A DNA stretch of 64,000 nucleotides from Algibacter amylolyticus (GTDB lineage: Bacteria > Bacteroidota > Bacteroidia > Flavobacteriales > Flavobacteriaceae): assembly GCF_014202225.1 (NCBI RefSeq), contig NZ_JACHGE010000010.1, forward strand, positions 1 through 64,000. Reading direction: 5' to 3'. The notes beneath the pieces are model-generated. The model had not been told where the DNA came from. It saw only the letters and a program-made list of their open reading frames with translations, and made no database searches. This document shows positions 1 to 64,000 of this stretch, in pieces. The number at the start of each line of letters is the position of its first letter. The first letter of the stretch is position 1. Both the position numbers and the translations under genes were made by a program.

Positions 1-1695
1 TTTACTAAGGTTCCTGGATCGGTAACTGCAGTGTCATCATCAGCTACTGGTGGTTGATTTACTGTTACTGTTACATTTCCTACATCTGTTAATCCGTCTT
101 CATCTTCTAATGTATAATCTAAATCTACACTGGCTACTCCTGTTCCTGGTGTAATATCCAAAGTACCATCTGGTTTTAGAGTTACTTCCGTTCCATCGGT
201 TAAGGTTACTGGTGTGTTAACTGTTAATGGAATAGCTACTGTTGGTGCTGCTGGATCAAAAACTTCGGTAATTACTAAGTTGGAATTTAATCCATCTGGA
301 TCATTATCACCATCTAAAGCATTTACATTTACTAAGGTTCCTGGATCGGTTACTGCTGTTTCATCATCGGCTACTGGTGGTTGATTTACAGTTACTAAGA
401 TGTTTCCAGTATCTGTTAATCCGTCTTCATCTTCTAATGTATAATCTAAATCTACACTGGTTACTCCTGTTCCTGGTGTAATATCCAAAGTACCGTTTGG
501 TAATAAGGTCACTACCGTTCCATCGGTTAAGGTTACTGGTGTGTTAACTGTTAATGGAATAGCTAGTGTTGGTGCTACTGGATCAAAAACTTCGGTAATT
601 ACTAAGTTGGAATTTAATCCATCTGGATCATTATCACCATCTAAAGCATTTACATTTACTAAGGTTCCTGGATCGGTTACTGCTGTTTCATCATCGGCTA
701 CTGGTGGTTGATTTACAGTTACTAAGATGTTTCCAGTATCTGTTAATCCGTCTTCATCTTCTAATGTATAATCTAAATCTACACTGGTTACTCCTGTTCC
801 TGGTGTAATATCCAAAGTACCGTTTGGTAATAAGGTTACCGTAGTACCATCTGCTAATGTTTCTGTAACACCTTCCGATAATGGAATCGCTACTCCTGGG
901 TTTGATGGATCAAAAATCTCTGTGATCGATAAGTTGGAATTTAATCCATCTGGGTCATTATCACCATCCAATGCGTTTACATTTACTAAGGTTCCTGGAT
1001 CGGTTACTGCTGTTTCATCATCGGCTACTGGTGGTTGATTTACAGTTACTAAGATGTTTCCAGTATCTGTTAATCCGTCTTCATCTGCTAATGTGTAATC
1101 TAAATCTACACTCGTTACACCTGTTCCTGGAGTAATATCTAAAGTACCGTTGGCTAATAAGGTTACCGTAGTACCATCTGCTAATGTTTCTGTAACACCT
1201 TCCGATAATGGAATCGCTACTCCTGGGTTTGATGGATCAAAAATTTCTGTGATCGATAAGTTGGAATTTAATCCATCTGGGTCATTATCACCATCCAATG
1301 CGTTTACATTTACTAAGGTTCCTGGATCGGTTACTGCTGTTTCATCATCAGCTACTGGTGGTTGATTTACAGTTACTAAGATGTTTCCAGTATCTGTTAA
1401 TCCGTCTTCATCTGCTAATGTATAATCTAAATCTACACTCGTTACACCTGTCCCTGGAGTAATATCTAAAGTACCGTTAGCTAATAAGGTTACCGTAGTA
1501 CCATCTGCTAATGTTTCTGTAACACCTTCCGATAATGGAATCGCTACTCCTGGGTTTGATGGATCAAAAATTTCTGTGATCGATAAGTTGGAATTTAATC
1601 CATCTGGGTCATTATCACCATCCAATGCGTTTACATTTACTAAGGTTCCTGGATCGGTTACTGCTGTTTCATCATCGGCTACTGGTGGTTGATTT
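1..1695 (-). repeat. Tandem array of 327-bp (109-aa) units in the adhesin gene
   Basis: The landmark TTTACTAAGG begins at 1, 328, 655, 982, 1309 and 1636, so the period is exactly 327 bp at every step. Five full units and the edge of a sixth are visible, and the array continues off the left edge. Units starting at 982 and 1309 are nearly identical and encode NPGVAIPLSEGVTETLADG. Units starting at 1 and 328 form a second subtype encoding PTxAIPLTVNTPVTLTDG. The unit starting at 655 is a hybrid of both. The strict period implies in-frame recombination or conversion among units. Confidence 0.95.
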
Positions 1696-4235
1696 AAAGT
1701 TAGAGTAGCACAATTAACCTCACTGATACATTCATTATCATCATATGTAATTAGTAAACAATACTGAGTACCATCTAAACCAGTAACATCAACAATACTT
1801 AATGTGTTTGTATTTTCCCCTGAATAATTAGTATTCGATGCAGCAATTGCAGTAGACCCATCAGGATTTGGCGTTCCTATATGCCATTCATAATTTATAC
1901 CACTTGTAGAACTTGTACCTGATCCATAATCTGGAACCCTATTAGATACTGGACCAGTAAAAGTAGTTGTATTATCTGCACTCACTGGGGTAATAGTAAA
2001 AGACGTACCTGATCCTACATTAACTGACTGATCCACTAATGCTGCAGCATCTACAATAACTTGGCTAGCCGTAGTCACTTCAGCAGAAGTATCCTGCGGG
2101 CTACCTGAAACCGTAGGCACTCCATTAGTCCCAACAGGACTATCTAAGCTATCATCTGTACCTGGATTCACCAAATTCGCTGCTGTAAAAGCCCCTTGAC
2201 CTTCAATAGCATCAGGACAACCATCGTTATCACTATCAAGATCCAAATTATCAGAAAGTCCATCGCCATCTGTATCAGGACAAATTAATACAGAGGTCTC
2301 TATAATTAAAGATGTTAATGTATTTATAATATTTTCTCTAGCTCCATTTTGAGCCAAATCTTCAAACAATAGGGTTGCTTCAACGAAAGGAGAATCTGCA
2401 ATGAAAGTGGCACTTGCCCCATTAGTTTCTCCACCTACTGTACCTCTAAGTAAAGAAGATCCTACTCCACCTCTAGTAAGAAATTCTTGGTTAGAGCTTC
2501 CACCTACAGATATATTATTAGCTGCATCTCCATTTTCATTATTAGTTATTAAAGCACCTGTTGTTAAATCATATGACGCCATATCACCAGAGTCTACCTG
2601 CCATGTACCTGGTATTGTAAATGCTATAGCATCTGTTGGACTTGTAGCGTTGTTATCTCTATCATAATCATCAAGTGTTGGTAATTGTATCCTATCTATC
2701 GCAATTGTAGAAGTAAAAGTTATGGCACTTTCTAATACGGCAAACTCGCCAGGGTTTGTTCCTCCATCACCGTCTAAAGCTTCAATTACTGGAGATGAAC
2801 CCGCGGTAATAGTTACACCACTTGCTTCTGTAGTACCTGTTGAACCATAAAAATATAATGGATTTGTAGCCGTACTTACAGTTATAGTTTCTTGATTTCC
2901 ATCAACGGTTGCAGTAAACACCAATGTACCTGCAGAAGACAATGCCTCATCATAAGCAAAACTAACAGTGCTTCTTCCCGTACATTCGTCCAAATCAAGG
3001 ATACCATCATTATCGTTATCTAAATCACAGGAATCAGATATTCCATCATTATCAATATCAGGATTACCTGAAGCAACCGCATCACACTCATCAACCACAG
3101 TAATTTGTAAATTACTTCGATTAGAACTAACTCCTAAATCATCTTCAACAGAAAACAAAATAGAAGCATCACCAATATAATCTTGCTGTGGTAAGAAAAT
3201 AACATTTCCTGTGTTATCTACCGTATAAGTACCAATACCAGAAATTACTAAAGGAGTTCCAAAAGAGCCTTGATTAGCAGGGTTACTAGGATCCCATAAT
3301 CTCACCGTTGAAACATCCAAATTACCATCCGGATCACTTGACCCTGGCAAAACATTTTTAGAAAATGTTGAATTTGAAGCTATTACATTCCCTAAATTAT
3401 TTATAACCACAGGAGGATCATTAACATCTACTGTGTTTTCTGTATTAAAAGTCACCTCTCCTAAAAAGCTAATAGAATTCTGCCTATCATTACTATCATT
3501 AGAGCTACCATTTCTAAATTTTACTACACTAATATTAGTATAATCCACCCTAACAACATATTCAGTATTTGCAGCATCTATTCCAGCAGCAAAATCAACA
3601 TCACTTTGAAACCTTGTCCAAGCACCATTTTGCGACACCACTAATTCTGTAGTTGGAGAAGCACCACCTTCTATAGTATATGAATCTGTTACAATAACCT
3701 CTAAATACTCAAAACCGTCAACATCAATAGCTTCAAGAGAAAAATTATCAAGTCGTGCCCTTATTCCTTGGTCATTAGCATCGGTTACAGAACCATCTAA
3801 TACAAATTCAATTTGCCACTCCACATAACCATCACCCGCACCAGTATTTACGGTTGGCTCAAATCTATCATCTTCACCTAAAGCAGAATCTACAGTAAAT
3901 GAATTAGCTGTTGCTTCCTGCGTATTAACCTTATTCACAATAGTTACAATAGCGTCAATAAATACTCCATCTGAAGAAACCTCTATATTTTGATAAATAT
4001 ATTTAGCCCCGACCTGTTCAGCTCCAGCTCCGTTAGCCAAAAGTGTTGGCCCTTGAGATAAGTTGAATGTTGGCTTAGTTTGTGCAGCAAGATTATTAAT
4101 GCTTAGTAAACATAACGTTAGTACTAAAAAAACACCTTTTAGTAAGGATACATAGACAGATAATTGAAAAAACTTCTTAAATGCTCTTATTTCTAGCTTA
4201 GAAATAAATAATTTTAATTGAGTAAAATTTATCAT
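1..4235 (-). CDS. Giant secreted adhesin-like repeat protein (C-terminus off window)
   Basis: Continuous minus-strand reading frame from ATG at 4235 to the window edge, at least 1,411 codons with no stop. The N-terminus has an unusually long n-region (about 33 residues) before a hydrophobic core (GVFLVLTLCLLSINNLAAQ, residues 34-52), fitting an extended signal peptide. Next come a mixed beta region, a cadherin/Ig-like segment (about residues 275-385), and two acidic DxDxDG calcium-type stretches (about 389-417, DIDNDGISDSCDLDNDNDG; and about 651-682, DTDGDGLSDNLDLDSDNDG). From about residue 847 on there are tandem 109-residue units (NQPPVADD...DGDNDPDG...DITPGTG...DEDGLTD). This architecture is known from large Bacteroidota surface adhesins, many exported by the type IX system. 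The C-terminal sorting domain would lie outside the window, so the export route is inference. No -7 box was found upstream. Confidence 0.85.
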   Translation of the reverse strand, partial: MINFTQLKLFISKLEIRAFKKFFQLSVYVSLLKGVFLVLTLCLLSINNLAAQTKPTFNLSQGPTLLANGAGAEQVGAKYIYQNIEVSSDGVFIDAIVTIVNKVNTQEATANSFTVDSALGEDDRFEPTVNTGAGDGYVEWQIEFVLDGSVTDANDQGIRARLDNFSLEAIDVDGFEYLEVIVTDSYTIEGGASPTTELVVSQNGAWTRFQSDVDFAAGIDAANTEYVVRVDYTNISVVKFRNGSSNDSNDRQNSISFLGEVTFNTENTVDVNDPPVVINNLGNVIASNSTFSKNVLPGSSDPDGNLDVSTVRLWDPSNPANQGSFGTPLVISGIGTYTVDNTGNVIFLPQQDYIGDASILFSVEDDLGVSSNRSNLQITVVDECDAVASGNPDIDNDGISDSCDLDNDNDGILDLDECTGRSTVSFAYDEALSSAGTLVFTATVDGNQETITVSTATNPLYFYGSTGTTEASGVTITAGSSPVIEALDGDGGTNPGEFAVLESAITFTSTIAIDRIQLPTLDDYDRDNNATSPTDAIAFTIPGTWQVDSGDMASYDLTTGALITNNENGDAANNISVGGSSNQEFLTRGGVGSSLLRGTVGGETNGASATFIADSPFVEATLLFEDLAQNGARENIINTLTSLIIETSVLICPDTDGDGLSDNLDLDSDNDGCPDAIEGQGAFTAANLVNPGTDDSLDSPVGTNGVPTVSGSPQDTSAEVTTASQVIVDAAALVDQSVNVGSGTSFTITPVSADNTTTFTGPVSNRVPDYGSGTSSTSGINYEWHIGTPNPDGSTAIAASNTNYSGENTNTLSIVDVTGLDGTQYCLLITYDDNECISEVNCATLTLNQPPVADDETAVTDPGTLVNVNALDGDNDPDGLNSNLSITEIFDPSNPGVAIPLSEGVTETLADGTTVTLLANGTLDITPGTGVTSVDLDYTLADEDGLTDTGNILVTVNQPPVADDETAVTDPGTLVNVNALDGDNDPDGLNSNLSITEIFDPSNPGVAIPLSEGVTETLADGTTVTLLANGTLDITPGTGVTSVDLDYTLADEDGLTDTGNILVTVNQPPVADDETAVTDPGTLVNVNALDGDNDPDGLNSNLSITEIFDPSNPGVAIPLSEGVTETLADGTTVTLLPNGTLDITPGTGVTSVDLDYTLEDEDGLTDTGNILVTVNQPPVADDETAVTDPGTLVNVNALDGDNDPDGLNSNLVITEVFDPVAPTLAIPLTVNTPVTLTDGTVVTLLPNGTLDITPGTGVTSVDLDYTLEDEDGLTDTGNILVTVNQPPVADDETAVTDPGTLVNVNALDGDNDPDGLNSNLVITEVFDPAAPTVAIPLTVNTPVTLTDGTEVTLKPDGTLDITPGTGVASVDLDYTLEDEDGLTDVGNVTVTVNQPPVADDDTAVTDPGTLV

Positions 4236-4601
4236 ATTAAGGGAAGGGTGAATTATAAAAACAACTTTTTATTTTGGATATAAAAATAGGCATTTGAGAG
4301 AAAAAATTATAGTGCAACAATAATATTACAAGAAAAATACTACCAAAAGTCAATTTTTAAGCTAAATTATAAAAAAATATTAACATATGTTAACAATTAA
4401 AAATAAATGTATACTCAAATACACTTAAACATCATTGCTAATATTATTGCAAAAATGATGTTTGGAAATGAATTATCATGAGATTAAACCACGCAATTAC
4501 TACTCAAAATTTGGTTTAATTTAAATCTAATAATAACCAATACACTACTAAGACACAAAATCACAAACGAAAGTCACAAAAATCCTTTATAAAAAGTATA
4601 T
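4236..4601. other. Intergenic region between divergent adhesin and prfC
   Basis: AT-rich 366-bp spacer between divergent genes. Apart from the -7-like box next to prfC, no convincing hairpin, RNA gene or repeat is visible. No CAAAnnTA box (a minus-strand -7 box) was found near the adhesin start. Confidence 0.6.
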
Positions 4602-4604
4602 TTG
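4597..4604 (+). promoter_or_regulatory. -7 promoter box of prfC
   Basis: TATATTTG fits the Bacteroidota -7 consensus TAnnTTTG and lies 15 bp before the ATG at 4620. No TTG/TTTG -33 element is obvious at the usual 17-23 bp spacing. The box overlaps an in-frame TTG at 4602, which argues against that TTG being the start codon. Confidence 0.5.
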
Positions 4605-4619
4605 CCAAAATTTAATTTT

Positions 4620-6209
4620 ATGTCTTTTTTAAAAGAAATACAACGCAGACGAACCTTTGGAATTATTTCTCATCCCGATGCTGGTAAAACTACATTAACA
4701 GAGAAACTATTACTATTTGGAGGTGCAATTCAAGAAGCTGGAGCAGTAAAGAGTAATAAAATAAAAAAAGGTGCTACCAGTGATTTTATGGAAATAGAAC
4801 GCCAGCGTGGAATATCGGTAGCTACCTCTGTATTAGCTTTTGAATATAATGGCATTAAAATTAATATTCTTGATACACCAGGGCACAAGGATTTTGCTGA
4901 AGATACATTTAGAACACTAACCGCCGTGGACAGTGTTATTGTTGTAATTGACGTTGCAAAAGGTGTTGAGGAGCAAACCGAAAAACTAGTAGAAGTTTGC
5001 CGTATGCGTAACATCCCAATGATTGTATTCATAAATAAAATGGATAGAGAGGGAAAAGATGCTTTCGATTTATTAGACGAGGTTGAGCAAAAACTAGGAT
5101 TAAAGGTAACACCTCTTAGTTTTCCTATTGGGATGGGCTACGACTTTAAAGGAATCTATAATCTATGGGAGAAAAACGTTAATCTTTTTAGTGGTGATAG
5201 CAGAAAAGATATTGAAGAAACAGTTGAGATTTCAGATTTATCTTCAGCAGAATTAGATAAATTAGTAGGACAAGAAGCCGCTGATACTTTAAGAGAAGAA
5301 ATTGAATTAGTAGAAGGTATTTACCCTTCATTTAATAAAGAAGATTACCTAAATGGGCAACAACAACCCGTATTTTTCGGTTCTGCATTAAACAATTTTG
5401 GGGTTAGAGAACTATTGGATTGTTTTGTTGAAATTGCCCCAAAACCAAGGCCAAAACAAAGTGAAGAACGTCTAGTTAAGCCAGACGAAAATAAATTTAG
5501 TGGTTTTGTATTTAAGATACATGCCAATATGGATCCTAACCACCGAAACAGGTTAGCATTTATAAAAATTGTATCTGGCGAGTTTAAAAGAAACACACCA
5601 TACTTGCACGTACGCCATAACAAAAAAGTAAAATTCTCCAGCCCAAATGCTTTTTTTGCTGAGAAAAAGGAAATAGTAGACATCTCGTATCCTGGTGATA
5701 TTGTTGGCTTACAAGATACCGGAACATTTAAAATAGGCGATACATTAACAGAAGGCGAAGTATTAAATTACAAAGGTGTACCTAGCTTTTCTCCAGAACA
5801 TTTTAGATATATTAATAATGCCGATCCTTTAAAATCTAAACAACTATTTAAAGGTATAGACCAATTAATGGACGAAGGTGTAGCTCAATTATTTACATTA
5901 GAGCTAAACGGTAGAAAAGTAATTGGAACCGTTGGAGCCTTACAATATGAAGTAATTCAATATAGACTAGAACACGAATATGGTGCTAAATGTACCTACG
6001 AAAACTTGAATGTACATAAAGCATGTTGGGTAGATCCTAAAAACTCAAAAAGTGCAGAATACAAGGAATTTGTACGAGTAAAACAACGTTTTTTAGCAAA
6101 AGACAAGCAAAACCAATTAGTATTCTTAGCAGATTCTGCTTTTTCATTACAAATGACGCAGCAAAAATATCCAAATATAAAACTACATTTCACTTCAGAA
6201 TTTGAGTAA
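4620..6209 (+). CDS. prfC: Peptide chain release factor 3 (RF3)
   Basis: A translational GTPase that removes RF1/RF2 from the ribosome after termination; cytoplasmic. From the chosen ATG it is 529 residues, the same length as E. coli RF3. G-domain motifs are in order: P-loop SHPDAGKT (17-24), DTPGH (85-89) and NKMD (139-142). The sequence then runs through the RF3-typical domains II and III to the end. An in-frame TTG at 4602 would add six residues but sits inside the likely -7 box, so ATG 4620 (MSFLKEIQRRR) is preferred. A weak hairpin without a T-run (TTAGCC/GGCTAA, 6212-6232) follows the stop. It is transcribed divergently from the adhesin gene. Confidence 0.95.
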   Translation: MSFLKEIQRRRTFGIISHPDAGKTTLTEKLLLFGGAIQEAGAVKSNKIKKGATSDFMEIERQRGISVATSVLAFEYNGIKINILDTPGHKDFAEDTFRTLTAVDSVIVVIDVAKGVEEQTEKLVEVCRMRNIPMIVFINKMDREGKDAFDLLDEVEQKLGLKVTPLSFPIGMGYDFKGIYNLWEKNVNLFSGDSRKDIEETVEISDLSSAELDKLVGQEAADTLREEIELVEGIYPSFNKEDYLNGQQQPVFFGSALNNFGVRELLDCFVEIAPKPRPKQSEERLVKPDENKFSGFVFKIHANMDPNHRNRLAFIKIVSGEFKRNTPYLHVRHNKKVKFSSPNAFFAEKKEIVDISYPGDIVGLQDTGTFKIGDTLTEGEVLNYKGVPSFSPEHFRYINNADPLKSKQLFKGIDQLMDEGVAQLFTLELNGRKVIGTVGALQYEVIQYRLEHEYGAKCTYENLNVHKACWVDPKNSKSAEYKEFVRVKQRFLAKDKQNQLVFLADSAFSLQMTQQKYPNIKLHFTSEFE

Positions 6210-6315
6210 TATTAGCCAAAATTTTAGGCTAAATATAAAATTGAAACCTTATAACTAAAGGGCTATATAACAATTATAAGCCCACATATAACAGTCAATC
6301 CCAAATTGATACAGT

Positions 6316-6546
6316 ATGAATATTGAATATAAAACATTTAAAAACAAAGAAGTAACGGTAACTTACGACCCAAGAAAATGTGAACTATCTGGAACTTGCT
6401 CCAAAGAACTTTCGGATGTATTTAGCGATAGCATAATCCCTTGGGTAAATTTAGAAAACACAGAAACCGAAAAAATAATTAAACAAATAAAAAAATGTCC
6501 TTCAGGTGCTTTAAAATTTCGGTTAAGAGAAAAAGCAACGTATTAA
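6316..6546 (+). CDS. Small (4Fe-4S) mono-cluster domain protein, YjdI-like
   Basis: A 76-residue protein with Cys22, Cys28 and Cys61, the last in CPSGAL, typical of the divergent mono-cluster 4Fe-4S family (Fer4_19/YjdI). In this family a CxxxxxC pair and a late CPSGAL cysteine help bind one Fe-S cluster; only three candidate ligands are visible here, as is usual for the family. Members often occur beside or fused to CDGSH domains, and a separate double-CDGSH gene lies at 54381. The gene stands about 106 bp after prfC and before a strong bidirectional terminator. The redox partner is unknown. Confidence 0.8.
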   Translation: MNIEYKTFKNKEVTVTYDPRKCELSGTCSKELSDVFSDSIIPWVNLENTETEKIIKQIKKCPSGALKFRLREKATY

Positions 6547-6800
6547 GTATATATCTTTGGTACAAAAATGGAAGTGAAACAGAAAAATACTTAAATTAAA
6601 ACGATTTAAGACCGTTTCGTAAACCATCCTAAACAAGTACATGTAAATTTAATTAAACTCGATTAAAAGTATATTTATGAAGGTCGGCTTCTAAACCACT
6701 ATAAGGTAAACTTATTGATAAATTATTTTATATAAATAATTTATATAATAAAGGAAATTTCAATTTTTTTTATATATCAGATTAAAATTAAATAAAAAAA
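6547..6800. other. Intergenic, no gene seen
   Basis: AT-rich spacer after the Fe-S protein. A -7-like box (TATCTTTG, 6552-6559) is present, but only an 8-codon ORF follows it. Nothing else is supportable before the terminator at 6801. Confidence 0.5.
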
Positions 6801-6835
6801 GCAGGACGTATAAATTTATACGTCCTGCTTTTTTT
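6794..6835. terminator. Bidirectional intrinsic terminator
   Basis: A perfect 14-bp inverted repeat, GCAGGACGTATAAA (6801-6814) against TTTATACGTCCTGC (6815-6828), flanked by an A7 run on the left and a T7 run on the right. It can therefore terminate plus-strand transcripts from prfC and the Fe-S gene, and minus-strand transcripts from the DUF3467 gene. Confidence 0.9.
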
Positions 6836-6884
6836 AGCAATAGATATTAATTTCCTTTTAAAACACAAAAAATAAAATTGTGTT

Positions 6885-6952
6885 CTCCACTAATTAAAAA
6901 AACATGCTTGACCCGTTGGTTCGAAATTCAAAGGCATTGGTGGTTGCTCAAA
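6885..6952 (-). pseudogene. Duplicated 3'-end fragment of the DUF3467 gene
   Basis: A minus-strand stretch encodes EQPPMPLNFEPTGQA, nearly the same as the C-terminal EQPPMPLNFGPTGQA of the intact gene 106 bp away. About 48 bp align with roughly six mismatches, and similarity continues beyond the stop codon (CTCCACTA at 6885 and 6993, shifted by 2 bp). It has no start or upstream gene body, so it is a leftover of a local tandem duplication of the gene tail plus downstream flank. Confidence 0.75.
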
Positions 6953-7007
6953 CAAAACATTTTGAGCACCACTTTTAAGAAAAACTATTATCCTCCACTA
7001 CCCTTGA

Positions 7008-7325
7008 TTATGCCTGACCTGTTGGTCCGAAATTCAGTGGCATTGGTGGTTGCTCATAATCTTTGATTTCACCATGGGCATTTTCAAATCTTGTAACATT
7101 TTCACCTAATGCCTTCAATAAACGTTTAGCGTGCTGCGGTGTTAATATAATCCTAGATTTAACCTTGTTTTTGGGAACACCTGGCATAATATTTACAAAA
7201 TCCACTACAAATTCTGATACTGAATGGTTTATAATAGCTAGGTTAGAATAAGTACCTTCGGCAACTTTTTCGTCTAGCTCAATATTAATCTGTCCTTGTT
7301 TTGGCTTATCTTTTTCTTCTGCCAT
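7008..7325 (-). CDS. DUF3467 domain protein
   Basis: A 105-residue small soluble protein from the chosen start (MAEEKDKPKQGQINIELDE). The middle (AEGTYSNLAIINHSVSEFVVDF, then PKNKVKSRIILTP) matches the DUF3467 family as I recall it; molecular function is unknown. The frame stays open to 7361 (MKAFLILKKYVIMAEE), but that extension reads through the terminator stem downstream of rpoC, so the internal ATG at 7325 is preferred. The gene lies directly after rpoC and probably relies on read-through or an unseen promoter. Its 3' end is partly duplicated just downstream. Confidence 0.8.
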   Translation of the reverse strand: MAEEKDKPKQGQINIELDEKVAEGTYSNLAIINHSVSEFVVDFVNIMPGVPKNKVKSRIILTPQHAKRLLKALGENVTRFENAHGEIKDYEQPPMPLNFGPTGQA

Positions 7326-7344
7326 AATAACGTATTTTTTAAGT

Positions 7345-7386
7345 ATTAAAAAAGCCTTCAAGTATAATATACATGAAGGCTTTTAG
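7345..7386 (-). terminator. Intrinsic terminator after rpoC
   Basis: Stem AAAAGCCTTCA (7350-7360) pairs with TGAAGGCTTTT (7374-7384) around a 13-nt loop. On the minus strand a T-rich run follows. It separates rpoC from the DUF3467 gene. Confidence 0.85.
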
Positions 7387-7394
7387 TTTTATAA

Positions 7395-7434
7395 ATTCCC
7401 GCCTTCTTGCCTGCCGGCAGGCAGGCGCGGAAAT
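7395..7434. repeat. Interrupted short palindromic repeat (ATTCCCGCCTTC...GCGGAAAT)
   Basis: The arms ATTCCCGCCTTC and CGCGGAAAT match the short dispersed palindrome seen at 32786 and elsewhere. Here about 19 bp containing a second palindrome (CCTGCCGGCAGG) is inserted at the loop. It lies between rpoC and its terminator, so it is transcribed in the rpoC 3' UTR. Confidence 0.65.
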
Positions 7435-7439
7435 AAAAT

Positions 7440-10400
7440 TTAATTGTAATTCAATTCTTGTTTTACTTGCATCATTTCATCAAACTCTTCTTTAGAGCCA
7501 ACAATAATATCAGAGTAACTTCTCATACCTGTACCTGCAGGAATTCTATGTCCTACAATTACATTTTCTTTCAATCCTTCTAAAGAATCAACTTTACCAG
7601 CAACAGCGGCTTCGTTAAGTACTTTAGTTGTTTCTTGGAAAGAAGCAGCAGAGATAAATGACTTCGTTTGAAGTGACGCTCTTGTAATACCTTGAAGTAT
7701 TGGTGTAGCAGTTGCAGGTTGTGCATCTCTTGCTGTTACCAATGCCTTATCTTCTCTACGTAAAATAGAATTCTCATCTCTTAACTCACGAGGCGAAATA
7801 ATTTGTCCCGCTTTAAGGTTAGATGAATCTCCGGCATCTTCAATAACTTTCATTCCAAAAATATCATCGTTTTCTTTGATGAAATCTGCTTTATGAGCTA
7901 ATTGATCTTCTAAGAAAATAGTATCTCCAGAATCAATAATTCTAACTTTACGCATCATTTGTCTTACAACAACTTCAAAGTGCTTATCGTTAATCTTCAC
8001 ACCTTGTAAACGATATACTTCTTGTACTTCATTTACTAAGTATTGTTGAACAGCTGAAGGGCCTTTAATATTTAAAATATCGTTTGGTGTTATAGAACCA
8101 TCAGATAATGGCATACCAGCTTTTACGAAATCATTTTCTTGTACAAGAATCTGACTTGATAACTTAACTAAGTATTTCTTAACATCTCCTAATTTAGACT
8201 CTACTATAATCTCACGGTTACCACGTTTAATTTTCCCGAAAGAAACTACACCATCAATTGCACTTACAACTGCTGGGTTAGATGGGTTACGCGCTTCAAA
8301 TAACTCAGTTACACGAGGAAGACCACCTGTAATATCACCTGCTTTAGAAGATTTACGAGGTATTTTAACTAATATTTTACCAACACTAATCTTATCACCA
8401 TCATCAATCATTAAGTGGGCACCAACTGGTAAGTTATAAGAACGCATTGTTTCTCCTTTAGAATCTTCAATATGAAGCGTTGGAATAAGCTTTTTATTTC
8501 TAGATTCAGAAATTACTTTTTCTTGGAAACCTGTTTGTTCATCAATTTCAACTTGGTAAGTAACACCTTGCTCAACGTTTTCATATCTTACTTTACCAGC
8601 AAATTCTGAAACGATTACACCATTATATGGATCCCAAGTACACACCACATCACCTTTACTTAATTTATCACCATTCTTTATTTGAATAGTAGAACCGTAA
8701 GGAATATTATTAGTACTTAAAACAATACCTGTTTTCTTATCAATAAGTTTAAGTTCAGATGTTCTAGAAATAACGATATCTGCATCATTTCCTTCGCTAT
8801 CTTGACCTTTAACTGTTTTTAAATCTTCTATTTCAGCAATACCATCAAACTTAACAGCTAAATTGTTATCCTCTGAAATGTTACCTGCAATACCACCTAC
8901 GTGGAATGTACGAAGCGTTAACTGTGTACCAGGTTCACCAATTGATTGTGCAGCAACTACACCAACAGCTTCACCGCGTTGCACCATTTTACCGGTAGCT
9001 AAGTTACGTCCATAACATTTAGCACAAATACCTTTTAAAGCTTCACAAGTTAATGCTGAACGTACCTCTAAACTATCAATAGGAGAAGCTTCAATTGCTT
9101 TAGCAACATCATCTTCAATTAATTGACCAGCTGATACTAATAACTCATCAGTAAGCGGGTCTACAACATCATTTAATGACACACGACCAACTATTCTTTC
9201 TTGTAATTTTTCAACTACTTCATCATTCTTTTTCAATGCTTCAACTTCAACACCTCTTAAAGTACCACAATCTTCAGTATTGACAATAACATCTTGAGAT
9301 ACATCTACTAAACGACGTGTTAAGTAACCCGCATCGGCAGTTTTAAGAGCCGTATCCGCAAGACCTTTACGTGCACCGTGAGTAGAGATAAAGTATTCTA
9401 AAATTGAAAGTCCTTCTTTAAAGTTAGAAAGAATTGGATTCTCAATAATAGATCCACCTCCTGCTGTAGATTTTTTAGGCTTAGCCATTAATCCACGCAT
9501 ACCTGTTAACTGACGAATCTGTTCTTTAGATCCACGAGCTCCAGAGTCAAGCATCATAAACACCGAGTTAAATCCTTGTTGGTCTTCTCTAATACGTTTC
9601 ATTGACAATTCTGTCAATTCAGCATTTGTAGATGTCCAGATATCAATAACTTGGTTATAACGTTCGTTATTTGTAATAAGCCCCATGTTATAGTTTCCAG
9701 TAATACCGTCAACTAAACCATTAGCTTTATCAATCATACTTTGCTTTTCTGGTGGGATAATAATATCACCTAAACTAAATGATAATCCACCTTGGAATGC
9801 AAATTTAAATCCTAATGTTCTAATACTATCTAAGAAATCAGCACATTCAGGAACAGATGTTGCCTTAAGAATATCACCAATAATATCTCTTAAAGATTTT
9901 TTGGTTAATACTTGGTTGATGAATCCTGCTGCTTGTGGCACGTGTTGGTTAAATAACACACGACCAACAGTAGTTTCAACAATCATTCTGTCTAACTTAC
10001 CATCTTCATTAATATCAATAGTTCTAACTTTGATACCAGCATTTAATTCAACCTTTCCTTCATTAAAAGCAATCTCTACTTCTTCTGGAGAATAGAATGT
10101 TAAACCTTCACCTTTTACTTTTACCTCTGCAGTAGAAGTACGTAACTTAGTCATGTAGTATAAACCAAGTACCATATCCTGAGAAGGTACAGTTACTGGC
10201 GCACCATTTGCTGGATTTAAAATATTATGAGAGGCCAACATTAACATTTGACACTCTAATATTGCTTCTGGTCCAAGTGGTAAGTGAACTGCCATCTGGT
10301 CACCATCAAAATCGGCATTAAATGCCGCACATGCTAATGGGTGTAATTGAATTGCTTTTCCTTCAATTAATTTTGGTTGAAAAGCTTGTATACCCAAACG

Positions 10401-11741
10401 GTGTAAAGTAGGCGCACGGTTTAGTAATACCGGATGTCCTTTAAGAACATTTTCCAAGATATCCCAAACCACTGGTTCTCTTTTATCTATAATTTTCTTT
10501 GCAGATTTTACAGTTTTTACAATACCTCTTTCAATTAGTTTCCTAATTACGAAAGGCTTGTATAACTCAGCTGCCATATTTTTAGGCAATCCACATTCAA
10601 ATAATCTTAATTCTGGACCAACAACAATTACAGAACGTGCAGAATAATCAACACGCTTACCAAGTAAGTTTTGACGGAAACGCCCTTGCTTACCTTTAAG
10701 TGAATCTGAAAGTGATTTTAACGGTCTGTTAGAATCTGTTTTTACAGCTGAAGATTTACGAGTGTTATCAAATAATGAATCAACCGATTCTTGTAACATA
10801 CGTTTTTCATTACGTAAAATTACTTCTGGTGCTTTTATCTCAACTAATCTTTTAAGACGGTTGTTACGGATAATTACACGACGGTATAAATCATTTAAAT
10901 CTGAAGTTGCAAAACGACCACCATCTAAAGGCACTAACGGACGTAATTCTGGCGGAATAATTGGCACCACCTTCATAATCATCCACTCTGGTCTGTTTTC
11001 TCTATTAAGATTTGATTTACTCAACGATTCAACAACTTGTAAACGTTTTAAAGCTTCTGTTTTACGTTGCTTAGACGTTTCAGTATTTGCTTTATGACGT
11101 AACTCGTATGATAAAGATTCTAAATCAATTCTTGCTAATAAATCTATTAAACACTCAGCACCCATTTTAGCTAAAAACTTATTTGGGTCTTCATCATCTA
11201 AATACTGATTATCTTGAGGAAGTGATTCTAATACATTTAGGTATTCTTCTTCAGTAAGGAAATCCATTTTTTGTAATGGTTCGCCTTCTTCATTTTTAGC
11301 ATTACCTGGTTGTATTACTACATAACGTTCGTAGTAAATAATCATATCTAATTTCTTAGATGGTAACCCTAATAAATAACCTATTTTATTTGGTAAAGAA
11401 CGGAAGTACCAGATATGAGCTACAGGAACCACTAAATTAATGTGCCCTACTCTATCACGACGTACTTTCTTTTCTGTTACTTCTACACCACAACGGTCAC
11501 ATACAATACCCTTGTAACGAATTCTTTTATATTTACCACAAGCACACTCATAATCCTTTACAGGACCAAAAATACGCTCACAGAACAAACCATCACGTTC
11601 AGGTTTGTGAGTTCGATAATTGATAGTTTCTGGTTTTAAAACCTCACCTCTAGACTCTGCTAAAATAGACTCTGGTGATGCTAAACCAATTGAGATTTTG
11701 TTGAATCTCTTAACTGTATTTTTATCTTGTTTTCTTGCCAT
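7440..11741 (-). CDS. rpoC: DNA-directed RNA polymerase subunit beta'
   Basis: A 1,433-residue catalytic subunit of RNA polymerase. The N-terminal zinc-binding cysteines are at C66, C68, C81 and C84. The active-site magnesium loop NADFDGDQM is at 475-483. The second zinc site is represented by a CGTLRG cysteine and the later [16 protein letters not shown] cluster. Trigger-loop and C-terminal regions ([16 protein letters not shown]) are intact. It begins 32 bp after rpoB stops, so the two are cotranscribed. A terminator at 7345-7386 closes the operon. Confidence 0.99.
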
Positions 11742-11773
11742 AATAAATGGTTGAAATGAATTTAATTAATTAA

Positions 11774-14700
11774 CTACTCCTCTAATCTGATGTCTAAACC
11801 TAAACCTTTCAATTCGTGCATAAGTACGTTGAATGATTCTGGTAAACCTGGATCTGGCATTGGCTCGCCTTTTACGATTGCTTCGTAAGTTTTAGCTCTA
11901 CCAATTACATCATCAGATTTTACAGTTAAGATCTCGCGTAAAGTACTTGATGCTCCATAAGCCTCAAGTGCCCAAACTTCCATCTCACCAAAACGCTGAC
12001 CACCAAACTGTGCTTTACCACCTAATGGTTGTTGTGTAATTAATGAGTAAGGTCCAATAGAACGTGCGTGCATTTTATCGTCTACCATGTGTCCTAATTT
12101 CAACATGTAAATCACACCAACTGTAGCCGGTTGATCGAAACGTGCACCTGTTCCACCATCATATAAATATGTATGACCGTATCTTGGTATTCCTGCTTCA
12201 TCAGTCAAAGCATTAATCTGATCGATATTAGCACCATCAAAAATTGGAGTTGCATATTTACGATCTAATTTTTGACCTGCCCAACCAAGAACAGTTTCAT
12301 AAATCTGACCAATGTTCATACGAGATGGTACACCAAGTGGATTTAATACAATATCAACAGGCGTTCCATCTTCTAAGAAAGGCATATCTTCTTGACGAAC
12401 AATACGTGCAACAATACCCTTGTTACCGTGACGTCCTGCCATTTTATCACCTACTTTCAACTTTCGTTTCTTAGCAATGTATACTTTAGCTAATTTGATA
12501 ATTCCAGCTGGTAACTCATCACCTACAGAGATTGTAAATTTCTCGCGACGTAATGCCCCTTGTAAATCGTTCTCTTTAATTTTGTAGTTATGAACTAAAT
12601 CTGCAACTAACTTGTTAGTATGCTCATCAGTTGTCCATTTACCTGACACTAAATGCGCATAATCATCAACAGCATTTAACATTTTAAGTGTAAACTTTTT
12701 ACCTTTTGGTAATACCTCTTCACCTAAATCGTTAAAAATACCTTGAGCTGTTTTACCATTTACAATAGCAAATAGTTTTTCAACTAAAACATCTTTTAAC
12801 TCGTCAAACTTTCTATCGTATTGCGCTTCTAAAGCTAAGATATCATCTTTATCTTGTGCTCTTTTACGCTTATCTTTTACCGCTCTTGCGAATAATTTCT
12901 TTTCAATTACAACACCATGTAATGAAGGCGAAGCTTTTAAAGATGCATCTTTAACATCTCCTGCTTTATCCCCAAAAATAGCACGTAATAATTTCTCTTC
13001 AGGAGTTGGATCAGATTCACCTTTTGGTGTAATCTTACCAATTAAAATATCTCCAGGTTTAACTTCGGCACCAACTCTAATCATTCCATACTCATCAAGG
13101 TCTTTTGTAGCCTCTTCAGAAACGTTAGGAATATCGTTTGTTAATTCTTCGTTACCTAATTTAGTATCTCTTACATCAAGAGAATACTCATCAATATGAA
13201 TCGATGTAAAGATATCTTCACGAACTACTTTTTCAGAAATTACAATCGCATCCTCAAAGTTATACCCTTTCCAAGGCATAAAGGCTACTTTCATATTTCT
13301 ACCTAAAGCAAGTTCTCCTTTTTGTGTTGCATAACCTTCACATAAAACTTGTCCTTTAGTTACTTTATCACCTTTAACAACGATTGGTTTAAGGTTAATA
13401 GAAGTTCCTTGATTCGTTTTACGGAATTTCACCAATTGATATGTTTTAACATCAGAATCGAAGCTTACTTTAGCTTCATCTTCAGTACGATCATATCTAA
13501 TTTGAATTTCTTTTGCATCAACATAAAGTACTTCACCATTTCCTTCAGCATTAATTAACACTCTAGAATCTGATGCTACTTGACGCTCTAACCCTGTACC
13601 AACTATAGGAGCATCTACTCTTAATAAAGGAACAGCTTGACGCATCATGTTAGATCCCATCAAGGCTCTATTCGCATCATCATGTTCTAAGAACGGAATT
13701 AACGAAGCCGATATAGATGAAATTTGGTTTGGTGCAACATCTGTATAATGCAGCTCATTAGGATCAATTACAGGGAAGTCACCTTCCATTCTTGCAATTA
13801 CCTTATCATGTAAAATTTTACCGCTATCATCAACATTTACCGTTGCTTGAGCGATTAATTTATCTTCTTCCTCTTCTGCACTTAAATAAATTGGTTCGTT
13901 TTTAATATCTACAACACCATCTGTTACCTTTCTATAAGGTGTTTCAATGAATCCCATAGAATTCACTTTAGCAAATACTGAAAGTGAAGATATTAAACCA
14001 ATATTTGGTCCCTCTGGTGTTTCAATTGGACAAAGTCTTCCGTAGTGTGTATAGTGAACATCACGAACCTCAAACCCTGCTCTTTCTCTAGATAAACCTC
14101 CTGGTCCAAGAGCTGATAAACGACGCTTATGCGTAATTTCAGCTAATGGATTGGTTTGATCCATAAATTGAGATAACTGGTTTGTACCAAAGAAAGAATT
14201 AATTACAGACGATAATGTCTTAGCATTAATTAAATCGATAGGTGTAAATACCTCGTTATCACGAACGTTCATACGCTCACGAATAGTACGAGCCATACGT
14301 GCTAAACCAACACCAAATTGAGAAGATAATTGCTCACCTACAGTACGTACACGACGGTTAGATAAGTGATCAATATCATCAATCTCTGCTTTAGAATTGA
14401 TAAGCTCGATTAAATATTTTATAATAGTAATGATATCTTCTTTGGTAAGCACTTGCTTATCCATTCCGATATCTAAACCTAATTTTTTGTTCATTCTGTA
14501 ACGACCTACCTCTCCTAAAGAGTAACGTTGGTCTGAGAAGAATAATTTATCTATAATTCCACGTGCTGTTTCCTCATCTGGCGGCTCAGCATTACGTAAT
14601 TGTCTATAGATATGTTCAACAGCCTCTTTTTCAGAGTTTGTTGGATCTTTTTGAAGCGTATTATGAATAATAGCATAATCTCCTTGTTCATTAGATTCTT

Positions 14701-15586
14701 TATGTAAAAGAATCGTTTTAACTTCAGCTTCAAGAATTTCTTCTATATTTTCTTTATCAAGAACCGTATCACGATCAAGCACAATTTCGTTACGCTCGAT
14801 AGATACAACTTCTCCAGTATCTTCATCAACAAAATCCTCATGCCATGTATTTAATACACGCGCAGCTAATTTTCTTCCTAAGTATTTTTTTAATCCAGAT
14901 TTTGAAACTTTAGCTTCTTCTGCTAAATCAAAAATCTCTAATATATCTTTATCACGCTCAAATCCAATTGCACGGAAAAGCGTAGTAACAGGTAATTTTT
15001 TCTTTCTATCAATGTATGCATACATCACCTGGTTGATGTCTGTAGCAAACTCAATCCAAGATCCTTTAAATGGAATAACCCTTGCTGAATATAATTTTGT
15101 TCCATTGGCATGGAAAGACTGACCGAAAAATACTCCTGGTGAACGGTGTAATTGAGATACTACTACACGCTCTGCACCATTAATACAAAACGTACCAGAT
15201 GGTGTCATGTAAGGTATAGTTCCTAAGTACACATCTTGAACAATGGTTTCGAAATCTTCATGTTCAGGATCGGTACAATATAACTTTAACCTTGCTTTAA
15301 GCGGAACGCTATAAGTAAGTCCTCTTTCAATACACTCTTCAATGGCATATCTTGGTGGATCTACGAAGTAATCTAAAAATTCTAAAACGAATTGATTACG
15401 AGAATCAGTAATTGGAAAGTTTTCCATGAAGGTATTATAAAGACCTTCATCACCTCTTTCTTCAGATTTTGTCTCTAATTGGAAAAAATCCTGGAAGGAT
15501 TTTATCTGAATATCCAAGAAGTCTGGATAATCTGTCTTATTTACAATAGACGAGAAATTTAATCTTTCAGCTTGTGTTGATAACAT
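11774..15586 (-). CDS. rpoB: DNA-directed RNA polymerase subunit beta
   Basis: A 1,270-residue polymerase beta subunit, complete from fork loop to C-terminus. The rifampicin region reads [20 protein letters not shown] then ALGPGG; the residues matching E. coli Asp516, His526 and Ser531 are wild type, so no classical resistance change is visible. Conserved stretches include [19 protein letters not shown] and [14 protein letters not shown]. The start is taken at ATG 15586; the codon before it is TTG. It is separated from rplL by 193 bp that contain a strong hairpin, a possible attenuation or processing point between stalk proteins and polymerase. Confidence 0.99.
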
Positions 15587-15719
15587 CAATGGACGGAATT
15601 TTGATTAAAAAATAGTGATAGTGCTTTTAAACACTAGTTAAACATTAAATTATGTATCCATAGTTTAACGCGATTTTGCAATTTATTTTTGCTATATCAT
15701 TATATACGCAAAATGGTCT

Positions 15720-15751
15720 AGGTGTTATCCCGCTAGAAGCGGGATATACCT
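15720..15751 (-). promoter_or_regulatory. Hairpin in the rplL-rpoB spacer
   Basis: ATCCCGCT (15727-15734) and AGCGGGAT (15738-15745) form a GC-rich stem with an AGA loop, extended by partly paired AGGT/ACCT ends. No T-run follows on the minus strand, so it is more likely a partial attenuator or RNase processing site than a full terminator. In other bacteria the rplL-rpoB spacer has such a role; here it is inference. Confidence 0.55.
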
Positions 15752-15779
15752 AAACCTTTGTATTATTGAGTAGTAAAGC

Positions 15780-16154
15780 TTACTTAAGCTCAACCTCAGC
15801 TCCAGCCTCTTCTAAAGATGCTTTTAATGCTTCAGCTTCATCTTTAGTAACACCTTCTTTGATTGCACTTGGTGCATCATCCACTAAACCTTTAGCTTCT
15901 TTTAATCCTAAACCAGTTAATTCTTTAACTAATTTTACTACAGCTAGTTTAGAACCACCTGCCGCTTTTAAGATTACATCAAATTCAGTTTGCTCTTCAG
16001 CAGCTTCTCCACCACCAGCACCAGCAGCAGCAACAGCTACAGCTGCAGCAGCAGGCTCGATACCATACTCATCTTTTAATATAGTTGCTAACTCATTTAC
16101 TTCTTTTACAGTAAGGTTAACTAATTGTTCTGCGAAATCTTTTAAATCTGCCAT
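15780..16154 (-). CDS. rplL: 50S ribosomal protein bL12 (L7/L12)
   Basis: A 124-residue stalk protein that recruits translational GTPases. It has the N-terminal dimerization helices, an Ala/Gly-rich hinge (about residues 35-52) and the C-terminal factor-binding domain ([18 protein letters not shown]). It sits 65 bp after rplJ and ahead of rpoB, the classical order. Confidence 0.98.
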
Positions 16155-16219
16155 TTTTCTATCGTTTTAATAATTTTGTAATAATAATATAATTGTAATA
16201 AAGTGCGTACTGTTTAATA

Positions 16220-16741
16220 CTATTCTGATCTCTCAGAAAGTGTTTTGATAAGTCCAGCTATAGTTCCTCCACCTGATTTAAGTGCAGAAATAACGTTTTT
16301 AGCAGGCGATTGTAATAATCCAACAATCTCTCCTATTAACTCTTCTTTAGACTTAATATCAACTAACATGTCTAACTGATCATCGCCAATATAAACTGCT
16401 TCCTCAATAAAAGCTCCTTTTAATAAAGGCTTCTCTGATTTTTTACGGAAGGTTTTAATTAACTTAGCCGGTGCATTACCAGTTTCAGAATACATCACAG
16501 ATGTATTTCCTTTTAATACTGAAGCAAGGTCTCCAAAATCTCTATCTGAAGCTTCCATTGCTTTTTCAAGTAATGTGTTCTTAACAACTGCCATTTGCAC
16601 GTTTGCTTTGTAAGCAGCACGACGCAAGTTAGAAGTAGTTCCAGCATTTAATCCTGAAATATCTGCTAAATAGATATTTGAGTTATTAGCTAATTCTGCA
16701 GTTAATTCCTCAATTACTTGTGATTTTTCTTCTCTAGTCAT
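16220..16741 (-). CDS. rplJ: 50S ribosomal protein uL10
   Basis: A 173-residue stalk base protein that anchors L7/L12 dimers to 23S rRNA. The N-terminus (MTREEKSQVIEELTAEL) and core (NLRRAAYKANVQMAVVKNT) are typical. Only 21 bp separate it from rplA, so there is no room for the long L10-leader RNA seen in several other bacterial groups. Regulation of rplJL must therefore work differently or act further upstream. Confidence 0.97.
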   Translation of the reverse strand: MTREEKSQVIEELTAELANNSNIYLADISGLNAGTTSNLRRAAYKANVQMAVVKNTLLEKAMEASDRDFGDLASVLKGNTSVMYSETGNAPAKLIKTFRKKSEKPLLKGAFIEEAVYIGDDQLDMLVDIKSKEELIGEIVGLLQSPAKNVISALKSGGGTIAGLIKTLSERSE

Positions 16742-16762
16742 AATTTGAAAGTTTTAACTTAA

Positions 16763-17452
16763 TTAACCAATTTTAGGATCAATAGCTATACTAGGGCTCA
16801 TTGTAGAAGACATAAATATGCTTTTTACATAAACACCTTTAGCGGTTGTCGGTTTCAGTTTCATTAATGTTGTTAATAATTCATTTGCGTTACCCGCAAT
16901 TTTATCAGCACTAAATGATGCTTTACCAATAGCAGCGTGTACAATACCGGTTTTATCAACCTTAAAGTCAATTTTACCAGCTTTTACTTCGCTAACTGCT
17001 TTAGCAACATCCATAGTTACTGTTCCTGTTTTAGGGTTTGGCATTAAACCACGAGGACCTAATACACGTCCTAAAGGACCTAATTTACCCATAACACTTG
17101 GCATAGTAACAATAACGTCTACATCTGTCCAACCACCTTTGATTTTATCAAGGTACTCATCTAAACCAACGTAATCTGCTCCAGCTTCTTTAGCTTCCGC
17201 TTCTTTGTCTGGTGTTACTAATGCTAATACTTTCATGTCTTTACCAGTTCCGTGTGGTAATGAAACCACCCCTCTAACCATTTGATTAGCTTTACGAGGA
17301 TCTACTCCTAAACGTACTGCTAAATCAACTGATGCGTCGAACTTGGTATTGGTAATTTCTTTAATTAAAGCTGAAGCTTCGTTTAAAGAATAAACTTTAC
17401 CTTTTTCAATTTTTGCTAAAGCCTCTTTTTGCTTTTTTGTTAATCTTGCCAT
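16763..17452 (-). CDS. rplA: 50S ribosomal protein uL1
   Basis: A 229-residue L1 stalk protein, which also represses its own operon in many bacteria. The signature [20 protein letters not shown] is present and the length is usual. It is cotranscribed with rplK (19-bp gap) and rplJ (21-bp gap). Confidence 0.98.
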
Positions 17453-17471
17453 TTTTTAATGCTTTAATAGA

Positions 17472-17909
17472 TTAAGAAGGGAATTGCCCTGTTACGGTTA
17501 TACCCATCGATCTTGCTGTACCAGCTACCATTTTCATAGCAGACTCGATAGTAAATGCGTTTAAATCTACCATTTTGTCTTCTGCGATGGTTTTAACCTG
17601 ATCCCAAGATACTTTAGCTACTTTTTTTCGGTTTGGCTCTCCAGACCCTTTCTTCACCTTTGCAGCTTCTAATAATTGAACTGCTGCTGGTGGAGTTTTA
17701 ATTACAAAGTCAAATGATTTGTCTTTGTAAACAGATATAACAACTGGTAATACTTTACCTGCTTTATCTTGGGTTCTGGCATTGAATTGCTTACAGAACT
17801 CCATGATGTTAACACCTGCAGCTCCTAAAGCGGGTCCAACCGGTGGCGATGGATTCGCAGCACCTCCCCGAACTTGTAACTTAACTACTTTACCTAATTC
17901 TTTTGCCAT
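17472..17909 (-). CDS. rplK: 50S ribosomal protein uL11
   Basis: A 145-residue protein of the GTPase-associated centre. The N-terminal Pro-rich thiostrepton-binding segment ([20 protein letters not shown]) and the C-terminal RNA-binding domain ending [12 protein letters not shown] are present. It lies 73 bp after nusG and 19 bp before rplA. Confidence 0.98.
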
Positions 17910-17982
17910 TTTTAATAATTTAATTTTTTGATGTTATCTTTCTTTTGGAAGCGAAAGACTCATCTATCGTAATGTAACACTA

Positions 17983-18537
17983 TTATACTTTTTCAACTTG
18001 CATATAACTTAATTCTAATGGTGTTTTTCTTCCGAAAATCTTAACCATAACTTCAAGTTTACGCTTTTCTTCATTAATTTTCTCAATAGTTCCATCAAAC
18101 CCGTTGAAAGGACCATCGATAACTTTAACTGTTTCTCCTTTAGTAAAAGGAATTGCAACATTTGCACTTTCTTCAACTGAAAGCTCATCAACCTTACCTA
18201 ACATTCTGTTAACTTCAGATTGTCTTAATGGCACAGGATCTCCACCTTTAGTTTCCCCTAAAAAACCAATTACATTAGTAACCGATCTAATAATATGAGG
18301 AACCTCTCCAGTTAAGTTAGCTTGAACCATAATATATCCAGGAAAGAATGTTTTCTCTTTCTGGATTTTTTTTCCGTTACGGATTTGAATCACTTTTTCT
18401 GTAGGTACAAGTACTTGATCAACATAATCTTCTAAACCTAAACGAGCAATTTCATTCTCGATATAAGTTTTGATCTTGTTTTCCTGACCACTTACTGCAC
18501 GAACAACGTACCATTTTTTTTCACTTACTTCAGACAT
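17983..18537 (-). CDS. nusG: Transcription termination/antitermination factor NusG
   Basis: A 184-residue two-domain factor that binds RNA polymerase and couples it to the ribosome or Rho. The NGN domain begins WYVVRAVSGQENKIKTYIE and contains FFPGYIMV; the C-terminal KOW domain holds KGETVKVIDGPFNGFDGTIE. It starts 11 bp after secE and precedes rplK, the conserved secE-nusG-rplK order. Confidence 0.98.
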   Translation of the reverse strand: MSEVSEKKWYVVRAVSGQENKIKTYIENEIARLGLEDYVDQVLVPTEKVIQIRNGKKIQKEKTFFPGYIMVQANLTGEVPHIIRSVTNVIGFLGETKGGDPVPLRQSEVNRMLGKVDELSVEESANVAIPFTKGETVKVIDGPFNGFDGTIEKINEEKRKLEVMVKIFGRKTPLELSYMQVEKV

Positions 18538-18548
18538 AAATTCTCTTT

Positions 18549-18743
18549 TTAACTAATCGATTGAAAGTAAGCTGTTATAACTTTACTAAAAACTGTATCT
18601 ACACCCCAAATAGCAAGTGAAAATATAATAGAGAATACAGCTACCAAGATTGTTAAACTCTGCGCTTCAGCCCAAGTAGGCCACGACACATTATTTTTTA
18701 ACTCTCCGAATGATTCTTTAATATAGTTTACTAATCCAGCCAT
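18549..18743 (-). CDS. secE: Preprotein translocase subunit SecE
   Basis: A 64-residue single-span SecE. It has an amphipathic N-terminal helix (YIKESFGELKNNVSWPTWAE) followed by one membrane segment (LTILVAVFSIIFSLAIWGVD). The Trp/Pro pair before the helix is characteristic. It lies between tRNA-Trp and nusG. Confidence 0.96.
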   Translation of the reverse strand: MAGLVNYIKESFGELKNNVSWPTWAEAQSLTILVAVFSIIFSLAIWGVDTVFSKVITAYFQSIS

Positions 18744-18795
18744 GACGTTATTTTATTTTTAATCTAAATTGAAATGTTACTCAATTCTTTGTTGC

Positions 18796-18867
18796 ACGGG
18801 CGGAGAGACTCGAACTCCCGACACCTGGTTTTGGAGACCAGTGCTCTACCAACTGAGCTACGCCCGT
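18796..18867 (-). tRNA. tRNA-Trp (anticodon CCA)
   Basis: A 72-nt cloverleaf: acceptor ACGGGCG pairs with CGCCCGT, the anticodon stem is CTGGT/ACCAG with loop CTCCAAA, and the T-loop is TTCGAGT. It lies between tuf and secE, as in many bacteria. CCA is not encoded. Confidence 0.97.
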
Positions 18868-18878
18868 AAATACAAGTC

Positions 18879-18906
18879 AAGGTATTCCAAATAAACGGAA
18901 TACCTT
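18879..18906 (-). promoter_or_regulatory. Hairpin between tuf and tRNA-Trp
   Basis: A perfect 10-bp stem AAGGTATTCC (18879-18888) with GGAATACCTT (18897-18906) around an 8-nt loop. No T-run follows on the minus strand. It is a likely processing or partial termination site that frees the tRNA from the tuf message. Confidence 0.55.
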
Positions 18907-18933
18907 AACTTATAATATTTATTTAAACTTGTA

Positions 18934-20121
18934 TTAGTCTAATATTTCAGTTACCTGACCTGCACCAACAGTTCTACCACCTTCACGTATAGCGAAACGT
19001 AGACCTATGTTCATTGCAATTGGCTGAATTAACTCAACAGTAATAGTTAAGTTATCTCCAGGCATAACCATTTCAACACCATCAGGAAGCGCAATGTTTC
19101 CAGTTACGTCAGTTGTACGTACGTAGAACTGTGGACGGTAGTTGTTATGGAATGGAGTGTGACGTCCACCTTCTTCTTTTTTAAGGATATAAACCTCAGC
19201 TTTAAATTTAGCGTGTGGAGTTACAGAACCTGGTTTAGTAATTACCATACCTCTAGAGATTTGAGATTTCTCAATACCTCTTAATAAGATACCAGCGTTA
19301 TCACCAGCTTCACCTCTATCTAATATTTGACGGAACATTTCAATTCCAGTAATAGTAGAAGTTAATTTCTCAGCTCCCATACCAATAATTTCTACAGGAT
19401 CTCCAGTGTTAGCAACACCAGTTTCAATACGACCAGTTGCAACAGTACCACGACCAGTAATAGAGAATACATCCTCGATAGGCATTAAGAAAGGCTTATC
19501 CATATCACGTACAGGCTCTTCGATCCAATCATCACAAGCTTGCATTAATTCTAATACAGTATCAACCCATTTTTGCTCACCGTTAAGTGCACCTAAAGCA
19601 GAACCTGATACTACAGGACCATTATCACCATCGTATTCATAGAAAGATAATAAATCTCTAACTTCCATGTCTACTAATTCTAATAGCTCTTCATCATCCA
19701 CCATATCAACTTTGTTTAAGAAAACAACGATACGAGGAATTCCTACTTGACGACCTAATAAGATGTGCTCACGAGTTTGTGGCATAGGACCATCAGTTGC
19801 AGCAACTACTAAAATAGCTCCATCCATCTGTGCAGCACCTGTTACCATGTTTTTTACGTAATCGGCGTGACCTGGACAGTCAACGTGTGCGTAATGACGA
19901 TTTGCTGTTTGATATTCTACGTGTGAAGTATTAATTGTAATACCTCTTTCTTTTTCTTCTGGTGCGTTATCAATTTGATCAAATGATCTCGCTTCCGAAT
20001 AACCTGCATCAGCTAATACTTTAGTAATAGCAGCAGTTAAAGTTGTTTTACCGTGATCTACGTGTCCAATTGTACCAATATTTAAGTGTGGTTTTGAACG
20101 ATCGAAAGTTGCCTTTGCCAT
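18934..20121 (-). CDS. tuf: Elongation factor Tu
   Basis: A 395-residue GTPase that delivers aminoacyl-tRNA to the ribosome. It has GHVDHGKT (19-26), DCPGHAD at about 81 and NKVD at about 136, followed by intact domains II and III ending in [15 protein letters not shown]. It is embedded in a tRNA cluster with four tRNAs upstream and one downstream, a conserved arrangement that links EF-Tu and tRNA supply. Confidence 0.99.
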
Positions 20122-20192
20122 GTTTTTAAATAATTTTAATCTTAGTTATATAATAATATTAGTGTAATCTACTTTTTTTTACTCTTAATAGA

Positions 20193-20263
20193 GCCAATGA
20201 CGAGAATTGAACTCGTGACCTCTTCCTTACCAAGGAAACGCTCTACCCCTGAGCTACACCGGC
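20193..20263 (-). tRNA. tRNA-Thr (anticodon GGT)
   Basis: A 71-nt cloverleaf: acceptor GCCGGTG pairs with CATTGGC through two G-U pairs, anticodon stem TTTCC/GGAAG with loop TTGGTAA, and T-loop TTCAATT. It is the last tRNA before tuf. Confidence 0.96.
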
Positions 20264-20328
20264 GTAAAGTTTTTATTCCCTATTCTTCCAAAACAACCAT
20301 CTATATGTTGCTATCTATGAAAGAAGAG

Positions 20329-20348
20329 ATTCCTGCCTTCGCAGGAAT
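20329..20348. repeat. Short dispersed palindrome (ATTCCTGCCTTCGCAGGAAT)
   Basis: An almost perfect 20-bp palindrome lying between tRNA-Thr and tRNA-Gly. It is the same family as 31328, 31385, 32786, 56063 and the interrupted copy at 7395. In the tRNA precursor it would fold into a hairpin. Confidence 0.75.
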
Positions 20349-20354
20349 TTTAGA

Positions 20355-20426
20355 GCGAGAGACCGGGTTCGAACCGGCGACATTCAGCTTGGAAGGCTGA
20401 CGCTCTACCAACTGAGCTACTCTCGC
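20355..20426 (-). tRNA. tRNA-Gly (anticodon TCC)
   Basis: A 72-nt cloverleaf with acceptor GCGAGAG/CTCTCGC, anticodon stem TCAGC/GCTGA, loop CTTCCAA and T-loop TTCGAAC. Part of the Thr-Tyr-Gly-Thr cluster ahead of tuf. Confidence 0.97.
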
Positions 20427-20490
20427 AATTTTAGATAAACTTACGCTTATCAAACTTCAATATTTCAAGAAAAATAACAAAAAAAGTTGT

Positions 20491-20571
<81 letters not shown>

Positions 20572-20604
20572 AATTAACTTTATTTCAATATTTTAAGAAC
20601 TTGA

Positions 20605-20677
20605 GCCGATGGAGGGACTCGAACCCACGACCTGCTGATTACAAATCAGCTGCTCTAGCCAGCTGAGCTACATCGGC
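20605..20677 (-). tRNA. tRNA-Thr (anticodon TGT)
   Basis: A 73-nt cloverleaf with acceptor GCCGATG/CATCGGC, anticodon stem GCTGA/TCAGC, loop TTTGTAA and T-loop TTCGAGT. It is the first tRNA of the cluster. No clear -7 box was found between it and the hpf terminator. Confidence 0.97.
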
Positions 20678-20708
20678 TTTTCAAGATTTTTTTTACTAAA
20701 AAACCACA

Positions 20709-20740
20709 TAAAAAAAGCCCGCTATTTCTAACGGACTGCA
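20709..20740 (-). terminator. Intrinsic terminator after hpf
   Basis: On the minus strand AGTCCG pairs with CGGGCT (one G-U pair) around a 10-nt loop, followed by a run of T. It separates hpf from the tRNA-tuf transcription unit. Confidence 0.75.
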
Positions 20741-20788
20741 AATGTATAGATTTTTTACATTATTCAAAACATTTTTTAATAAATTTTA

Positions 20789-21091
20789 TTATAAATGTGC
20801 TCTTAATTTTTCTTTTCGCTTTTTTAACTGCCTTTCTAGAGACGCAACTGCCATATCTGCGCCCTCTTCGAACGTTTTACATTGCTTCTTTACAACGAAG
20901 CTATCACCGGGTACACTTACTTTTGCTTCAAATATTTTATTTTCTTTATCACTTGTGTTTTCTAATTTTAAAAAAACTTCCGATTTGATAACTTTATCAT
21001 AGAACAAATCTAATTTATCCATTCGTTGTTGAATAAAGTCTATCAATTTTTGATCTGCATTGAAATTTACTGATTGGGTGTTTACTTTCAT
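20789..21091 (-). CDS. hpf: Ribosome hibernation-promoting factor, short HPF/RaiA family
   Basis: A 100-residue cytoplasmic protein that binds the 30S subunit and silences or dimerizes ribosomes in stationary phase. The single HPF/RaiA domain starts MKVNTQSVNFNADQKLIDFI and ends in a basic helix (ASLERQLKKRKEKLRAHL). The C-terminal dimerization domain of long HPF is missing, so this is the short type. It follows the XerC-like gene by 35 bp and has its own terminator. Confidence 0.9.
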   Translation of the reverse strand: MKVNTQSVNFNADQKLIDFIQQRMDKLDLFYDKVIKSEVFLKLENTSDKENKIFEAKVSVPGDSFVVKKQCKTFEEGADMAVASLERQLKKRKEKLRAHL

Positions 21092-21126
21092 ACTCGTTTT
21101 TTTTGGTTAGACAATAACTTTAAATT

Positions 21127-22017
21127 CTATTTTTTACTTCTTGGGTGTGCATTAATATGCACTTTTTTCAATTCGGCTATACTATTATGAGTATACACTT
21201 GTGTGGAAGCTAAACTGGAATGTCCTAGAAGTTCTTTAACAGCATTTAAATCGGCACCTTGATTTAACAAATGCGTAGCGAAGGAGTGCCTAAGTATATG
21301 GGGACTCTTCTTTACTTTTGAAGATGCCAAACTAAAATACTCATTTATTATTCTGTAAACAAGTGTTTCGTATATTTTAACTCCTTTTTTTGTTAAAAAT
21401 AGCTGCTGGCCATCTATAATGCTATCTATACTTTTTCTAAAACTTAAATAGGTTTCTGCGGTTTGCACTACAGACTTTAATAACGGCACAATACGTTCTT
21501 TATTTCTTTTACCTAATACTTTTAACGTATTATTATGTAAATCTAAACTGCTTAGTTTTAGCTCTACCAATTCTATTCTTCTTATACCGGTAGAATAAAA
21601 TAACTCTATAATAAATTTATTCCTTACGCTCTCAAAATCGTTTGCCGAGTTTAAATAGTCTAAAACAGATTCTATTTCGGCCTCAGAAAATGGCACTTGT
21701 ATTTTTTTACTTGTTTTTAATGCTTTATGTTTTGATAGCGGGTTTAATTCTATATCGCCAGTTTTTAATAGAAATTTATAAAAGGTATTTAATGCCGATA
21801 CTTTTCGGTTTATGGTGCGGTTAGATATTCCTTTTTCCACTAAGGTTACAATCCAATTTCGTATTTGTGGGTAATTGACCTGTTTTATAGAACTTGAATC
21901 GTATTCGTTTTTTATAAATTCTGAAAACTCATTTAAATCGTTTTGGTAGGCGTTTACTGTTAACTTGGAATAGTTTTTTTCTAATAGTAGATAATCTGTA
22001 AATTGAGTGAAGGGCAT
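21127..22017 (-). CDS. xerC: Tyrosine recombinase, XerC/XerD type
   Basis: A 296-residue site-specific recombinase. It has the N-terminal SAM-like core-binding domain (1-90) and a catalytic domain with R146 (STGIRRIEL), K170 (LGKRNKER), H240 and R243 (HILRHSFATH), H266 (LLGHSS) and nucleophile Y275 (QVYTH). The length and intact R-K-H-R-H-Y set fit chromosome-dimer resolution at dif. The neighbourhood rpsU-xerC-hpf-tuf is housekeeping, not a mobile element, so Xer is preferred over a phage integrase. Whether it is XerC or XerD is not decided. Confidence 0.85.
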   Translation of the reverse strand: MPFTQFTDYLLLEKNYSKLTVNAYQNDLNEFSEFIKNEYDSSSIKQVNYPQIRNWIVTLVEKGISNRTINRKVSALNTFYKFLLKTGDIELNPLSKHKALKTSKKIQVPFSEAEIESVLDYLNSANDFESVRNKFIIELFYSTGIRRIELVELKLSSLDLHNNTLKVLGKRNKERIVPLLKSVVQTAETYLSFRKSIDSIIDGQQLFLTKKGVKIYETLVYRIINEYFSLASSKVKKSPHILRHSFATHLLNQGADLNAVKELLGHSSLASTQVYTHNSIAELKKVHINAHPRSKK

Positions 22018-22273
22018 ATTAACTTATGTTGAACTATGAATATACAATAGTTTTATTTAATCTGAATTTATTGTGATTATTTTTTTAACATGAATTTCAT
22101 GAATCGTTTTATGCGTGTCTGTAATTATTTGAAAAACCCTTTTTGAAACTGTTGTGTGAATGGGCAGTAATGTTCTTGCACTAATATTCACTGAGATTTA
22201 CTCCTTTCTTATTAGCTATCAATTCAATTTGAATGTTTTAAAATTCTATTAACAGAAATAGTGTTAAACAAAA
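22018..22273. other. Spacer between rpsU terminator and xerC
   Basis: AT-rich leader of the XerC-like gene. No gene, repeat copy or convincing promoter is visible. Confidence 0.5.
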
Positions 22274-22300
22274 AATCCCGCTATAAATAGCGGGATTATT
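22271..22300 (-). terminator. Intrinsic terminator after rpsU
   Basis: Stem AATCCCGCTA (22274-22283) with TAGCGGGATT (22288-22297), 4-nt loop, and a T-rich run on the minus strand. Confidence 0.9.
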
Positions 22301-22319
22301 ATGGTTTTAAAAAAGTGAA

Positions 22320-22514
22320 TTACACATTTTCTGCATCTCTTAAACTTTGAATGTATTGTGCTTTTTTTATTAGCGCTCTACGTTCAACAGAGGGTTTAGT
22401 GAACTGCTTACGTTCTTGCAACTGATTTTTAACCGTTGTTTTAACAAACTTACGTTTGTAACGTTTTAACGCTCTTTCTATATTTTCTCCTTCTTTTACT
22501 TGAATTTTTAACAT
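22320..22514 (-). CDS. rpsU: 30S ribosomal protein bS21
   Basis: A 64-residue basic protein, MLKIQVKEGENIERALKRYK then RRALIKKAQYIQSLRD, clearly bS21. It has its own promoter, a strong Shine-Dalgarno sequence and an intrinsic terminator, so it is a single-gene unit. In Flavobacteriia bS21 is known to help hide the 16S anti-Shine-Dalgarno, and rpsU is one of the few genes with a strong Shine-Dalgarno, giving feedback control. The sequence here fits that model. Confidence 0.97.
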   Translation of the reverse strand: MLKIQVKEGENIERALKRYKRKFVKTTVKNQLQERKQFTKPSVERRALIKKAQYIQSLRDAENV

Positions 22515-22524
22515 AGTGTCTTAA

Positions 22525-22530
22525 CCTCCT
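22525..22530 (-). promoter_or_regulatory. Strong Shine-Dalgarno of rpsU
   Basis: The minus strand reads AGGAGGTTAAGACACT then ATG; AGGAGG is 10 nt from the start codon. I saw no comparable Shine-Dalgarno before the other genes whose leaders I read, as expected for this phylum. It probably senses ribosomes lacking bS21. Confidence 0.85.
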
Positions 22531-22552
22531 CTCTTTTAGAATTTTCAGGCCG

Positions 22553-22582
22553 CAAATATAATAAGTAATTTAGAATTTGCAA
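22553..22582 (-). promoter_or_regulatory. Promoter of rpsU
   Basis: On the minus strand a TTG -33 element (22580-22582) is followed after 19 bp by TATATTTG (22553-22560), a full match to TAnnTTTG. Expected transcription start is near 22546, giving a leader of about 30 nt that carries the Shine-Dalgarno. Confidence 0.75.
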
Positions 22583-22700
22583 TTGTTTGTATTGGTATTT
22601 TTTACGAGATTTTAATTTAGAATTATAATTAGTAAATCCTTTATATAAACGCTCCTAACACAATTTCTAAACTGTAATGCTTTTACAAGGATAAATAAGT

Positions 22701-22850
22701 GCGTTAGGGATTGAAACGGCATCCTTTTTAAAATAGAGAAGCAATGCATTTAATTTAAGGTAAAAAACAAATGGATAGCCACGACAATCTAAATTCGTTA
22801 TTACCTTTTAAAAAGATATAGTGGAAAGCCCGACCCTTGGGTAACGCCCA
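22701..22850 (+). repeat. Interspersed element copy 1 (GCGTTAGGG...GGGTAACGCCCA)
   Basis: About 150 bp bounded by GCGTTAGGGATTGAA at one end and GTGGAAAGCCCGACCCTTGG then GTAACGCCCA at the other. The outer GCGTTA/TAACGC are inverted. An inner inverted pair AAGGTAA/TTACCTT occurs in the middle. It fills most of the 388-bp gap between rpsU and the acyl-CoA dehydrogenase. The rest of that gap is the rpsU promoter and unremarkable AT-rich DNA. Confidence 0.8.
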
Positions 22851-22902
22851 ACTTCTCGATACCATTTCGATAAAAAATTTAAGTTACTAGAAGTGACTAC
22901 AA

Positions 22903-24069
22903 TTATGTTGCTGGCTTATACTCTTTTTTGTCTATTATTATTTTAGCTAAAATTTCGCGGAGTATCTCGGAGGTTCCGCCACCTATTGGCCCTAGCCTAC
23001 TGTCGCGCAGGAGTCTTGCCATTGGATATTCTTCCATGTAACCATATCCGCCTAAAAATTGTAGGCATTGGTAAATAACCTCGTCGGCCATTTTGGTTGA
23101 TTTTAATTTAGACATGGTAGCCTCCTTTACTACGTACTCGCCATTATTTAACCTTGCGGCTATGGTGTAGTTAAAGATTTTGTTTACCTCTAGATCTGAA
23201 TATAAATCTGCGATGCTGTGGCGTAAGGCTTGAAATTTATCGATAGTTCTACCAAATGCTTCGCGTTCGCTCATGTATTTTAGTGCGTACTCTAGTGCGA
23301 ATTCTGCGCGCGCATGGGCGTTTATTCCCATTATTAAACGCTCTAGAGAGAAGTGCTGCATGATATATGAAAAGCCTTTATCCGCTTCGCCCATAAGGTT
23401 TTGGATTGGTACTTTTACATTATCGAAAGCTATTTCGCCAGTATCTGATGCGCGCCAACCTAGTTTATCTAGTTTTGTAGCAGATACTCCTGCCATATCG
23501 CGATCTAGTACAAATATACTTATGCCTTTATTACCTAGTTCTGGTGTTGTTTTGGCAGCTACTATTAAATAATCGCTTAAAACACCGTTGGTAATAAATG
23601 TTTTTGAGCCGTTAATTACGTAATGATCGCCTTGCTTTACTGCTGTTGTGCGCATTCCTGCTACATCGCTACCGCCAAAGGGCTCAGTTATACACAGACA
23701 ACCTATTTTATCGCCTGCTATACTTGGCGCTAAATATTTTTGTTTGATAGCTTCATCGCCTTCGGCATTTAAATGCGTCATAGCTAAATACACATGTGCC
23801 CAAATTGCGGCTGCAAAACCGCCAGAGTTTATTTTTTGAAGTTCTTCGAGTAGAATAACAGTGTAGAATAAATCTAGATTCATGCCTCCGTAGGCTTCTG
23901 GATAATTGATACCAAAAAAGCCCATATCGCCAAATTTCTTCCAGATAAACCTGTCGATTATACCTGTTTGCTCCCATTTTTCGATATGTGGAACCACTTC
24001 TTTTTGTAAAAAATCTTGAAGGCTTTTTCTAAAAAGATTGTGTTCTTCGCTGAAGTACATGCTATTCAT
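22903..24069 (-). CDS. Acyl-CoA dehydrogenase
   Basis: A 388-residue FAD enzyme that oxidizes an acyl-CoA to the enoyl-CoA in fatty-acid or branched-chain catabolism. Family landmarks are CITEPFGGSDVAGM (FAD/substrate-binding stretch), INGSKTFITNG, and the C-terminal LGGYGYMEEYPMARLLRDSR whose MEEYP glutamate lies where the catalytic base sits in medium-chain enzymes. GGGTSEILREILAK closes the fold. The substrate chain cannot be told from sequence. The start codon directly abuts the stop of the upstream HhH gene, so the two are cotranscribed. Confidence 0.93.
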   Translation of the reverse strand: MNSMYFSEEHNLFRKSLQDFLQKEVVPHIEKWEQTGIIDRFIWKKFGDMGFFGINYPEAYGGMNLDLFYTVILLEELQKINSGGFAAAIWAHVYLAMTHLNAEGDEAIKQKYLAPSIAGDKIGCLCITEPFGGSDVAGMRTTAVKQGDHYVINGSKTFITNGVLSDYLIVAAKTTPELGNKGISIFVLDRDMAGVSATKLDKLGWRASDTGEIAFDNVKVPIQNLMGEADKGFSYIMQHFSLERLIMGINAHARAEFALEYALKYMSEREAFGRTIDKFQALRHSIADLYSDLEVNKIFNYTIAARLNNGEYVVKEATMSKLKSTKMADEVIYQCLQFLGGYGYMEEYPMARLLRDSRLGPIGGGTSEILREILAKIIIDKKEYKPAT

Positions 24070-24960
24070 TTATTTTTCTTTTTCGAAGTGCAAATATAAT
24101 TCAATTATCTTGATTTTATTTAAAGGGAAGTCTTTTACTTTTTTTAATTGATTAATAGAATTAAACCCTTCCATTAATATACGTTGCTCAATAATACTGT
24201 GGGCTAGATCGTAATCGATATGCGGAATGGTTACCAAATCATCTACCGTGGCGGTATTTATATTGAGCTTTTTAATTGCTTTTGGTGTTTTTACTGTAAA
24301 CTGGTTTGTTATGTTTTGAATAACTTCTGGCGTTAACCCATAAACATCGTGCAGCTGAATATCGGTAATAAAACCGCCAACGGATTTATTTCGATATTTA
24401 ATAATACGGTCTGACAACACCTTGCCTACTCCATTTACTTTTTGAAGTTGTTGGGCAGTTGCTGTGTTTAAATCTTGTTTTTGAGCGTAGGTTTTGGGTT
24501 TATTACTATAACTATTTGAAGTGTTATCGCTAGCTTTATAATTTGGCTTGGGATTGGTTATCCATTCTGGGAACTTAAAAAAAGGAGCCATTGCATTTAA
24601 CAATGAATCTGAAACTTTTGTAACCTCTTGAAACTGCTTGGTAGAGTTAATCCATTTGTTTTGTTTTCTAAACGCTAACAGCCTATCTATTTCTTGGCTA
24701 TTCATACCTAATGAAGCGCCTTTAAAATCTGTTATATAATTAGGATTGAAAGGGTATATTTTGGGTTTTCGGGCTTTTATCTCTACTTGTTTTAATGAAT
24801 CTATTTCTTTGGTGAAATTTGCTAATTCCAATTGATCGACTTCAATATGGTTTGATTGAAAACTAATAAAAAAATAAGCGCATTGGCATATTACAATAAG
24901 AATAAGCAATAAAAAAATCCCATTTCGTTGTTTTTTAGAAAACGTAAAATGGGATTTCAT
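24070..24960 (-). CDS. Helix-hairpin-helix (ComEA-like) membrane-anchored protein
   Basis: A 296-residue protein with an N-terminal membrane anchor (about residues 14-34, GIFLLLILIVICQCAYFF) and HhH motifs: about 80-120 (SLGMNSQEIDRLLAFRKQNK), 160-205 (DLNTATAQQLQKVNGVGKVL then SDRIIKYR) and 228-290 (KLNINTATVDDLVTIPHIDY). HhH proteins of the ComEA class bind DNA non-specifically outside the membrane. Whether this one acts in DNA uptake is not known. It lies between the AGCS symporter (22 bp) and the acyl-CoA dehydrogenase (abutting). Confidence 0.85.
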   Translation of the reverse strand: MKSHFTFSKKQRNGIFLLLILIVICQCAYFFISFQSNHIEVDQLELANFTKEIDSLKQVEIKARKPKIYPFNPNYITDFKGASLGMNSQEIDRLLAFRKQNKWINSTKQFQEVTKVSDSLLNAMAPFFKFPEWITNPKPNYKASDNTSNSYSNKPKTYAQKQDLNTATAQQLQKVNGVGKVLSDRIIKYRNKSVGGFITDIQLHDVYGLTPEVIQNITNQFTVKTPKAIKKLNINTATVDDLVTIPHIDYDLAHSIIEQRILMEGFNSINQLKKVKDFPLNKIKIIELYLHFEKEK

Positions 24961-24982
24961 ATATTTTAATTTTAATATTTAT

Positions 24983-26683
24983 CTACGAATCTATCGCCTC
25001 TTTTTTAAGGTTGATAGCATCTAAGTAACGTTTTAATTGTTTTTTAACCACTGGGAATAATAAGAACAATCCAACCATATTAGGGAAAATCATAGCAAAT
25101 ATCATTGCATCAGAGAATGACCAAATAGAGTTCATACTTGCTGCTGCACCAATTACGACAAAGGTTAAGAATAAAATTTTATAAACTAAATCTGCTACTT
25201 TACCTCTACCAAATAAGAATTTCCAAGATTGTAATCCGTAATACGACCAAGAGATCATAGTTGATACTGCAAATAACACTACTGCAATAGTTAAGAATAC
25301 ATTAGAATACGGTATATATTGTGCAAAAGCTTGCGATGTTATTCCGGCCCCTTCATAAGGTAAACCATCAATATAAATAGCTCCAGAACCATCGCCTCCG
25401 TACTCGAAGAAACCACCTAGGTTAAAAATAACGATAACTAAAGCCGTCATGGTACAAATTACAACCGTATCGATAAAAGGCTCTAATAAAGCTACTAAAC
25501 CTTCGGAAGCAGAATATTTAGTTCTTACTGCGGAATGCGCAATAGATGCCGAACCTGCACCAGCCTCGTTAGAAAAGGCAGCACGCTGAAAACCTACTAA
25601 TAAAACACCTATTAGAGAACCAACTCCAAATGCTGTAGGGTTGAAAGCTTCTTTAATAATTAGGCTAACAGCATCATCAATTAAAGTAAAATTACTTAGA
25701 ATGATATATACACATGCTACGATGTACATAATAGCCATAAAGGGCACTACTTTTTCTGTTACCTGAGCGATACGTTTAATACCACCTATAATTATTACAC
25801 CGACTAAAACAGCCAATACAAGTCCTACAATAGCTCCTGCAGCGGTACTTTGCCAGTTGAATAATTCTTTAATTACAATGGTTGCTTGATTAGATTGTGC
25901 AGCGTTACCACCACCAAAAGAACCACCAATACAGAATATTGCAAAAATACCTGCTGCAATTTTTCCTATAGTTTTAAAGCCTCTTGCTTTAAGTCCTTTA
26001 CTTATGTAATACATTGGACCACCGTAAACGGTTCCGTCTTCGCCAACATCTCTATATTGAACACCTAAAGTACACTCTACAAATTTTGTTGACATTCCTA
26101 GTAATCCACAAACTATCATCCAAAATGTAGCTCCAGGACCACCAAGCGCAATAGCTAAGGCGACACCTGCAATATTACCATTACCAACAGTACCAGAAAC
26201 AGCTGTTGCTAAGGCCTGAAAATGGGACACTTCACCTTCTGAACTTTCATCACGAATAGTATCTACAATATCACCATCTACCGCTAAATCATTTTCAACA
26301 CTTATTAAATGCTCTTCTATATCAACATTCGATAAATCTTGACCTTGAGCAATACCGCCTTCACCGTAAAGTTCTTTAGCACCATGCTTTTCTATATCTT
26401 CATATTTCCCTCTTACTGTACTAATAGCAGTCCAGAAATATCGAATGTTAGGAAATCCAAAATAAATTGTGAAGAATAAAGCACTTCCTACTAAAAGGAC
26501 TAAAACAAAAGGAATGGTATATACATCGTCTTGATATATAGGAAAGAAAATGACATCTGTAAAAAATTGTGCTACTGGAGCAAAAGCTTGGTCTATTTTT
26601 TCATCTAGACCTAATTCTTCTTCTTGGGCAAAAGTTAAAATTGGAATTATTAATGTTAATATTGAAAGAAGATATTTCTTCAT
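24983..26683 (-). CDS. Alanine/glycine:cation symporter (AGCS family)
   Basis: A 566-residue inner-membrane Na+ or H+ coupled alanine/glycine importer. About ten membrane segments follow a cleavable-looking N-terminus (MKKYLLSILTLIIPILTFAQ). Family landmarks are GNGNIAGVALAIALGGPGA, YGGPMYYISKGL, the FQRAAFSNEAGAGSASIAHS stretch and a late GLQSWKFLFG. An acidic soluble insert (about residues 95-150) between early segments is longer than in classical AlsT/DagA. It is first in the likely operon with the HhH and acyl-CoA dehydrogenase genes. Confidence 0.92.
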   Translation of the reverse strand: MKKYLLSILTLIIPILTFAQEEELGLDEKIDQAFAPVAQFFTDVIFFPIYQDDVYTIPFVLVLLVGSALFFTIYFGFPNIRYFWTAISTVRGKYEDIEKHGAKELYGEGGIAQGQDLSNVDIEEHLISVENDLAVDGDIVDTIRDESSEGEVSHFQALATAVSGTVGNGNIAGVALAIALGGPGATFWMIVCGLLGMSTKFVECTLGVQYRDVGEDGTVYGGPMYYISKGLKARGFKTIGKIAAGIFAIFCIGGSFGGGNAAQSNQATIVIKELFNWQSTAAGAIVGLVLAVLVGVIIIGGIKRIAQVTEKVVPFMAIMYIVACVYIILSNFTLIDDAVSLIIKEAFNPTAFGVGSLIGVLLVGFQRAAFSNEAGAGSASIAHSAVRTKYSASEGLVALLEPFIDTVVICTMTALVIVIFNLGGFFEYGGDGSGAIYIDGLPYEGAGITSQAFAQYIPYSNVFLTIAVVLFAVSTMISWSYYGLQSWKFLFGRGKVADLVYKILFLTFVVIGAAASMNSIWSFSDAMIFAMIFPNMVGLFLLFPVVKKQLKRYLDAINLKKEAIDS

Positions 26684-26790
26684 AAGGTAGTTGTTAGTTA
26701 ATTTTTTATTGAAAGATTCTTATTAAAGATAAGCAAGATGCTAAAAAAAATTGATTTTTTAAAACTATGGTTGTTAAAAAAGCAAATACG

Positions 26791-27810
26791 CTAATCGATA
26801 TCGTACTCATTATTTAGTGCTTCAATCTGCTCCGGACGTCCTAAAACAATCACTTTAGAGTTACGTGCTAATGCCATATCTGCCTCAGGATTAACTACAT
26901 ATTCACCATTCTCATCTTTATAACCAATAACGGTGCATCCTGTTTTTCTTCTAAGGTCTAAATCTTTTATTGTTCTAGGCTTAGTAGAATCATAAAATTT
27001 CTCTACAGCAATTTCCTCTATGTTAATCCCTGACTTTCCTACAATAGATAGATTATCTATAAATTCCATTAAACCAGGAACCACAACTAAAGATGCCATG
27101 TGGTCGCCACCAATTTTGTCTGGTAATATTACATTATCGGCACCCGCAAATTTTAATTTATTATAAGACGACTCATTTGATGCACGACTAATAATGTTTA
27201 TATTACTATTTAACTGTCGTGTAGAAAGCACCACAAATAAGTTGTCGGCATCGTTTGGAAGCGCAGATATAAAACAAGATGCTCTATCTACTCCTGCCAT
27301 AACAAGTACTTCATCTTCATTAGCATTTCCAATTACATAAGGCACATCGTCGAGCTGTAAACGCTCCTCCAACTCTTTATCTTTTTCAATAACAATAAAC
27401 TCTTTATCGTGAGCCTTAAGTTTTACGGCTGCTTGCCTACCGTTTCTACCGTAACCACAAATAACAATGTGATTTTTAAAACCATCCATCTTTTTTTGCA
27501 TCTTCTTCTGTTTTAATTCTACTACGTCATTTTTACTTAAAATGTATTCGGTAATTACAGATAAAGCGTAACCCACTATAACTACGCTAGCCAAAATTAA
27601 GAATATTGTAAAAATCTTTGATTGATCATCTAAAGGAACCACCTCGCCAAAACCCACGGTTGTCATGGTTATAACAGTCATGTAAAGCGCATCGACTAGC
27701 GAATAGCCAGAAATCATTACATAACCAAAAACACCAATAAGCATAATAACAACCAGTAGAAAAACGGCTGTGTAAATTTTTGTTCTAAAAAACTTAATTA
27801 GTGGATTCAT
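26791..27810 (-). CDS. Two-TM potassium channel with RCK (TrkA-N) domain
   Basis: A 339-residue K+ channel subunit. TM1 is about residues 12-34, the pore helix and filter are TTVGFGE (50-56), and TM2 is about 67-92. A cytoplasmic RCK domain follows with nucleotide-binding GYGRNG (119-124) and a TrkA-C-like domain (about 250-335). The layout matches MthK/Kch-type ligand-gated channels. Its start overlaps the stop of the upstream PspC gene by 4 bp, so translation is probably coupled. Confidence 0.9.
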   Translation of the reverse strand: MNPLIKFFRTKIYTAVFLLVVIMLIGVFGYVMISGYSLVDALYMTVITMTTVGFGEVVPLDDQSKIFTIFLILASVVIVGYALSVITEYILSKNDVVELKQKKMQKKMDGFKNHIVICGYGRNGRQAAVKLKAHDKEFIVIEKDKELEERLQLDDVPYVIGNANEDEVLVMAGVDRASCFISALPNDADNLFVVLSTRQLNSNINIISRASNESSYNKLKFAGADNVILPDKIGGDHMASLVVVPGLMEFIDNLSIVGKSGINIEEIAVEKFYDSTKPRTIKDLDLRRKTGCTVIGYKDENGEYVVNPEADMALARNSKVIVLGRPEQIEALNNEYDID

Positions 27811-28034
27811 AAATCAAAAACCGATGAACGTTTAGTATATATTAAATCCTTAATACGCATCCAAAAGGCTAAAAACATATATAAGGCAAAACCAAAACCC
27901 ACGGTTACAAAAGTTATATACATAAATGATGTTCTAACCACTTTGGCTCGAATACCAAAACGATCGGCAATACGTTGGCAAACGTAGTAGCCATGTTTCT
28001 GAAAAAACAATAATGGTTTATAGATATTGTTCAT
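27807..28034 (-). CDS. PspC domain membrane protein
   Basis: A 75-residue protein with a PspC-type core (GYYVCQRIADRFGIRAKVVR) and one membrane segment (TFVTVGFGFALYMFLAFWM). PspC proteins act in envelope-stress responses in enterobacteria. Overlap with the K+ channel gene suggests a shared membrane-integrity role, which is inference. Confidence 0.82.
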   Translation of the reverse strand: MNNIYKPLLFFQKHGYYVCQRIADRFGIRAKVVRTSFMYITFVTVGFGFALYMFLAFWMRIKDLIYTKRSSVFDL

Positions 28035-28193
28035 GCTGCAATTTAATACTAACTTTTTTAGTTTAAAAGTTTATACCGGTAATTGTTCTAGTTTTGGTAT
28101 TAAAATCGATATCTTAAATTATATCGCACCATTTTAGTAATTCGCCTAAAAATGAAAGAGTAGTTTTTTATATTCCTAAAACAATATTACAAT

Positions 28194-29465
28194 TTAGTCA
28201 TTGATAAGTGCATTTCCTATGGCACATTGTAAACATTTATGCTTATCGCAATACTCAGTTTTTAATTGAATTAAGGCTTGAGAATCTATAGAAGATTTGG
28301 ACACTTTTTTTAAAGCATTAAACGCATTTACAATACTATTTTTTTCTGAAGCCAATAGTGATGCTATTTCTAAAATTTCGGAATCTATTTCTTGACCTTT
28401 TTGTTTTGCGTAACTAAATTTAATAGGCAGAATGGTATTTATAAGCAATAAGTCTATAAAGGACTTTGAAAGCGTTTTGGTTGACGCTTTAGATTCCTTT
28501 TGAAAGGTATAATGGGTTTTCCAAAACTGGGAGGTGGACACTTTAAAAAGATTGTAAAAGTCCTCTAATGTGTTTCCTTCGATAAGTTTAGAAAACAAAT
28601 TTTGATGTGCAGCGTACAAACTTGCCAATTGCGACAGCCTTATAGTTGGAAAGTTTGGTGGGCGTAATCTAAAAAACTGAATGGGCAACACATTAGAATT
28701 AGTCAGCTTGAATTTTACTTTTAAAAACTCATACTCTTTTTCTAGTCCCGAATAGTATGCGTTTTGAACATCTTGGTTTAATAATCCTGCTTGCCCAAAT
28801 AACAAAGCTTCTAGAACTTGAGGGTTGGATTGTGTTTTTCTAACAATAGAGAAATCTATGGATTGAGCTAAACTAAAAAAGGAGTCGCCGTTAACTTTCA
28901 ACCCAAAGTTTTTAGTTAGCATTTTAAATAGTACGGCCTCCCAATCGTTATTTGATGCCTGCAGAAGCGATTCTATGGTTTCAGATTTTCGTTCTAAGCG
29001 TTCAAAATACAAACGTTCTAGCCAATTGGTTAATACAAAAGCATCAGTAGCACCAAAATCATTTTCGCAGTTAATCCATTTATTCTCTTTAGCAAACAGT
29101 CTTTTATAATTATTTAATAAGGCTTCATCTATAACATCTTTTAAAACAAGTGTTGGTATGGGGGTATTGTTGTTTCTGAATACTTCGGTATCATCTTCCC
29201 AAACCACGTGCAGAATAACATTATCGTAAGCCGGATCTTGTTCATGATTATGTAAAAACCAATCTGATGCTTTTATGTGAATCTCAACATTACCAGCCCA
29301 GAGTTGCTCTCCTATTTTAAGTTTAGCATTAAAAAAATCTGAGCCCGAATTATAATTATGCTGCCCTACAGAAGTTACTACAACAGGTTCGCCTGCAGTA
29401 GTTTTTAAATTATTAATTTGAAATTTTTTATGTTTCCAAATGTAGTGTAGGAAGTCTTCTCGCAT
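28194..29465 (-). CDS. DUF2851 family protein
   Basis: A 423-residue soluble protein of the Bacteroidota DUF2851 family: MREDFLHYIWKHKKF, then GQHNYNSGSDFFNAKLKIG, WAGNVEIHIKASDWFLH and VILHVVWEDD. A C-terminal cluster KTEYCDKHKCLQCAIGNALI has Cys residues that could bind a metal. Function is unknown. It is divergent from the DUF2721 gene. Confidence 0.85.
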   Translation of the reverse strand: MREDFLHYIWKHKKFQINNLKTTAGEPVVVTSVGQHNYNSGSDFFNAKLKIGEQLWAGNVEIHIKASDWFLHNHEQDPAYDNVILHVVWEDDTEVFRNNNTPIPTLVLKDVIDEALLNNYKRLFAKENKWINCENDFGATDAFVLTNWLERLYFERLERKSETIESLLQASNNDWEAVLFKMLTKNFGLKVNGDSFFSLAQSIDFSIVRKTQSNPQVLEALLFGQAGLLNQDVQNAYYSGLEKEYEFLKVKFKLTNSNVLPIQFFRLRPPNFPTIRLSQLASLYAAHQNLFSKLIEGNTLEDFYNLFKVSTSQFWKTHYTFQKESKASTKTLSKSFIDLLLINTILPIKFSYAKQKGQEIDSEILEIASLLASEKNSIVNAFNALKKVSKSSIDSQALIQLKTEYCDKHKCLQCAIGNALIND

Positions 29466-29547
29466 ACTGAAAGATAAAATACCGATTTAAATATACCAAA
29501 TTCAAATTGGTTATTTATAATTTAGCATAATTAAAAGATGATACGCC

Positions 29548-29943
29548 ATGGAACAATTAACGCTCACTACACCTGCTCTTTTATTTTCGGCAATTTCCTT
29601 AATTATGTTAGCCTATACCAACAGATTTATTGCCTACACAGCAGCTATAAGAGATTTGTATGATAAGTATCAAAAAAATCATGATAAGCGTTTTTACAAA
29701 CAAATTAGGAATATTAAACACAGACTATACCTTACTAGATATATGCAAATTTTAGGTATTACCAGTTTACTGTTTTGTGTATTAACTATGTTTTTAATTT
29801 ACATACAACAAAACACCATTGCTGTTTGGATATTTGGGATGGCTTTATTATTACTTATTGCCTCGCTTATGCTTTTAATTGTAGAAATTCAAATTTCGGC
29901 AAAAGCCTGGGAAGAACATATTAGTGATATTGAGAACGACTAA
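29548..29943 (+). CDS. DUF2721 family membrane protein
   Basis: 131 residues with an N-terminal hydrophobic segment (PALLFSAISLIMLAYTNRF), a basic cytoplasmic loop (YQKNHDKRFYKQIRNIKHR) and two further segments (LGITSLLFCVLTMFLIY; IFGMALLLLIASLMLLIVEI). The pattern LYTRYMQ...EIQISAKAWEEHI is typical of DUF2721. Function is unknown. It converges on the sterol desaturase-like gene with only 10 bp between stops. Confidence 0.8.
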   Translation: MEQLTLTTPALLFSAISLIMLAYTNRFIAYTAAIRDLYDKYQKNHDKRFYKQIRNIKHRLYLTRYMQILGITSLLFCVLTMFLIYIQQNTIAVWIFGMALLLLIASLMLLIVEIQISAKAWEEHISDIEND

Positions 29944-29953
29944 TAAAATCTTG

Positions 29954-30784
29954 CTATTCTACTTCTTCTGACTTTTGATATTTTAAAAAAGGTTGTTTTA
30001 ATAAATGGGGAATGCTTCCATTCTGTTTTTCGTTTGGAAAAACATCAATCCCATAAATAATCTTATCGGTATCTAACTCTTTATAGGTTCCAAAGAGTCT
30101 ATCCCAAACCGAAAAAATATTACCGTAGTTAGAATCGGTATAAGGCATTTTATAATGATGATGCACCTTATGCATATCTGGAGAAACAATAACGTAGCTA
30201 AGTAATTTATCTAATTTTTTTGGCAATTGAATATTAGCATGATTAAACTGTGTTGCCACCACCGACAATGACTGATATAACAACACCAAACCAATTGGTG
30301 TACCCACTATAAAAATTCCGGCTAGTGTAAAAACATACCGAATAACACTTTCCAGAGGATGGTGTCTATTGGCTGTTGTAGTATCTACATTATGGTCTGA
30401 ATGATGCACCAAATGTACCATCCATAGTGGTTTTACTTTATGCTCTATTAAATGCGGTAAATAAGCACCAATGCAATCTATTAAAAACACCCCAAGAATA
30501 CCATATAGCCAAACAGGCATTTCTGGCAACCAATTTAGAATACCAAAATTATTAGCCATAACCCAGTCTGACGATTTTAAAAACAAAAAGGCTAAAGGTA
30601 AATTAACAAGAATAGTGGTTAAGGTGAAAAATATATTAGGAACAGCATGTTTCCATTTTTTATATTTAAAACCTATTAAAGGAATAATGCCTTCTAAAAT
30701 CCAAAAAAGAGTTAAACCTCCTATAATAATTAATCCTCTGTGGTGGGTTGGAATGGTTTCGAAATAGTTTAAAATAGCTTCCAA
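29954..30784 (-). CDS. Sterol desaturase / fatty acid hydroxylase family protein
   Basis: A 276-residue membrane di-iron enzyme. The histidine boxes HLIEH (111-115), HLVHHSDH (124-131), RHHP (140-143) and the later MHKVHHHYKMPYTDSNYG mark the superfamily. About four membrane segments are spread around them. The substrate (sterol-like, fatty acid or carotenoid) is not determined. The only start possible before an upstream in-frame stop is TTG at 30784, as no early ATG exists. Confidence 0.88.
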   Translation of the reverse strand: MEAILNYFETIPTHHRGLIIIGGLTLFWILEGIIPLIGFKYKKWKHAVPNIFFTLTTILVNLPLAFLFLKSSDWVMANNFGILNWLPEMPVWLYGILGVFLIDCIGAYLPHLIEHKVKPLWMVHLVHHSDHNVDTTTANRHHPLESVIRYVFTLAGIFIVGTPIGLVLLYQSLSVVATQFNHANIQLPKKLDKLLSYVIVSPDMHKVHHHYKMPYTDSNYGNIFSVWDRLFGTYKELDTDKIIYGIDVFPNEKQNGSIPHLLKQPFLKYQKSEEVE

Positions 30785-30808
30785 ATATTTAGTTTTTTTC
30801 TAAATATA

Positions 30809-31300
30809 CTACTTTATTCTTTTCTTCATTTCTTCAACTATATTAAAAGCGGCAGGACAAACGGCCACATTCTTTAAAGTGAGATTAGATATTTGCTGAA
30901 ACTTTTTTCTATCGGTGTGTGGAAATTCTCGGCATGCCTTAGGGCGAACATCGTAAATAGAACAGTAATTATCGGCGCCTAAAAAGGTACAAGGCACCGT
31001 TTGCAAAACATAATCATTATCCTCATCGACACGCAAAAACTGACTAATAAATTGCTGCGTTTTCATTTTAAAATGCTTAGCAATTCTATCTACATCTTTA
31101 TCTGTAAAAAGTGGACCAGTAGTTTTACAACAGTTTGCACAGGCTAAACAATCGGTACGTGTAAATTCATCATCATGCAAATCTTGCATGATATAGTCTA
31201 AATTTTTAGGCGCCTTCTTTTTTAGCTTGGTAAAGAATTTTTTATTCTCGTTATGTTTATCTTTGGCCAGCTTTGGAAGATTGTTAATAATGTCTTGCAT
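30809..31300 (-). CDS. YkgJ-family cysteine cluster protein
   Basis: 163 residues from ATG 31300. Seven cysteines, C51, C54, C57, C58 (CLACANCC), C104, C113 and C123 (ACREFPH), form the zinc/iron-chelating YkgJ-type cluster. The frame is open up to 31447, but that N-terminal extension is translated dispersed palindrome (it reads SFPRKRN), so the internal start is correct. Function is unknown; in this family the cluster is thought to bind Fe or Zn. Confidence 0.85.
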   Translation of the reverse strand: MQDIINNLPKLAKDKHNENKKFFTKLKKKAPKNLDYIMQDLHDDEFTRTDCLACANCCKTTGPLFTDKDVDRIAKHFKMKTQQFISQFLRVDEDNDYVLQTVPCTFLGADNYCSIYDVRPKACREFPHTDRKKFQQISNLTLKNVAVCPAAFNIVEEMKKRIK

Positions 31301-31327
31301 GGCGCAAAAATAGTGTTTTTTATCATT

Positions 31328-31346
31328 ATTTCGCTTTCGCGGAAAT
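31328..31346. repeat. Short dispersed palindrome
   Basis: ATTTCGCTTTCGCGGAAAT, a slightly degenerate copy of the same 20-bp palindrome family, in the divergent spacer between the YkgJ-like and methyltransferase genes. Confidence 0.6.
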
Positions 31347-31384
31347 GAAATGAGATTAGCCTTATTTAAAGAAATTAATAAAAG

Positions 31385-31404
31385 ATTCCCTCCTTCGAGG
31401 GAAT
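31385..31404. repeat. Short dispersed palindrome
   Basis: ATTCCCTCCTTCGAGGGAAT followed by GACA, a near-perfect copy about 40 bp from the one at 31328. It lies 19 bp before the methyltransferase start codon, hence in its leader. Confidence 0.75.
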
Positions 31405-31422
31405 GACAAAATAGCGATATTG

Positions 31423-32121
31423 ATGAAAGACCTTTTCGGGCGTGCATTATTAGATTACCAAAACGGAAATTACACTGAGGACATTACAACATCCACTAAC
31501 ATTTCGGATGAAGATGTGCTACCGCTTCCCTATTTATTTAGAGATTTTAAAGACATGCCTGCATTAGAGCAAAAAGCTTTAAAACTCTGTAAAGGTTCTG
31601 TTTTAGATGTAGGTTGTGGTTCTGGAATTCATAGTTTGTATTTACAAAAAAAAGGCTTTAAGGTTAAAGCTATCGATGTATCGAAAGGTGCTATTGAAGT
31701 GACTAAACAACGTGGTGTTTTACATGCTGAAGTTTTACCCCTTTTAAACGAACAGAACACGTTTGATACCATTCTACTTTTAATGAATGGCACCGGTATT
31801 TTTCAAGAATTAACTCAGGTATCTAAATACCTAGCGCATTTAAAAAGTCTATTAAATACTAACGGACAAATTTTAATTGACTCTTCGGATATTAAATACA
31901 TGTACGAAGACGAAGATGGTGGCTATTGGATGGATATGAATTCGAGCTACTACGGCGAATTGGATTATTTTTTGAGTTATAAAGGCGAAGAAGAAACAAC
32001 TATGAAGTGGCTGTATTTAGATTTTGAAACCTTAAAACTGGCTTGCGAAACTCTAGATCTTAAATGCGAATTGGTTTTAGAAGGAGAGCATTTTGATTAC
32101 TTGGCTAGAATTACAGCTTAG
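31423..32121 (+). CDS. Class I SAM-dependent methyltransferase
   Basis: 232 residues. SAM-binding motif I is VLDVGCGSG (60-68), followed by VKAIDVSKGAIE (motif II) and FDTILLLMNGTGIFQ (motif IV region). The substrate cannot be told. ATG 31423 is preferred over the TTG just before it. It converges with the next gene and the stop codons overlap by 4 bp. Confidence 0.85.
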   Translation: MKDLFGRALLDYQNGNYTEDITTSTNISDEDVLPLPYLFRDFKDMPALEQKALKLCKGSVLDVGCGSGIHSLYLQKKGFKVKAIDVSKGAIEVTKQRGVLHAEVLPLLNEQNTFDTILLLMNGTGIFQELTQVSKYLAHLKSLLNTNGQILIDSSDIKYMYEDEDGGYWMDMNSSYYGELDYFLSYKGEEETTMKWLYLDFETLKLACETLDLKCELVLEGEHFDYLARITA

Positions 32122-32525
32122 TTAACATCCTTTACAAAGTAATGCGCTGTTGTGCCTTGGCCATAAACAAAGGTGTTTTTATTTAGCTTAACTATTTGCT
32201 CTGACACAGTACCGAAAGGATATACCATTTCTATAAAAAATACACCATCTATTAGTTTTATGTTTACCGCAGCTTGATCGTTTTTAACTAATCGTCCTAT
32301 TTCTGTGTGTTCTGCTTTTGGTGGTAAGTTTAATTCTTCTAGAACCTCTACAAAACCTGCGTCTTGATTAAACCAAAACCTATAGGTTTTGTTAGTATTG
32401 AGAGCTTTTAATTTCCATTGGCCGGCTAATGTGCTTTTAACACTATCTATACTTTGTCCGCATTCTAAATTTTGAGAGAATCCATTTATGGATAGAAACA
32501 ACGCTATAACGACTAATTTTTTAAT
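32118..32525 (-). CDS. Small secreted protein of unknown function (apparent ATT start)
   Basis: Not a recognised family. The mature part (from about ECGQSIDSVKSTLAGQWKLK) is about 118 residues with alternating beta-type sequence, possibly lipocalin-like (weak guess). The only canonical in-frame start is TTG at 32501, which would leave half a signal peptide. Reading from ATT at 32525 gives (I/M)KKLVVIALFLSINGFSQ, a textbook Bacteroidota signal peptide, and an in-frame stop lies five codons upstream. So either ATT initiates here or the ATG was lost by mutation. 135 residues with the ATT start. Confidence 0.6.
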   Translation of the reverse strand: MKKLVVIALFLSINGFSQNLECGQSIDSVKSTLAGQWKLKALNTNKTYRFWFNQDAGFVEVLEELNLPPKAEHTEIGRLVKNDQAAVNIKLIDGVFFIEMVYPFGTVSEQIVKLNKNTFVYGQGTTAHYFVKDVN

Positions 32526-32621
32526 AACCTGATGTTTTTAATAACACTACAAAACTAGTTAAATTCTAGCTACTGTTTGTACTTTAAGATTGCTTGGGCT
32601 TAATGACCTTGGTGCAAGCCC

Positions 32622-32752
32622 GCGTTAAGGATTGCAGTGGAAAGCCCACAGCCCGACGTAGGAGGTGCGAGGACTAGCAACGGAAAGCCTGACCTTTTGC
32701 GATCCTGCAAGGTTTTGAAAACCTTGTAGGCATGAGCAACAGGTAACGCCCA
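32622..32752 (+). repeat. Interspersed element copy 2 (GCGTTAAGG...GGTAACGCCCA)
   Basis: About 131 bp with inverted ends GCGTTA/TAACGC. It carries the inner marker CGGAAAGCCTGACC and a strong hairpin CAAGGTTTTGAAAACCTTG. It occupies the gap between the secreted protein gene and the barrel protein. The flank before it also holds CTTGGGC-type sequence of unclear origin. Confidence 0.75.
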
Positions 32753-32785
32753 AAATAATGTTATAACCTTATAATGTTTCATGAG

Positions 32786-32805
32786 ATTCCCGCCTTCGCG
32801 GGAAT
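32786..32805. repeat. Short dispersed palindrome (ATTCCCGCCTTCGCGGGAAT)
   Basis: A perfect 20-bp palindrome core that best represents this family, followed by GACA. It lies 18 bp past the stop of the barrel protein gene, where it could act as a 3' hairpin. Confidence 0.8.
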
Positions 32806-32822
32806 GACAAAAAAGGACCTGT

Positions 32823-34550
32823 TTAAAAATCGAACTTATATGTTGCTCCTGCTAAAAACTGAATGCTTTGTACCGGGAAATTCTGCCATTTTTGGTAGGC
32901 GTTATTTGCCATATTATTGGCTTTTGCAAATACCGAAAATTGCTCGTTTATATGATACCCTACGTGTACGTTGGCATCGAAAAAACTATCTAAAGTTACG
33001 GTTAAAGGCGCGCTATTAGTTATACCATCGTTTACAAAATATTGGTCCTTACGCTCGCCTGTGTAATACAGATTGGCTCCTGCAAACCAATTTTCGTCTA
33101 TTTGATAATCGATAAATAGGGAGCTTTTTATGTCTGGTAAATTCCAAGCTTCGTCCTGGTTATCGGTAGTATAAGAGAAGTATTCGGCTTTTAAACCTAA
33201 TTTGAAATTACGGTTTACATCGACATTAATTTCGCCGGCCACACCAAAGGTATCGATGTTATCGTAAACAATACCAAAGGAGTTACCATAGGTGTAGTCT
33301 TGATTTGTTGCTGTGATGTCGTTGTTTCTATACAAGGCCCTATTTCTATCGGACACATAACGGCCGCTTACATTATAGCTCATATTGCTAGAAAGTTTCC
33401 CTTTTAAGCCAATGTATGCATTGTACAACTGATCGGTTGGTGAGATTGCTAATGTTGGTGATACAAATGGATTCTGGTTTGCAAAACCGTAATACGAATT
33501 AATAATTAAATCGCCCTTTACACCTGCATAAGCAATTACAACATCGTTTACTACGCGGTAGGTTGCCGATACATTTGGATAAAAGTAAAGGTTATTATCG
33601 CCAGAGGCTTTGTCGTTTAAATAATTTAAAGACACCCCGATATTAACGGTTAAATCGTCTTGTTTTAATTGGTAAGTTGGTGTTAAGCCTACTTGAAAGT
33701 TACCATAGTCGATGGCGTTAGTGCCATCATAATTTGTATCGAAAGCCCCACCTAGATAGTCTATTTTAAAATCGGTTGAAATTTCGATATCTCGTATGGG
33801 CACATCTACTTTTGCTTTGGCTGTAAATCTGTTTTCGCCAGAGCCTTGGTTGTCTGAAAAGCGTCTAAAAAAGACACTTCCTGAGTTGATGTATGTATCT
33901 TCGAAGGTAACATCGCCTCCAAAATGTGCATTAAAAAATGAATGGCTACCATCCATATTATCCGATTTGGCTTGAGCGACATGTGATTCAGGTACACCAT
34001 ACCAATTGTATAATTGATGTTGGAAACCAGCCTCGGCCTTCCATGATAAATCTCTTAACTGACTTGAGTAATTGATGTTAATTTTTGAATCGGAAAAATT
34101 ATTATCGAATTCCACATCCTCTATACCTGTGGCAGAGGAGTGATGACTTACATAACCGCCAATATTTTCGTTACGACTTAGTGCTTGATTTAAATACACC
34201 TCACCCAAAATAGTGGTATAACTCCCTACGCCCAAAGTAGCATAATTATCGTATAATTTTGTTGGTGCACGTTTTTCTACAACGGCCGCTTTACCTTTTG
34301 CCGGTGTAAATGTAGAGGCCACAGGGAACGAAAATATATTGTACTTAATATCCTTTTTTGTTTGGGTAGTTTCATCGTCTAGAGACGGCACTTCCTTTAC
34401 CTTAAACGCATCTGAAATTGTTGGCACATAGGGTTTAACAACATCAATAACACCTGTATTTATGGTATCGTTTTGAGTTCTTTGAGCAAACCCAAAAGTG
34501 ATACTTAAAAAAAGAACAACGGTTAATATATATTTAATTTGCTTGCGCAT
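32823..34550 (-). CDS. Outer-membrane TonB-receptor-like beta-barrel protein
   Basis: A 575-residue protein with signal peptide MRKQIKYILTVVLFLSITFG then FAQ, a short periplasmic part (to about 75), and a long C-terminal region of alternating aromatic beta strands ending in LAGATYKFDF, typical of an outer-membrane barrel. No plug domain or TonB box is evident, so transport through TonB is not assumed. ATG 34550 is preferred; 12 further residues upstream are possible. It follows the large TPR gene by 79 bp on the same strand, suggesting a joint outer-membrane system. Confidence 0.8.
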   Translation of the reverse strand: MRKQIKYILTVVLFLSITFGFAQRTQNDTINTGVIDVVKPYVPTISDAFKVKEVPSLDDETTQTKKDIKYNIFSFPVASTFTPAKGKAAVVEKRAPTKLYDNYATLGVGSYTTILGEVYLNQALSRNENIGGYVSHHSSATGIEDVEFDNNFSDSKININYSSQLRDLSWKAEAGFQHQLYNWYGVPESHVAQAKSDNMDGSHSFFNAHFGGDVTFEDTYINSGSVFFRRFSDNQGSGENRFTAKAKVDVPIRDIEISTDFKIDYLGGAFDTNYDGTNAIDYGNFQVGLTPTYQLKQDDLTVNIGVSLNYLNDKASGDNNLYFYPNVSATYRVVNDVVIAYAGVKGDLIINSYYGFANQNPFVSPTLAISPTDQLYNAYIGLKGKLSSNMSYNVSGRYVSDRNRALYRNNDITATNQDYTYGNSFGIVYDNIDTFGVAGEINVDVNRNFKLGLKAEYFSYTTDNQDEAWNLPDIKSSLFIDYQIDENWFAGANLYYTGERKDQYFVNDGITNSAPLTVTLDSFFDANVHVGYHINEQFSVFAKANNMANNAYQKWQNFPVQSIQFLAGATYKFDF

Positions 34551-34629
34551 ACGTATAGATTTTTTTTGTTTTACGATTGATGACATGCTTAGGTGGTTTT
34601 AAGCATAACATGTTAACTTCTTATTAAAA

Positions 34630-37600
34630 TTAATCTTCTGGTAAAATTGATGAATTTGTTTTTGCTTCTTCCTTCTTGATTTTGCTTAATTCGGTTTTTG
34701 CCTCTGAAACCACATCGTCGAATTCTGAGAAGTTTTGAATAACACTTTCTAGAATATAAGTGGCCTGAAACGCATCGTTTAAAGCATAGTAATTTTTAGC
34801 CATAAGCACTAAGCCTTTGGCGCTATAATATTTATACCCCGAATAATCTTTAGCTAATTTTTGTACCGTAGTATTTGAAGCCTCATGCTTACCTTCCTTA
34901 GTTTTAAAATAAGCATTGTAATACAAGGCTTCGGCAGCTGTTTCGCCAGTAGCAACACCTTCTACATTTGCATAGGCTGTTTTTGCTTTAGCTTCGTTAT
35001 CCGTTTTAATTGCCGAACGTGCTATAATAATATGTGCGTCGCCTTTAATTTTATTATCGATAGTAGAACTCGCCAATACTTTTTCGGCGTAAGCCACAGC
35101 ATTGTCATAATTTTCTAATTGATAATTGGCTTTCATTAAATTAGATTGTGCGAATACAATATTTTGCGGGTAGTTAGCTTCATTTTCCAAACGGCTTAAA
35201 ATAGGAATGGCTTTATTCCAACTTTTACTTTCCAGATAAAATTGCGATAAACGCGTTAAAGCTTGTTCTGTAAATTCGTTACGACTAGCATCGGCAACAT
35301 ACTTATAATGCGGTGCTGCGTTTTCTAATAAATCCTTTTTGTAATACAATTGCGCCACATAGAAATGCGATTGCAAAGCATGTAAACCATTAGGAAATTG
35401 ATTTAAATACCCATTAAATTGTTTTATAGCTTTATCGGTATTGTTATCTAAATATTGTTTTTCGGCTGCTTCGTAGGTTGCGTTATCTAAATCGGCATCG
35501 GTAACCTCGACATAATCTAATTTTTTTACCCAATTGGCATAATCATCTACACGACCTAAATCGATATAAATTAAACGCGCTGTAGATACCGCTTGAACTG
35601 CTTCTGGCGTTCCTGGATAGTCTCCAGCTACTTTTTTAAACTTGGTTAAAGCATTTTCATTTTCGGCGCCATTATAATACACTAAACCTTGACGAAGCAA
35701 TGCTTTTGGCACAAAAGAGCTCATTCTATACTCGCTTGCTAACTGATTATAAGCTGCCATACCTTTGGCTGTATTATTGTCTTTTATATAAGAATTACCT
35801 AAATCGTAAAGCGCATCGTCTCGTAATTTTGATTTTGGATAATCTGAAATAAATTGTTGTAAGGCCTTAATTTTAGCCGATGTTTGTCCCGCATACCCGA
35901 TACTAATTGCTTTTTGAAATGCAGGGTAATCTGAATCAATTTTATTTAATTTAATGGCATTTTCGTAGGCAGAAATAGCACTTTGGTATTGGCTAGACAC
36001 AAAATAACCATCGCCTAAACGTAAATAAGCATCATTCAATCTTAATTGATCTTCTCTTTTATTAGTGATGAAAGTATTGAAGTATTCTGTAGACTTATCG
36101 TAATTTTTTAATTTGAAATAAGTGTAAGCGAGATTATAATCTAGATTTTCAAACTCGGGAGTTTCTGATGCTTGGGCCTGTTGTTGAAATTGTTTGAATC
36201 CAATTAAAGCATCGTCGTAGTTTGTTAAATTATAATCGGCTTCGGCCTTCCAAAATGTTGCTCTTGCCGTGTATTTTTGATCTTGAGATTCTTTTAAAGA
36301 TGCATCAAAAAGTGCTTCTGCTTCTTGATAATCGCCTTCGTTATACAACTCTAAACCTCTATAAAAAGCTACTTTTTGATAGGCTACTTTATTTTCGAAA
36401 CTTTTTTTACTTTCTAATAAGGCTAAAGCTTCTTTGTAATTTTTTGATGTAATGTACGAATCGATTAACAGCGTTTCTATTTCATCCTTAAAACTGCTAT
36501 CTGGATATTTTTCTAAATAGCCTGCTAATACTTGTGGTGCCGATTGATAAGGATTACCAATTTCGTAACTAATTTTAGCGTAATTTAACCAAGCATCCTC
36601 TTGAATTTTTAAATCGAAATTCATTTGCGATGCATTTCTAAAAGCGTTTAAAGCTTCCTGCTTTTTGTTTAGGTTCACATAACTTTCGGCTAAATGGTAG
36701 TAGGCATTTTGAGCAATTGAATTGTTCCCTCCTACTATTTTATTGAACTCGGAAATAGCGTTTTCGTAATCCTTTTGTTTATAATAGGCATATCCTAATT
36801 GATAAAAATCGGTATTACTCCACTTGCCCTTTTTTCCTTTGTATTTGGTTAAATACGGAATAGCCTCGGCGTATTTTTCTAAATTAAAATAGCTTTCTCC
36901 TATAATTTTAGATAGCTCTGAAACTTCGTTAGCATCACTAGTTTCTAACCGGTCTTTAGCTAATTTAATAGCTTCGTCAAATTTTCCTAATTTAAAGTTT
37001 AAATCGGCTTGATAGTAAGATAGCTTTTCTTTGTATTGTTCTTGGTCGCTTACTTGCTCGAAATACTCATTGGCTCTATCATAATCGTCACCCTCATAAG
37101 CCATAAAACCAATATAATATTTAGCTTGAGAGCCAAATTCTTGAGAGTTTTCAACTTTACTTAAATACTTTCTAGCATCTTTATATTGCTTAGTTGTAAA
37201 GGCTGTATACCCATTATTAAAGTAAAACTTTTCGCGTTCTTTTCCGCTTAAAGCTTGTTCATCAACCTTATTATACCATTTTCTGGCATACGAATATTTG
37301 GAGTTTTCGAAGTAATAATCGGCTACATCTACGTAGGCGGTATTCCTTTTTGTGCTTGTAGGATAGTCTTCTACAAAATTCTCAATTAATTGATCTGCGT
37401 TTTGTTGGTTTAAACGCACAGCGCAATTAGCAATATAATAGGCGCAATCGGATTTTAAAACATCTTCAGTAGTTGTTTTTTTAACCGTACTAAACAAGGA
37501 TTGGGCAGCATTATATTGTTGATTATTGTAAAGCGATAATGCTTTTTGATAATCGACTAAATTACTTGTATATGTTGCAGATTGCTGAGCTATTACTTGA

Positions 37601-37650
37601 AAACCAAAACTTATAGCTACTAGTAATGAAACGATACTTTTCTTAGTCAT
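34630..37650 (-). CDS. Large periplasmic tetratricopeptide-repeat protein
   Basis: A 1,006-residue protein with signal peptide MTKKSIVSLLVAISFGFQVI then AQQ. Almost the whole mature chain is TPR/Sel-like helical repeats (for example DYQKALSLYNNQQYNAAQSL, DYENAISEFNKIVGGNNSIA and NLAYTYFKLKNYDKSTEYF), giving some 20 or more repeats. A C-terminal acidic tail (KKEEAKTNSSILPED) ends it. TPR scaffolds hold protein partners; the barrel protein directly downstream is the obvious candidate. A -7 box lies 27 bp upstream. Confidence 0.85.
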   Translation of the reverse strand: MTKKSIVSLLVAISFGFQVIAQQSATYTSNLVDYQKALSLYNNQQYNAAQSLFSTVKKTTTEDVLKSDCAYYIANCAVRLNQQNADQLIENFVEDYPTSTKRNTAYVDVADYYFENSKYSYARKWYNKVDEQALSGKEREKFYFNNGYTAFTTKQYKDARKYLSKVENSQEFGSQAKYYIGFMAYEGDDYDRANEYFEQVSDQEQYKEKLSYYQADLNFKLGKFDEAIKLAKDRLETSDANEVSELSKIIGESYFNLEKYAEAIPYLTKYKGKKGKWSNTDFYQLGYAYYKQKDYENAISEFNKIVGGNNSIAQNAYYHLAESYVNLNKKQEALNAFRNASQMNFDLKIQEDAWLNYAKISYEIGNPYQSAPQVLAGYLEKYPDSSFKDEIETLLIDSYITSKNYKEALALLESKKSFENKVAYQKVAFYRGLELYNEGDYQEAEALFDASLKESQDQKYTARATFWKAEADYNLTNYDDALIGFKQFQQQAQASETPEFENLDYNLAYTYFKLKNYDKSTEYFNTFITNKREDQLRLNDAYLRLGDGYFVSSQYQSAISAYENAIKLNKIDSDYPAFQKAISIGYAGQTSAKIKALQQFISDYPKSKLRDDALYDLGNSYIKDNNTAKGMAAYNQLASEYRMSSFVPKALLRQGLVYYNGAENENALTKFKKVAGDYPGTPEAVQAVSTARLIYIDLGRVDDYANWVKKLDYVEVTDADLDNATYEAAEKQYLDNNTDKAIKQFNGYLNQFPNGLHALQSHFYVAQLYYKKDLLENAAPHYKYVADASRNEFTEQALTRLSQFYLESKSWNKAIPILSRLENEANYPQNIVFAQSNLMKANYQLENYDNAVAYAEKVLASSTIDNKIKGDAHIIIARSAIKTDNEAKAKTAYANVEGVATGETAAEALYYNAYFKTKEGKHEASNTTVQKLAKDYSGYKYYSAKGLVLMAKNYYALNDAFQATYILESVIQNFSEFDDVVSEAKTELSKIKKEEAKTNSSILPED

Positions 37651-37676
37651 TTAGGATTCGTTTTTTAATTTAAAAT

Positions 37677-37684
37677 CAAAGATA
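37677..37684 (-). promoter_or_regulatory. -7 box of the TPR/barrel operon
   Basis: CAAAGATA on plus is TATCTTTG on minus, matching TAnnTTTG, 27 bp before the TPR start codon. No -33 TTG at the usual distance. Confidence 0.45.
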
Positions 37685-37908
37685 AATTAATAACGTAAAA
37701 ATCGTGCCATAATTATAATCAAGTTAACAAATGTTTAAAAAAATGAATGCAAGGAAATGATAGAATATTGAATACAGTAGACGGAATAATCGACAATTAA
37801 ACCAATTACCCATTGCCATTAGACTTTTTTTATTCTTTTTACGTTAAACTTTTACTTTCAAGTTTTAAATAATACATTTACATCAGTAACAAAATCTTTA
37901 ATTACCTT

Positions 37909-38592
37909 ATGTCAAATTCCATTTTACAATTAAAAAACGCATCTATTTTTCAAGGAGATAGCTTAGTGTTATCCAACGTAAATGTAGAAATAAACAAGGG
38001 TGATTTTGTTTATTTAATTGGAAAAACAGGAACAGGTAAGAGTAGTTTTATGAAAACACTTTACGGCGATTTACCTTTAACTGAAGGTGAAGGCCATATT
38101 GTTGATTTCGATTTAAAAAACTTAAAAGAAAAAGACATCCCGTATTTACGCCGTAAATTAGGTGTGGTTTTTCAAGATTTTAAATTACTTACGGATAGAA
38201 CAATTAACGATAATTTACTTTTTGTTTTAAAAGCGACAGGTTGGAAAGATAAGGACAAAATGAAAACCCGTGTAGAAGAGGTTTTAACCAAAGTTGATAT
38301 GAAAACTAAAGGTTTTAAATTTCCGCACGAACTTTCTGGAGGCGAGCAACAACGTGTTGCTATTGCTAGAGCTTTGTTAAACGACCCAGAACTTATACTT
38401 GCCGACGAGCCTACCGGAAATTTAGATCCACAAACTAGTGTTGAAGTTATGGAAGTACTTCAAGATATTAATAAAAACGGAAATACTATTTTAATGGCTA
38501 CACATGATTACGCATTGCTATTAAAATACCCAAGTAAGACCTTAAAGTGTGATGAGAATCAGGTTTATGAAGTGGTGCAACGTAAAAACTAA
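37909..38592 (+). CDS. ftsE: Cell division ABC ATPase FtsE
   Basis: 227 residues with Walker A GKTGTGKS (38-45), signature LSGGEQQR (142-149) and Walker B LILADEPTGNLD (162-173). FtsE pairs with the membrane protein FtsX to control peptidoglycan hydrolases at the septum. ftsX is not next door here; the following genes are glycosyltransferases. The LolD/MacB family is similar, but the VVFQDFKLLTDRTINDNL stretch and length fit FtsE best. Confidence 0.87.
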   Translation: MSNSILQLKNASIFQGDSLVLSNVNVEINKGDFVYLIGKTGTGKSSFMKTLYGDLPLTEGEGHIVDFDLKNLKEKDIPYLRRKLGVVFQDFKLLTDRTINDNLLFVLKATGWKDKDKMKTRVEEVLTKVDMKTKGFKFPHELSGGEQQRVAIARALLNDPELILADEPTGNLDPQTSVEVMEVLQDINKNGNTILMATHDYALLLKYPSKTLKCDENQVYEVVQRKN

Positions 38593-38594
38593 CT

Positions 38595-39485
38595 ATGCTT
38601 TCAATACTTATACCTGTTTATAATTATTCTATTTCAAGCTTAGTAACTGAAATCTATAAGCAAGCAACTGATGCTAAAGTTAGCTTTGAAATTATCTGTA
38701 TTGAAGACGGATCAACCAAATTTGTTCAGGAAAACAGAGCGATAGTGGACAGCCTAAAGCATGCCTCTATCATAGTGTCTAATAAAAATAATGGTAGAAC
38801 AAAATCTAGACAAATACTCTCGGAGCATTCAAACTTTAATTGGCTTTTATTTTTGGATGCCGATGTAATGCCAAAATCTGATAAATTTATTATAAAGCAT
38901 CTTAAAAATATTAACTCCAACTACGAAGCTATTTATGGTGGCTTTGCTTACAAAAATATAAAACCACAAAAAAACAAAACCTTACGGTATAATTTTGGCA
39001 AAAATTTTGAAGAAGTTAATGCTAAAAAGCGCAACTTAAACCCTTATCAAATAGTTATTTCCGCGAATTTCCTTATTAAAAAGGCAATTTTTTCTACTCT
39101 AAATTCGCAAATAAAAATAAAAAGTTATGGTTTAGATAATTTTTTTGGAGCACTACTAAAAGAAAACAAAGTTAATGTCCTTCACATAGATAACGAAGTT
39201 TATCATTTTGGAATAGAAAACAATAAAATATATTTAAACAAAGTTCAAGAATTCATAACCACCTTATTAAAGCTTTACAACGACCGTATGTTTTTAGAGC
39301 ATAGCAACAAATTACTTTCCCTATTTGTAAGTCTAAAAAAATATAAACTGAATTTCTTGCTAAGTTTTTTTTACAAGTTGTTCAACAAAGTAATGGAGCG
39401 TAACTTGATTGGTTCTAAACCAAATATGTTTATATTACAACTATACAAGTTATCATATATCTGTTTCAAAGATTTAGATTATTAA
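38595..39485 (+). CDS. Glycosyltransferase family 2
   Basis: 296 residues with a GT-A fold start (MLSILIPVYNYSISSLV), a nucleotide-sugar acidic pair (IEDGSTKFV) and a DAD metal site (LLFLDADVMPK), the GT2 hallmarks. It starts 2 bp after ftsE. Acceptor and sugar are unknown. First of three GT2 genes that probably assemble the repeat unit made by the cluster on the opposite strand. Confidence 0.88.
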   Translation: MLSILIPVYNYSISSLVTEIYKQATDAKVSFEIICIEDGSTKFVQENRAIVDSLKHASIIVSNKNNGRTKSRQILSEHSNFNWLLFLDADVMPKSDKFIIKHLKNINSNYEAIYGGFAYKNIKPQKNKTLRYNFGKNFEEVNAKKRNLNPYQIVISANFLIKKAIFSTLNSQIKIKSYGLDNFFGALLKENKVNVLHIDNEVYHFGIENNKIYLNKVQEFITTLLKLYNDRMFLEHSNKLLSLFVSLKKYKLNFLLSFFYKLFNKVMERNLIGSKPNMFILQLYKLSYICFKDLDY

Positions 39486-39487
39486 CC

Positions 39488-40444
39488 ATGTCTGTAAAGC
39501 CATTTTTCTCTGTAGTTATACCATTATATAACAAAGCCGACTATATAGAGGCTACCTTAAACAGTGTCCTTAACCAAAATTACAAAAACTTTGAAATTGT
39601 TATAGTTAATGATGGGTCTACGGATACCAGTTTAATGAAGGCTAAAACGGTTCTTAAACAATTTAAGGAAACCACATTCATAGAACAAGAAAACAAAGGC
39701 TTATCAGCTTCGAGAAACAAAGGCATTTCTGTTTCTAAAGGTGCTATTATTGCATTATTAGATGCTGACGATTTATGGCATGTTGATTATTTGGAAACCA
39801 TTTACATTTTATATAAAAACTTTCCGGAAGCCTCATTTTACGGAACAGATTATCTGGAAAAACATAATGCGTCAAAAACTATTGAAACTAAAAAAAACAT
39901 TTCTCCTTCCTTAAAAAATCATAGCTTTTTAATTGACGACTTCTTTTCGTTAAATCTTTTTCAACCCATAATTTGCCCGAGTAGTATGGCTTTTAAAAAA
40001 ATATATAATCAGCATAGTTTATTTGATGAAATGATAACTTATGCTGAAGATGTAGATTTTTATTTAAAAAATTTAATTGCACACAAACTAGCATATTGCT
40101 ACACGCCATGTGTAACTAATTTGCATAACGTTCCTAACCAAATAACCCAAATTGGAATTAAAAACAAAACATTACCTAACCTCTATAAGTATGAAAAAAG
40201 AAACCCAAATGATGTATCTTTAAAAAAATATTTAGATTTTAAACGTTACATGTATGCTAATCAATACAAAATAGATCAAGATACATTAACCTTTAACAAA
40301 CTAACAAAACGTATAAACCTCGAAAATTTATCTACCAAACAAAAAATTCTTTTAAAAACACCAAGACTATTATTATTACTTTTAGAGTTTATAAAAAAAA
40401 TGCTTTTAAAACAAAATATTAGAGTAACATCATTTAAATATTAA
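39488..40444 (+). CDS. Glycosyltransferase family 2
   Basis: 318 residues: FSVVIPLYNKADYIEATLNS, IVNDGSTD and LLDADDLWHVDYLE are the GT2 core motifs, and ITYAEDVDFYLKNL matches the ED catalytic-base motif. It begins 2 bp after the previous glycosyltransferase, so the two are coupled. Confidence 0.9.
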   Translation: MSVKPFFSVVIPLYNKADYIEATLNSVLNQNYKNFEIVIVNDGSTDTSLMKAKTVLKQFKETTFIEQENKGLSASRNKGISVSKGAIIALLDADDLWHVDYLETIYILYKNFPEASFYGTDYLEKHNASKTIETKKNISPSLKNHSFLIDDFFSLNLFQPIICPSSMAFKKIYNQHSLFDEMITYAEDVDFYLKNLIAHKLAYCYTPCVTNLHNVPNQITQIGIKNKTLPNLYKYEKRNPNDVSLKKYLDFKRYMYANQYKIDQDTLTFNKLTKRINLENLSTKQKILLKTPRLLLLLLEFIKKMLLKQNIRVTSFKY

Positions 40445-40516
40445 GAAAATATTCTTCTTACCTGTAGTTTATATTATGTTAATTAAAAATTTTAATACTC
40501 ACCTAATAACCTCTTA

Positions 40517-41476
40517 ATGAAAATGGGTTCTAACATAAAACTATCTGTACATCTTATTACCTTTAATAATGAAAAGCACATTAAAAACACTTTAGAATCC
40601 ATTCTGAAACAAAAAGTAAATTTTAATTATGAAATAGTTGTCGGAGATGATTGTTCCACCGACAACACTTTAAAAATCATTTTAGATTACGAAAAAAACC
40701 ATCCAGATTTATTTAAAATAAAAAAAAACAGTAAACAACTAGGTATTTTAAAAAATTTTAAAGCCACATTGGACCGATGCAACGGTAACTATATTTTTGA
40801 CATAGCAGGAGATGATCTTTTAAAACAAGATTGCGCATTACAAAAAATGGTAGATGCTCTATCCAAAGATAGAAACTTAGGTTTTATTGATAGTGGATAT
40901 GATGAGCAATTCGACGCCATTAATAAAACAATAAAATTCAGGAATAAAAACAACCAAACTTGCAATACGAACGACTACAAAACACTAATACTTACTGGCC
41001 AAATTTACCCTATAGGCATTTGTTACAACAAAGAACATTTATACAATTATGTCGATTTTGACAAATACATAGAATTGGGTATTACAATTGAAGACTACCC
41101 TATTCTAGTGGATTTAATTATGAATACTTCTTTTAGCAGGATAAATGAATCCTTACATATCTATAGAATTCACAACACATCTTACAGTCATCAAAAAGAT
41201 TATAAAAAACGACTAACCCTAAATAAACAGATGCTATTTTTAGTTAACTTTTTTAATAAAAAATACAATTTCCCTTCTGAAATTTTATCGGATTACAAAA
41301 CAAAATCGCAAAAAAACAGACTTTATTTAGCAGGTTATTTTGGAGATAAATCTTTAGGAAATGAAATGTATAAGAAGTTAAAACAGAAGAAAACACCCTC
41401 GGTTATTTTAAACTACTTATCAAGTCAAAATTATTTAATAAGAAAACTACACTTTTTGTTCAGAAAGATAAAGTAA
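40517..41476 (+). CDS. Glycosyltransferase family 2
   Basis: 319 residues: LSVHLITFNNEKHIKNTLES, VVGDDCSTDNT and FDIAGDDLLKQ are the GT2 core. A second ATG six bases downstream is an equal start candidate. It follows the previous gene by 72 bp. Its 3' end overlaps the convergent FdtA-like gene by 30 bp. Confidence 0.88.
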   Translation: MKMGSNIKLSVHLITFNNEKHIKNTLESILKQKVNFNYEIVVGDDCSTDNTLKIILDYEKNHPDLFKIKKNSKQLGILKNFKATLDRCNGNYIFDIAGDDLLKQDCALQKMVDALSKDRNLGFIDSGYDEQFDAINKTIKFRNKNNQTCNTNDYKTLILTGQIYPIGICYNKEHLYNYVDFDKYIELGITIEDYPILVDLIMNTSFSRINESLHIYRIHNTSYSHQKDYKKRLTLNKQMLFLVNFFNKKYNFPSEILSDYKTKSQKNRLYLAGYFGDKSLGNEMYKKLKQKKTPSVILNYLSSQNYLIRKLHFLFRKIK

Positions 41477-41866
41477 GTAATCGGTGAAATCACTAATATA
41501 ATCCTCCTCTTTATACACCTCCGAGGCAACTACTAAACAAACTGCTCCGGAAGAAAAATTTTCAAGCTCGCGCCAAATACATGGGGTTATTAACAAACCT
41601 TTTGCCGGGTTATTTAAAGTGATTCTTTTTTCTTTTGAAGCATCTTTAACTAACACATCAAAACTACCACTTAAAGCTATTAAAAACTGGCTCAAACCTT
41701 TATGAGCATGTCCACCTCTGTGAGAACCACTAGGAACATCAAACAAGTAATAAACACGTTTAATTTCAAATGGTACGACATCATTTTCAATAACAGCCAG
41801 AGTACCTCTTGGATCATGTATTTTTGGTACATCTAAAATTTCTAAATCTTCAATATTTATAATCAT
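41447..41866 (-). CDS. FdtA/QdtA-type dTDP-sugar 3,4-ketoisomerase (WxcM-like cupin)
   Basis: A 139-residue single cupin: PRGTLAVIENDVVPFEIKRV, YYLFDVPSGSHRGGHAHKGL (metal-free catalytic His region), then CIWRELENFSSGAVCLVVAS. The family isomerizes dTDP-4-keto-6-deoxyglucose to the 3-keto sugar for Fuc3NAc or Qui3NAc. It lies last in an eight-gene minus-strand operon with a DegT aminotransferase, the next enzyme of that pathway. RmlA/RmlB are not in the window. Confidence 0.85.
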   Translation of the reverse strand: MIINIEDLEILDVPKIHDPRGTLAVIENDVVPFEIKRVYYLFDVPSGSHRGGHAHKGLSQFLIALSGSFDVLVKDASKEKRITLNNPAKGLLITPCIWRELENFSSGAVCLVVASEVYKEEDYISDFTDYLLYLSEQKV

Positions 41867-41867
41867 A

Positions 41868-43148
41868 TTACTTTTTACTCCTATTAAAAACAGACTTGAC
41901 TGAAAAATGTATTATTATTAGATATAATAAATAACGTAAAAAATGTGCAAATACTATTCCCTCAACGCCATTTTTTTCAATATAATAAACTCCTAGCACA
42001 TATAGTAATAGATACGAGACTACTTCGGTTGCTATAAATAACTTCCATTTATTTTTAGATATTAACTTATAGGCCATTACAACCGATATGATTTTAACAA
42101 AATCGCCAATTAATTGCCATTTAAATAACCTCTGCATAGGCAGAAACTCTTCAGTGTACAAAAGTTTAATTATTGTAATTCTAAAAAAATACATGCCAAT
42201 AAACAAAATTATAAAAACAGGTAATATGAATTTAAGTATGTGTATTAACTCACTTATGTAATTACTATATTTTTCAATTTTAGCATATCTAGGTAACACA
42301 TATAAAGAATAAACACCCGCCATAAATGACAAATAGTAACTAGATAAACTAGACATTGAAGTCCAATAACCAGCGTCTTCTGTAGTAAGTTTATTTATCA
42401 AATAATTTCTTAATTGTATATCGACCAAATTACTTAATACAACAGCCGTAAAGGACATTACAAGAAATCCTCCTAGCTTTATCTTGAAAATTTTACAAAA
42501 TTTTATTCTTGCTTTAAGTAATAATACAACCTCTTCTTTTGCAAATATTAATAATCCTAATAAGTGCAAAATGGGTGTTAAGATTACCGCTAACACACCA
42601 CCAGATAATTGATAATAAGAAACCAAAAAAATAACCAATAAGCTAGACAGCGTATATGTTGAAAATGAAAGAACAGTTGCCTTTATATAATTGGATTTAC
42701 CATTAATTATACTAAAACACAAATTGTAAATAGCAGTAAACGGCAAGGTGAAGGAAAGAATTTTAAATAAATAATTATAATTAGATGTTTTTAATAAATA
42801 ATTACTCCAAAATGTGGCACCAAAAAACAAAATTAAAAATACAATAACACTACCTAATAAACTATAAGCAAGAGATGTACTATATAGTTTTTGTAATAAC
42901 CCCCTTCTGTTTTCTAATTTAGCTTGATACTTTACCACACCCTGATCTACTCCAGCTGATGAGGCCATGCCAAATAATGCTAAGGCATTTTTTAAATTCC
43001 CCATTAAAGCAATACCATCAGGCCCTAAAAAAATGGCTATTATTTTTTGAGAAATAATTGCTAAAACAGACCTTAAAATTACCCCTAGTGAATTAACTGA
43101 AAATAATTTTACGAGAAATAAATCTTGATATTTTTTAAACCACATCAA
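41868..43148 (-). CDS. O-antigen/polysaccharide flippase, Wzx type (copy B)
   Basis: A 426-residue inner-membrane protein with about 12-14 membrane segments. N-terminal GPDGIALMGNLKNALALFGM and C-terminal FKWQLIGDFVKIISVVMAYK are characteristic of the WzxE-like translocases that flip lipid-linked repeat units. A clear paralogue is at 48337, with the same GxxGxALxGNLxN and WQLxGDFVKIxSxVxAY stretches. Start and stop overlap or abut its neighbours, so it belongs to the same operon. Confidence 0.9.
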   Translation of the reverse strand: MMWFKKYQDLFLVKLFSVNSLGVILRSVLAIISQKIIAIFLGPDGIALMGNLKNALALFGMASSAGVDQGVVKYQAKLENRRGLLQKLYSTSLAYSLLGSVIVFLILFFGATFWSNYLLKTSNYNYLFKILSFTLPFTAIYNLCFSIINGKSNYIKATVLSFSTYTLSSLLVIFLVSYYQLSGGVLAVILTPILHLLGLLIFAKEEVVLLLKARIKFCKIFKIKLGGFLVMSFTAVVLSNLVDIQLRNYLINKLTTEDAGYWTSMSSLSSYYLSFMAGVYSLYVLPRYAKIEKYSNYISELIHILKFILPVFIILFIGMYFFRITIIKLLYTEEFLPMQRLFKWQLIGDFVKIISVVMAYKLISKNKWKLFIATEVVSYLLLYVLGVYYIEKNGVEGIVFAHFLRYLLYLIIIHFSVKSVFNRSKK

Positions 43149-44248
43149 TTAAAATTATTTAATGTTGAAACAATTTTATTAATTTCTGCTTGGGTAAGTG
43201 TTGTGTAGAACGGCAAACTTAGTACTGTATTGCATATATTTTCAGTAATTGGCAATTCCAAATCATTAAACTCCGTAAAACACTTTTGTTTATGAATCGG
43301 AACTGGATAATGTATCATAGTCTGAATCCCATGTTCTAATAAGTAACCTTTAAGTTTATCTCTATTTTTACATCTAATAACAAACTGATGATAAACTTGT
43401 TGACCCGAATTACATTTTTTTGGCAGTACAATCTGCTTTGACATTATATGTTCTAAAAAATAATTAGCTAATTCCTGCTTTTGCTTATTTATATTATCCA
43501 AATCGGATAATTTAATCCTTAAAAACGCTGCTTGCATCTCATCTAATCTTGAATTACACCCTTTAAAATCATTTTGATATACATTTAACCCGCCATAACT
43601 TCTTAGTCTTTTAATAATTTCATGTAATTCTTTATCATTAGTTGTTATAGCTCCAGCATCACCTAAGGCACCTAAATTTTTAGTTGGATAGAAGCTAAAT
43701 GCAGCAATAGTAGATAGGTTACCCGCTCTTCTTAAATTTTTAAAAACGGCACCATGAGCTTGTGCCGCATCTTCTATAAGTAGTAGATTATGTTTTTTTG
43801 AAATCTCTTCTAAAGATTCTACATCAAATAAGTTACCATACAAATGAACCCCTAAAATCGCTTTAGTTTTTGAGGTTATATAGGCTTCTATACCTCCTGT
43901 ATCTATATTATAAGTGTCTATATTAGGCTCGACTAAAATGGGTTTTAAACCTGATTCACTTATAGCTAAAACTGAAGCTATAAAGGTATTAGCAGGGACT
44001 AAAACCTCATCTCCAACCGCTAATTTACCCTGTAATTTAAAGGCTTCAAATATGAGTTTTAAAGCATCTAAACCAGAACCAACTCCTATACAATAGGAAG
44101 TTCCGCAATATGCCGAAAATTCGTCTTCAAATTTAGACACCTGTTCACCTAATATATACTGACCAGTTTTTAAAAAATTGTTAAAAACGTTTTTAAATGC
44201 ATCTTCATACTTCGCATTAACAGCATTAAGGTCTAAAAACTTTATCAT
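43145..44248 (-). CDS. DegT/DnrJ/EryC1/StrS sugar aminotransferase (FdtB-like)
   Basis: A 367-residue PLP enzyme. The Schiff-base lysine is K190 (FYPTKNLGALGDAGA), the cofactor-binding aspartate D160 (IEDAAQAHGA). It transfers an amino group to a keto-sugar nucleotide. Next to the FdtA-like isomerase it most likely makes a 3-amino-3,6-dideoxyhexose. Its stop overlaps the Wzx start by 4 bp and its start overlaps the acyltransferase stop by 4 bp. Confidence 0.92.
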   Translation of the reverse strand: MIKFLDLNAVNAKYEDAFKNVFNNFLKTGQYILGEQVSKFEDEFSAYCGTSYCIGVGSGLDALKLIFEAFKLQGKLAVGDEVLVPANTFIASVLAISESGLKPILVEPNIDTYNIDTGGIEAYITSKTKAILGVHLYGNLFDVESLEEISKKHNLLLIEDAAQAHGAVFKNLRRAGNLSTIAAFSFYPTKNLGALGDAGAITTNDKELHEIIKRLRSYGGLNVYQNDFKGCNSRLDEMQAAFLRIKLSDLDNINKQKQELANYFLEHIMSKQIVLPKKCNSGQQVYHQFVIRCKNRDKLKGYLLEHGIQTMIHYPVPIHKQKCFTEFNDLELPITENICNTVLSLPFYTTLTQAEINKIVSTLNNFN

Positions 44249-45219
44249 AACATAACGTTTTTTAAACTAGGATGATTTTTAACTTGTATTTCATAAAAAT
44301 CATGAACTATCCCAGACGCACCAAAACTTTGTTTCCAATTTAACAACCCTAAATTTATATTTTTTCCCTGATTTTCGTTTGAAATTCCAAAATCAAAATA
44401 CAATTTTTCTTTGTAAACATCGGTAATTAATCTATCAATTAAAAAATCTAAAGCTCCCTTTTTTATAAGTTTATTGGTTGCAATATATTGTAAATGAGCA
44501 ACCTTACCTGTTTCAAAAATTGTACATCCTGCCAACAACTCACCTTTATCAAATACATTAAACTGCCTTATATTATCGGGAAAAGATTTGTTTAAAGAAC
44601 TTATTTCTGTTAGATTATGCACAGGTAAAACACCAAATGTGGTCTTTAGGTTAGGAACTAAAATCTTAGTCCAAAATTCCTTAAAATTAGTCGTTTCTTT
44701 AAAAACCAATCCGTGTTTTATAGCTTTTTTAATTTCTCGATTTCTTAGTTTGGAGTAAGCTTTTACTTCATCCAATTTTATTGTCATAGACAAATCTCTT
44801 CTAAATAATTTTGCTTCCAAAATAAATAAAAGATACTCTAATTCGTTAGCTAATTTTTGGTGATATATTTTTGGGACTTGTTTAATTATTAACTTTTCAA
44901 TTTTTTTAATTGAAAGGTATTCTAAAACAGTTTCTAGTGCCTCAAGAACCAAAGAAAAAGGTATTTTATCTGGCAATAACAGCCCACCGTAACTTAATCC
45001 TTCATGAGAGGTTAACACATTATTTTTAATGTTAGCCGGCAACAAAGCTATTAATTTGTTGTCTTTGTATATTAGCAAAGAATAATCTTCAAACCTATCT
45101 GAATGATACTCCATATAATCCCTATGAAATAGGAAAGTAGAGTTTTTAGAAAGCATTAAAAAGTTATTCCATTCCTCATAGAATTCTTTCTTATACTTTT
45201 CTATACGGTAAGTTTTCAA
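44245..45219 (-). CDS. GNAT/FemAB-like acyltransferase
   Basis: 324 residues. The layout (SYGGLLLPD, then NREIKKAIKHGLVFKE, the FNVFDKGELLAGCTIFETGK beta region and FDFGISNENQGKNIN) is that of GNAT/FemAB-type transferases found in polysaccharide loci. A canonical hexapeptide-repeat FdtC acetyltransferase is absent, so this could acylate the amino-sugar instead; that role is inference. Confidence 0.75.
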   Translation of the reverse strand: MKTYRIEKYKKEFYEEWNNFLMLSKNSTFLFHRDYMEYHSDRFEDYSLLIYKDNKLIALLPANIKNNVLTSHEGLSYGGLLLPDKIPFSLVLEALETVLEYLSIKKIEKLIIKQVPKIYHQKLANELEYLLFILEAKLFRRDLSMTIKLDEVKAYSKLRNREIKKAIKHGLVFKETTNFKEFWTKILVPNLKTTFGVLPVHNLTEISSLNKSFPDNIRQFNVFDKGELLAGCTIFETGKVAHLQYIATNKLIKKGALDFLIDRLITDVYKEKLYFDFGISNENQGKNINLGLLNWKQSFGASGIVHDFYEIQVKNHPSLKNVML

Positions 45220-45224
45220 AGTTT

Positions 45225-46697
45225 TTATCTTTTTTCTAAAACAACATTATTGTGTTTATCAATAAGTTTATAAACAGATTCTAAAAAAAATGAACCATGC
45301 CTTACATTATAACTAGAATCTTCTTCCAAAGATTTTAAATATGTTGAATTTTGACTTAAAGCCGAAAACAACACTCTAAAAATGTTTACATTTGTTTTTA
45401 GATCTTTATCATAAGGAAAAGCGTCGATTTCATTCCACTTGATAGCTACTAAATTACTAAAAACAGATCGAACCAATTCTTCTTTCTCCACCATAGCTAA
45501 CTCTGTAAAACTGTTAAGACCTACCCAACCGCCATGATCTGCAGCTACTATAATTATTCCATTAGGATCATTTTTAGAGATTTCAAGAACAATTTTTTCA
45601 ATCCAATCATTGGTTATATCAATTTTTGCTAGATACTCCTTTCGCTCTGCTTCTACTCTATTTTTTTCTGCTTTAAAATGCACATGGTGTGGTAACAATT
45701 TTTCAATAAAAAAGAAATTAGGTTTTTTGCTATCTTTTGATTTATTAAAAATATTTCTAAAATCTTTAAAAACATCCTTTTTTACATTATTATCATTACT
45801 AAAATAAGGAATTTCACTATAATCTATATTATAATAATCGTATGATTTATTCGGTCTGTTTTGTTGAAAATACTCATCTTCAACGATAAAATGAGTTTTA
45901 TAACCATTACTTTTAAAAATATCAATAACGGGATTCTTTCCAGCTATAAAATCTCTTGTAAAAACCATATCCCATTTAGGATTTATTACATCTCCAAAAT
46001 AATGATGACGCATAATAAACATAGATGAATTAGAAGATAAGCTTGCCGGGTAGTTACTCCTAAAATCGTCATAAACCTTAAATTCTTTTTCCTCCAACCA
46101 TTTATACAAGGAACTTGAAAAATTATATAATGAATCTTCCATTACTGAGCGACCAACATACCCATCTGGCTGAATCATATATACATTTGGGGTAGTTACA
46201 AATTTCGCATTTAATATATCGTCCTTTTGTTCATGCCAATTATTCGGCATTAAACTATAAGACAAGTTAACCCCGCATTTAATAAACGGAATACCTGCCA
46301 TAACTAGTATTAACACTAAAACTTTCCAATAATGATTAGCTAAATAAATTGCACCTATAAAACCTACAATAACTGAAATTAATAAAAGTTTCCAGTTGAT
46401 TGCTAAAAACATAGCTTGAGATACTAAAATGGCACTCATAACAACTGAAAAGAAGAAAAAGAAGGAATTTATATACTTAGACTTATCCCTTAACTTAAGT
46501 AACAAACACGTACAAAAACATGCTATTGAGATGGGAATGAAGAGAAAGAAAAAAGAAAAGAACAGTAAATGTTCCCAAGAATTAATTGAGAAATAATTAT
46601 TAGAATAATAAAACAAAAAGGGATAAATACCAACAATAAAACCAACTAGTATAGGACTTTTGGCTTTATTTTTAAAAAATTCAAATAATCTATTCAT
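45225..46697 (-). CDS. Membrane-anchored sulfatase/phosphotransferase-fold protein
   Basis: 490 residues. About five membrane segments (to about residue 150) precede a periplasmic alkaline-phosphatase-fold domain with metal-site stretches IQPDGYVG and IIIVAADHGGWVG, and HHVHFKAEKNRVEAERKEYL between. Related enzymes transfer phosphoethanolamine or phosphoglycerol, or remove sulfate; the substrate here is unknown. It probably decorates the surface glycan. 8-bp overlap with the upstream methyltransferase gene. Confidence 0.78.
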   Translation of the reverse strand: MNRLFEFFKNKAKSPILVGFIVGIYPFLFYYSNNYFSINSWEHLLFFSFFFLFIPISIACFCTCLLLKLRDKSKYINSFFFFFSVVMSAILVSQAMFLAINWKLLLISVIVGFIGAIYLANHYWKVLVLILVMAGIPFIKCGVNLSYSLMPNNWHEQKDDILNAKFVTTPNVYMIQPDGYVGRSVMEDSLYNFSSSLYKWLEEKEFKVYDDFRSNYPASLSSNSSMFIMRHHYFGDVINPKWDMVFTRDFIAGKNPVIDIFKSNGYKTHFIVEDEYFQQNRPNKSYDYYNIDYSEIPYFSNDNNVKKDVFKDFRNIFNKSKDSKKPNFFFIEKLLPHHVHFKAEKNRVEAERKEYLAKIDITNDWIEKIVLEISKNDPNGIIIVAADHGGWVGLNSFTELAMVEKEELVRSVFSNLVAIKWNEIDAFPYDKDLKTNVNIFRVLFSALSQNSTYLKSLEEDSSYNVRHGSFFLESVYKLIDKHNNVVLEKR

Positions 46698-48075
46698 TTT
46701 TTCTCTTAAAAAAGAACATTACTCTTTTTGTGTTTTTAATTGGTAATTTATAAACTAAATCAAAATAATTAAAATATGAATTCTCAAAATTTTCAATGTT
46801 ATAAGCATCAAAATGTTTACTAAAATCACCTTTTCTTTTTAGTAAGTATGCAACCCAAGAATCGTCTCTTTTTGGGAATTCAATAATTAAATGTTTTGAA
46901 AAAGTTGCAAAAAATTCCGCAGATTTATCGAATGGCACATTCCCAGATAACGACATATGATGTATTAAAGCTAAAGCTAATGTTACATCCGGAGAAAAGG
47001 CCGCTATACGGCTTATAAAGGAATCTCTTTCCTTATTATTAAATCCAATAGCCGGAGTTGGGCTTAAAACATCTAATACGAAAGGCAAAACATTAGTTTC
47101 TTTATTCGTTTTTAGTGTCTTATAATTATAATCTACCGCATTATTATCAATATCGCAAACAAGAGCCGTTTCTAACTTAGACTTAATTTCCCTAACAAAA
47201 GTGCCGTCATTACCTCCTACATCTATTAAGGTTTTTACATGTATCTCGTCTATCCACTTATTTATTATTTTCGATTTTTCATTAAATGCATCAACAGCAT
47301 AATTGGTTTTATCATAATATTCTCCCCATTCACTATCTTCTTTTAAACTTAACTTTTTAATATAATTATATAAACTTTTAATAATATTTATTTGTCCATT
47401 TTTGGAAAGCGCTACCTCCTTATCGTTAACCTTACTGTCTTTACTATACTTATCTTCATACTTAGCTAGCAAATGAATATTTGAGTATAAAAAAGGATTT
47501 AATTTAGTCTTGAATGGTAGCATAGAAGACAACAATTTTAATGGAATTCCATCAATAAAACCAGTCATTAATTTTAATGCATCAGCACCATGATATCGAG
47601 CTAAAACTAATGGGCCTAAAAAATGCTCTATAAATTGTTTAAAACTACGCCAAGGTGAGTTTTCTTTATAAAAATCAAAAGACAAGGTATCTACAAATAT
47701 GGCCTTCCCTTTATAGAAAGTAATATTAAATGCCGAAGCATCTTTTAATGAAAAGTTATTTTCTAAACAAATTTTTTGAAGTTTAAGAGTAAGTAGTGCA
47801 GCTTCCTTATATTGGTTAAAACTCCATTCATACGGATAAGTAAAAAAAGGAATTTTTTCGGGTTTAATAATTATTTCTGTGGCATTTGAAGCAATTTCCT
47901 CATGCTCAATTAACAGTCCTAGCTTAAATAATTTCTCGAAAAACTCATTTTCTTTAAGAGCTCTATATTGCTTAAAATAAATAGGATTAACTACTCGTTT
48001 TACAACATCTTCATCTAAAAAAACATACCCTGAAGAATCTCTAAACGATGCAGGATGAAATTGTTTCTTAATCAC
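46690..48075 (-). CDS. Class I SAM methyltransferase with kinase-like N-terminal region
   Basis: 461 residues. The C-terminal half has a Rossmann methyltransferase core: TLIDVGGNDGTFVREI (motif I, about residue 290), ALVCDIDNNAVD (motif II) and PDVTLALALIHHM. The N-terminal half (to about 230) includes LKDASAFNITFYKGKAIFVD, reminiscent of the kinase-type HxDxxxxN/DFD loop, seen in nodulation/glycan methyltransferases. Substrate unknown, probably a sugar in the cluster. Overlaps its neighbours on both sides (8 bp each). Confidence 0.75.
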   Translation of the reverse strand: MIKKQFHPASFRDSSGYVFLDEDVVKRVVNPIYFKQYRALKENEFFEKLFKLGLLIEHEEIASNATEIIIKPEKIPFFTYPYEWSFNQYKEAALLTLKLQKICLENNFSLKDASAFNITFYKGKAIFVDTLSFDFYKENSPWRSFKQFIEHFLGPLVLARYHGADALKLMTGFIDGIPLKLLSSMLPFKTKLNPFLYSNIHLLAKYEDKYSKDSKVNDKEVALSKNGQINIIKSLYNYIKKLSLKEDSEWGEYYDKTNYAVDAFNEKSKIINKWIDEIHVKTLIDVGGNDGTFVREIKSKLETALVCDIDNNAVDYNYKTLKTNKETNVLPFVLDVLSPTPAIGFNNKERDSFISRIAAFSPDVTLALALIHHMSLSGNVPFDKSAEFFATFSKHLIIEFPKRDDSWVAYLLKRKGDFSKHFDAYNIENFENSYFNYFDLVYKLPIKNTKRVMFFFKRKNE

Positions 48076-48268
48076 GTTTTTCTTCTTTTTCTGTATTTAA
48101 GTCGTCATCTATTTCTTCAAAAAGATGATCTTCTTTCACTAAACCAAAAAAGCTTTTAATTTTATATAATAAATTTTTTGAAAACAACAAGACTCCTGCT
48201 ACTCCTGCAACAATAGCCTGAATAATCATAGCCCCTAAACCTGGATCGAAATACAAAAAATTCATCAT
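48068..48268 (-). CDS. Small membrane protein of the polysaccharide operon
   Basis: 66 residues with one membrane segment (GLGAMIIQAIVAGVAGVLLF) and an acidic, charged tail (EEIDDDLNTEKEEKRD). Not a family I can name. Two adjacent ATGs (48268, 48265) are equal candidates. It overlaps the methyltransferase start by 8 bp, so translation is coupled and it probably partners a membrane step of glycan assembly. Confidence 0.7.
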   Translation of the reverse strand: MMNFLYFDPGLGAMIIQAIVAGVAGVLLFSKNLLYKIKSFFGLVKEDHLFEEIDDDLNTEKEEKRD

Positions 48269-48336
48269 TTTTTTTGTAAAAATAGTTAATTTATTTAACT
48301 ATAATTATAAAACCCTGCTATTTTATATTAAACGAG

Positions 48337-49644
48337 CTAACTACTCTCCTTATCGACATCCACCCCAAACAAAGAACTACCAAAAATAAGAAGTATAATA
48401 CCATAGTACATAAGATAACTCACAAAATGAGCAATTACAGCACCTTCAACATTATCGTATAAGTCAATAAAATACACACTGGTGGTATATAAAATAACAA
48501 CTAGAAAAGCTTCGGTTAAAATATAGTGCCAAAACATTTTTTTAGCTAAAAACTGATAAGCTATGACAATAGATAATATCTTAACAAAATCACCTAAAAG
48601 TTGCCAGAAAAACAAATCTTCCACAGGGCTAAACTCATCAGAAAAAACAATCAAAACAATTATATGTCTCAATACATATATTAGCAATAAACCAACCAGC
48701 ATTATAGGTATTATAGTTTTATAAAAACTTAACACTTCCTTTTTAAAGGCTTTAAAACCATTAATTTCGGTAAATCTAGGCAAAAGGTATAATACAATTA
48801 AAGAGCTTACAAACATTAAATAATAGTCTGATATTCTTGTCATAGCCTCCCAAAAACCTGCGTCCTTATATCCTAAATTGTCAATTATATAAGACCTAAT
48901 TGCAATAGTAACAAAAGGCATTAAAACCGCTGTAAACAACCCCATTAACGAGTAAGGACTCAGCTTTTTTAATACACCCAAACTTACATTACTTAGCTTA
49001 ATCTGGCTTATTAAACTCTTTCTATTAATAATACCAACTAGCGTAATTAAAAATATAAGTGATTCTGCTATAACAACCGATATTAAGGCACCATCAATTT
49101 TATTCTGAAAAATTAATAGTAAAGCTATGGCGACGCTTAGCACCTGACCAATAATATTAATTATAATTAGAATTTTATATTTTGAAAACCCATTCATTAT
49201 AGAAAAGGAAAACATATTAAGCGAATAAAAAGGAATCACTATAGCAAAAATTCGAATTACATAAGCATAATCGTTGTATGTTGGAAAAATTATAGTATTT
49301 ATCCATTCTGCTTTAAAATAACAAAAGAAAGAAACCATTACGGTAGCAATAAAACCAATGTAATAGCTCGTAGAAAGTGTTCTACTAAGGTTTAAGGTAT
49401 CTTCTTTAAATTCTGCTATGTATTTAACTATCCCCTTATAAAACCCTAAGGTCGCCACTGTTTGAAAAGCACTAACAAAATTTCGTAAATTACCTATTAA
49501 GGCTAAACCTTCGGCACCAATAAAAACAGCAATAGCTTTTGAAGTTAATATCCCTCCTAATATTCTAGTAAATACCGAGGCACTTTGCAATGAGGCAATC
49601 TTGACTAAAACCTTATCGTTTATATATTGTATTAATTTTCCCAA
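48337..49644 (-). CDS. O-antigen/polysaccharide flippase, Wzx type (copy A)
   Basis: A 435-residue protein with about 12-14 membrane segments, paralogous to the Wzx at 41868 (shared GAEGLALIGNLRNFVSAFQT, FWQLLGDFVKILSIVIAYQF). It opens the minus-strand operon, 68 bp before the small membrane protein. Two flippases in one cluster with no obvious Wzy polymerase in the window is unusual. Confidence 0.9.
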   Translation of the reverse strand: MGKLIQYINDKVLVKIASLQSASVFTRILGGILTSKAIAVFIGAEGLALIGNLRNFVSAFQTVATLGFYKGIVKYIAEFKEDTLNLSRTLSTSYYIGFIATVMVSFFCYFKAEWINTIIFPTYNDYAYVIRIFAIVIPFYSLNMFSFSIMNGFSKYKILIIINIIGQVLSVAIALLLIFQNKIDGALISVVIAESLIFLITLVGIINRKSLISQIKLSNVSLGVLKKLSPYSLMGLFTAVLMPFVTIAIRSYIIDNLGYKDAGFWEAMTRISDYYLMFVSSLIVLYLLPRFTEINGFKAFKKEVLSFYKTIIPIMLVGLLLIYVLRHIIVLIVFSDEFSPVEDLFFWQLLGDFVKILSIVIAYQFLAKKMFWHYILTEAFLVVILYTTSVYFIDLYDNVEGAVIAHFVSYLMYYGIILLIFGSSLFGVDVDKESS

Positions 49645-49912
49645 TTAATAGATAATTACCTTTTTTATTTGACCCACCAAAACGCGTTTAAATTATATAA
49701 ACGTTTTATAGAACCAATTATGTTTTGTGTTAATAAGATCTAACCAAATATACAAAATCATTTAAGGTTTAAAAGTTTAATTTATAAAACCTAGCTTTTA
49801 TTACTAAAAACTTATCATTCAACGTGTTTTATTCAAGACAATTAGGACTAACCGTATGTACAGTGGCTTTTAATAAAGCTGTTATAATTACAAAAACAAA
49901 CTGCTATAAAAC
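49645..49912. other. Spacer between typA terminator and polysaccharide operon
   Basis: AT-rich. A -7 box for the minus-strand operon is at 49745-49752 (TATATTTG on minus), about 100 bp before the Wzx start. No -33 TTG at normal distance. Nothing else is seen. Confidence 0.4.
49745..49752 (-). promoter_or_regulatory. Possible -7 box of the polysaccharide operon
   Basis: CAAATATA on plus equals TATATTTG on minus, a match to TAnnTTTG, implying a leader of about 95 nt. The lack of a -33 element keeps this tentative. Confidence 0.35.
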
Positions 49913-49950
49913 ACAAAAGGTAAACACCTTGGGTGTTTACCTTTTGTAAT
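49913..49950 (-). terminator. Intrinsic terminator after typA
   Basis: A perfect 16-bp stem, ACAAAAGGTAAACACC (49913-49928) with GGTGTTTACCTTTTGT (49932-49947), and a 3-nt loop. On the minus strand GTTTTAT follows. The symmetry would also stop plus-strand transcription. Confidence 0.85.
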
Positions 49951-50011
49951 TTATTTACAGGTTTAATAAAATATGAATATAAACCTGCTAAATGTAAAAG
50001 TGTTTCTAAAT

Positions 50012-51811
50012 TTATATAGTCTTATTTCTTTTACGGTCTACTTCAGATAACCAAATTTTACGTAAACGTAAGTGATTTGGTGTAACCTCTACGTATTCAT
50101 CTTTTTGGATATATTCTAAAGCTTCTTCTAAAGAGAATTTAATTGCTGGTACAATTTTCGCTTTATCATCTGCTCCAGAAGAACGTACATTACTTTGCTT
50201 TTTAGCCTTAGTAATGTTAATATTCATATCATCCTGACGAGAGTTTTCACCAATTACTTGGCCTTCATATATATTCTCACCTGGCTCTACGAAAAACTTA
50301 CCACGATCTTGTAATTTATCAATAGAATAAGGAATTGCTGTTCCGTTTTCCATAGATACTAAAGATCCCGAAATACGTCCTGGAATAGCACCTTTTAAGG
50401 GTTGGTATTCTTTAAAACGGTGTGCCATAATAGCCTCACCTGCAGTTGCCGTTAGTAATTGGTTACGTAAACCAATAATACCACGCGAAGGAATTAAGAA
50501 TTCGCAAATCATACGATCTCCTTTAGCTTCCATACTTAGCATTTCACCTTTACGTAAAGTTACAAACTCTACAGCTCTACCAGAAACAGTTTCAGGAAGG
50601 TCAATAGTTAACTCTTCAATAGGCTCACATTTAACACCATCAATTTCTTTAATGATTACCTGTGGTTGTCCAATTTGAAGCTCATAACCTTCACGACGCA
50701 TAGTTTCAATTAAAACCGATAAGTGTAATACACCACGACCAAAAACCATGAATTTATCTGCACTACCAGTTTCACCTAGTTTAAGTGCTAAGTTTTTCTC
50801 TAATTCTTTTTCTAAACGATCTTTAATATGACGAGATGTTACAAACTTTCCATCTTTACCGAAGAAAGGCGAATCGTTAATTGTAAACAACATACTCATT
50901 GTAGGCTCATCAATAGCAATAGATTTAAGTCCTTCAGGATTTTCTAAATCAGAAACAGTATCTCCAATTTCAAAACCTTCAACACCAACAAGAGCACAAA
51001 TATCTCCTGTTTGAACACTATCTACTTTTTTACGTCCAAGACCTTCAAAAATAAAGACTTCTTTAATTCTACTTTTTACAATACTTCCGTCACGTTTAAC
51101 CAAAGCAATTTGTTGTCCTTCAACTATAGTTCCTCTTTGTACTCTACCAATCGCAATACGACCTGTAAAAGAAGAGAAATCTAAAGATGTAATTAACATT
51201 TGCGTTGTACCTTCTGGAAATACAGGAGCCGGAACGTGCTCAATAACCATATCTAATAATGGCTCAATATTGTCAGTTTCATTTCTCCAATCGTCACTCA
51301 TCCAGTTATTCTTAGCCGAACCGTAAACTGTTGGAAAATCTAACTGCCACTCTTCAGCACCTAGTTCAAACATTAAATCGAAAACTTTTTCATGTACTTC
51401 ATCAGGCGTACAGTTTTCTTTATCAACTTTGTTTACAACCACACATGGTTTTAAACCTAAATCGATCGCTTTTTGTAATACAAAACGCGTTTGTGGCATT
51501 GGCCCTTCAAAAGCATCAACCAATAACACAACACCATCGGCCATGTTTAATACACGTTCAACTTCACCTCCAAAATCGGCGTGACCTGGTGTATCAATAA
51601 TATTAATTTTTGTTCCTTTATAAACAACAGATACGTTTTTAGAAGTAATTGTAATACCTCTTTCACGCTCTAAATCATTATTATCAAGAATTAAATCACC
51701 GGTGTTTTCGTTTTCACGAAACAATTGACAGTGATACATAATTTTATCAACCAACGTAGTTTTACCGTGGTCAACGTGTGCAATAATTGCAATGTTTTTA
51801 ATAGTAGCCAT
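50012..51811 (-). CDS. typA: Translational GTPase TypA/BipA
   Basis: A 599-residue ribosome-associated GTPase linked to cold and stress adaptation and 50S assembly. G-motifs AHVDHGKT (11-18), DTPGHADFGGEVER and NKVDKE are intact. The EF-G-like domains III and V and the BipA-specific C-terminal domain (LEEALEYIQKDEYVEVTPN then LRLRKIWL) are present. It is preceded by a -7 box and followed by a strong terminator, so a single-gene unit. Confidence 0.97.
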   Translation of the reverse strand: MATIKNIAIIAHVDHGKTTLVDKIMYHCQLFRENENTGDLILDNNDLERERGITITSKNVSVVYKGTKINIIDTPGHADFGGEVERVLNMADGVVLLVDAFEGPMPQTRFVLQKAIDLGLKPCVVVNKVDKENCTPDEVHEKVFDLMFELGAEEWQLDFPTVYGSAKNNWMSDDWRNETDNIEPLLDMVIEHVPAPVFPEGTTQMLITSLDFSSFTGRIAIGRVQRGTIVEGQQIALVKRDGSIVKSRIKEVFIFEGLGRKKVDSVQTGDICALVGVEGFEIGDTVSDLENPEGLKSIAIDEPTMSMLFTINDSPFFGKDGKFVTSRHIKDRLEKELEKNLALKLGETGSADKFMVFGRGVLHLSVLIETMRREGYELQIGQPQVIIKEIDGVKCEPIEELTIDLPETVSGRAVEFVTLRKGEMLSMEAKGDRMICEFLIPSRGIIGLRNQLLTATAGEAIMAHRFKEYQPLKGAIPGRISGSLVSMENGTAIPYSIDKLQDRGKFFVEPGENIYEGQVIGENSRQDDMNINITKAKKQSNVRSSGADDKAKIVPAIKFSLEEALEYIQKDEYVEVTPNHLRLRKIWLSEVDRKRNKTI

Positions 51812-51836
51812 ATTATAGTGCCTTATTTTAAGCCTG

Positions 51837-51844
51837 CAAAGGTA
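51837..51844 (-). promoter_or_regulatory. -7 box of typA
   Basis: CAAAGGTA on plus is TACCTTTG on minus (TAnnTTTG), 26 bp before the typA start. No -33 TTG found at the usual spacing. Confidence 0.5.
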
Positions 51845-51986
51845 CGCTATATTTAATTTTAAATCTATTTAATTTAACATTTTACTAGCATAAAAAGTTA
51901 ATTATATGTTATAATCATAATTTCAAAAAACTAATTTCCTAATTTTTACGTTTATTAAAGTACAGTCTCTCTAAAAAAACAGAATT

Positions 51987-52346
51987 ATGAAAAGCATATC
52001 CAATTATACAAAACTCGTTCCATACCTATATTTTATTGCCATTACAGCCTATTGGTTCACTGTAGTAAATCGTACCGAAGGTTTAACAGCATATCCAATT
52101 CTATTATTTGGTATTCCATTTTTATGGCAAATATTAAAGCCAAGTAAAAAATTAAATTTCACATTAGGCATCACATTTGTGTGCATTTCGTCGTATTTAA
52201 TTTTAGCTTTCGTATCAGATATGCTTCAAATTGTGTCCGTTTCTTACCCAATAAAGCAATTTATGGTTTACGGCGGTCTTTTTATTTTCGCAAGTTTTGC
52301 TATGGCACTCTGGATTATAAAAAACAGTTTAACCAAAAGCGTTTAA
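51987..52346 (+). CDS. Small four-span membrane protein of unknown function
   Basis: 119 residues with four membrane segments (LVPYLYFIAITAYWFTVV, YPILLFGIPFLWQIL, LGITFVCISSYLILAFV, FMVYGGLFIFASFAMALWII). No family recognised. Divergent from typA; an interspersed element follows its stop by 30 bp. Confidence 0.7.
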   Translation: MKSISNYTKLVPYLYFIAITAYWFTVVNRTEGLTAYPILLFGIPFLWQILKPSKKLNFTLGITFVCISSYLILAFVSDMLQIVSVSYPIKQFMVYGGLFIFASFAMALWIIKNSLTKSV

Positions 52347-52376
52347 AACCAAGTTACCTACAGTAATACAATAAGT

Positions 52377-52461
52377 TGGGCGTTACCCAAAGGGTAGGGC
52401 TTTCACTACTCGCTCCCTCCTAAGGTCGGGGAGCTTAAACAGGCCATTCAATCCCTAACGC
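52377..52461 (-). repeat. Interspersed element copy 3 (short form)
   Basis: Inverted orientation. It reads on minus GCGTTAGGGATTGAATGGCC ... GAAAGCCCTACCCTTTGGGT then AACGCCCA, about 85 bp. The inner hairpin is GCTCCC...GGGAGC. This is the shortest copy and shows the conserved ends best. Confidence 0.8.
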
Positions 52462-52524
52462 GGGCGTATCTGCCAGCAATAATCAAAACCCAAAACAGTG
52501 GTGTTTTATTAAAACTCATTTTCG

Positions 52525-52532
52525 TAACTTTG
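52525..52532 (+). promoter_or_regulatory. -7 box of kdsA
   Basis: TAACTTTG matches TAnnTTTG, 20 bp before the kdsA ATG. No clear -33 element at the right distance. Confidence 0.5.
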
Positions 52533-52552
52533 CAGCCTAAATTTTATAGCAC

Positions 52553-53371
52553 ATGCAACTTAGCGAGGTACCAAAAATAAAACATACAAATTCCAATAAC
52601 TTTTTTCTATTATGTGGTCCATGTGCCATTGAAGGCGAAGATATGGCAATGCGTATAGCCGAAAAAGTAATTACAATTACCAATAAACTAGAAATCCCTT
52701 ATATTTTTAAAGGCAGTTTTAAAAAAGCAAACCGCAGCCGCATAGATAGTTTTACTGGTATTGGCGACGAAAAAGCCTTAAAAATTCTTAGAAAAGTATC
52801 CGAAACTTTCGATGTTCCTACAGTAACCGATATTCACGAAGTTTCAGATGCTATTAAAGCAGCCGAATATGTCGATGTGCTGCAAATACCAGCATTTCTA
52901 GTACGCCAAACCGATCTTGTAGTTGCAGCAGCAAAAACAGGAAAAGTAGTCAACCTAAAAAAAGGACAATTCATGAGTCCAGAGGCCATGAAGCACGCCG
53001 TACAAAAAGTAAAAGACGCCGGCAGCAACAAAGCTTGGATAACCGATAGAGGTACCATGTTTGGGTATCAAGACATGATTGTCGATTTCCGTGGTATTCC
53101 AACCATGCGAAAAATCGCACCTACTGTTTTAGATGTTACCCATTCACTACAGCAACCAAATCAATCGGTTGGAGTAACTGGCGGACGCCCAGATATGATA
53201 GAAACCATTGCCAGAGCTGGTATTGTAAATAATGTAGATGGTTTATTTATAGAAACCCACTTCGATCCTGCAAATGCAAAAAGCGATGGTGCCAATATGC
53301 TACATTTAGATAATTTAGAAAAATTATTAAGCAACCTAGTAGCCATCAGAAAAACGGTAAATTCTCTTTAA
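52553..53371 (+). CDS. kdsA: 3-deoxy-8-phosphooctulonate synthase (KDO-8-P synthase)
   Basis: A 272-residue TIM-barrel enzyme that condenses arabinose-5-phosphate with phosphoenolpyruvate, first committed step to KDO of LPS. Landmarks: CGPCAIEGEDMA, YIFKGSFKKANRSRIDSF, GIPTMRKIAPTVLDVTHSLQ, and GLFIETHFDPANAKSDGA. The Cys in GPCAIE (C24) occupies the metal-ligand position of the metal-dependent class (Asn in E. coli), so this enzyme is predicted to need a divalent metal. It is 13 bp before the next gene. Confidence 0.95.
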   Translation: MQLSEVPKIKHTNSNNFFLLCGPCAIEGEDMAMRIAEKVITITNKLEIPYIFKGSFKKANRSRIDSFTGIGDEKALKILRKVSETFDVPTVTDIHEVSDAIKAAEYVDVLQIPAFLVRQTDLVVAAAKTGKVVNLKKGQFMSPEAMKHAVQKVKDAGSNKAWITDRGTMFGYQDMIVDFRGIPTMRKIAPTVLDVTHSLQQPNQSVGVTGGRPDMIETIARAGIVNNVDGLFIETHFDPANAKSDGANMLHLDNLEKLLSNLVAIRKTVNSL

Positions 53372-53384
53372 TAGTTCCCAAATT

Positions 53385-54245
53385 ATGACATTCCAAATAT
53401 TAAAGCCTTATTTAGGTTTAACCTTATTTTTGCTTTCACTTAACCTCGTAGCACAAGACATTCAACCCTTAAAATATACAGCGTCCAATAAAGGTAAATT
53501 CTTTGTTAGTTGGGGAGGAAACAGAGAATCCTTCTCAAGATCCGATATTCATTTTAAAGGTGAAGATTACAATTTTACTATAAAAGATGTCGCTGCAAAA
53601 GACAAACCTAAAGGTTGGCATATCGATTATTTAAACCCAACACGTATTACCATACCGCAAACCAATGCCAAAATAGGTTATTTTATATCAGATAAATACA
53701 CCGTTTCTTTAGGTTTAGACCACATGAAATATGTCATGCACAGAAACAGAAACCAAACCGTAGATGGTTACATAAATTTACCCGCCACCGAAACCGGTTC
53801 GCAGTTCAATGGCACTTACAATAACGATGAAACCTTTATTTCCGAAGATTTTTTAATGTTCGAACACACTAATGGTCTAAATTACATCTATACCGAATTT
53901 TCTAGATATGACGATATTTCAAAACTTTTCAATATCCAAAACACCGATAAATTTCAAATAAACATAACCGAAGGTTTAGCTGGTGGTATTCTATATCCAA
54001 AAACAAATACAACACTTTTACAAAAAGAAAGATACGATGAGTTTCATTTAGCAGGCTATGGGGTGTCAATACATGCTGGACTTAACTTCACGTTTTTTAA
54101 GCACTTCTTTATGCAACTCGATTTAAAAGGTGGTTATATTAATATGCCTGATATTCGTACTACAAGCAATACTGCCGAAAGCGCATCGCAACACTTCCTT
54201 TATTTACAACGTGTTATTGCTTTTGGAGGTATTTTCAGGATATAA
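53385..54245 (+). CDS. Putative outer-membrane beta-barrel protein
   Basis: 286 residues with a signal peptide (MTFQILKPYLGLTLFLLSLN then LVAQD). Alternating strands rich in aromatic residues and a terminal barrel strand (QRVIAFGGIFRI) fit an outer-membrane barrel. No named family recognised. It lies 13 bp after kdsA and is probably cotranscribed, which hints at an outer-membrane/LPS connection (inference). Confidence 0.7.
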   Translation: MTFQILKPYLGLTLFLLSLNLVAQDIQPLKYTASNKGKFFVSWGGNRESFSRSDIHFKGEDYNFTIKDVAAKDKPKGWHIDYLNPTRITIPQTNAKIGYFISDKYTVSLGLDHMKYVMHRNRNQTVDGYINLPATETGSQFNGTYNNDETFISEDFLMFEHTNGLNYIYTEFSRYDDISKLFNIQNTDKFQINITEGLAGGILYPKTNTTLLQKERYDEFHLAGYGVSIHAGLNFTFFKHFFMQLDLKGGYINMPDIRTTSNTAESASQHFLYLQRVIAFGGIFRI

Positions 54246-54380
54246 AATACCTAAACAAAAACTAACTTAAATCACCCCTTCTAAGTAATTTAGAATCGTT
54301 ATTAACTACCAGTGTTCTCTAACTAAAACCACTATTAGTTTATTTAAAATAGTATTTTACTTGTCACTAAAACAAATACT

Positions 54381-54617
54381 ATGGAAAATAATACACGAGG
54401 AGGCGACGCTCCTGTTAAATGCGAATTAGAAGCGAATAAAAATTATGCATGGTGCACATGTGGCCATAGCGAGAACCAACCGTTTTGCAATGGCGCTCAT
54501 AAAACAGCAAAGGCAACAACACCTTTAATTTTTTCGGTAGAAGAAGAAAAAACAGCTCACCTTTGCACCTGTAAACTAACTAAAAATCCGCCGTATTGCG
54601 ATGGTTCTCATAACTAA
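54381..54617 (+). CDS. Double CDGSH iron-sulfur domain protein
   Basis: 78 residues with two CDGSH 2Fe-2S sites: C25, C27, C36, H40 (CTC...FCNGAH) and C62, C64, C73, H77 (CTC...YCDGSH). Each uses the family's 3-Cys/1-His ligands. The first site has Asn and Ala where CDGSH has Asp and Ser. The tandem layout resembles MiNT/mitoNEET-like bacterial proteins that move Fe-S clusters or electrons. It ends at a strong terminator. Confidence 0.92.
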   Translation: MENNTRGGDAPVKCELEANKNYAWCTCGHSENQPFCNGAHKTAKATTPLIFSVEEEKTAHLCTCKLTKNPPYCDGSHN

Positions 54618-54634
54618 AAAGCGTTATATCAAAT

Positions 54635-54677
54635 AAAAAAAAGCGTTAGTTTCTTGCTTTGAAACTAACGCTTTTTT
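54635..54677 (+). terminator. Intrinsic terminator after the CDGSH gene
   Basis: Stem AGCGTTAGTTTC (54642-54653) with GAAACTAACGCT (54661-54672), flanked by A-run and T-run, so it may act in both directions. Confidence 0.9.
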
Positions 54678-54703
54678 CAATTAGCGAACACTGCTAATTA
54701 TAT

Positions 54704-54830
54704 TTACTCACATACTGGCACCGTAAAAGTTACTTCAAAAATACGCGCTTCTGCAATAGTGCTTGCTTCTCTATTAAGCTTCATTTTTAACACCGCTATC
54801 ACTACAATCTTTACTTGGAACCACCTAAAA
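54704..54830 (-). pseudogene. Possible decayed gene end, unidentified
   Basis: The rest of this 324-bp gap looks like gene debris. On minus a 26-codon ORF (ATG 54784, stop 54704) encodes MKLNREASTIAEARIFEVTF then TVPVCE. The stretch just upstream encodes SKDCSDSGVK in another frame, as if one frameshift separates them. No parent family is recognised, so this stays tentative. Confidence 0.25.
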
Positions 54831-54941
54831 AAATGTAAGCTAATACATAGCCTACAGTAATTTATTCATTTTAAATATTTATAGATTTAGCGACAACTGT
54901 ATTATTTTAAAAACTGCCTTTACAGTATTATAAGCGTTTAT

Positions 54942-55310
54942 TTACTTATTGTAAAACGATTTTCCTTTTTGCTTTTTTGCTTCTTCTAAAATGGCAATAA
55001 ATATGGCATCGTCAATGTCTTCTAAAGATGTATAGCGTAGCGATTTAACTACTTTACGGTTTTCGCTAACCAAATACGTATCAAATTTATCGAGGTATGC
55101 CGAATGCCAAAACCCAACATCGACAAATTGTTTTTTATGACTCGCATTTAAATAACACATGGGAGTTTCACCTAAATAATAACAAGGAATTCGCCATTTA
55201 TACTTTAATTCAACCTCCGGAATAGCATGTTCAATAATCACTTGAATATGCATTAAGATGGAACGATAAGGTTCTGGCTGGTTTAGGATATAGTCTTCCG
55301 CTGGATTCAT
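54942..55310 (-). CDS. DUF1801 family protein
   Basis: 122 residues: ILNQPEPYRSILMHIQVIIE, ELKYKWRIPCYYLGETPMCY and FVDVGFWHSAYL are typical of DUF1801 (YdhG-like) small soluble proteins. Function unknown. It is divergent from the six-span membrane protein at 55402. Confidence 0.82.
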   Translation of the reverse strand: MNPAEDYILNQPEPYRSILMHIQVIIEHAIPEVELKYKWRIPCYYLGETPMCYLNASHKKQFVDVGFWHSAYLDKFDTYLVSENRKVVKSLRYTSLEDIDDAIFIAILEEAKKQKGKSFYNK

Positions 55311-55374
55311 TCGTAAATTTAATTAATAATAAATTTTAACAAAAATTTATAAAGCAAAAGTCAAAAATTATTAT

Positions 55375-55393
55375 TTACTTTGCAATTCAAAGT
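55375..55393 (+). promoter_or_regulatory. Palindromic operator overlapping a -7-like box (site 1)
   Basis: ACTTTGCAATTCAAAGT (55377-55393) is an inverted repeat ACTTTG/CAAAGT. It overlaps a one-mismatch -7 box (TTACTTTG, 55375-55382). It lies 8 bp before the membrane-protein ATG at 55402. A near-identical palindrome lies before 56434 and a degenerate one before the regulator at 56087. Confidence 0.7.
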
Positions 55394-55401
55394 ACTTTTA
55401 T

Positions 55402-56013
55402 ATGGAATCAAAAGATTATCTAAAAGACATAAGCGAAATTAAAAACATGATGAATAAATCATCTCGTTTTATTTCTCTTAGTGGGTTATCGGGCATACTT
55501 GCAGGTATTTATGCTTTAATTGGAGCGGCCATTGCGTATTGGCTAGTAACTACATCGGTTAGAGGTTATTTAATTTTAGATGGCGCTATATTTAAAATAT
55601 GCTTATTTATATTACTCATGGTAGCATTTTTAAGTATCGTTACAGGAATTATATTAACAACCAAAAAAGCTAAAAAACACGGAGCCAAAATTTGGGATGC
55701 CACCTCAAAAAGGCTGGTATACAATTTTTTAATTCCTATGGTTGCCGGTGGACTTTATATTATAATTATTCTTAGCCAAGGCAAGTACGGACATACAGGT
55801 GGTTTAATGCTTATTTTTTATGGCTTAGCACTTGTAAACGCTTCAAAATACAGCATTGGCGACATCCAATATTTAGGTTTTATTCAGGTAGCTTTAGGAC
55901 TAATTGCGGCACTGTATCCTGGGTATGGCTTTTGGCTTTGGGTGCTAGGATTTGGGGTTATGCATATTGTTTATGGTACGTGGATGCATTTTAAGTATGA
56001 TGTTAATAAGTAA
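55402..56013 (+). CDS. Six-span membrane protein of the regulator/CreD locus
   Basis: 203 residues with about six membrane segments (SLSGLSGILAGIYALIGAAI, ICLFILLMVAFLSIVTGII, LVYNFLIPMVAGGLYIIII, GGLMLIFYGLALVNA, YLGFIQVALGLIAALYPGYG, WLWVLGFGVMHIVYGTW). No named family. It shares a palindromic promoter motif with the CreD-like gene, so both are probably controlled by the winged-helix protein between them. Confidence 0.75.
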   Translation: MESKDYLKDISEIKNMMNKSSRFISLSGLSGILAGIYALIGAAIAYWLVTTSVRGYLILDGAIFKICLFILLMVAFLSIVTGIILTTKKAKKHGAKIWDATSKRLVYNFLIPMVAGGLYIIIILSQGKYGHTGGLMLIFYGLALVNASKYSIGDIQYLGFIQVALGLIAALYPGYGFWLWVLGFGVMHIVYGTWMHFKYDVNK

Positions 56014-56037
56014 GTGGTTTACAGTCGCAGTATTCAG

Positions 56038-56054
56038 TAACTTTGAACTTTAAA
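56038..56054 (+). promoter_or_regulatory. Regulator promoter with degenerate operator (site 3)
   Basis: TAACTTTG (56038-56045) matches TAnnTTTG. It overlaps ACTTTGAACTTTAAA, 14 of 17 positions like the palindrome ACTTTGAATTTCAAAGT upstream of 56434. This suggests weaker autoregulation of the HTH gene. Confidence 0.55.
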
Positions 56055-56062
56055 TTAATTAG

Positions 56063-56083
56063 ATTTCTGCCTACGCAGGAAAT
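56063..56083. repeat. Short dispersed palindrome in the leader of the regulator
   Basis: ATTTCTGCCTACGCAGGAAAT, the dispersed palindrome family, ends 3 nt before the ATG at 56087. In the mRNA it would form a hairpin next to the start codon and could lower translation. Confidence 0.65.
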
Positions 56084-56086
56084 AAT

Positions 56087-56380
56087 ATGAGTATAATAAC
56101 CAACATAAATAAAGCATTCGACCATCGTATTAGATTAGGCATCATGTCTATTTTAATGGTAAACGAATATGCCGATTTTAAAATGCTAAAAGAACTTTTA
56201 GAAGCTACCGATGGTAATTTGGCTAGCCACACCAAGGCCCTAGAAAAAGCCGAATATATTAAAGTAGAAAAACAATTTATTGGCAGAAAACCAAACACCC
56301 GCTACTCTACCACAAATTTGGGCAGAGCAGAATTTAAAAAGCATATTAGCGCACTAGAAAAATTAATAAACAAACAATAA
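56087..56380 (+). CDS. Winged-helix transcriptional regulator
   Basis: A 97-residue single winged-helix domain: HRIRLGIMSILMVNEYADFK, LKELLEATDGNLASHTKALE (recognition helix), YIKVEKQFIGRKPNTRYSTT (wing). It fits the HTH_34/ArsR-MarR-like small regulator family. Flanked by two membrane genes whose promoters carry matching palindromes, so it most likely binds ACTTTGnAnTTCAAAGT and represses them. No ligand domain is visible. Confidence 0.88.
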   Translation: MSIITNINKAFDHRIRLGIMSILMVNEYADFKMLKELLEATDGNLASHTKALEKAEYIKVEKQFIGRKPNTRYSTTNLGRAEFKKHISALEKLINKQ

Positions 56381-56396
56381 CAATTTTTTTATCATT

Positions 56397-56415
56397 TTAC
56401 TTTGAATTTCAAAGT
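56397..56415 (+). promoter_or_regulatory. Palindromic operator overlapping a -7-like box (site 2)
   Basis: ACTTTGAATTTCAAAGT (56399-56415), a perfect palindrome around a central T, overlaps TTACTTTG (56397-56404). Downstream AGTACTTT is also shared with site 1. It precedes the CreD-like ATG by 18 bp. Confidence 0.75.
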
Positions 56416-56433
56416 ACTTTAAAACAAAATCAA

Positions 56434-57804
56434 ATGGAAACACAAAACAACAATCTGCAGCAAAACAAATTTGGGCATTGGCTTAAAACTTCAATAACAG
56501 CAAGAATGCTCATGGTCGGGTTTCTGGTTATCATCTTATTAGTCCCATTATCATACATTAATAGTTTAATAAACGAAAGAGCCTTTAGGCAAAAAGATGT
56601 GGTAAACGAAATAAATAAAAAATGGGGAAACGATGTTTTGGTTTACGGTCCCATTTTAAAACTCCCTTATAAAACATACAGCGAAACCAAAACCTTTAAC
56701 GAGAAAACTAAAACTTATTTTAAAGAAACACAAACGCATATTAAGTATGCTTATATATTTCCAGAACATCTCAACGCAACAGTAGATGTAAATTCAAAAA
56801 CCTTAAAACGAGGTAACTTTGAGTCGGCTGTATTTACTACAACAATGGACTTTACAGGAAACTATATTCCTGTAGATTTAACGGCAAAAGGCATTAAACA
56901 AGAAGATATTGTTTGGAACGAGGCTTCCATAATTATTAAAACCTCTAACTTAAAAGGCATAAAAAGCGAAGTACAAATAAAACTAGAAGACAAAGCATAC
57001 AGTTTCGAAACTAATTTTAATCAAAACACTAACAGCCGTCTCGATGTATTAGAATCTGCGCTAATTAAAAACGAAGATTTATTCAAAACAAAAAATACGC
57101 CTTTTAGCTTCTCCATGACCTTTAATGGCAGCCGCCAAATAGAGTTAATTCCTATTGGAAAAACCACAACCATGCATATGAATTCCAATTGGGCAGACCC
57201 AAGTTTTATGGGTAACTACCTACCCAACGACGAAACTAAAAGCATTACAAAAGACGGTTTTAAAGCCGATTGGAAAATATTACATATAAACAGAGCCTTC
57301 TCGCAGCAACACCTAAAAAGCATTCCTAAACTAAGTCAGTTTGCTTTCGGAACAAAATTTATGGTCATGGTAGACGAATACCAAAAAAGCGAACGCTCTG
57401 CCAAATACGGTTTTCTAGTTATTGGGCTTACCTTTTTAGTATTCTTCCTAATACAAACCCTTAGTAAAATACACATTCACCCTTTTCAATATTTAATGAT
57501 TGGGTTGGCGCTAACTATGTTTTACACGCTATTAGTATCCCTATCGGAGCACAGTAATTTCCTAAAAGCCTATGTAATTTCTGGCGCATCGGTAATTGTG
57601 CTAATCACTTTATATTCAAAATCTATATTAAAAACCTTTAAGTTTCCAATATTTATCGGGCTATCGTTAACAGGATTATACGCCTTTATTTACGTTATTA
57701 TTCAGTTAGAAAACTACGCCTTATTAGTTGGCAGCATTGGCTTATTCCTAATACTTGCCATCGTTATGTTTGTATCTCGAAAAATAGATTGGCACAACGG
57801 TTAA
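56434..57804 (+). CDS. creD: CreD-like inner-membrane protein
   Basis: 456 residues with an N-terminal membrane segment (ITARMLMVGFLVIILLVPLS), a large periplasmic domain (about residues 45-325) and a C-terminal cluster of about six segments (from AKYGFLVIGLTFLVFFLIQT to LVGSIGLFLILAIVMFV). The sequence MVDEYQKSERSAKYGFLVIG and the layout are those of CreD, linked to envelope stress and beta-lactam response in enterobacteria. Here there is no CreBC; control probably comes from the winged-helix gene 53 bp upstream. Confidence 0.88.
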   Translation: METQNNNLQQNKFGHWLKTSITARMLMVGFLVIILLVPLSYINSLINERAFRQKDVVNEINKKWGNDVLVYGPILKLPYKTYSETKTFNEKTKTYFKETQTHIKYAYIFPEHLNATVDVNSKTLKRGNFESAVFTTTMDFTGNYIPVDLTAKGIKQEDIVWNEASIIIKTSNLKGIKSEVQIKLEDKAYSFETNFNQNTNSRLDVLESALIKNEDLFKTKNTPFSFSMTFNGSRQIELIPIGKTTTMHMNSNWADPSFMGNYLPNDETKSITKDGFKADWKILHINRAFSQQHLKSIPKLSQFAFGTKFMVMVDEYQKSERSAKYGFLVIGLTFLVFFLIQTLSKIHIHPFQYLMIGLALTMFYTLLVSLSEHSNFLKAYVISGASVIVLITLYSKSILKTFKFPIFIGLSLTGLYAFIYVIIQLENYALLVGSIGLFLILAIVMFVSRKIDWHNG

Positions 57805-57822
57805 TTGATATAATTTAGTATG

Positions 57823-57974
57823 TGGGCGTTACCCCGATCCCGATAGCTATCGGGAGGGGTCGCGCTTTATTCGTCATTTTCTATTTTAAATTAATGAACA
57901 TATGAATATAAATATTTCACTACTCGCTCCCTCCTACGTCGGGGAGCTCAGACAGACCGTTCAATCGCTAACGC
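57823..57974 (-). repeat. Interspersed element copy 4
   Basis: Inverted orientation, about 152 bp. Minus strand: GCGTTAGCGATTGAACGG ... GAGCTCCCCGACGTAGGAGG, then GAGCGAGTAGTGAAA as in copy 3, an AT-rich insert of about 50 bp, a palindrome CCCGATAGCTATCGGG, and GGGGTAACGCCCA. It ends 13 bp before the next ATG. Confidence 0.8.
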
Positions 57975-57987
57975 AAAACCCAACAAC

Positions 57988-58275
57988 ATGAAAAACTTGA
58001 TAACAACCAGTAAAACCATTGCAGTTTTAAGCTTTGCCATAGGCACGATTTTGTTTGCTTTACAACTCTACTTTTCAAATTCATACAAGCTAATTTATCC
58101 TGGTATTATATTTATTATTGTTGCTGTAATAATCAATACAATAGCTCTACTTGGCTTATTATTTGGACTAATTGACAATAAAAACAGAAGCGAGTTATTA
58201 CAAGCCACAGGCCTAGTATTAACCAACATTCCAATAGCATTTTTGTATTTCTATATTTTAATTGAAACCTTATGA
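57988..58275 (+). CDS. Small three-span membrane protein, unknown
   Basis: 95 residues with three membrane segments (TIAVLSFAIGTILFALQLYF, LIYPGIIFIIVAVIINTIAL, LVLTNIPIAFLYFYILI). No family recognised. Its stop overlaps the DUF2809 start by 4 bp, so it is the first gene of a three-gene membrane operon. Confidence 0.7.
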   Translation: MKNLITTSKTIAVLSFAIGTILFALQLYFSNSYKLIYPGIIFIIVAVIINTIALLGLLFGLIDNKNRSELLQATGLVLTNIPIAFLYFYILIETL

Positions 58276-58649
58276 AACTCAACAAAACATATTTACTACT
58301 AACTATACTCCTGTTTACAATAGAAACGCTTATAGCCATTTACCTAAAAACGGGTTTTATTAGGCATACTTTTGGCGATTTTTTATGCGTCATCTTACTT
58401 TACTGTTTTTTTAAAACCTTTATAGAAGGCCATCATTTTAAAATTGCAGTAATAGTTTTAGCTATAGCATTTACCGTCGAGTTTTTGCAACTCACCAATT
58501 TTCTCGAACTATTTAATTTGCATAACAACCAACTAGCAAAACTCATTTTAGGCAGTACGTTTCAAATTTCAGATTTAGTGGCTTATTCACTTGGTATTAT
58601 AAGCGTAATAATTTTAGAATATAAAGTTTACAAACTATGGATTACATAA
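58272..58649 (+). CDS. DUF2809 family membrane protein
   Basis: 125 residues with about four membrane segments. The stretch GFIRHTFGDFLCVILLYCFF, AFTVEFLQL and FQISDLVAYSLG are DUF2809 landmarks (VanZ-like small proteins have related EFxQ and SDxxAYxxG motifs). Function unknown. Overlaps both neighbours (4 and 13 bp). Confidence 0.83.
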   Translation: MKLNKTYLLLTILLFTIETLIAIYLKTGFIRHTFGDFLCVILLYCFFKTFIEGHHFKIAVIVLAIAFTVEFLQLTNFLELFNLHNNQLAKLILGSTFQISDLVAYSLGIISVIILEYKVYKLWIT

Positions 58650-59302
58650 AACAGCTCTTTTTGTCCCGATTTAAAACATTTGCTTTAGTTAGCATTTCCA
58701 TACTATTTAGCATTTTTCTACTCATGATTAGAATGAAGTTAACCTACTCTTTTTTCTACTTGTTTTTAGTATGGAATTTATTTTTAGCCGTTATACCATT
58801 TGCCATAACCACATATTTAGTAAGCCTTCCCAAGCTTAATAAATATGTGTTTATACTTTGGTTTTGTATATGGCTGCTTTTTTTACCCAACGCGCCATAC
58901 ATAATAACAGATTTATTACATTTAAAAGTAAGTACCACCCATTTGCTATGGTTGGATATTTTGGTAATTATGGCCTTTGCATTAACCGGTATCATGCTTT
59001 TCTATTTGTCTATTAACGACATGAAAACCATGCTACTAAACCTAACAAATAAAAAGACGGCAAAATACATAAGCTCAACTACCATTTTCCTCTCAGGATT
59101 TGGTGTGTATTTAGGTCGGTTTTTACGCTATAATTCTTGGGAAATTTTAAGTAACCCTAAAGTTTTATTTATAGATATTTTAAATATTGCCATAAAACCA
59201 TTTGACCACCAAGAAGCCTGGTTATTTACAATACTTTTTGGTGCTTTTTTATGGCTCGGGAATTGGGCTTTTAAAACGTTTTACTCCAACCCATCAACAT
59301 AA
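58637..59302 (+). CDS. DUF1361 family membrane protein
   Basis: 221 residues with about six to seven membrane segments. The signature LFLPNAPYIITDLLHL and the region GFGVYLGRFLRYNSWEIL define DUF1361. Function unknown. Overlaps DUF2809 by 13 bp. Its 3' end overlaps the convergent dehydrogenase gene by 22 bp. Confidence 0.88.
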   Translation: MDYIKQLFLSRFKTFALVSISILFSIFLLMIRMKLTYSFFYLFLVWNLFLAVIPFAITTYLVSLPKLNKYVFILWFCIWLLFLPNAPYIITDLLHLKVSTTHLLWLDILVIMAFALTGIMLFYLSINDMKTMLLNLTNKKTAKYISSTTIFLSGFGVYLGRFLRYNSWEILSNPKVLFIDILNIAIKPFDHQEAWLFTILFGAFLWLGNWAFKTFYSNPST

Positions 59303-60492
59303 TCTTGTAAATATGAAAAACGCTCGGTTAATTTTCCATTTTCGGTAATTTTGGCACGTTTAAGAATGCCATCGGCATCGTTATTATAAAAGGCTGGAAT
59401 AACGTGTTTTAAAAACATCTCGCCAAAACCTTCGCTGGCATCTTGCGGAAGTTCGCATGGTAAATTATCGACTGCCATTACGGTTATGGCGTTGTCATTT
59501 TTAAAATCTATTTCGATTTCGGTGTCTGGATCGTAGCCATAAATAGGATCTGCAATGGTTGATGCTTTTAGTGTTGTTGCTACTGGTCCATCGACATCGC
59601 AACTTATATCGGCTACTACTTTTATGTTAAAATCTGATGACTTTACATCGCTTCTAGTATACAAATATGGTGCACCGTCGCCATAAAAATGTCCGGCTAT
59701 GTAATAATCGGTTACTTTAGCAAATCGCATAAAATCTGAAACGTACTCCTGTGGATTATCGAAAAAATCTTGGTTATCAATTAATTGTCCGTCTTTACGT
59801 TTATTATAGTCTAAGACATCGATTTTACAATATACTGGCTCGTTAAAGGTGTTATTTAAATAGTCTTGCACAGAAACACTTTTAATGTGCATGGCATCTA
59901 GCATTTCTTGAGCGCCGTTTGCTACTTTTCCGCTTCCAGTTAATAGTATTTTTATGTTTGGTATTTGTAAATTATTGAGCTCGTTTATTAATGCAGCTTG
60001 ATTTGGTAATGGGCCTGCTTTAGGTAAATTCCAGGTATTATATTTTAAACCCCAAGCTCTAAAACCATTATAAGCACCAACAATGCCTGCATATCGCCCA
60101 AAACCTATTAAGCGAAAGCCTTTATTGCTAACTATAGTTTCGTGGTCGTAGAGTTCTATATTTTTTTCTAATACGGCTTTTAATAGCTTACGGTTATAGG
60201 GTTGCTTTTTTATGGTATGCGAGAAGAAAAAGTATTTTTTGTTTGGTATTAAGGCATCGATTGGGACTTCTTTTACGCCTAGCATGACATTGCAATCTGA
60301 CACATTAGTGCTTACCTCGAACCCCGCATTTTTATATTCTTGATCTGAAAACACACGAATATCTGAGCTTTCCACCTTAAAAGTAGCATTGGGAAATTGG
60401 GTTTTAGCTTGTTCTAATTTGGTTGGTGAAAACACCACACGACGATCTGGTGGATTTTTACGCTCTTTTATAATGGCAAATGTGATACTCAT
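59281..60492 (-). CDS. Saccharopine/alanine dehydrogenase-like NAD(P) oxidoreductase
   Basis: 403 residues from ATG 60492 (MSITFAIIKERKNPPDRRVV). N-terminal AlaDh/PNT domain (1-140: KNPPDRRVVFSP, GVKEVPIDALIPNKKYFFFS), followed by a nucleotide-binding region (about 160-215, KILLTGSGKVANGAQEMLDA) and the DISCDVDGPVATTLKASTIA stretch typical of the lysine-forming saccharopine dehydrogenase/LOR-SDH group. It probably acts on an amino acid such as lysine/saccharopine. An ORF extension to 60741 runs through the interspersed element and is not protein. Confidence 0.85.
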   Translation of the reverse strand: MSITFAIIKERKNPPDRRVVFSPTKLEQAKTQFPNATFKVESSDIRVFSDQEYKNAGFEVSTNVSDCNVMLGVKEVPIDALIPNKKYFFFSHTIKKQPYNRKLLKAVLEKNIELYDHETIVSNKGFRLIGFGRYAGIVGAYNGFRAWGLKYNTWNLPKAGPLPNQAALINELNNLQIPNIKILLTGSGKVANGAQEMLDAMHIKSVSVQDYLNNTFNEPVYCKIDVLDYNKRKDGQLIDNQDFFDNPQEYVSDFMRFAKVTDYYIAGHFYGDGAPYLYTRSDVKSSDFNIKVVADISCDVDGPVATTLKASTIADPIYGYDPDTEIEIDFKNDNAITVMAVDNLPCELPQDASEGFGEMFLKHVIPAFYNNDADGILKRAKITENGKLTERFSYLQDYVDGLE

Positions 60493-60593
60493 ATATTGAT
60501 TTTTTACTGACAGGGATTGCTTTGGTATAAATTTTGAACTAAATGTACTAGTTTTGGAGTGGTATACAAAGTTTTTTGATAACTTTGCTGCCC

Positions 60594-60695
60594 GCGTTAG
60601 GGATGGAGGCTTTGTTGAAGCTCTTTTTGTGTTGTTGCACATATGCAACACAAAAAAGCGACTGCCGAGAGCCCGACCCTTTTGGGTAACGCCCA
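60594..60695 (+). repeat. Interspersed element copy 5
   Basis: About 102 bp: GCGTTAGGGATGGAGG ... GAGAGCCCGACCCTTTTGGG then TAACGCCCA. The middle is a long hairpin built from TTTTTGTGTTG and CAACACAAAAAA. It lies between the dehydrogenase start and ssrA. Confidence 0.8.
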
Positions 60696-60763
60696 CTTCT
60701 AGATACATCCCGAAATAAATTCGGGCCACTCGAAGTGACAACTTTTACTATTTTATTTAAATT

Positions 60764-61155
60764 GGGGTCGACTGGTTTTGACAGCGAGATTAATTGAACG
60801 GTAAGCACGTCGTGTAATGGCATTGAAACACGTTAAAGGCTAGACCAAATTTTAAACGGCGAGAATAACTACGCTTTAGCAGCATAATTCGAATTATAGT
60901 AGAATTGGCCTAGGTACACAAGGTGTACATGCTTTATGTCTCCGGAAAGCCTTGATTGACGGCGTTCCATTTTGAGGCATCGTAAATGTCAATATAGTTT
61001 AAGTAGTGCTTTGATACTTTTACGAAACTAAAGAAGCTAAGTTATAAGTGGGTTGTCTTTAACCAGCTTATAATCGAAAACCCAAGAAAAGAATAAACGT
61101 GTAGAAAGCTCTTTGGTTACTTGTTTGGACGAGAGTTCGATTCTCTCCGACTCCA
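60764..61155 (+). ncRNA. ssrA: Transfer-messenger RNA (tmRNA)
   Basis: A 392-nt RNA that rescues stalled ribosomes and tags the broken protein. The 5' end GGGGTCGACTGGTTTTGACA and 3' end GTTCGATTCTCTCCGACTCC then A form the tRNA-like part; acceptor GGGGTCG pairs with CGACTCC. The tag reading frame (60858-60887) encodes GENNYALAA then TAA, the usual Bacteroidota-type tag. Pseudoknot-rich sequence fills the rest. CCA is not encoded. A strong terminator follows. Confidence 0.97.
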
Positions 61156-61157
61156 CT

Positions 61158-61197
61158 TAAAAAACCCCGAAAACGTAATGTTTTTTTTGGGGTTTTT
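61158..61197 (+). terminator. Intrinsic terminator of ssrA
   Basis: AAAAACCCC (from 61160) pairs with GGGGTTTTT (61189-61197), with an A/T-rich loop region, followed by ATTTTA. It directly follows the tmRNA. Confidence 0.85.
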
Positions 61198-61233
61198 ATT
61201 TTAAGCCAACATTTTTAAAGGACTAACTTCAAA

Positions 61234-61555
61234 TTACAAAATGTTAGACAAAATATCTTCTGTTTTCTTACTGGAGATTTTATAAACATACAAGCCATAC
61301 CAAGCTATAAATAGAAAACATAAAAGGGGCAGTTTAAACGAGATATTAACTTCGGGCATTCCCATAATTTTAATATCTGCAACGCCATTACCGCCTTGGT
61401 CAATAACTATACCTTGTAGCTTTGGCATTAGTGCACCTCCTACAATGGCCATAATTAACCTGCAGATCCTACTTTAGAATGCTCCTCGGTTAAATCCCTA
61501 AGGCAATACCATATATGGTTGGGAACATTAAAGACATAACTATTTTAATGCTTCA
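61234..61555 (-). pseudogene. Decayed C-terminus of a FucP/GluP-like sugar MFS transporter
   Basis: The last 72 codons (MAIVGGALMPKLQGIVIDQG ... KLPLLCFLFIAWYGLYVY) are the typical end of Bacteroidota FucP/GluP-type sugar symporters. Upstream the same protein continues in other frames: MSLMFPTIYGIALG, a shift and stop, then LTEEHSKVGSAG, another shift, then LIMAIVGGA. At least two frameshifts plus loss of the first about 350 residues make it a dead fragment. It lies right behind ssrA. Confidence 0.85.
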
Positions 61556-61657
61556 TTTTCTTTTTTCCTTAACTTACAATACTAAAACAATATTTAGAGT
61601 TAAAGGTTTATAGACTTAAAAAAACAAAAAACATATCAAATTTTGTGTTTTTTAGAC

Positions 61658-61665
61658 TACTTTTG
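61658..61665 (+). promoter_or_regulatory. -7 box of the small-GTPase operon
   Basis: TACTTTTG matches TAnnTTTG, 28 bp before the ATG at 61694. The nearest TTTG upstream (61642-61645) is only 12 bp away, too close for a normal -33. Confidence 0.4.
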
Positions 61666-61693
61666 TGTATCATAGCTTAATACTACTGCGAAA

Positions 61694-62056
61694 ATGAAAG
61701 AACAAGTAAAAGATGAGACTCCGGAAAATTTGAATGGTAAATTTAATTCTGCTAATTCAAAAATTGACGCCATTAAAGAACTTATTTTTGGTGAAAATAT
61801 TCAGGCATACAATTCGGAATTTGAAGCTTTAAAAGCTGATATTATTGCTAAAAAAGAGGAACTACAAAACTTAATGAGTGCTGTAGAATCTGAAATTTTA
61901 CAGAATATAGATACCTTAAGTACAGATATTAATATTAGAATTTCTGATCTAGAAAAATCTGTTGAAGATAAGCTAGATAATCTTGATGATAAAAAAGTTA
62001 ACCGAAAATTACTAAGTGAGCTTTTTATTAAATTGGGAGAGAAAATTAGTGACTAA
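61694..62056 (+). CDS. Small coiled-coil protein of the GTPase operon
   Basis: 120 residues, highly charged, no membrane segment or signal peptide. From about residue 25 to the end it is predicted by eye to be helical coiled coil (FEALKADIIAKKEELQNLMS, RISDLEKSVEDKLDNLDDKK). The end KVNRKLLSELFIKLGEKISD resembles a short amphipathic module. No family recognised. It precedes the partner gene by 14 bp, so it is the first gene of the operon. Confidence 0.65.
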   Translation: MKEQVKDETPENLNGKFNSANSKIDAIKELIFGENIQAYNSEFEALKADIIAKKEELQNLMSAVESEILQNIDTLSTDINIRISDLEKSVEDKLDNLDDKKVNRKLLSELFIKLGEKISD

Positions 62057-62070
62057 ACACTACTGCACTA

Positions 62071-62889
62071 ATGAATCAAGATGAAAAACTAAGTATCATT
62101 AAAGATATTCTGCTTACAGACGAGCGGGAGTTTACTTCATCTATTGAAAAAAAAATTAAAAGTCTTGAAAAAACTATTAATGAAAAGGAAAAACTTTCTA
62201 ATAAAGTAGATCCAATCATTGATGACAAGCTAAACAATTTTATAAAGGAAATTCCTAAAACCTTAGGACCAACCATAACCAAAACTTTAAAGGAAGAAAT
62301 TAAAAACTCGCAAGATGCCGTTGTAGAAGCTCTTTTCCCTATTATAGGAAAAATGATAAAGCGCTACATACAGCATGAAATGAAGTTATTATCCGATAAA
62401 ATTAATACACAGGTTAATAACACATTTTCTTTTAAAGGTATTTTTAGAAAAGCGAAATCTAAAGCATCTGGTGTTAATGAATCCGATTTAATACTACAAG
62501 AACTAAGCAACACTAAAATAGAGCAAGTTATTATTATTGAGAAAGGGTCTGGTATTGTTTTAGCAGAATTTTCTAAAAACAAAACAACAGATGAAGATAT
62601 GGTTGCCGGTATGCTAACCGCCATTAAAAGTTTTGTTGAAGATGCCTTTAAAAAAGAAAGCCAGAACTTACAACATATAGATTACGACCTTTACCATATT
62701 CATCTCCAAAATTTTTCTTCTTTTTATATTGCAGTGGTTATATCCGGAGCATATAACATTATTTACCAAGACAAATTAGAAGATAAAATACTAGATTTTA
62801 CAAGTAAACAAAAAGTGTCAGATATTTTGAATAACAAAGAATTAATAACCCAAAAACTAGAAGATTTCTTTAACAATGATAACATCTAA
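62071..62889 (+). CDS. Probable small-GTPase partner (coiled coil plus longin/roadblock-like domain)
   Basis: 272 residues, cytoplasmic. Residues 1-75 are charged coiled coil. SQDAVVEALFPIIGKMIKRY (about 80-100) and FKGIFRKAKSKASGV follow. The globular C-terminal part (about 135-245) includes KIEQVIIIEKGSGIVLAEFS, DEDMVAGMLTAIKSFVEDAF and DYDLYHIHLQNFSSFYIAVV. From memory this matches the N-terminal region of bacterial OmpA-family proteins that sit beside Ras-like GTPases, but the OmpA domain is missing here. The fold assignment is inference. Its stop overlaps the GTPase start by 14 bp. Confidence 0.6.
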   Translation: MNQDEKLSIIKDILLTDEREFTSSIEKKIKSLEKTINEKEKLSNKVDPIIDDKLNNFIKEIPKTLGPTITKTLKEEIKNSQDAVVEALFPIIGKMIKRYIQHEMKLLSDKINTQVNNTFSFKGIFRKAKSKASGVNESDLILQELSNTKIEQVIIIEKGSGIVLAEFSKNKTTDEDMVAGMLTAIKSFVEDAFKKESQNLQHIDYDLYHIHLQNFSSFYIAVVISGAYNIIYQDKLEDKILDFTSKQKVSDILNNKELITQKLEDFFNNDNI

Positions 62890-63364
62890 AAAAATTGTTT
62901 TAATAGGTCATTTTGGGGTAGGAAAAACATCTTTAATTAGACGTTTTGTTGAAAACACATTCTCCGAAGATTATAAAGTTACTATAGGTGTTCATATTTC
63001 TAAAAAAACTATAGAAATAGCTGAAGACGAATCTGTTTCCTTTATTATCTGGGATTTAGAAGGGCAAGATGATATTAAAAAAACTAGAGTATCATACCTA
63101 CTTGGTACACATGCCTTTATTTATGTTTTTGACCTGTCTAGACCATCGACCTTTGAAAACTTAAAAAATGAAGTTAATTACCTGCATGAAAATTACTCAA
63201 AGACTCCCCTAAAAGTTGTAGGAAATAAAGTAGATTTAGTTAATAAAGAATATTTAGCGCAATACAACGATAAATTTGATGATTTGGTCGATTTGTTTGT
63301 AAGTGCTAAAAATGGTAGTAGGGTTGAATCTCTTTTTTCTAAATTAGCTAAAGAGTTAATTTAA
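62876..63364 (+). CDS. Ras/Rab-like small GTPase
   Basis: A 162-residue single G domain of the Ras superfamily, unlike translational GTPases. G1 is GHFGVGKTS (11-19), G2 T36 (VTIGVH), G3 DLEGQ (60-64, with the catalytic Gln), G4 NKVD (117-120) and G5 SAK (143-145). The position matching Ras Gly12 is Phe13, unusual and possibly slowing hydrolysis or demanding a helper. No membrane anchor or lipid box is seen. It overlaps its partner by 14 bp and precedes the kinase by 5 bp, so these act together. Confidence 0.9.
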   Translation: MITSKKIVLIGHFGVGKTSLIRRFVENTFSEDYKVTIGVHISKKTIEIAEDESVSFIIWDLEGQDDIKKTRVSYLLGTHAFIYVFDLSRPSTFENLKNEVNYLHENYSKTPLKVVGNKVDLVNKEYLAQYNDKFDDLVDLFVSAKNGSRVESLFSKLAKELI

Positions 63365-63369
63365 GGGCC

Positions 63370-64000
63370 ATGCTAGAAGGGTATAAAAAAAAATATCACC
63401 AGAACAATTTTCAATACATTTTAGTAGATGATTTTGGCGCTGTCCTAGAAACGGATAATAATCTTTTTACGGTGCAACCCAAATCGCTTTTACAAGAGTG
63501 CCACCCGTTTTTTGAAATATTAAGCGGTTTACTTCAAGTGAATGATGAAACTTTTGAGTTTTCATGTATTAATCTCGATTTCGAGAATGAAATTCTTATT
63601 GCTGATATTACTATTATTTCTCAAAACAAAAACGAAAACCTTGTTATTTTAGAGAATTTAACAAAACACTATAACAATTACCAACTTACTGCCCAAACTA
63701 GAAACGAATCCATTATAAACTCTCAGGTTTTAGAGTTAAAAAACGAGTATTTGCTAGAAAAAGAGACCTTTAAAAACAACTTTATAGCAAACTTTAGCCA
63801 TCAACTAAGAAATCCTATAACGGCGTCCATTATTTTTAGCGATTTACTTATTAATAGTAATTTGAGTGCCGATCAAAAAAACTACTTGGATATCATTCAA
63901 TCTGCAAATAAAGATTTAAAAACTAGAATTGAAGATATTCTAGATATTTCGAAAATTGAATCTGGTAAATTAAGCTTAAACGAGAAAGTTTTCGACTTTA
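63370..64000 (+). CDS. Histidine kinase (C-terminus off window)
   Basis: 210 codons visible. The N-terminal region (to about residue 110) is a PAS-like sensor (FQYILVDDFGAVLETDNNLF), cytoplasmic with no membrane segment. A coiled-coil linker follows, then the HisKA dimerization domain with FIANFSHQLRNPITASIIFS; phospho-acceptor His144. DILDISKIESGKLSLNEKVF matches the second helix. The ATPase domain lies beyond the edge. The start is 5 bp past the GTPase stop, so GTPase state may feed into its phosphorylation (inference). Confidence 0.88.
   Translation, partial: MLEGYKKKYHQNNFQYILVDDFGAVLETDNNLFTVQPKSLLQECHPFFEILSGLLQVNDETFEFSCINLDFENEILIADITIISQNKNENLVILENLTKHYNNYQLTAQTRNESIINSQVLELKNEYLLEKETFKNNFIANFSHQLRNPITASIIFSDLLINSNLSADQKNYLDIIQSANKDLKTRIEDILDISKIESGKLSLNEKVFDF

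Follow-up and report, generated by a model that had tools for sequence, protein, structure and literature searches.

Here, we describe a four-gene plus-strand operon of Algibacter amylolyticus (NZ_JACHGE010000010.1) that probably constitutes a Group 1 Rup signalling module, in which a partner protein (P) sets the nucleotide state of a Rab-like small GTPase (G) and the PAS-linker part of a kinase-like protein (K) reads or resets it. The operon type has been known since 2014, when Wuichet and Søgaard-Andersen described the Group 1 Rup neighbourhood, then without experimental work according to the sections on this group (PMC4316618); what is unusual here is that the switch and the kinase are both altered. 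In a literature search that covered few subscription papers, we found neither an experimental test of this operon type nor a link of Rup, or of its OmpA-type partner, with longin or roadblock domains.

The operon lies at the end of the window, by which we mean the whole analysed stretch of 64,000 nucleotides; all features below are on the plus strand. Its first gene, C (61694..62056), encodes a coiled-coil-like protein of 120 aa without a transmembrane segment. It is followed by P (62071..62889; 272 aa), with a helical N-terminal half and a predicted roadblock/longin C-terminal domain, by G (62876..63364; 162 aa), a Rab/Ras-like small GTPase of the Group 1 Rup type, and by K (63370..64000), of which the window holds the N-terminal 210 residues. 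K has no membrane segment and runs 884 bases past the window, to contig position 64884, reaching 504 aa in its own genome. The ORF calls bear out the four plus-strand genes of the first-pass annotation, with junctions of +14 (C/P), -14 (P/G) and +5 bp (G/K). A Bacteroidetes-type promoter pattern occurs 7 times in the window against 9.2 expected and not at all in the 1 kb upstream of C, and we therefore claim no promoter. A defence or phage system was considered and rejected, PADLOC and PHROGs having returned weak partial matches only.

The four genes are indeed kept together in related genomes, as had been anticipated: the order C-P-G-K is found in 79 of 80 related loci of other genomes, a conservation far above chance, and a relative of C stands immediately 5′ of P in all 80, as it does in Nostoc. 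Among 199 genomes of the family, P was detected in 47 and G in 43 (cut-offs 1e-3 and 1e-20), and every one of the 43 G-positive genomes was also P-positive. One genus has three genomes in which G and C-P are both present but on different contigs, and the protein adjoining the unlinked G weakly matches the N-terminal profile of K. Loci L111, L032 and L035 carry an extra G with a short K-like protein (some 200 aa) behind it; the one of L111 has no Pfam match. Frames that contain G reach at most 328 aa, and no fusion of G to K or to P was observed. Nostoc encodes a P homologue detectable by tblastn (33 % over 71 %), with a GTPase and K adjoining in the same order, and thereby forms a bridge to the 71 published Rup sequences; the one plasmid record with a P homologue is Nostoc sp. 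UHCC 0926 plasmid pn1.

G matches the Pfam Ras family (E 5e-32), and its best solved relatives in the PDB are Rab1A structures (E about 1e-22), in agreement with the earlier reading of a Ras/Rab-like GTPase with five G motifs. These comprise G1 GHFGVGKT (residues 11-18; 62906..62929), T36, G3 WDLEGQ (59-64; 63050..63067) and, by motif reading, G4 NKVD (117-120; 63224..63235) and G5 SAK (143-145; 63302..63310); G3 contains its Asp, and the MglA insertion is absent from the segment joining G1 to G2. The genome gives six matches to the Ras profile, and to judge from the lengths of their frames, G is its sole stand-alone Ras-type GTPase; G offers no Cys for lipid attachment, its sequence being free of this residue. 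The position of Ras Gly12 is occupied by Phe here and in 80 of 82 GTPases altogether, which makes an arginine-finger GAP of the Ras type unlikely. Gln64 of G3, equivalent to Ras Gln61, is found in 10 of 81 GTPases (window plus 80 related loci, with fragments below 150 aa dropped), and is a derived feature of the clade to which the window belongs. Other counts, among them one of G3 residues, left out L001-L004 and L007 as own-locus repeats or unlinked kinases.

In its own genome, K shows the Pfam domain set of a hybrid histidine kinase (HisKA, HATPase_c and Response_reg). None of 30 K members matched a Pfam PAS family at the N-terminus, and the PAS assignment derives from the predicted fold instead: residues 14-97 (63409..63660) form a confident AlphaFold2 model (mean pLDDT 84), and the Foldseek list of PDB matches consists almost entirely of PAS domains. 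The PAS-HisKA kinase of the first-pass annotation is thus upheld by predicted fold for its PAS part and by Pfam for HisKA. The linker helix between the PAS domain and the output part contains Gln109 (63694..63696), which is kept in 36 of 36 alignment rows and in all but one of 21 diverse K proteins. It stays constant while the output parts vary among relatives, comprising hybrid kinases, kinases only, kinase-receiver-Hpt proteins and sigma-54 activators. We infer that Gln109 is the invariant Gln reported for the N-terminal region of Group 1 Rup output proteins in PMC4316618.

The annotation had further proposed a GTP switch that feeds a phosphorelay, and in this respect its interpretation is only partly supported. 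In the HisKA domain (63772..63966), Gln145 comes directly after His144 (SHQLRNP), a position at which relatives carry Glu or Asp, and the receiver of K has Ala at the position of the phospho-acceptor Asp, a residue that 63 of 79 first K proteins retain (the receiver, His-box and tree counts were limited to K proteins of 480-560 aa, which removed L058). These changes speak against a relay through the receiver of K itself. Because the receiver Asp is lost and Gln replaces Glu beside the His, the sequence makes it more likely that K is a weak or altered kinase, read by G or acting on it, than the start of an own-receiver relay; phosphotransfer from its His to a separate regulator may still take place. 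The response regulator gene sought to the right of position 64000 is absent directly 3′ of K, where the next genes are oppositely oriented.

The C-terminal domain of P (residues 137-246; 62479..62808) is predicted to adopt a roadblock/longin fold. The AlphaFold2 topology, helix-strand-strand-helix-strand-strand-strand-helix, agrees with the alpha/beta domain noted earlier and corresponds to the five-stranded sheet with helices (helix-strand-strand-helix-three strands-helix) of this superfold, as laid out in the part of PMC10933270 used for comparison. Moreover, the best 50 PDB matches of the P model found by Foldseek all belong, judging from their titles, to the roadblock/longin class. The model itself has low confidence (mean pLDDT 58, and 39-51 for the central helix, which is the best conserved), and the profile signals are weak. 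No match of the domain to Pfam roadblock or longin profiles exceeded the curated cut-off; hhalign against 18 Robl_LC7 rows gave a P-value of 7.7e-4 and a probability of 25 %. The window domain matched Intu_longin_1 with E 0.066 (13.9 bits versus a cut-off of 23.7), slightly below a viral fusion glycoprotein model (E 0.027). Across 22 P domains, the Pfam families matched most often were Intu_longin_1 and Fuz_longin_1 (3 of 22 each; best E 0.012 and 0.013, below the Pfam cut-offs), with further weak stray matches of P to XRCC1_N, hemerythrin and ZorA models, and a sequence search of P against solved structures returned nothing meaningful (best E 0.1 and 0.54, unrelated proteins). The longin/roadblock-like partner of the earlier annotation therefore stands by predicted fold and PDB matches, with profile evidence below cut-off throughout.

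The helical half of P contains a threefold repeat, P[IT]Ixxx[LI]xxxI (residues 48-58, 67-77 and 90-100; 62212..62370), whose Pro48, Pro67 and Pro90 are invariant in a 20-row alignment. Of 13 long relatives of P, 12 match OmpA above the cut-off and all contain a strongly hydrophobic stretch (hydropathy 1.88-2.64), whereas the P of the window has no Pfam match to OmpA and no comparably hydrophobic stretch (1.15), which confirms that it is a stripped-down form. For C, the maximal 19-residue hydropathy is 0.28, and weak, sub-cut-off matches to helical families suggest a coiled coil.

Group 1 Rup is defined by tree, taxonomy and neighbourhood, and is the group to which the Rab, Ran, Ras and Rho GTPases were held to be closest (PMC4316618). 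The window shares its gene set as presented there, namely a Rup/Rab-like GTPase, a coiled-coil protein, a conserved-domain protein and an output protein. However, the conserved-domain protein often has a membrane helix and OmpA in that account, and P has no OmpA part; the group was also reported to have no Gln in G3, a property described for it and not its defining criterion, and G has one. The sections of PMC4316618 on the group give no assignment for the domain of P or the N-terminal domain of K, here predicted to be roadblock/longin and PAS, and do not name the sigma-54-activator outputs that we observed.

Actinobacterial conservons (AGPS; CvnA kinase, CvnB roadblock, CvnC and CvnD GTPase) are likewise four-gene operons with a kinase-like, a roadblock-type and a Ras-like GTPase component, as outlined in PMC13343842. 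Their GTPase, however, belongs to the MglA family (PMC4316618), while G is Rab-like; their CvnB is an MglB-type roadblock, while a profile search of the window's own genome gave no match to Robl_LC7 (PF03259), hence to MglB; and they come from another phylum. The MglA-MglB system of Myxococcus also pairs a small GTPase with a roadblock partner, and entries of MglA with MglB (6izw, 6h5b) are among the best 50 structural matches of P. Nevertheless, P has no Robl_LC7 match above cut-off, and bacterial MglA proteins have an insertion between G1 and G2 where G aligns to Rab1A without one, so neither hallmark of that system is found in the window. Eukaryotic longin Rab-GEFs share the fold class, with Mon1-Ccz1:Ypt7 (5ldd), Fuzzy-Inturned and TRAPP among the best 50 matches, but P retains an N-terminal helix like that of roadblock domains in the comparison drawn from PMC10933270, and stands in a helical and, in relatives, OmpA-linked context.

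Taken as a signalling module, C and P would form one part and G and K the other. P, probably as a dimer, would bind G through its roadblock/longin-type domain and control its nucleotide state, by analogy with MglB acting on MglA and longin dimers acting on Rabs. GTP-bound G would then dock on K at its PAS domain and linker helix, thereby switching the output part of K. In OmpA-bearing relatives, P may sense the envelope, and the flavobacterial form of P seen here, having no OmpA anchor, would be cytoplasmic. In most relatives, G may receive the missing part of its GTPase site in trans from the linker Gln of K, an idea put forward for the output protein in PMC4316618. Most G proteins of the window clade have a G3 Gln of their own. 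Because this clade has both Gln residues, the in-trans idea is weakened.

Signals may, alternatively, flow the other way, with K sensing through its PAS domain and acting on G (the linker Gln serving as a GAP finger), P holding G, and G-GTP being the output, as proposed for actinobacterial conservons. K retains the linker Gln while the G3 Gln is absent from most G proteins, and K of the window clade appears poorly suited to a phosphorelay; conservon operons, moreover, combine a kinase, a roadblock protein and a Ras-like GTPase without a response regulator in the descriptions of PMC4316618 and PMC13343842. Still, we consider this direction rather unlikely, because the variable part of K is its C-terminal output (kinase or sigma-54 activator, and cyclase/phosphodiesterase according to the sections of PMC4316618 on the group), which fits G acting above K and not below it. 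A spatial role, in which P together with C forms a polar or envelope platform and G carries K to a cell site, enzyme control being secondary, would follow the precedent of MglA-MglB in Myxococcus and accords with the helical repeats of P and with the OmpA domain and hydrophobic stretch of its long relatives; yet P of the window lacks both an OmpA match and a strongly hydrophobic stretch, G contains no Cys to which a lipid could be attached, and we regard this role as quite improbable. That a GTPase, a hybrid kinase and two structural proteins merely share an operon without joint action would suit the absence of reported physical interactions from the literature found, and the description of Rup systems in 2014 as experimentally uncharacterised (PMC4316618), but is exceedingly unlikely in view of the order kept in 79 of 80 loci and in Nostoc, the 43/43 co-occurrence and the co-occurrence without linkage in three genomes.

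Should P indeed belong to the roadblock/longin class, the ancient association of small GTPases with roadblock/longin platforms would extend to a bacterial Rab-like branch, and the modules would offer a small soluble system for testing P and a PAS-linked output on a Rab-like switch. A bolder reading, which we put forward as very doubtful, is that the Group 1 Rup module represents a bacterial Rab-longin module, its pairing being shared by descent with eukaryotic Rab GEFs, so that the pair may have entered eukaryotes together, and that in the window clade the kinase is a GTPase effector without an own-receiver relay while G took over hydrolysis by its new G3 Gln.

The changes in G3, the His-box and the receiver cluster in a single clade, which comprises 14 loci (L005, L037-L045, L063, L204, L205 and L207; L206 was left out, its GTPase being identical to that of L040). 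The receiver Asp is lost in 14/14, the His-box Gln is present in 13/14 (exception L041) and the G3 Gln in 12/14 (exceptions L041 and L204). L204 has His in G3, yet its His-box reads SHQLRNP, and a perfect co-change of the two Gln traits was rejected on this ground; so was a simple swap of the G3 Gln for the linker Gln, the window having both. A tree of 34 loci that did not include L204, L205 and L207 requires two changes for each Gln trait and places L041, which has neither, inside the clade. The clade provides a natural comparison of modules with and without the G3 Gln and with and without an intact receiver. Olleya and Lacinutrix proteins have Asn in G3 and a receiver with its Asp, and K of Olleya has Glu beside its His. 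Two of its members, L005 and L037, represent nearly one species.

The four plus-strand genes at the end of the window form a real, well-conserved signalling operon of the type described in 2014 (PMC4316618), here as a derived variant that lacks the OmpA anchor. In the 4.35-Mb host genome, where the window comprises bases 1-64000 of contig NZ_JACHGE010000010.1, the gene listing and sequence place a coiled-coil-like protein (C, 61694-62056) ahead of its partner P (62071-62889), a Rab/Ras-like GTPase (G, 62876-63364) and a kinase-like protein of 504 aa (K, from 63370 to contig position 64884), with junctions of +14, -14 and +5 bp, respectively. The accessible sections of PMC4316618 describe these same parts in the neighbourhood of Group 1 Rup, a bacterial GTPase group to which Rab, Ran, Ras and Rho are closest; they term the P domain unknown and state that none of the group's members had then been experimentally characterised. 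A tmRNA gene (60764-61156; tag GENNYALAA) lies upstream of the operon.

A P-profile scan of species genomes yielded 552 confirmed candidates, of which the best 80 were used, so that the set represents near relatives. Among these 80 loci, C always precedes P, P is invariably 267-291 aa long, and the order C-P-G-K is kept in 79, which bears out the first-pass expectation that the four genes stay together. Exactly four genes are present in 68 of the 79 ordered loci, eight add a second K, and three hold other extra copies of G or K, between or behind; one locus (L101) has neither G nor K after P, and in another (L058) K is truncated at the contig end. The order is identical on the Nostoc plasmid pn1. 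Among the matches listed in the species collection, a search of which may leave out records of the host's own genome, the closest named record for P is Algibacter pectinivorans (98% over P).

Fold prediction supports a roadblock/longin fold for the C-terminal domain of P. The AlphaFold2 model, built with 36 flavobacterial rows, has a mean pLDDT of 58, rising to 75-84 in the final strands and helix and reaching just 39-51 in the central helix; its predicted topology runs from a helix (137-146) through two strands (149-157 and 163-168), a second helix (175-192) and three strands (202-205, 208-214 and 218-225) to a helix at 230-246, with more helix up to residue 268. When this model was compared with 350,542 PDB chains in Foldseek, 797 matches resulted, and the best 50, with E values between 3.2e-4 and 4.7e-3, were all, by title, longin, adaptor/coatomer small subunit, TRAPP, Mon1-Ccz1, Fuzzy-Inturned, Rag/LAMTOR/GATOR, dynein LC7 or MglB structures; several titles name a large complex only, and there the matched chain is presumably the subunit of this class. 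According to the part of PMC10933270 available, roadblock domains carry a helix at each end and longin domains two at the C-terminal end; P has both arrangements, and we therefore use the joint name. The longin-like character claimed at first pass is thus upheld by the predicted fold, but not by any curated profile above cut-off: among 22 P domains from all classes, Intu_longin_1 and Fuz_longin_1 were the most-matched Pfam families (three domains each), followed by RPAP3_C (two) and ten further families (one each), all under cut-off, and in the window P a viral fusion glycoprotein model outranked Intu_longin_1, both again under cut-off. Comparison of the P profile with 18 roadblock rows gave a P-value of 7.7e-4 and a probability of 25%.

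Thirteen long P proteins (twelve from 11 genomes of other classes, plus that of Nostoc) illustrate the anchored form: OmpA exceeds the Pfam cut-off in 12 and falls narrowly under it in the thirteenth, that of L142 (27.0 versus 27.2 bits), and BON is found in four. Their maximal 19-residue hydropathy is 1.88-2.64, compared to 1.15 in the window P; the short P of locus L132 reaches 1.71, in what is by alignment a predicted strand region. The window P also contains a threefold proline-started helical repeat (62212-62370), of which Nostoc P has, by eye, more copies.

Across 199 family genomes, P occurs in 47 (E 1e-3) and the GTPase in 43 (E 1e-20, a strict cut-off chosen to exclude other GTPases), all 43 of which encode P. 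The four genomes with P only comprise a weak match (G030), two fragments (G062 and G079) and a divergent C-P pair (G182, locus L145), and no GTPase was found in them even at E 1e-10; the sole other genome labelled as the same genus has neither protein. Of 395 phylum genomes, 14 carry P, every one with the GTPase; P is short in three of the same class (the host, G032 and G506), and in the other 11, from other classes, its open frames span 598-738 aa. One genus from another class includes three genomes (G211, G230 and G322) in which C-P and the GTPase lie on separate contigs, and in G158 the GTPase and K sit together on a contig other than that of P. Given these separations, C with P and the GTPase with K look like two separable pairs retained jointly within a genome. 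Adjoining the unlinked GTPase of the former three is a 307-aa protein (L198:5023-5946; relatives in L199 and L200) with a weak match to the K N-terminal profile (E 0.004-0.04) and no Pfam match; its C-terminal part may resemble a degenerate class III cyclase.

The PAS domain attributed to K at first pass likewise finds its support in fold prediction (mean pLDDT of 84 over the N-terminal 136 residues; PAS structures, by title, in all but about three of 50 Foldseek matches), although no curated profile recovers it. In the helix behind this domain, a glutamine (Gln109) is kept in 36/36 flavobacterial rows and in 20 of 21 diverse rows, the remaining one having a gap (L141), across hybrid kinases, plain kinases, kinase-receiver-Hpt proteins and sigma-54 activators. 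The last of these outputs is found at L133:2902-4656, L134:7502-9256 and L135:2895-4679 (domain-scanned in L133 and L135, assigned by likeness and equal length in L134), where the Rup module may act directly on transcription. In the accessible text of PMC4316618, Group 1 is without the glutamine at G3 and its output proteins have an invariant glutamine. As far as we found in the literature, the location of this glutamine, the sigma-54-activator outputs, the model-based fold proposals for P and the K N-terminus, and the altered GTPase and kinase described below are new.

Of 82 GTPases, 80 have phenylalanine where Ras has Gly12. At the G3 position (Gln64 in the window, the place of Ras Gln61), the 81 GTPases counted, from the window plus its 80 related loci (best 80 of 552), have His (39), Asn (23) or Gln (10), more rarely Thr, Ser or Lys (two each) and Leu, Tyr or Phe (one each); in distant relatives the residue is Ser, Gly, Thr, Glu or Asp. 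Glutamine is confined to one clade, the window included, and in the set of first K copies all ten loci bearing it share the motif SHQLRNP around the kinase His144. Locus L041, inside this clade, has SHELRNP with Leu at G3; an acidic residue after the histidine aids autophosphorylation. The receiver acceptor of the 79 first K copies is Asp in 63, Ser in seven, Ala in four, Lys in four and Thr in one. In three additional distinct clade loci that were fetched, Ser replaces the receiver Asp throughout; both glutamines occur in L205 and L207, and L204 combines SHQLRNP with His at G3. Over the resulting 14 clade loci, the receiver Asp is absent from all, the His-box Gln present in 13 and the G3 Gln in 12. 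This gathering of three changes in one clade suggests that GTPase and kinase may change jointly, but the number of events is small, and two lie on long branches of the tree.

We lean towards a mechanism, drawn by analogy, in which P would regulate the nucleotide state of the GTPase and K would be its effector, a leaning slightly lowered by the stray weak matches of P. The available parts of PMC3521125 argue that longin domains descend from MglB-like roadblock domains, and those of PMC13343842 present the roadblock protein MfpD of the Mfp system as a GAP and MfpC as a likely GEF; these points support analogy, not membership. The chief rival places the GTPase below K, as proposed for conservons. 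The phosphorelay envisaged at first pass is unlikely to proceed via K's own receiver, whose acceptor Asp is lost throughout the window clade, and the genes after K lie on the opposite strand, so no response regulator directly follows it; His144 may nevertheless transfer to a separate regulator.

Further K variants were encountered among the loci. In a Lacinutrix/Bizionia group (L046-L053), a tandem second K (e.g. L046:8941-10467) has Asn as receiver acceptor in 8/8 copies and, in L048 and L051, a His-box without His; judging by these residues, the second copies are likely pseudokinases in part. The first K at L015:2807-3810 reads NDKLRDP at the His-box place and so lacks the phospho-accepting His. 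Short K-like proteins of 132-200 aa in L111, L112, L032 and L035 contain the PAS part and linker; those of L111 and L112, when scanned, matched no Pfam family, and a second GTPase accompanies them in L111, L032 and L035.
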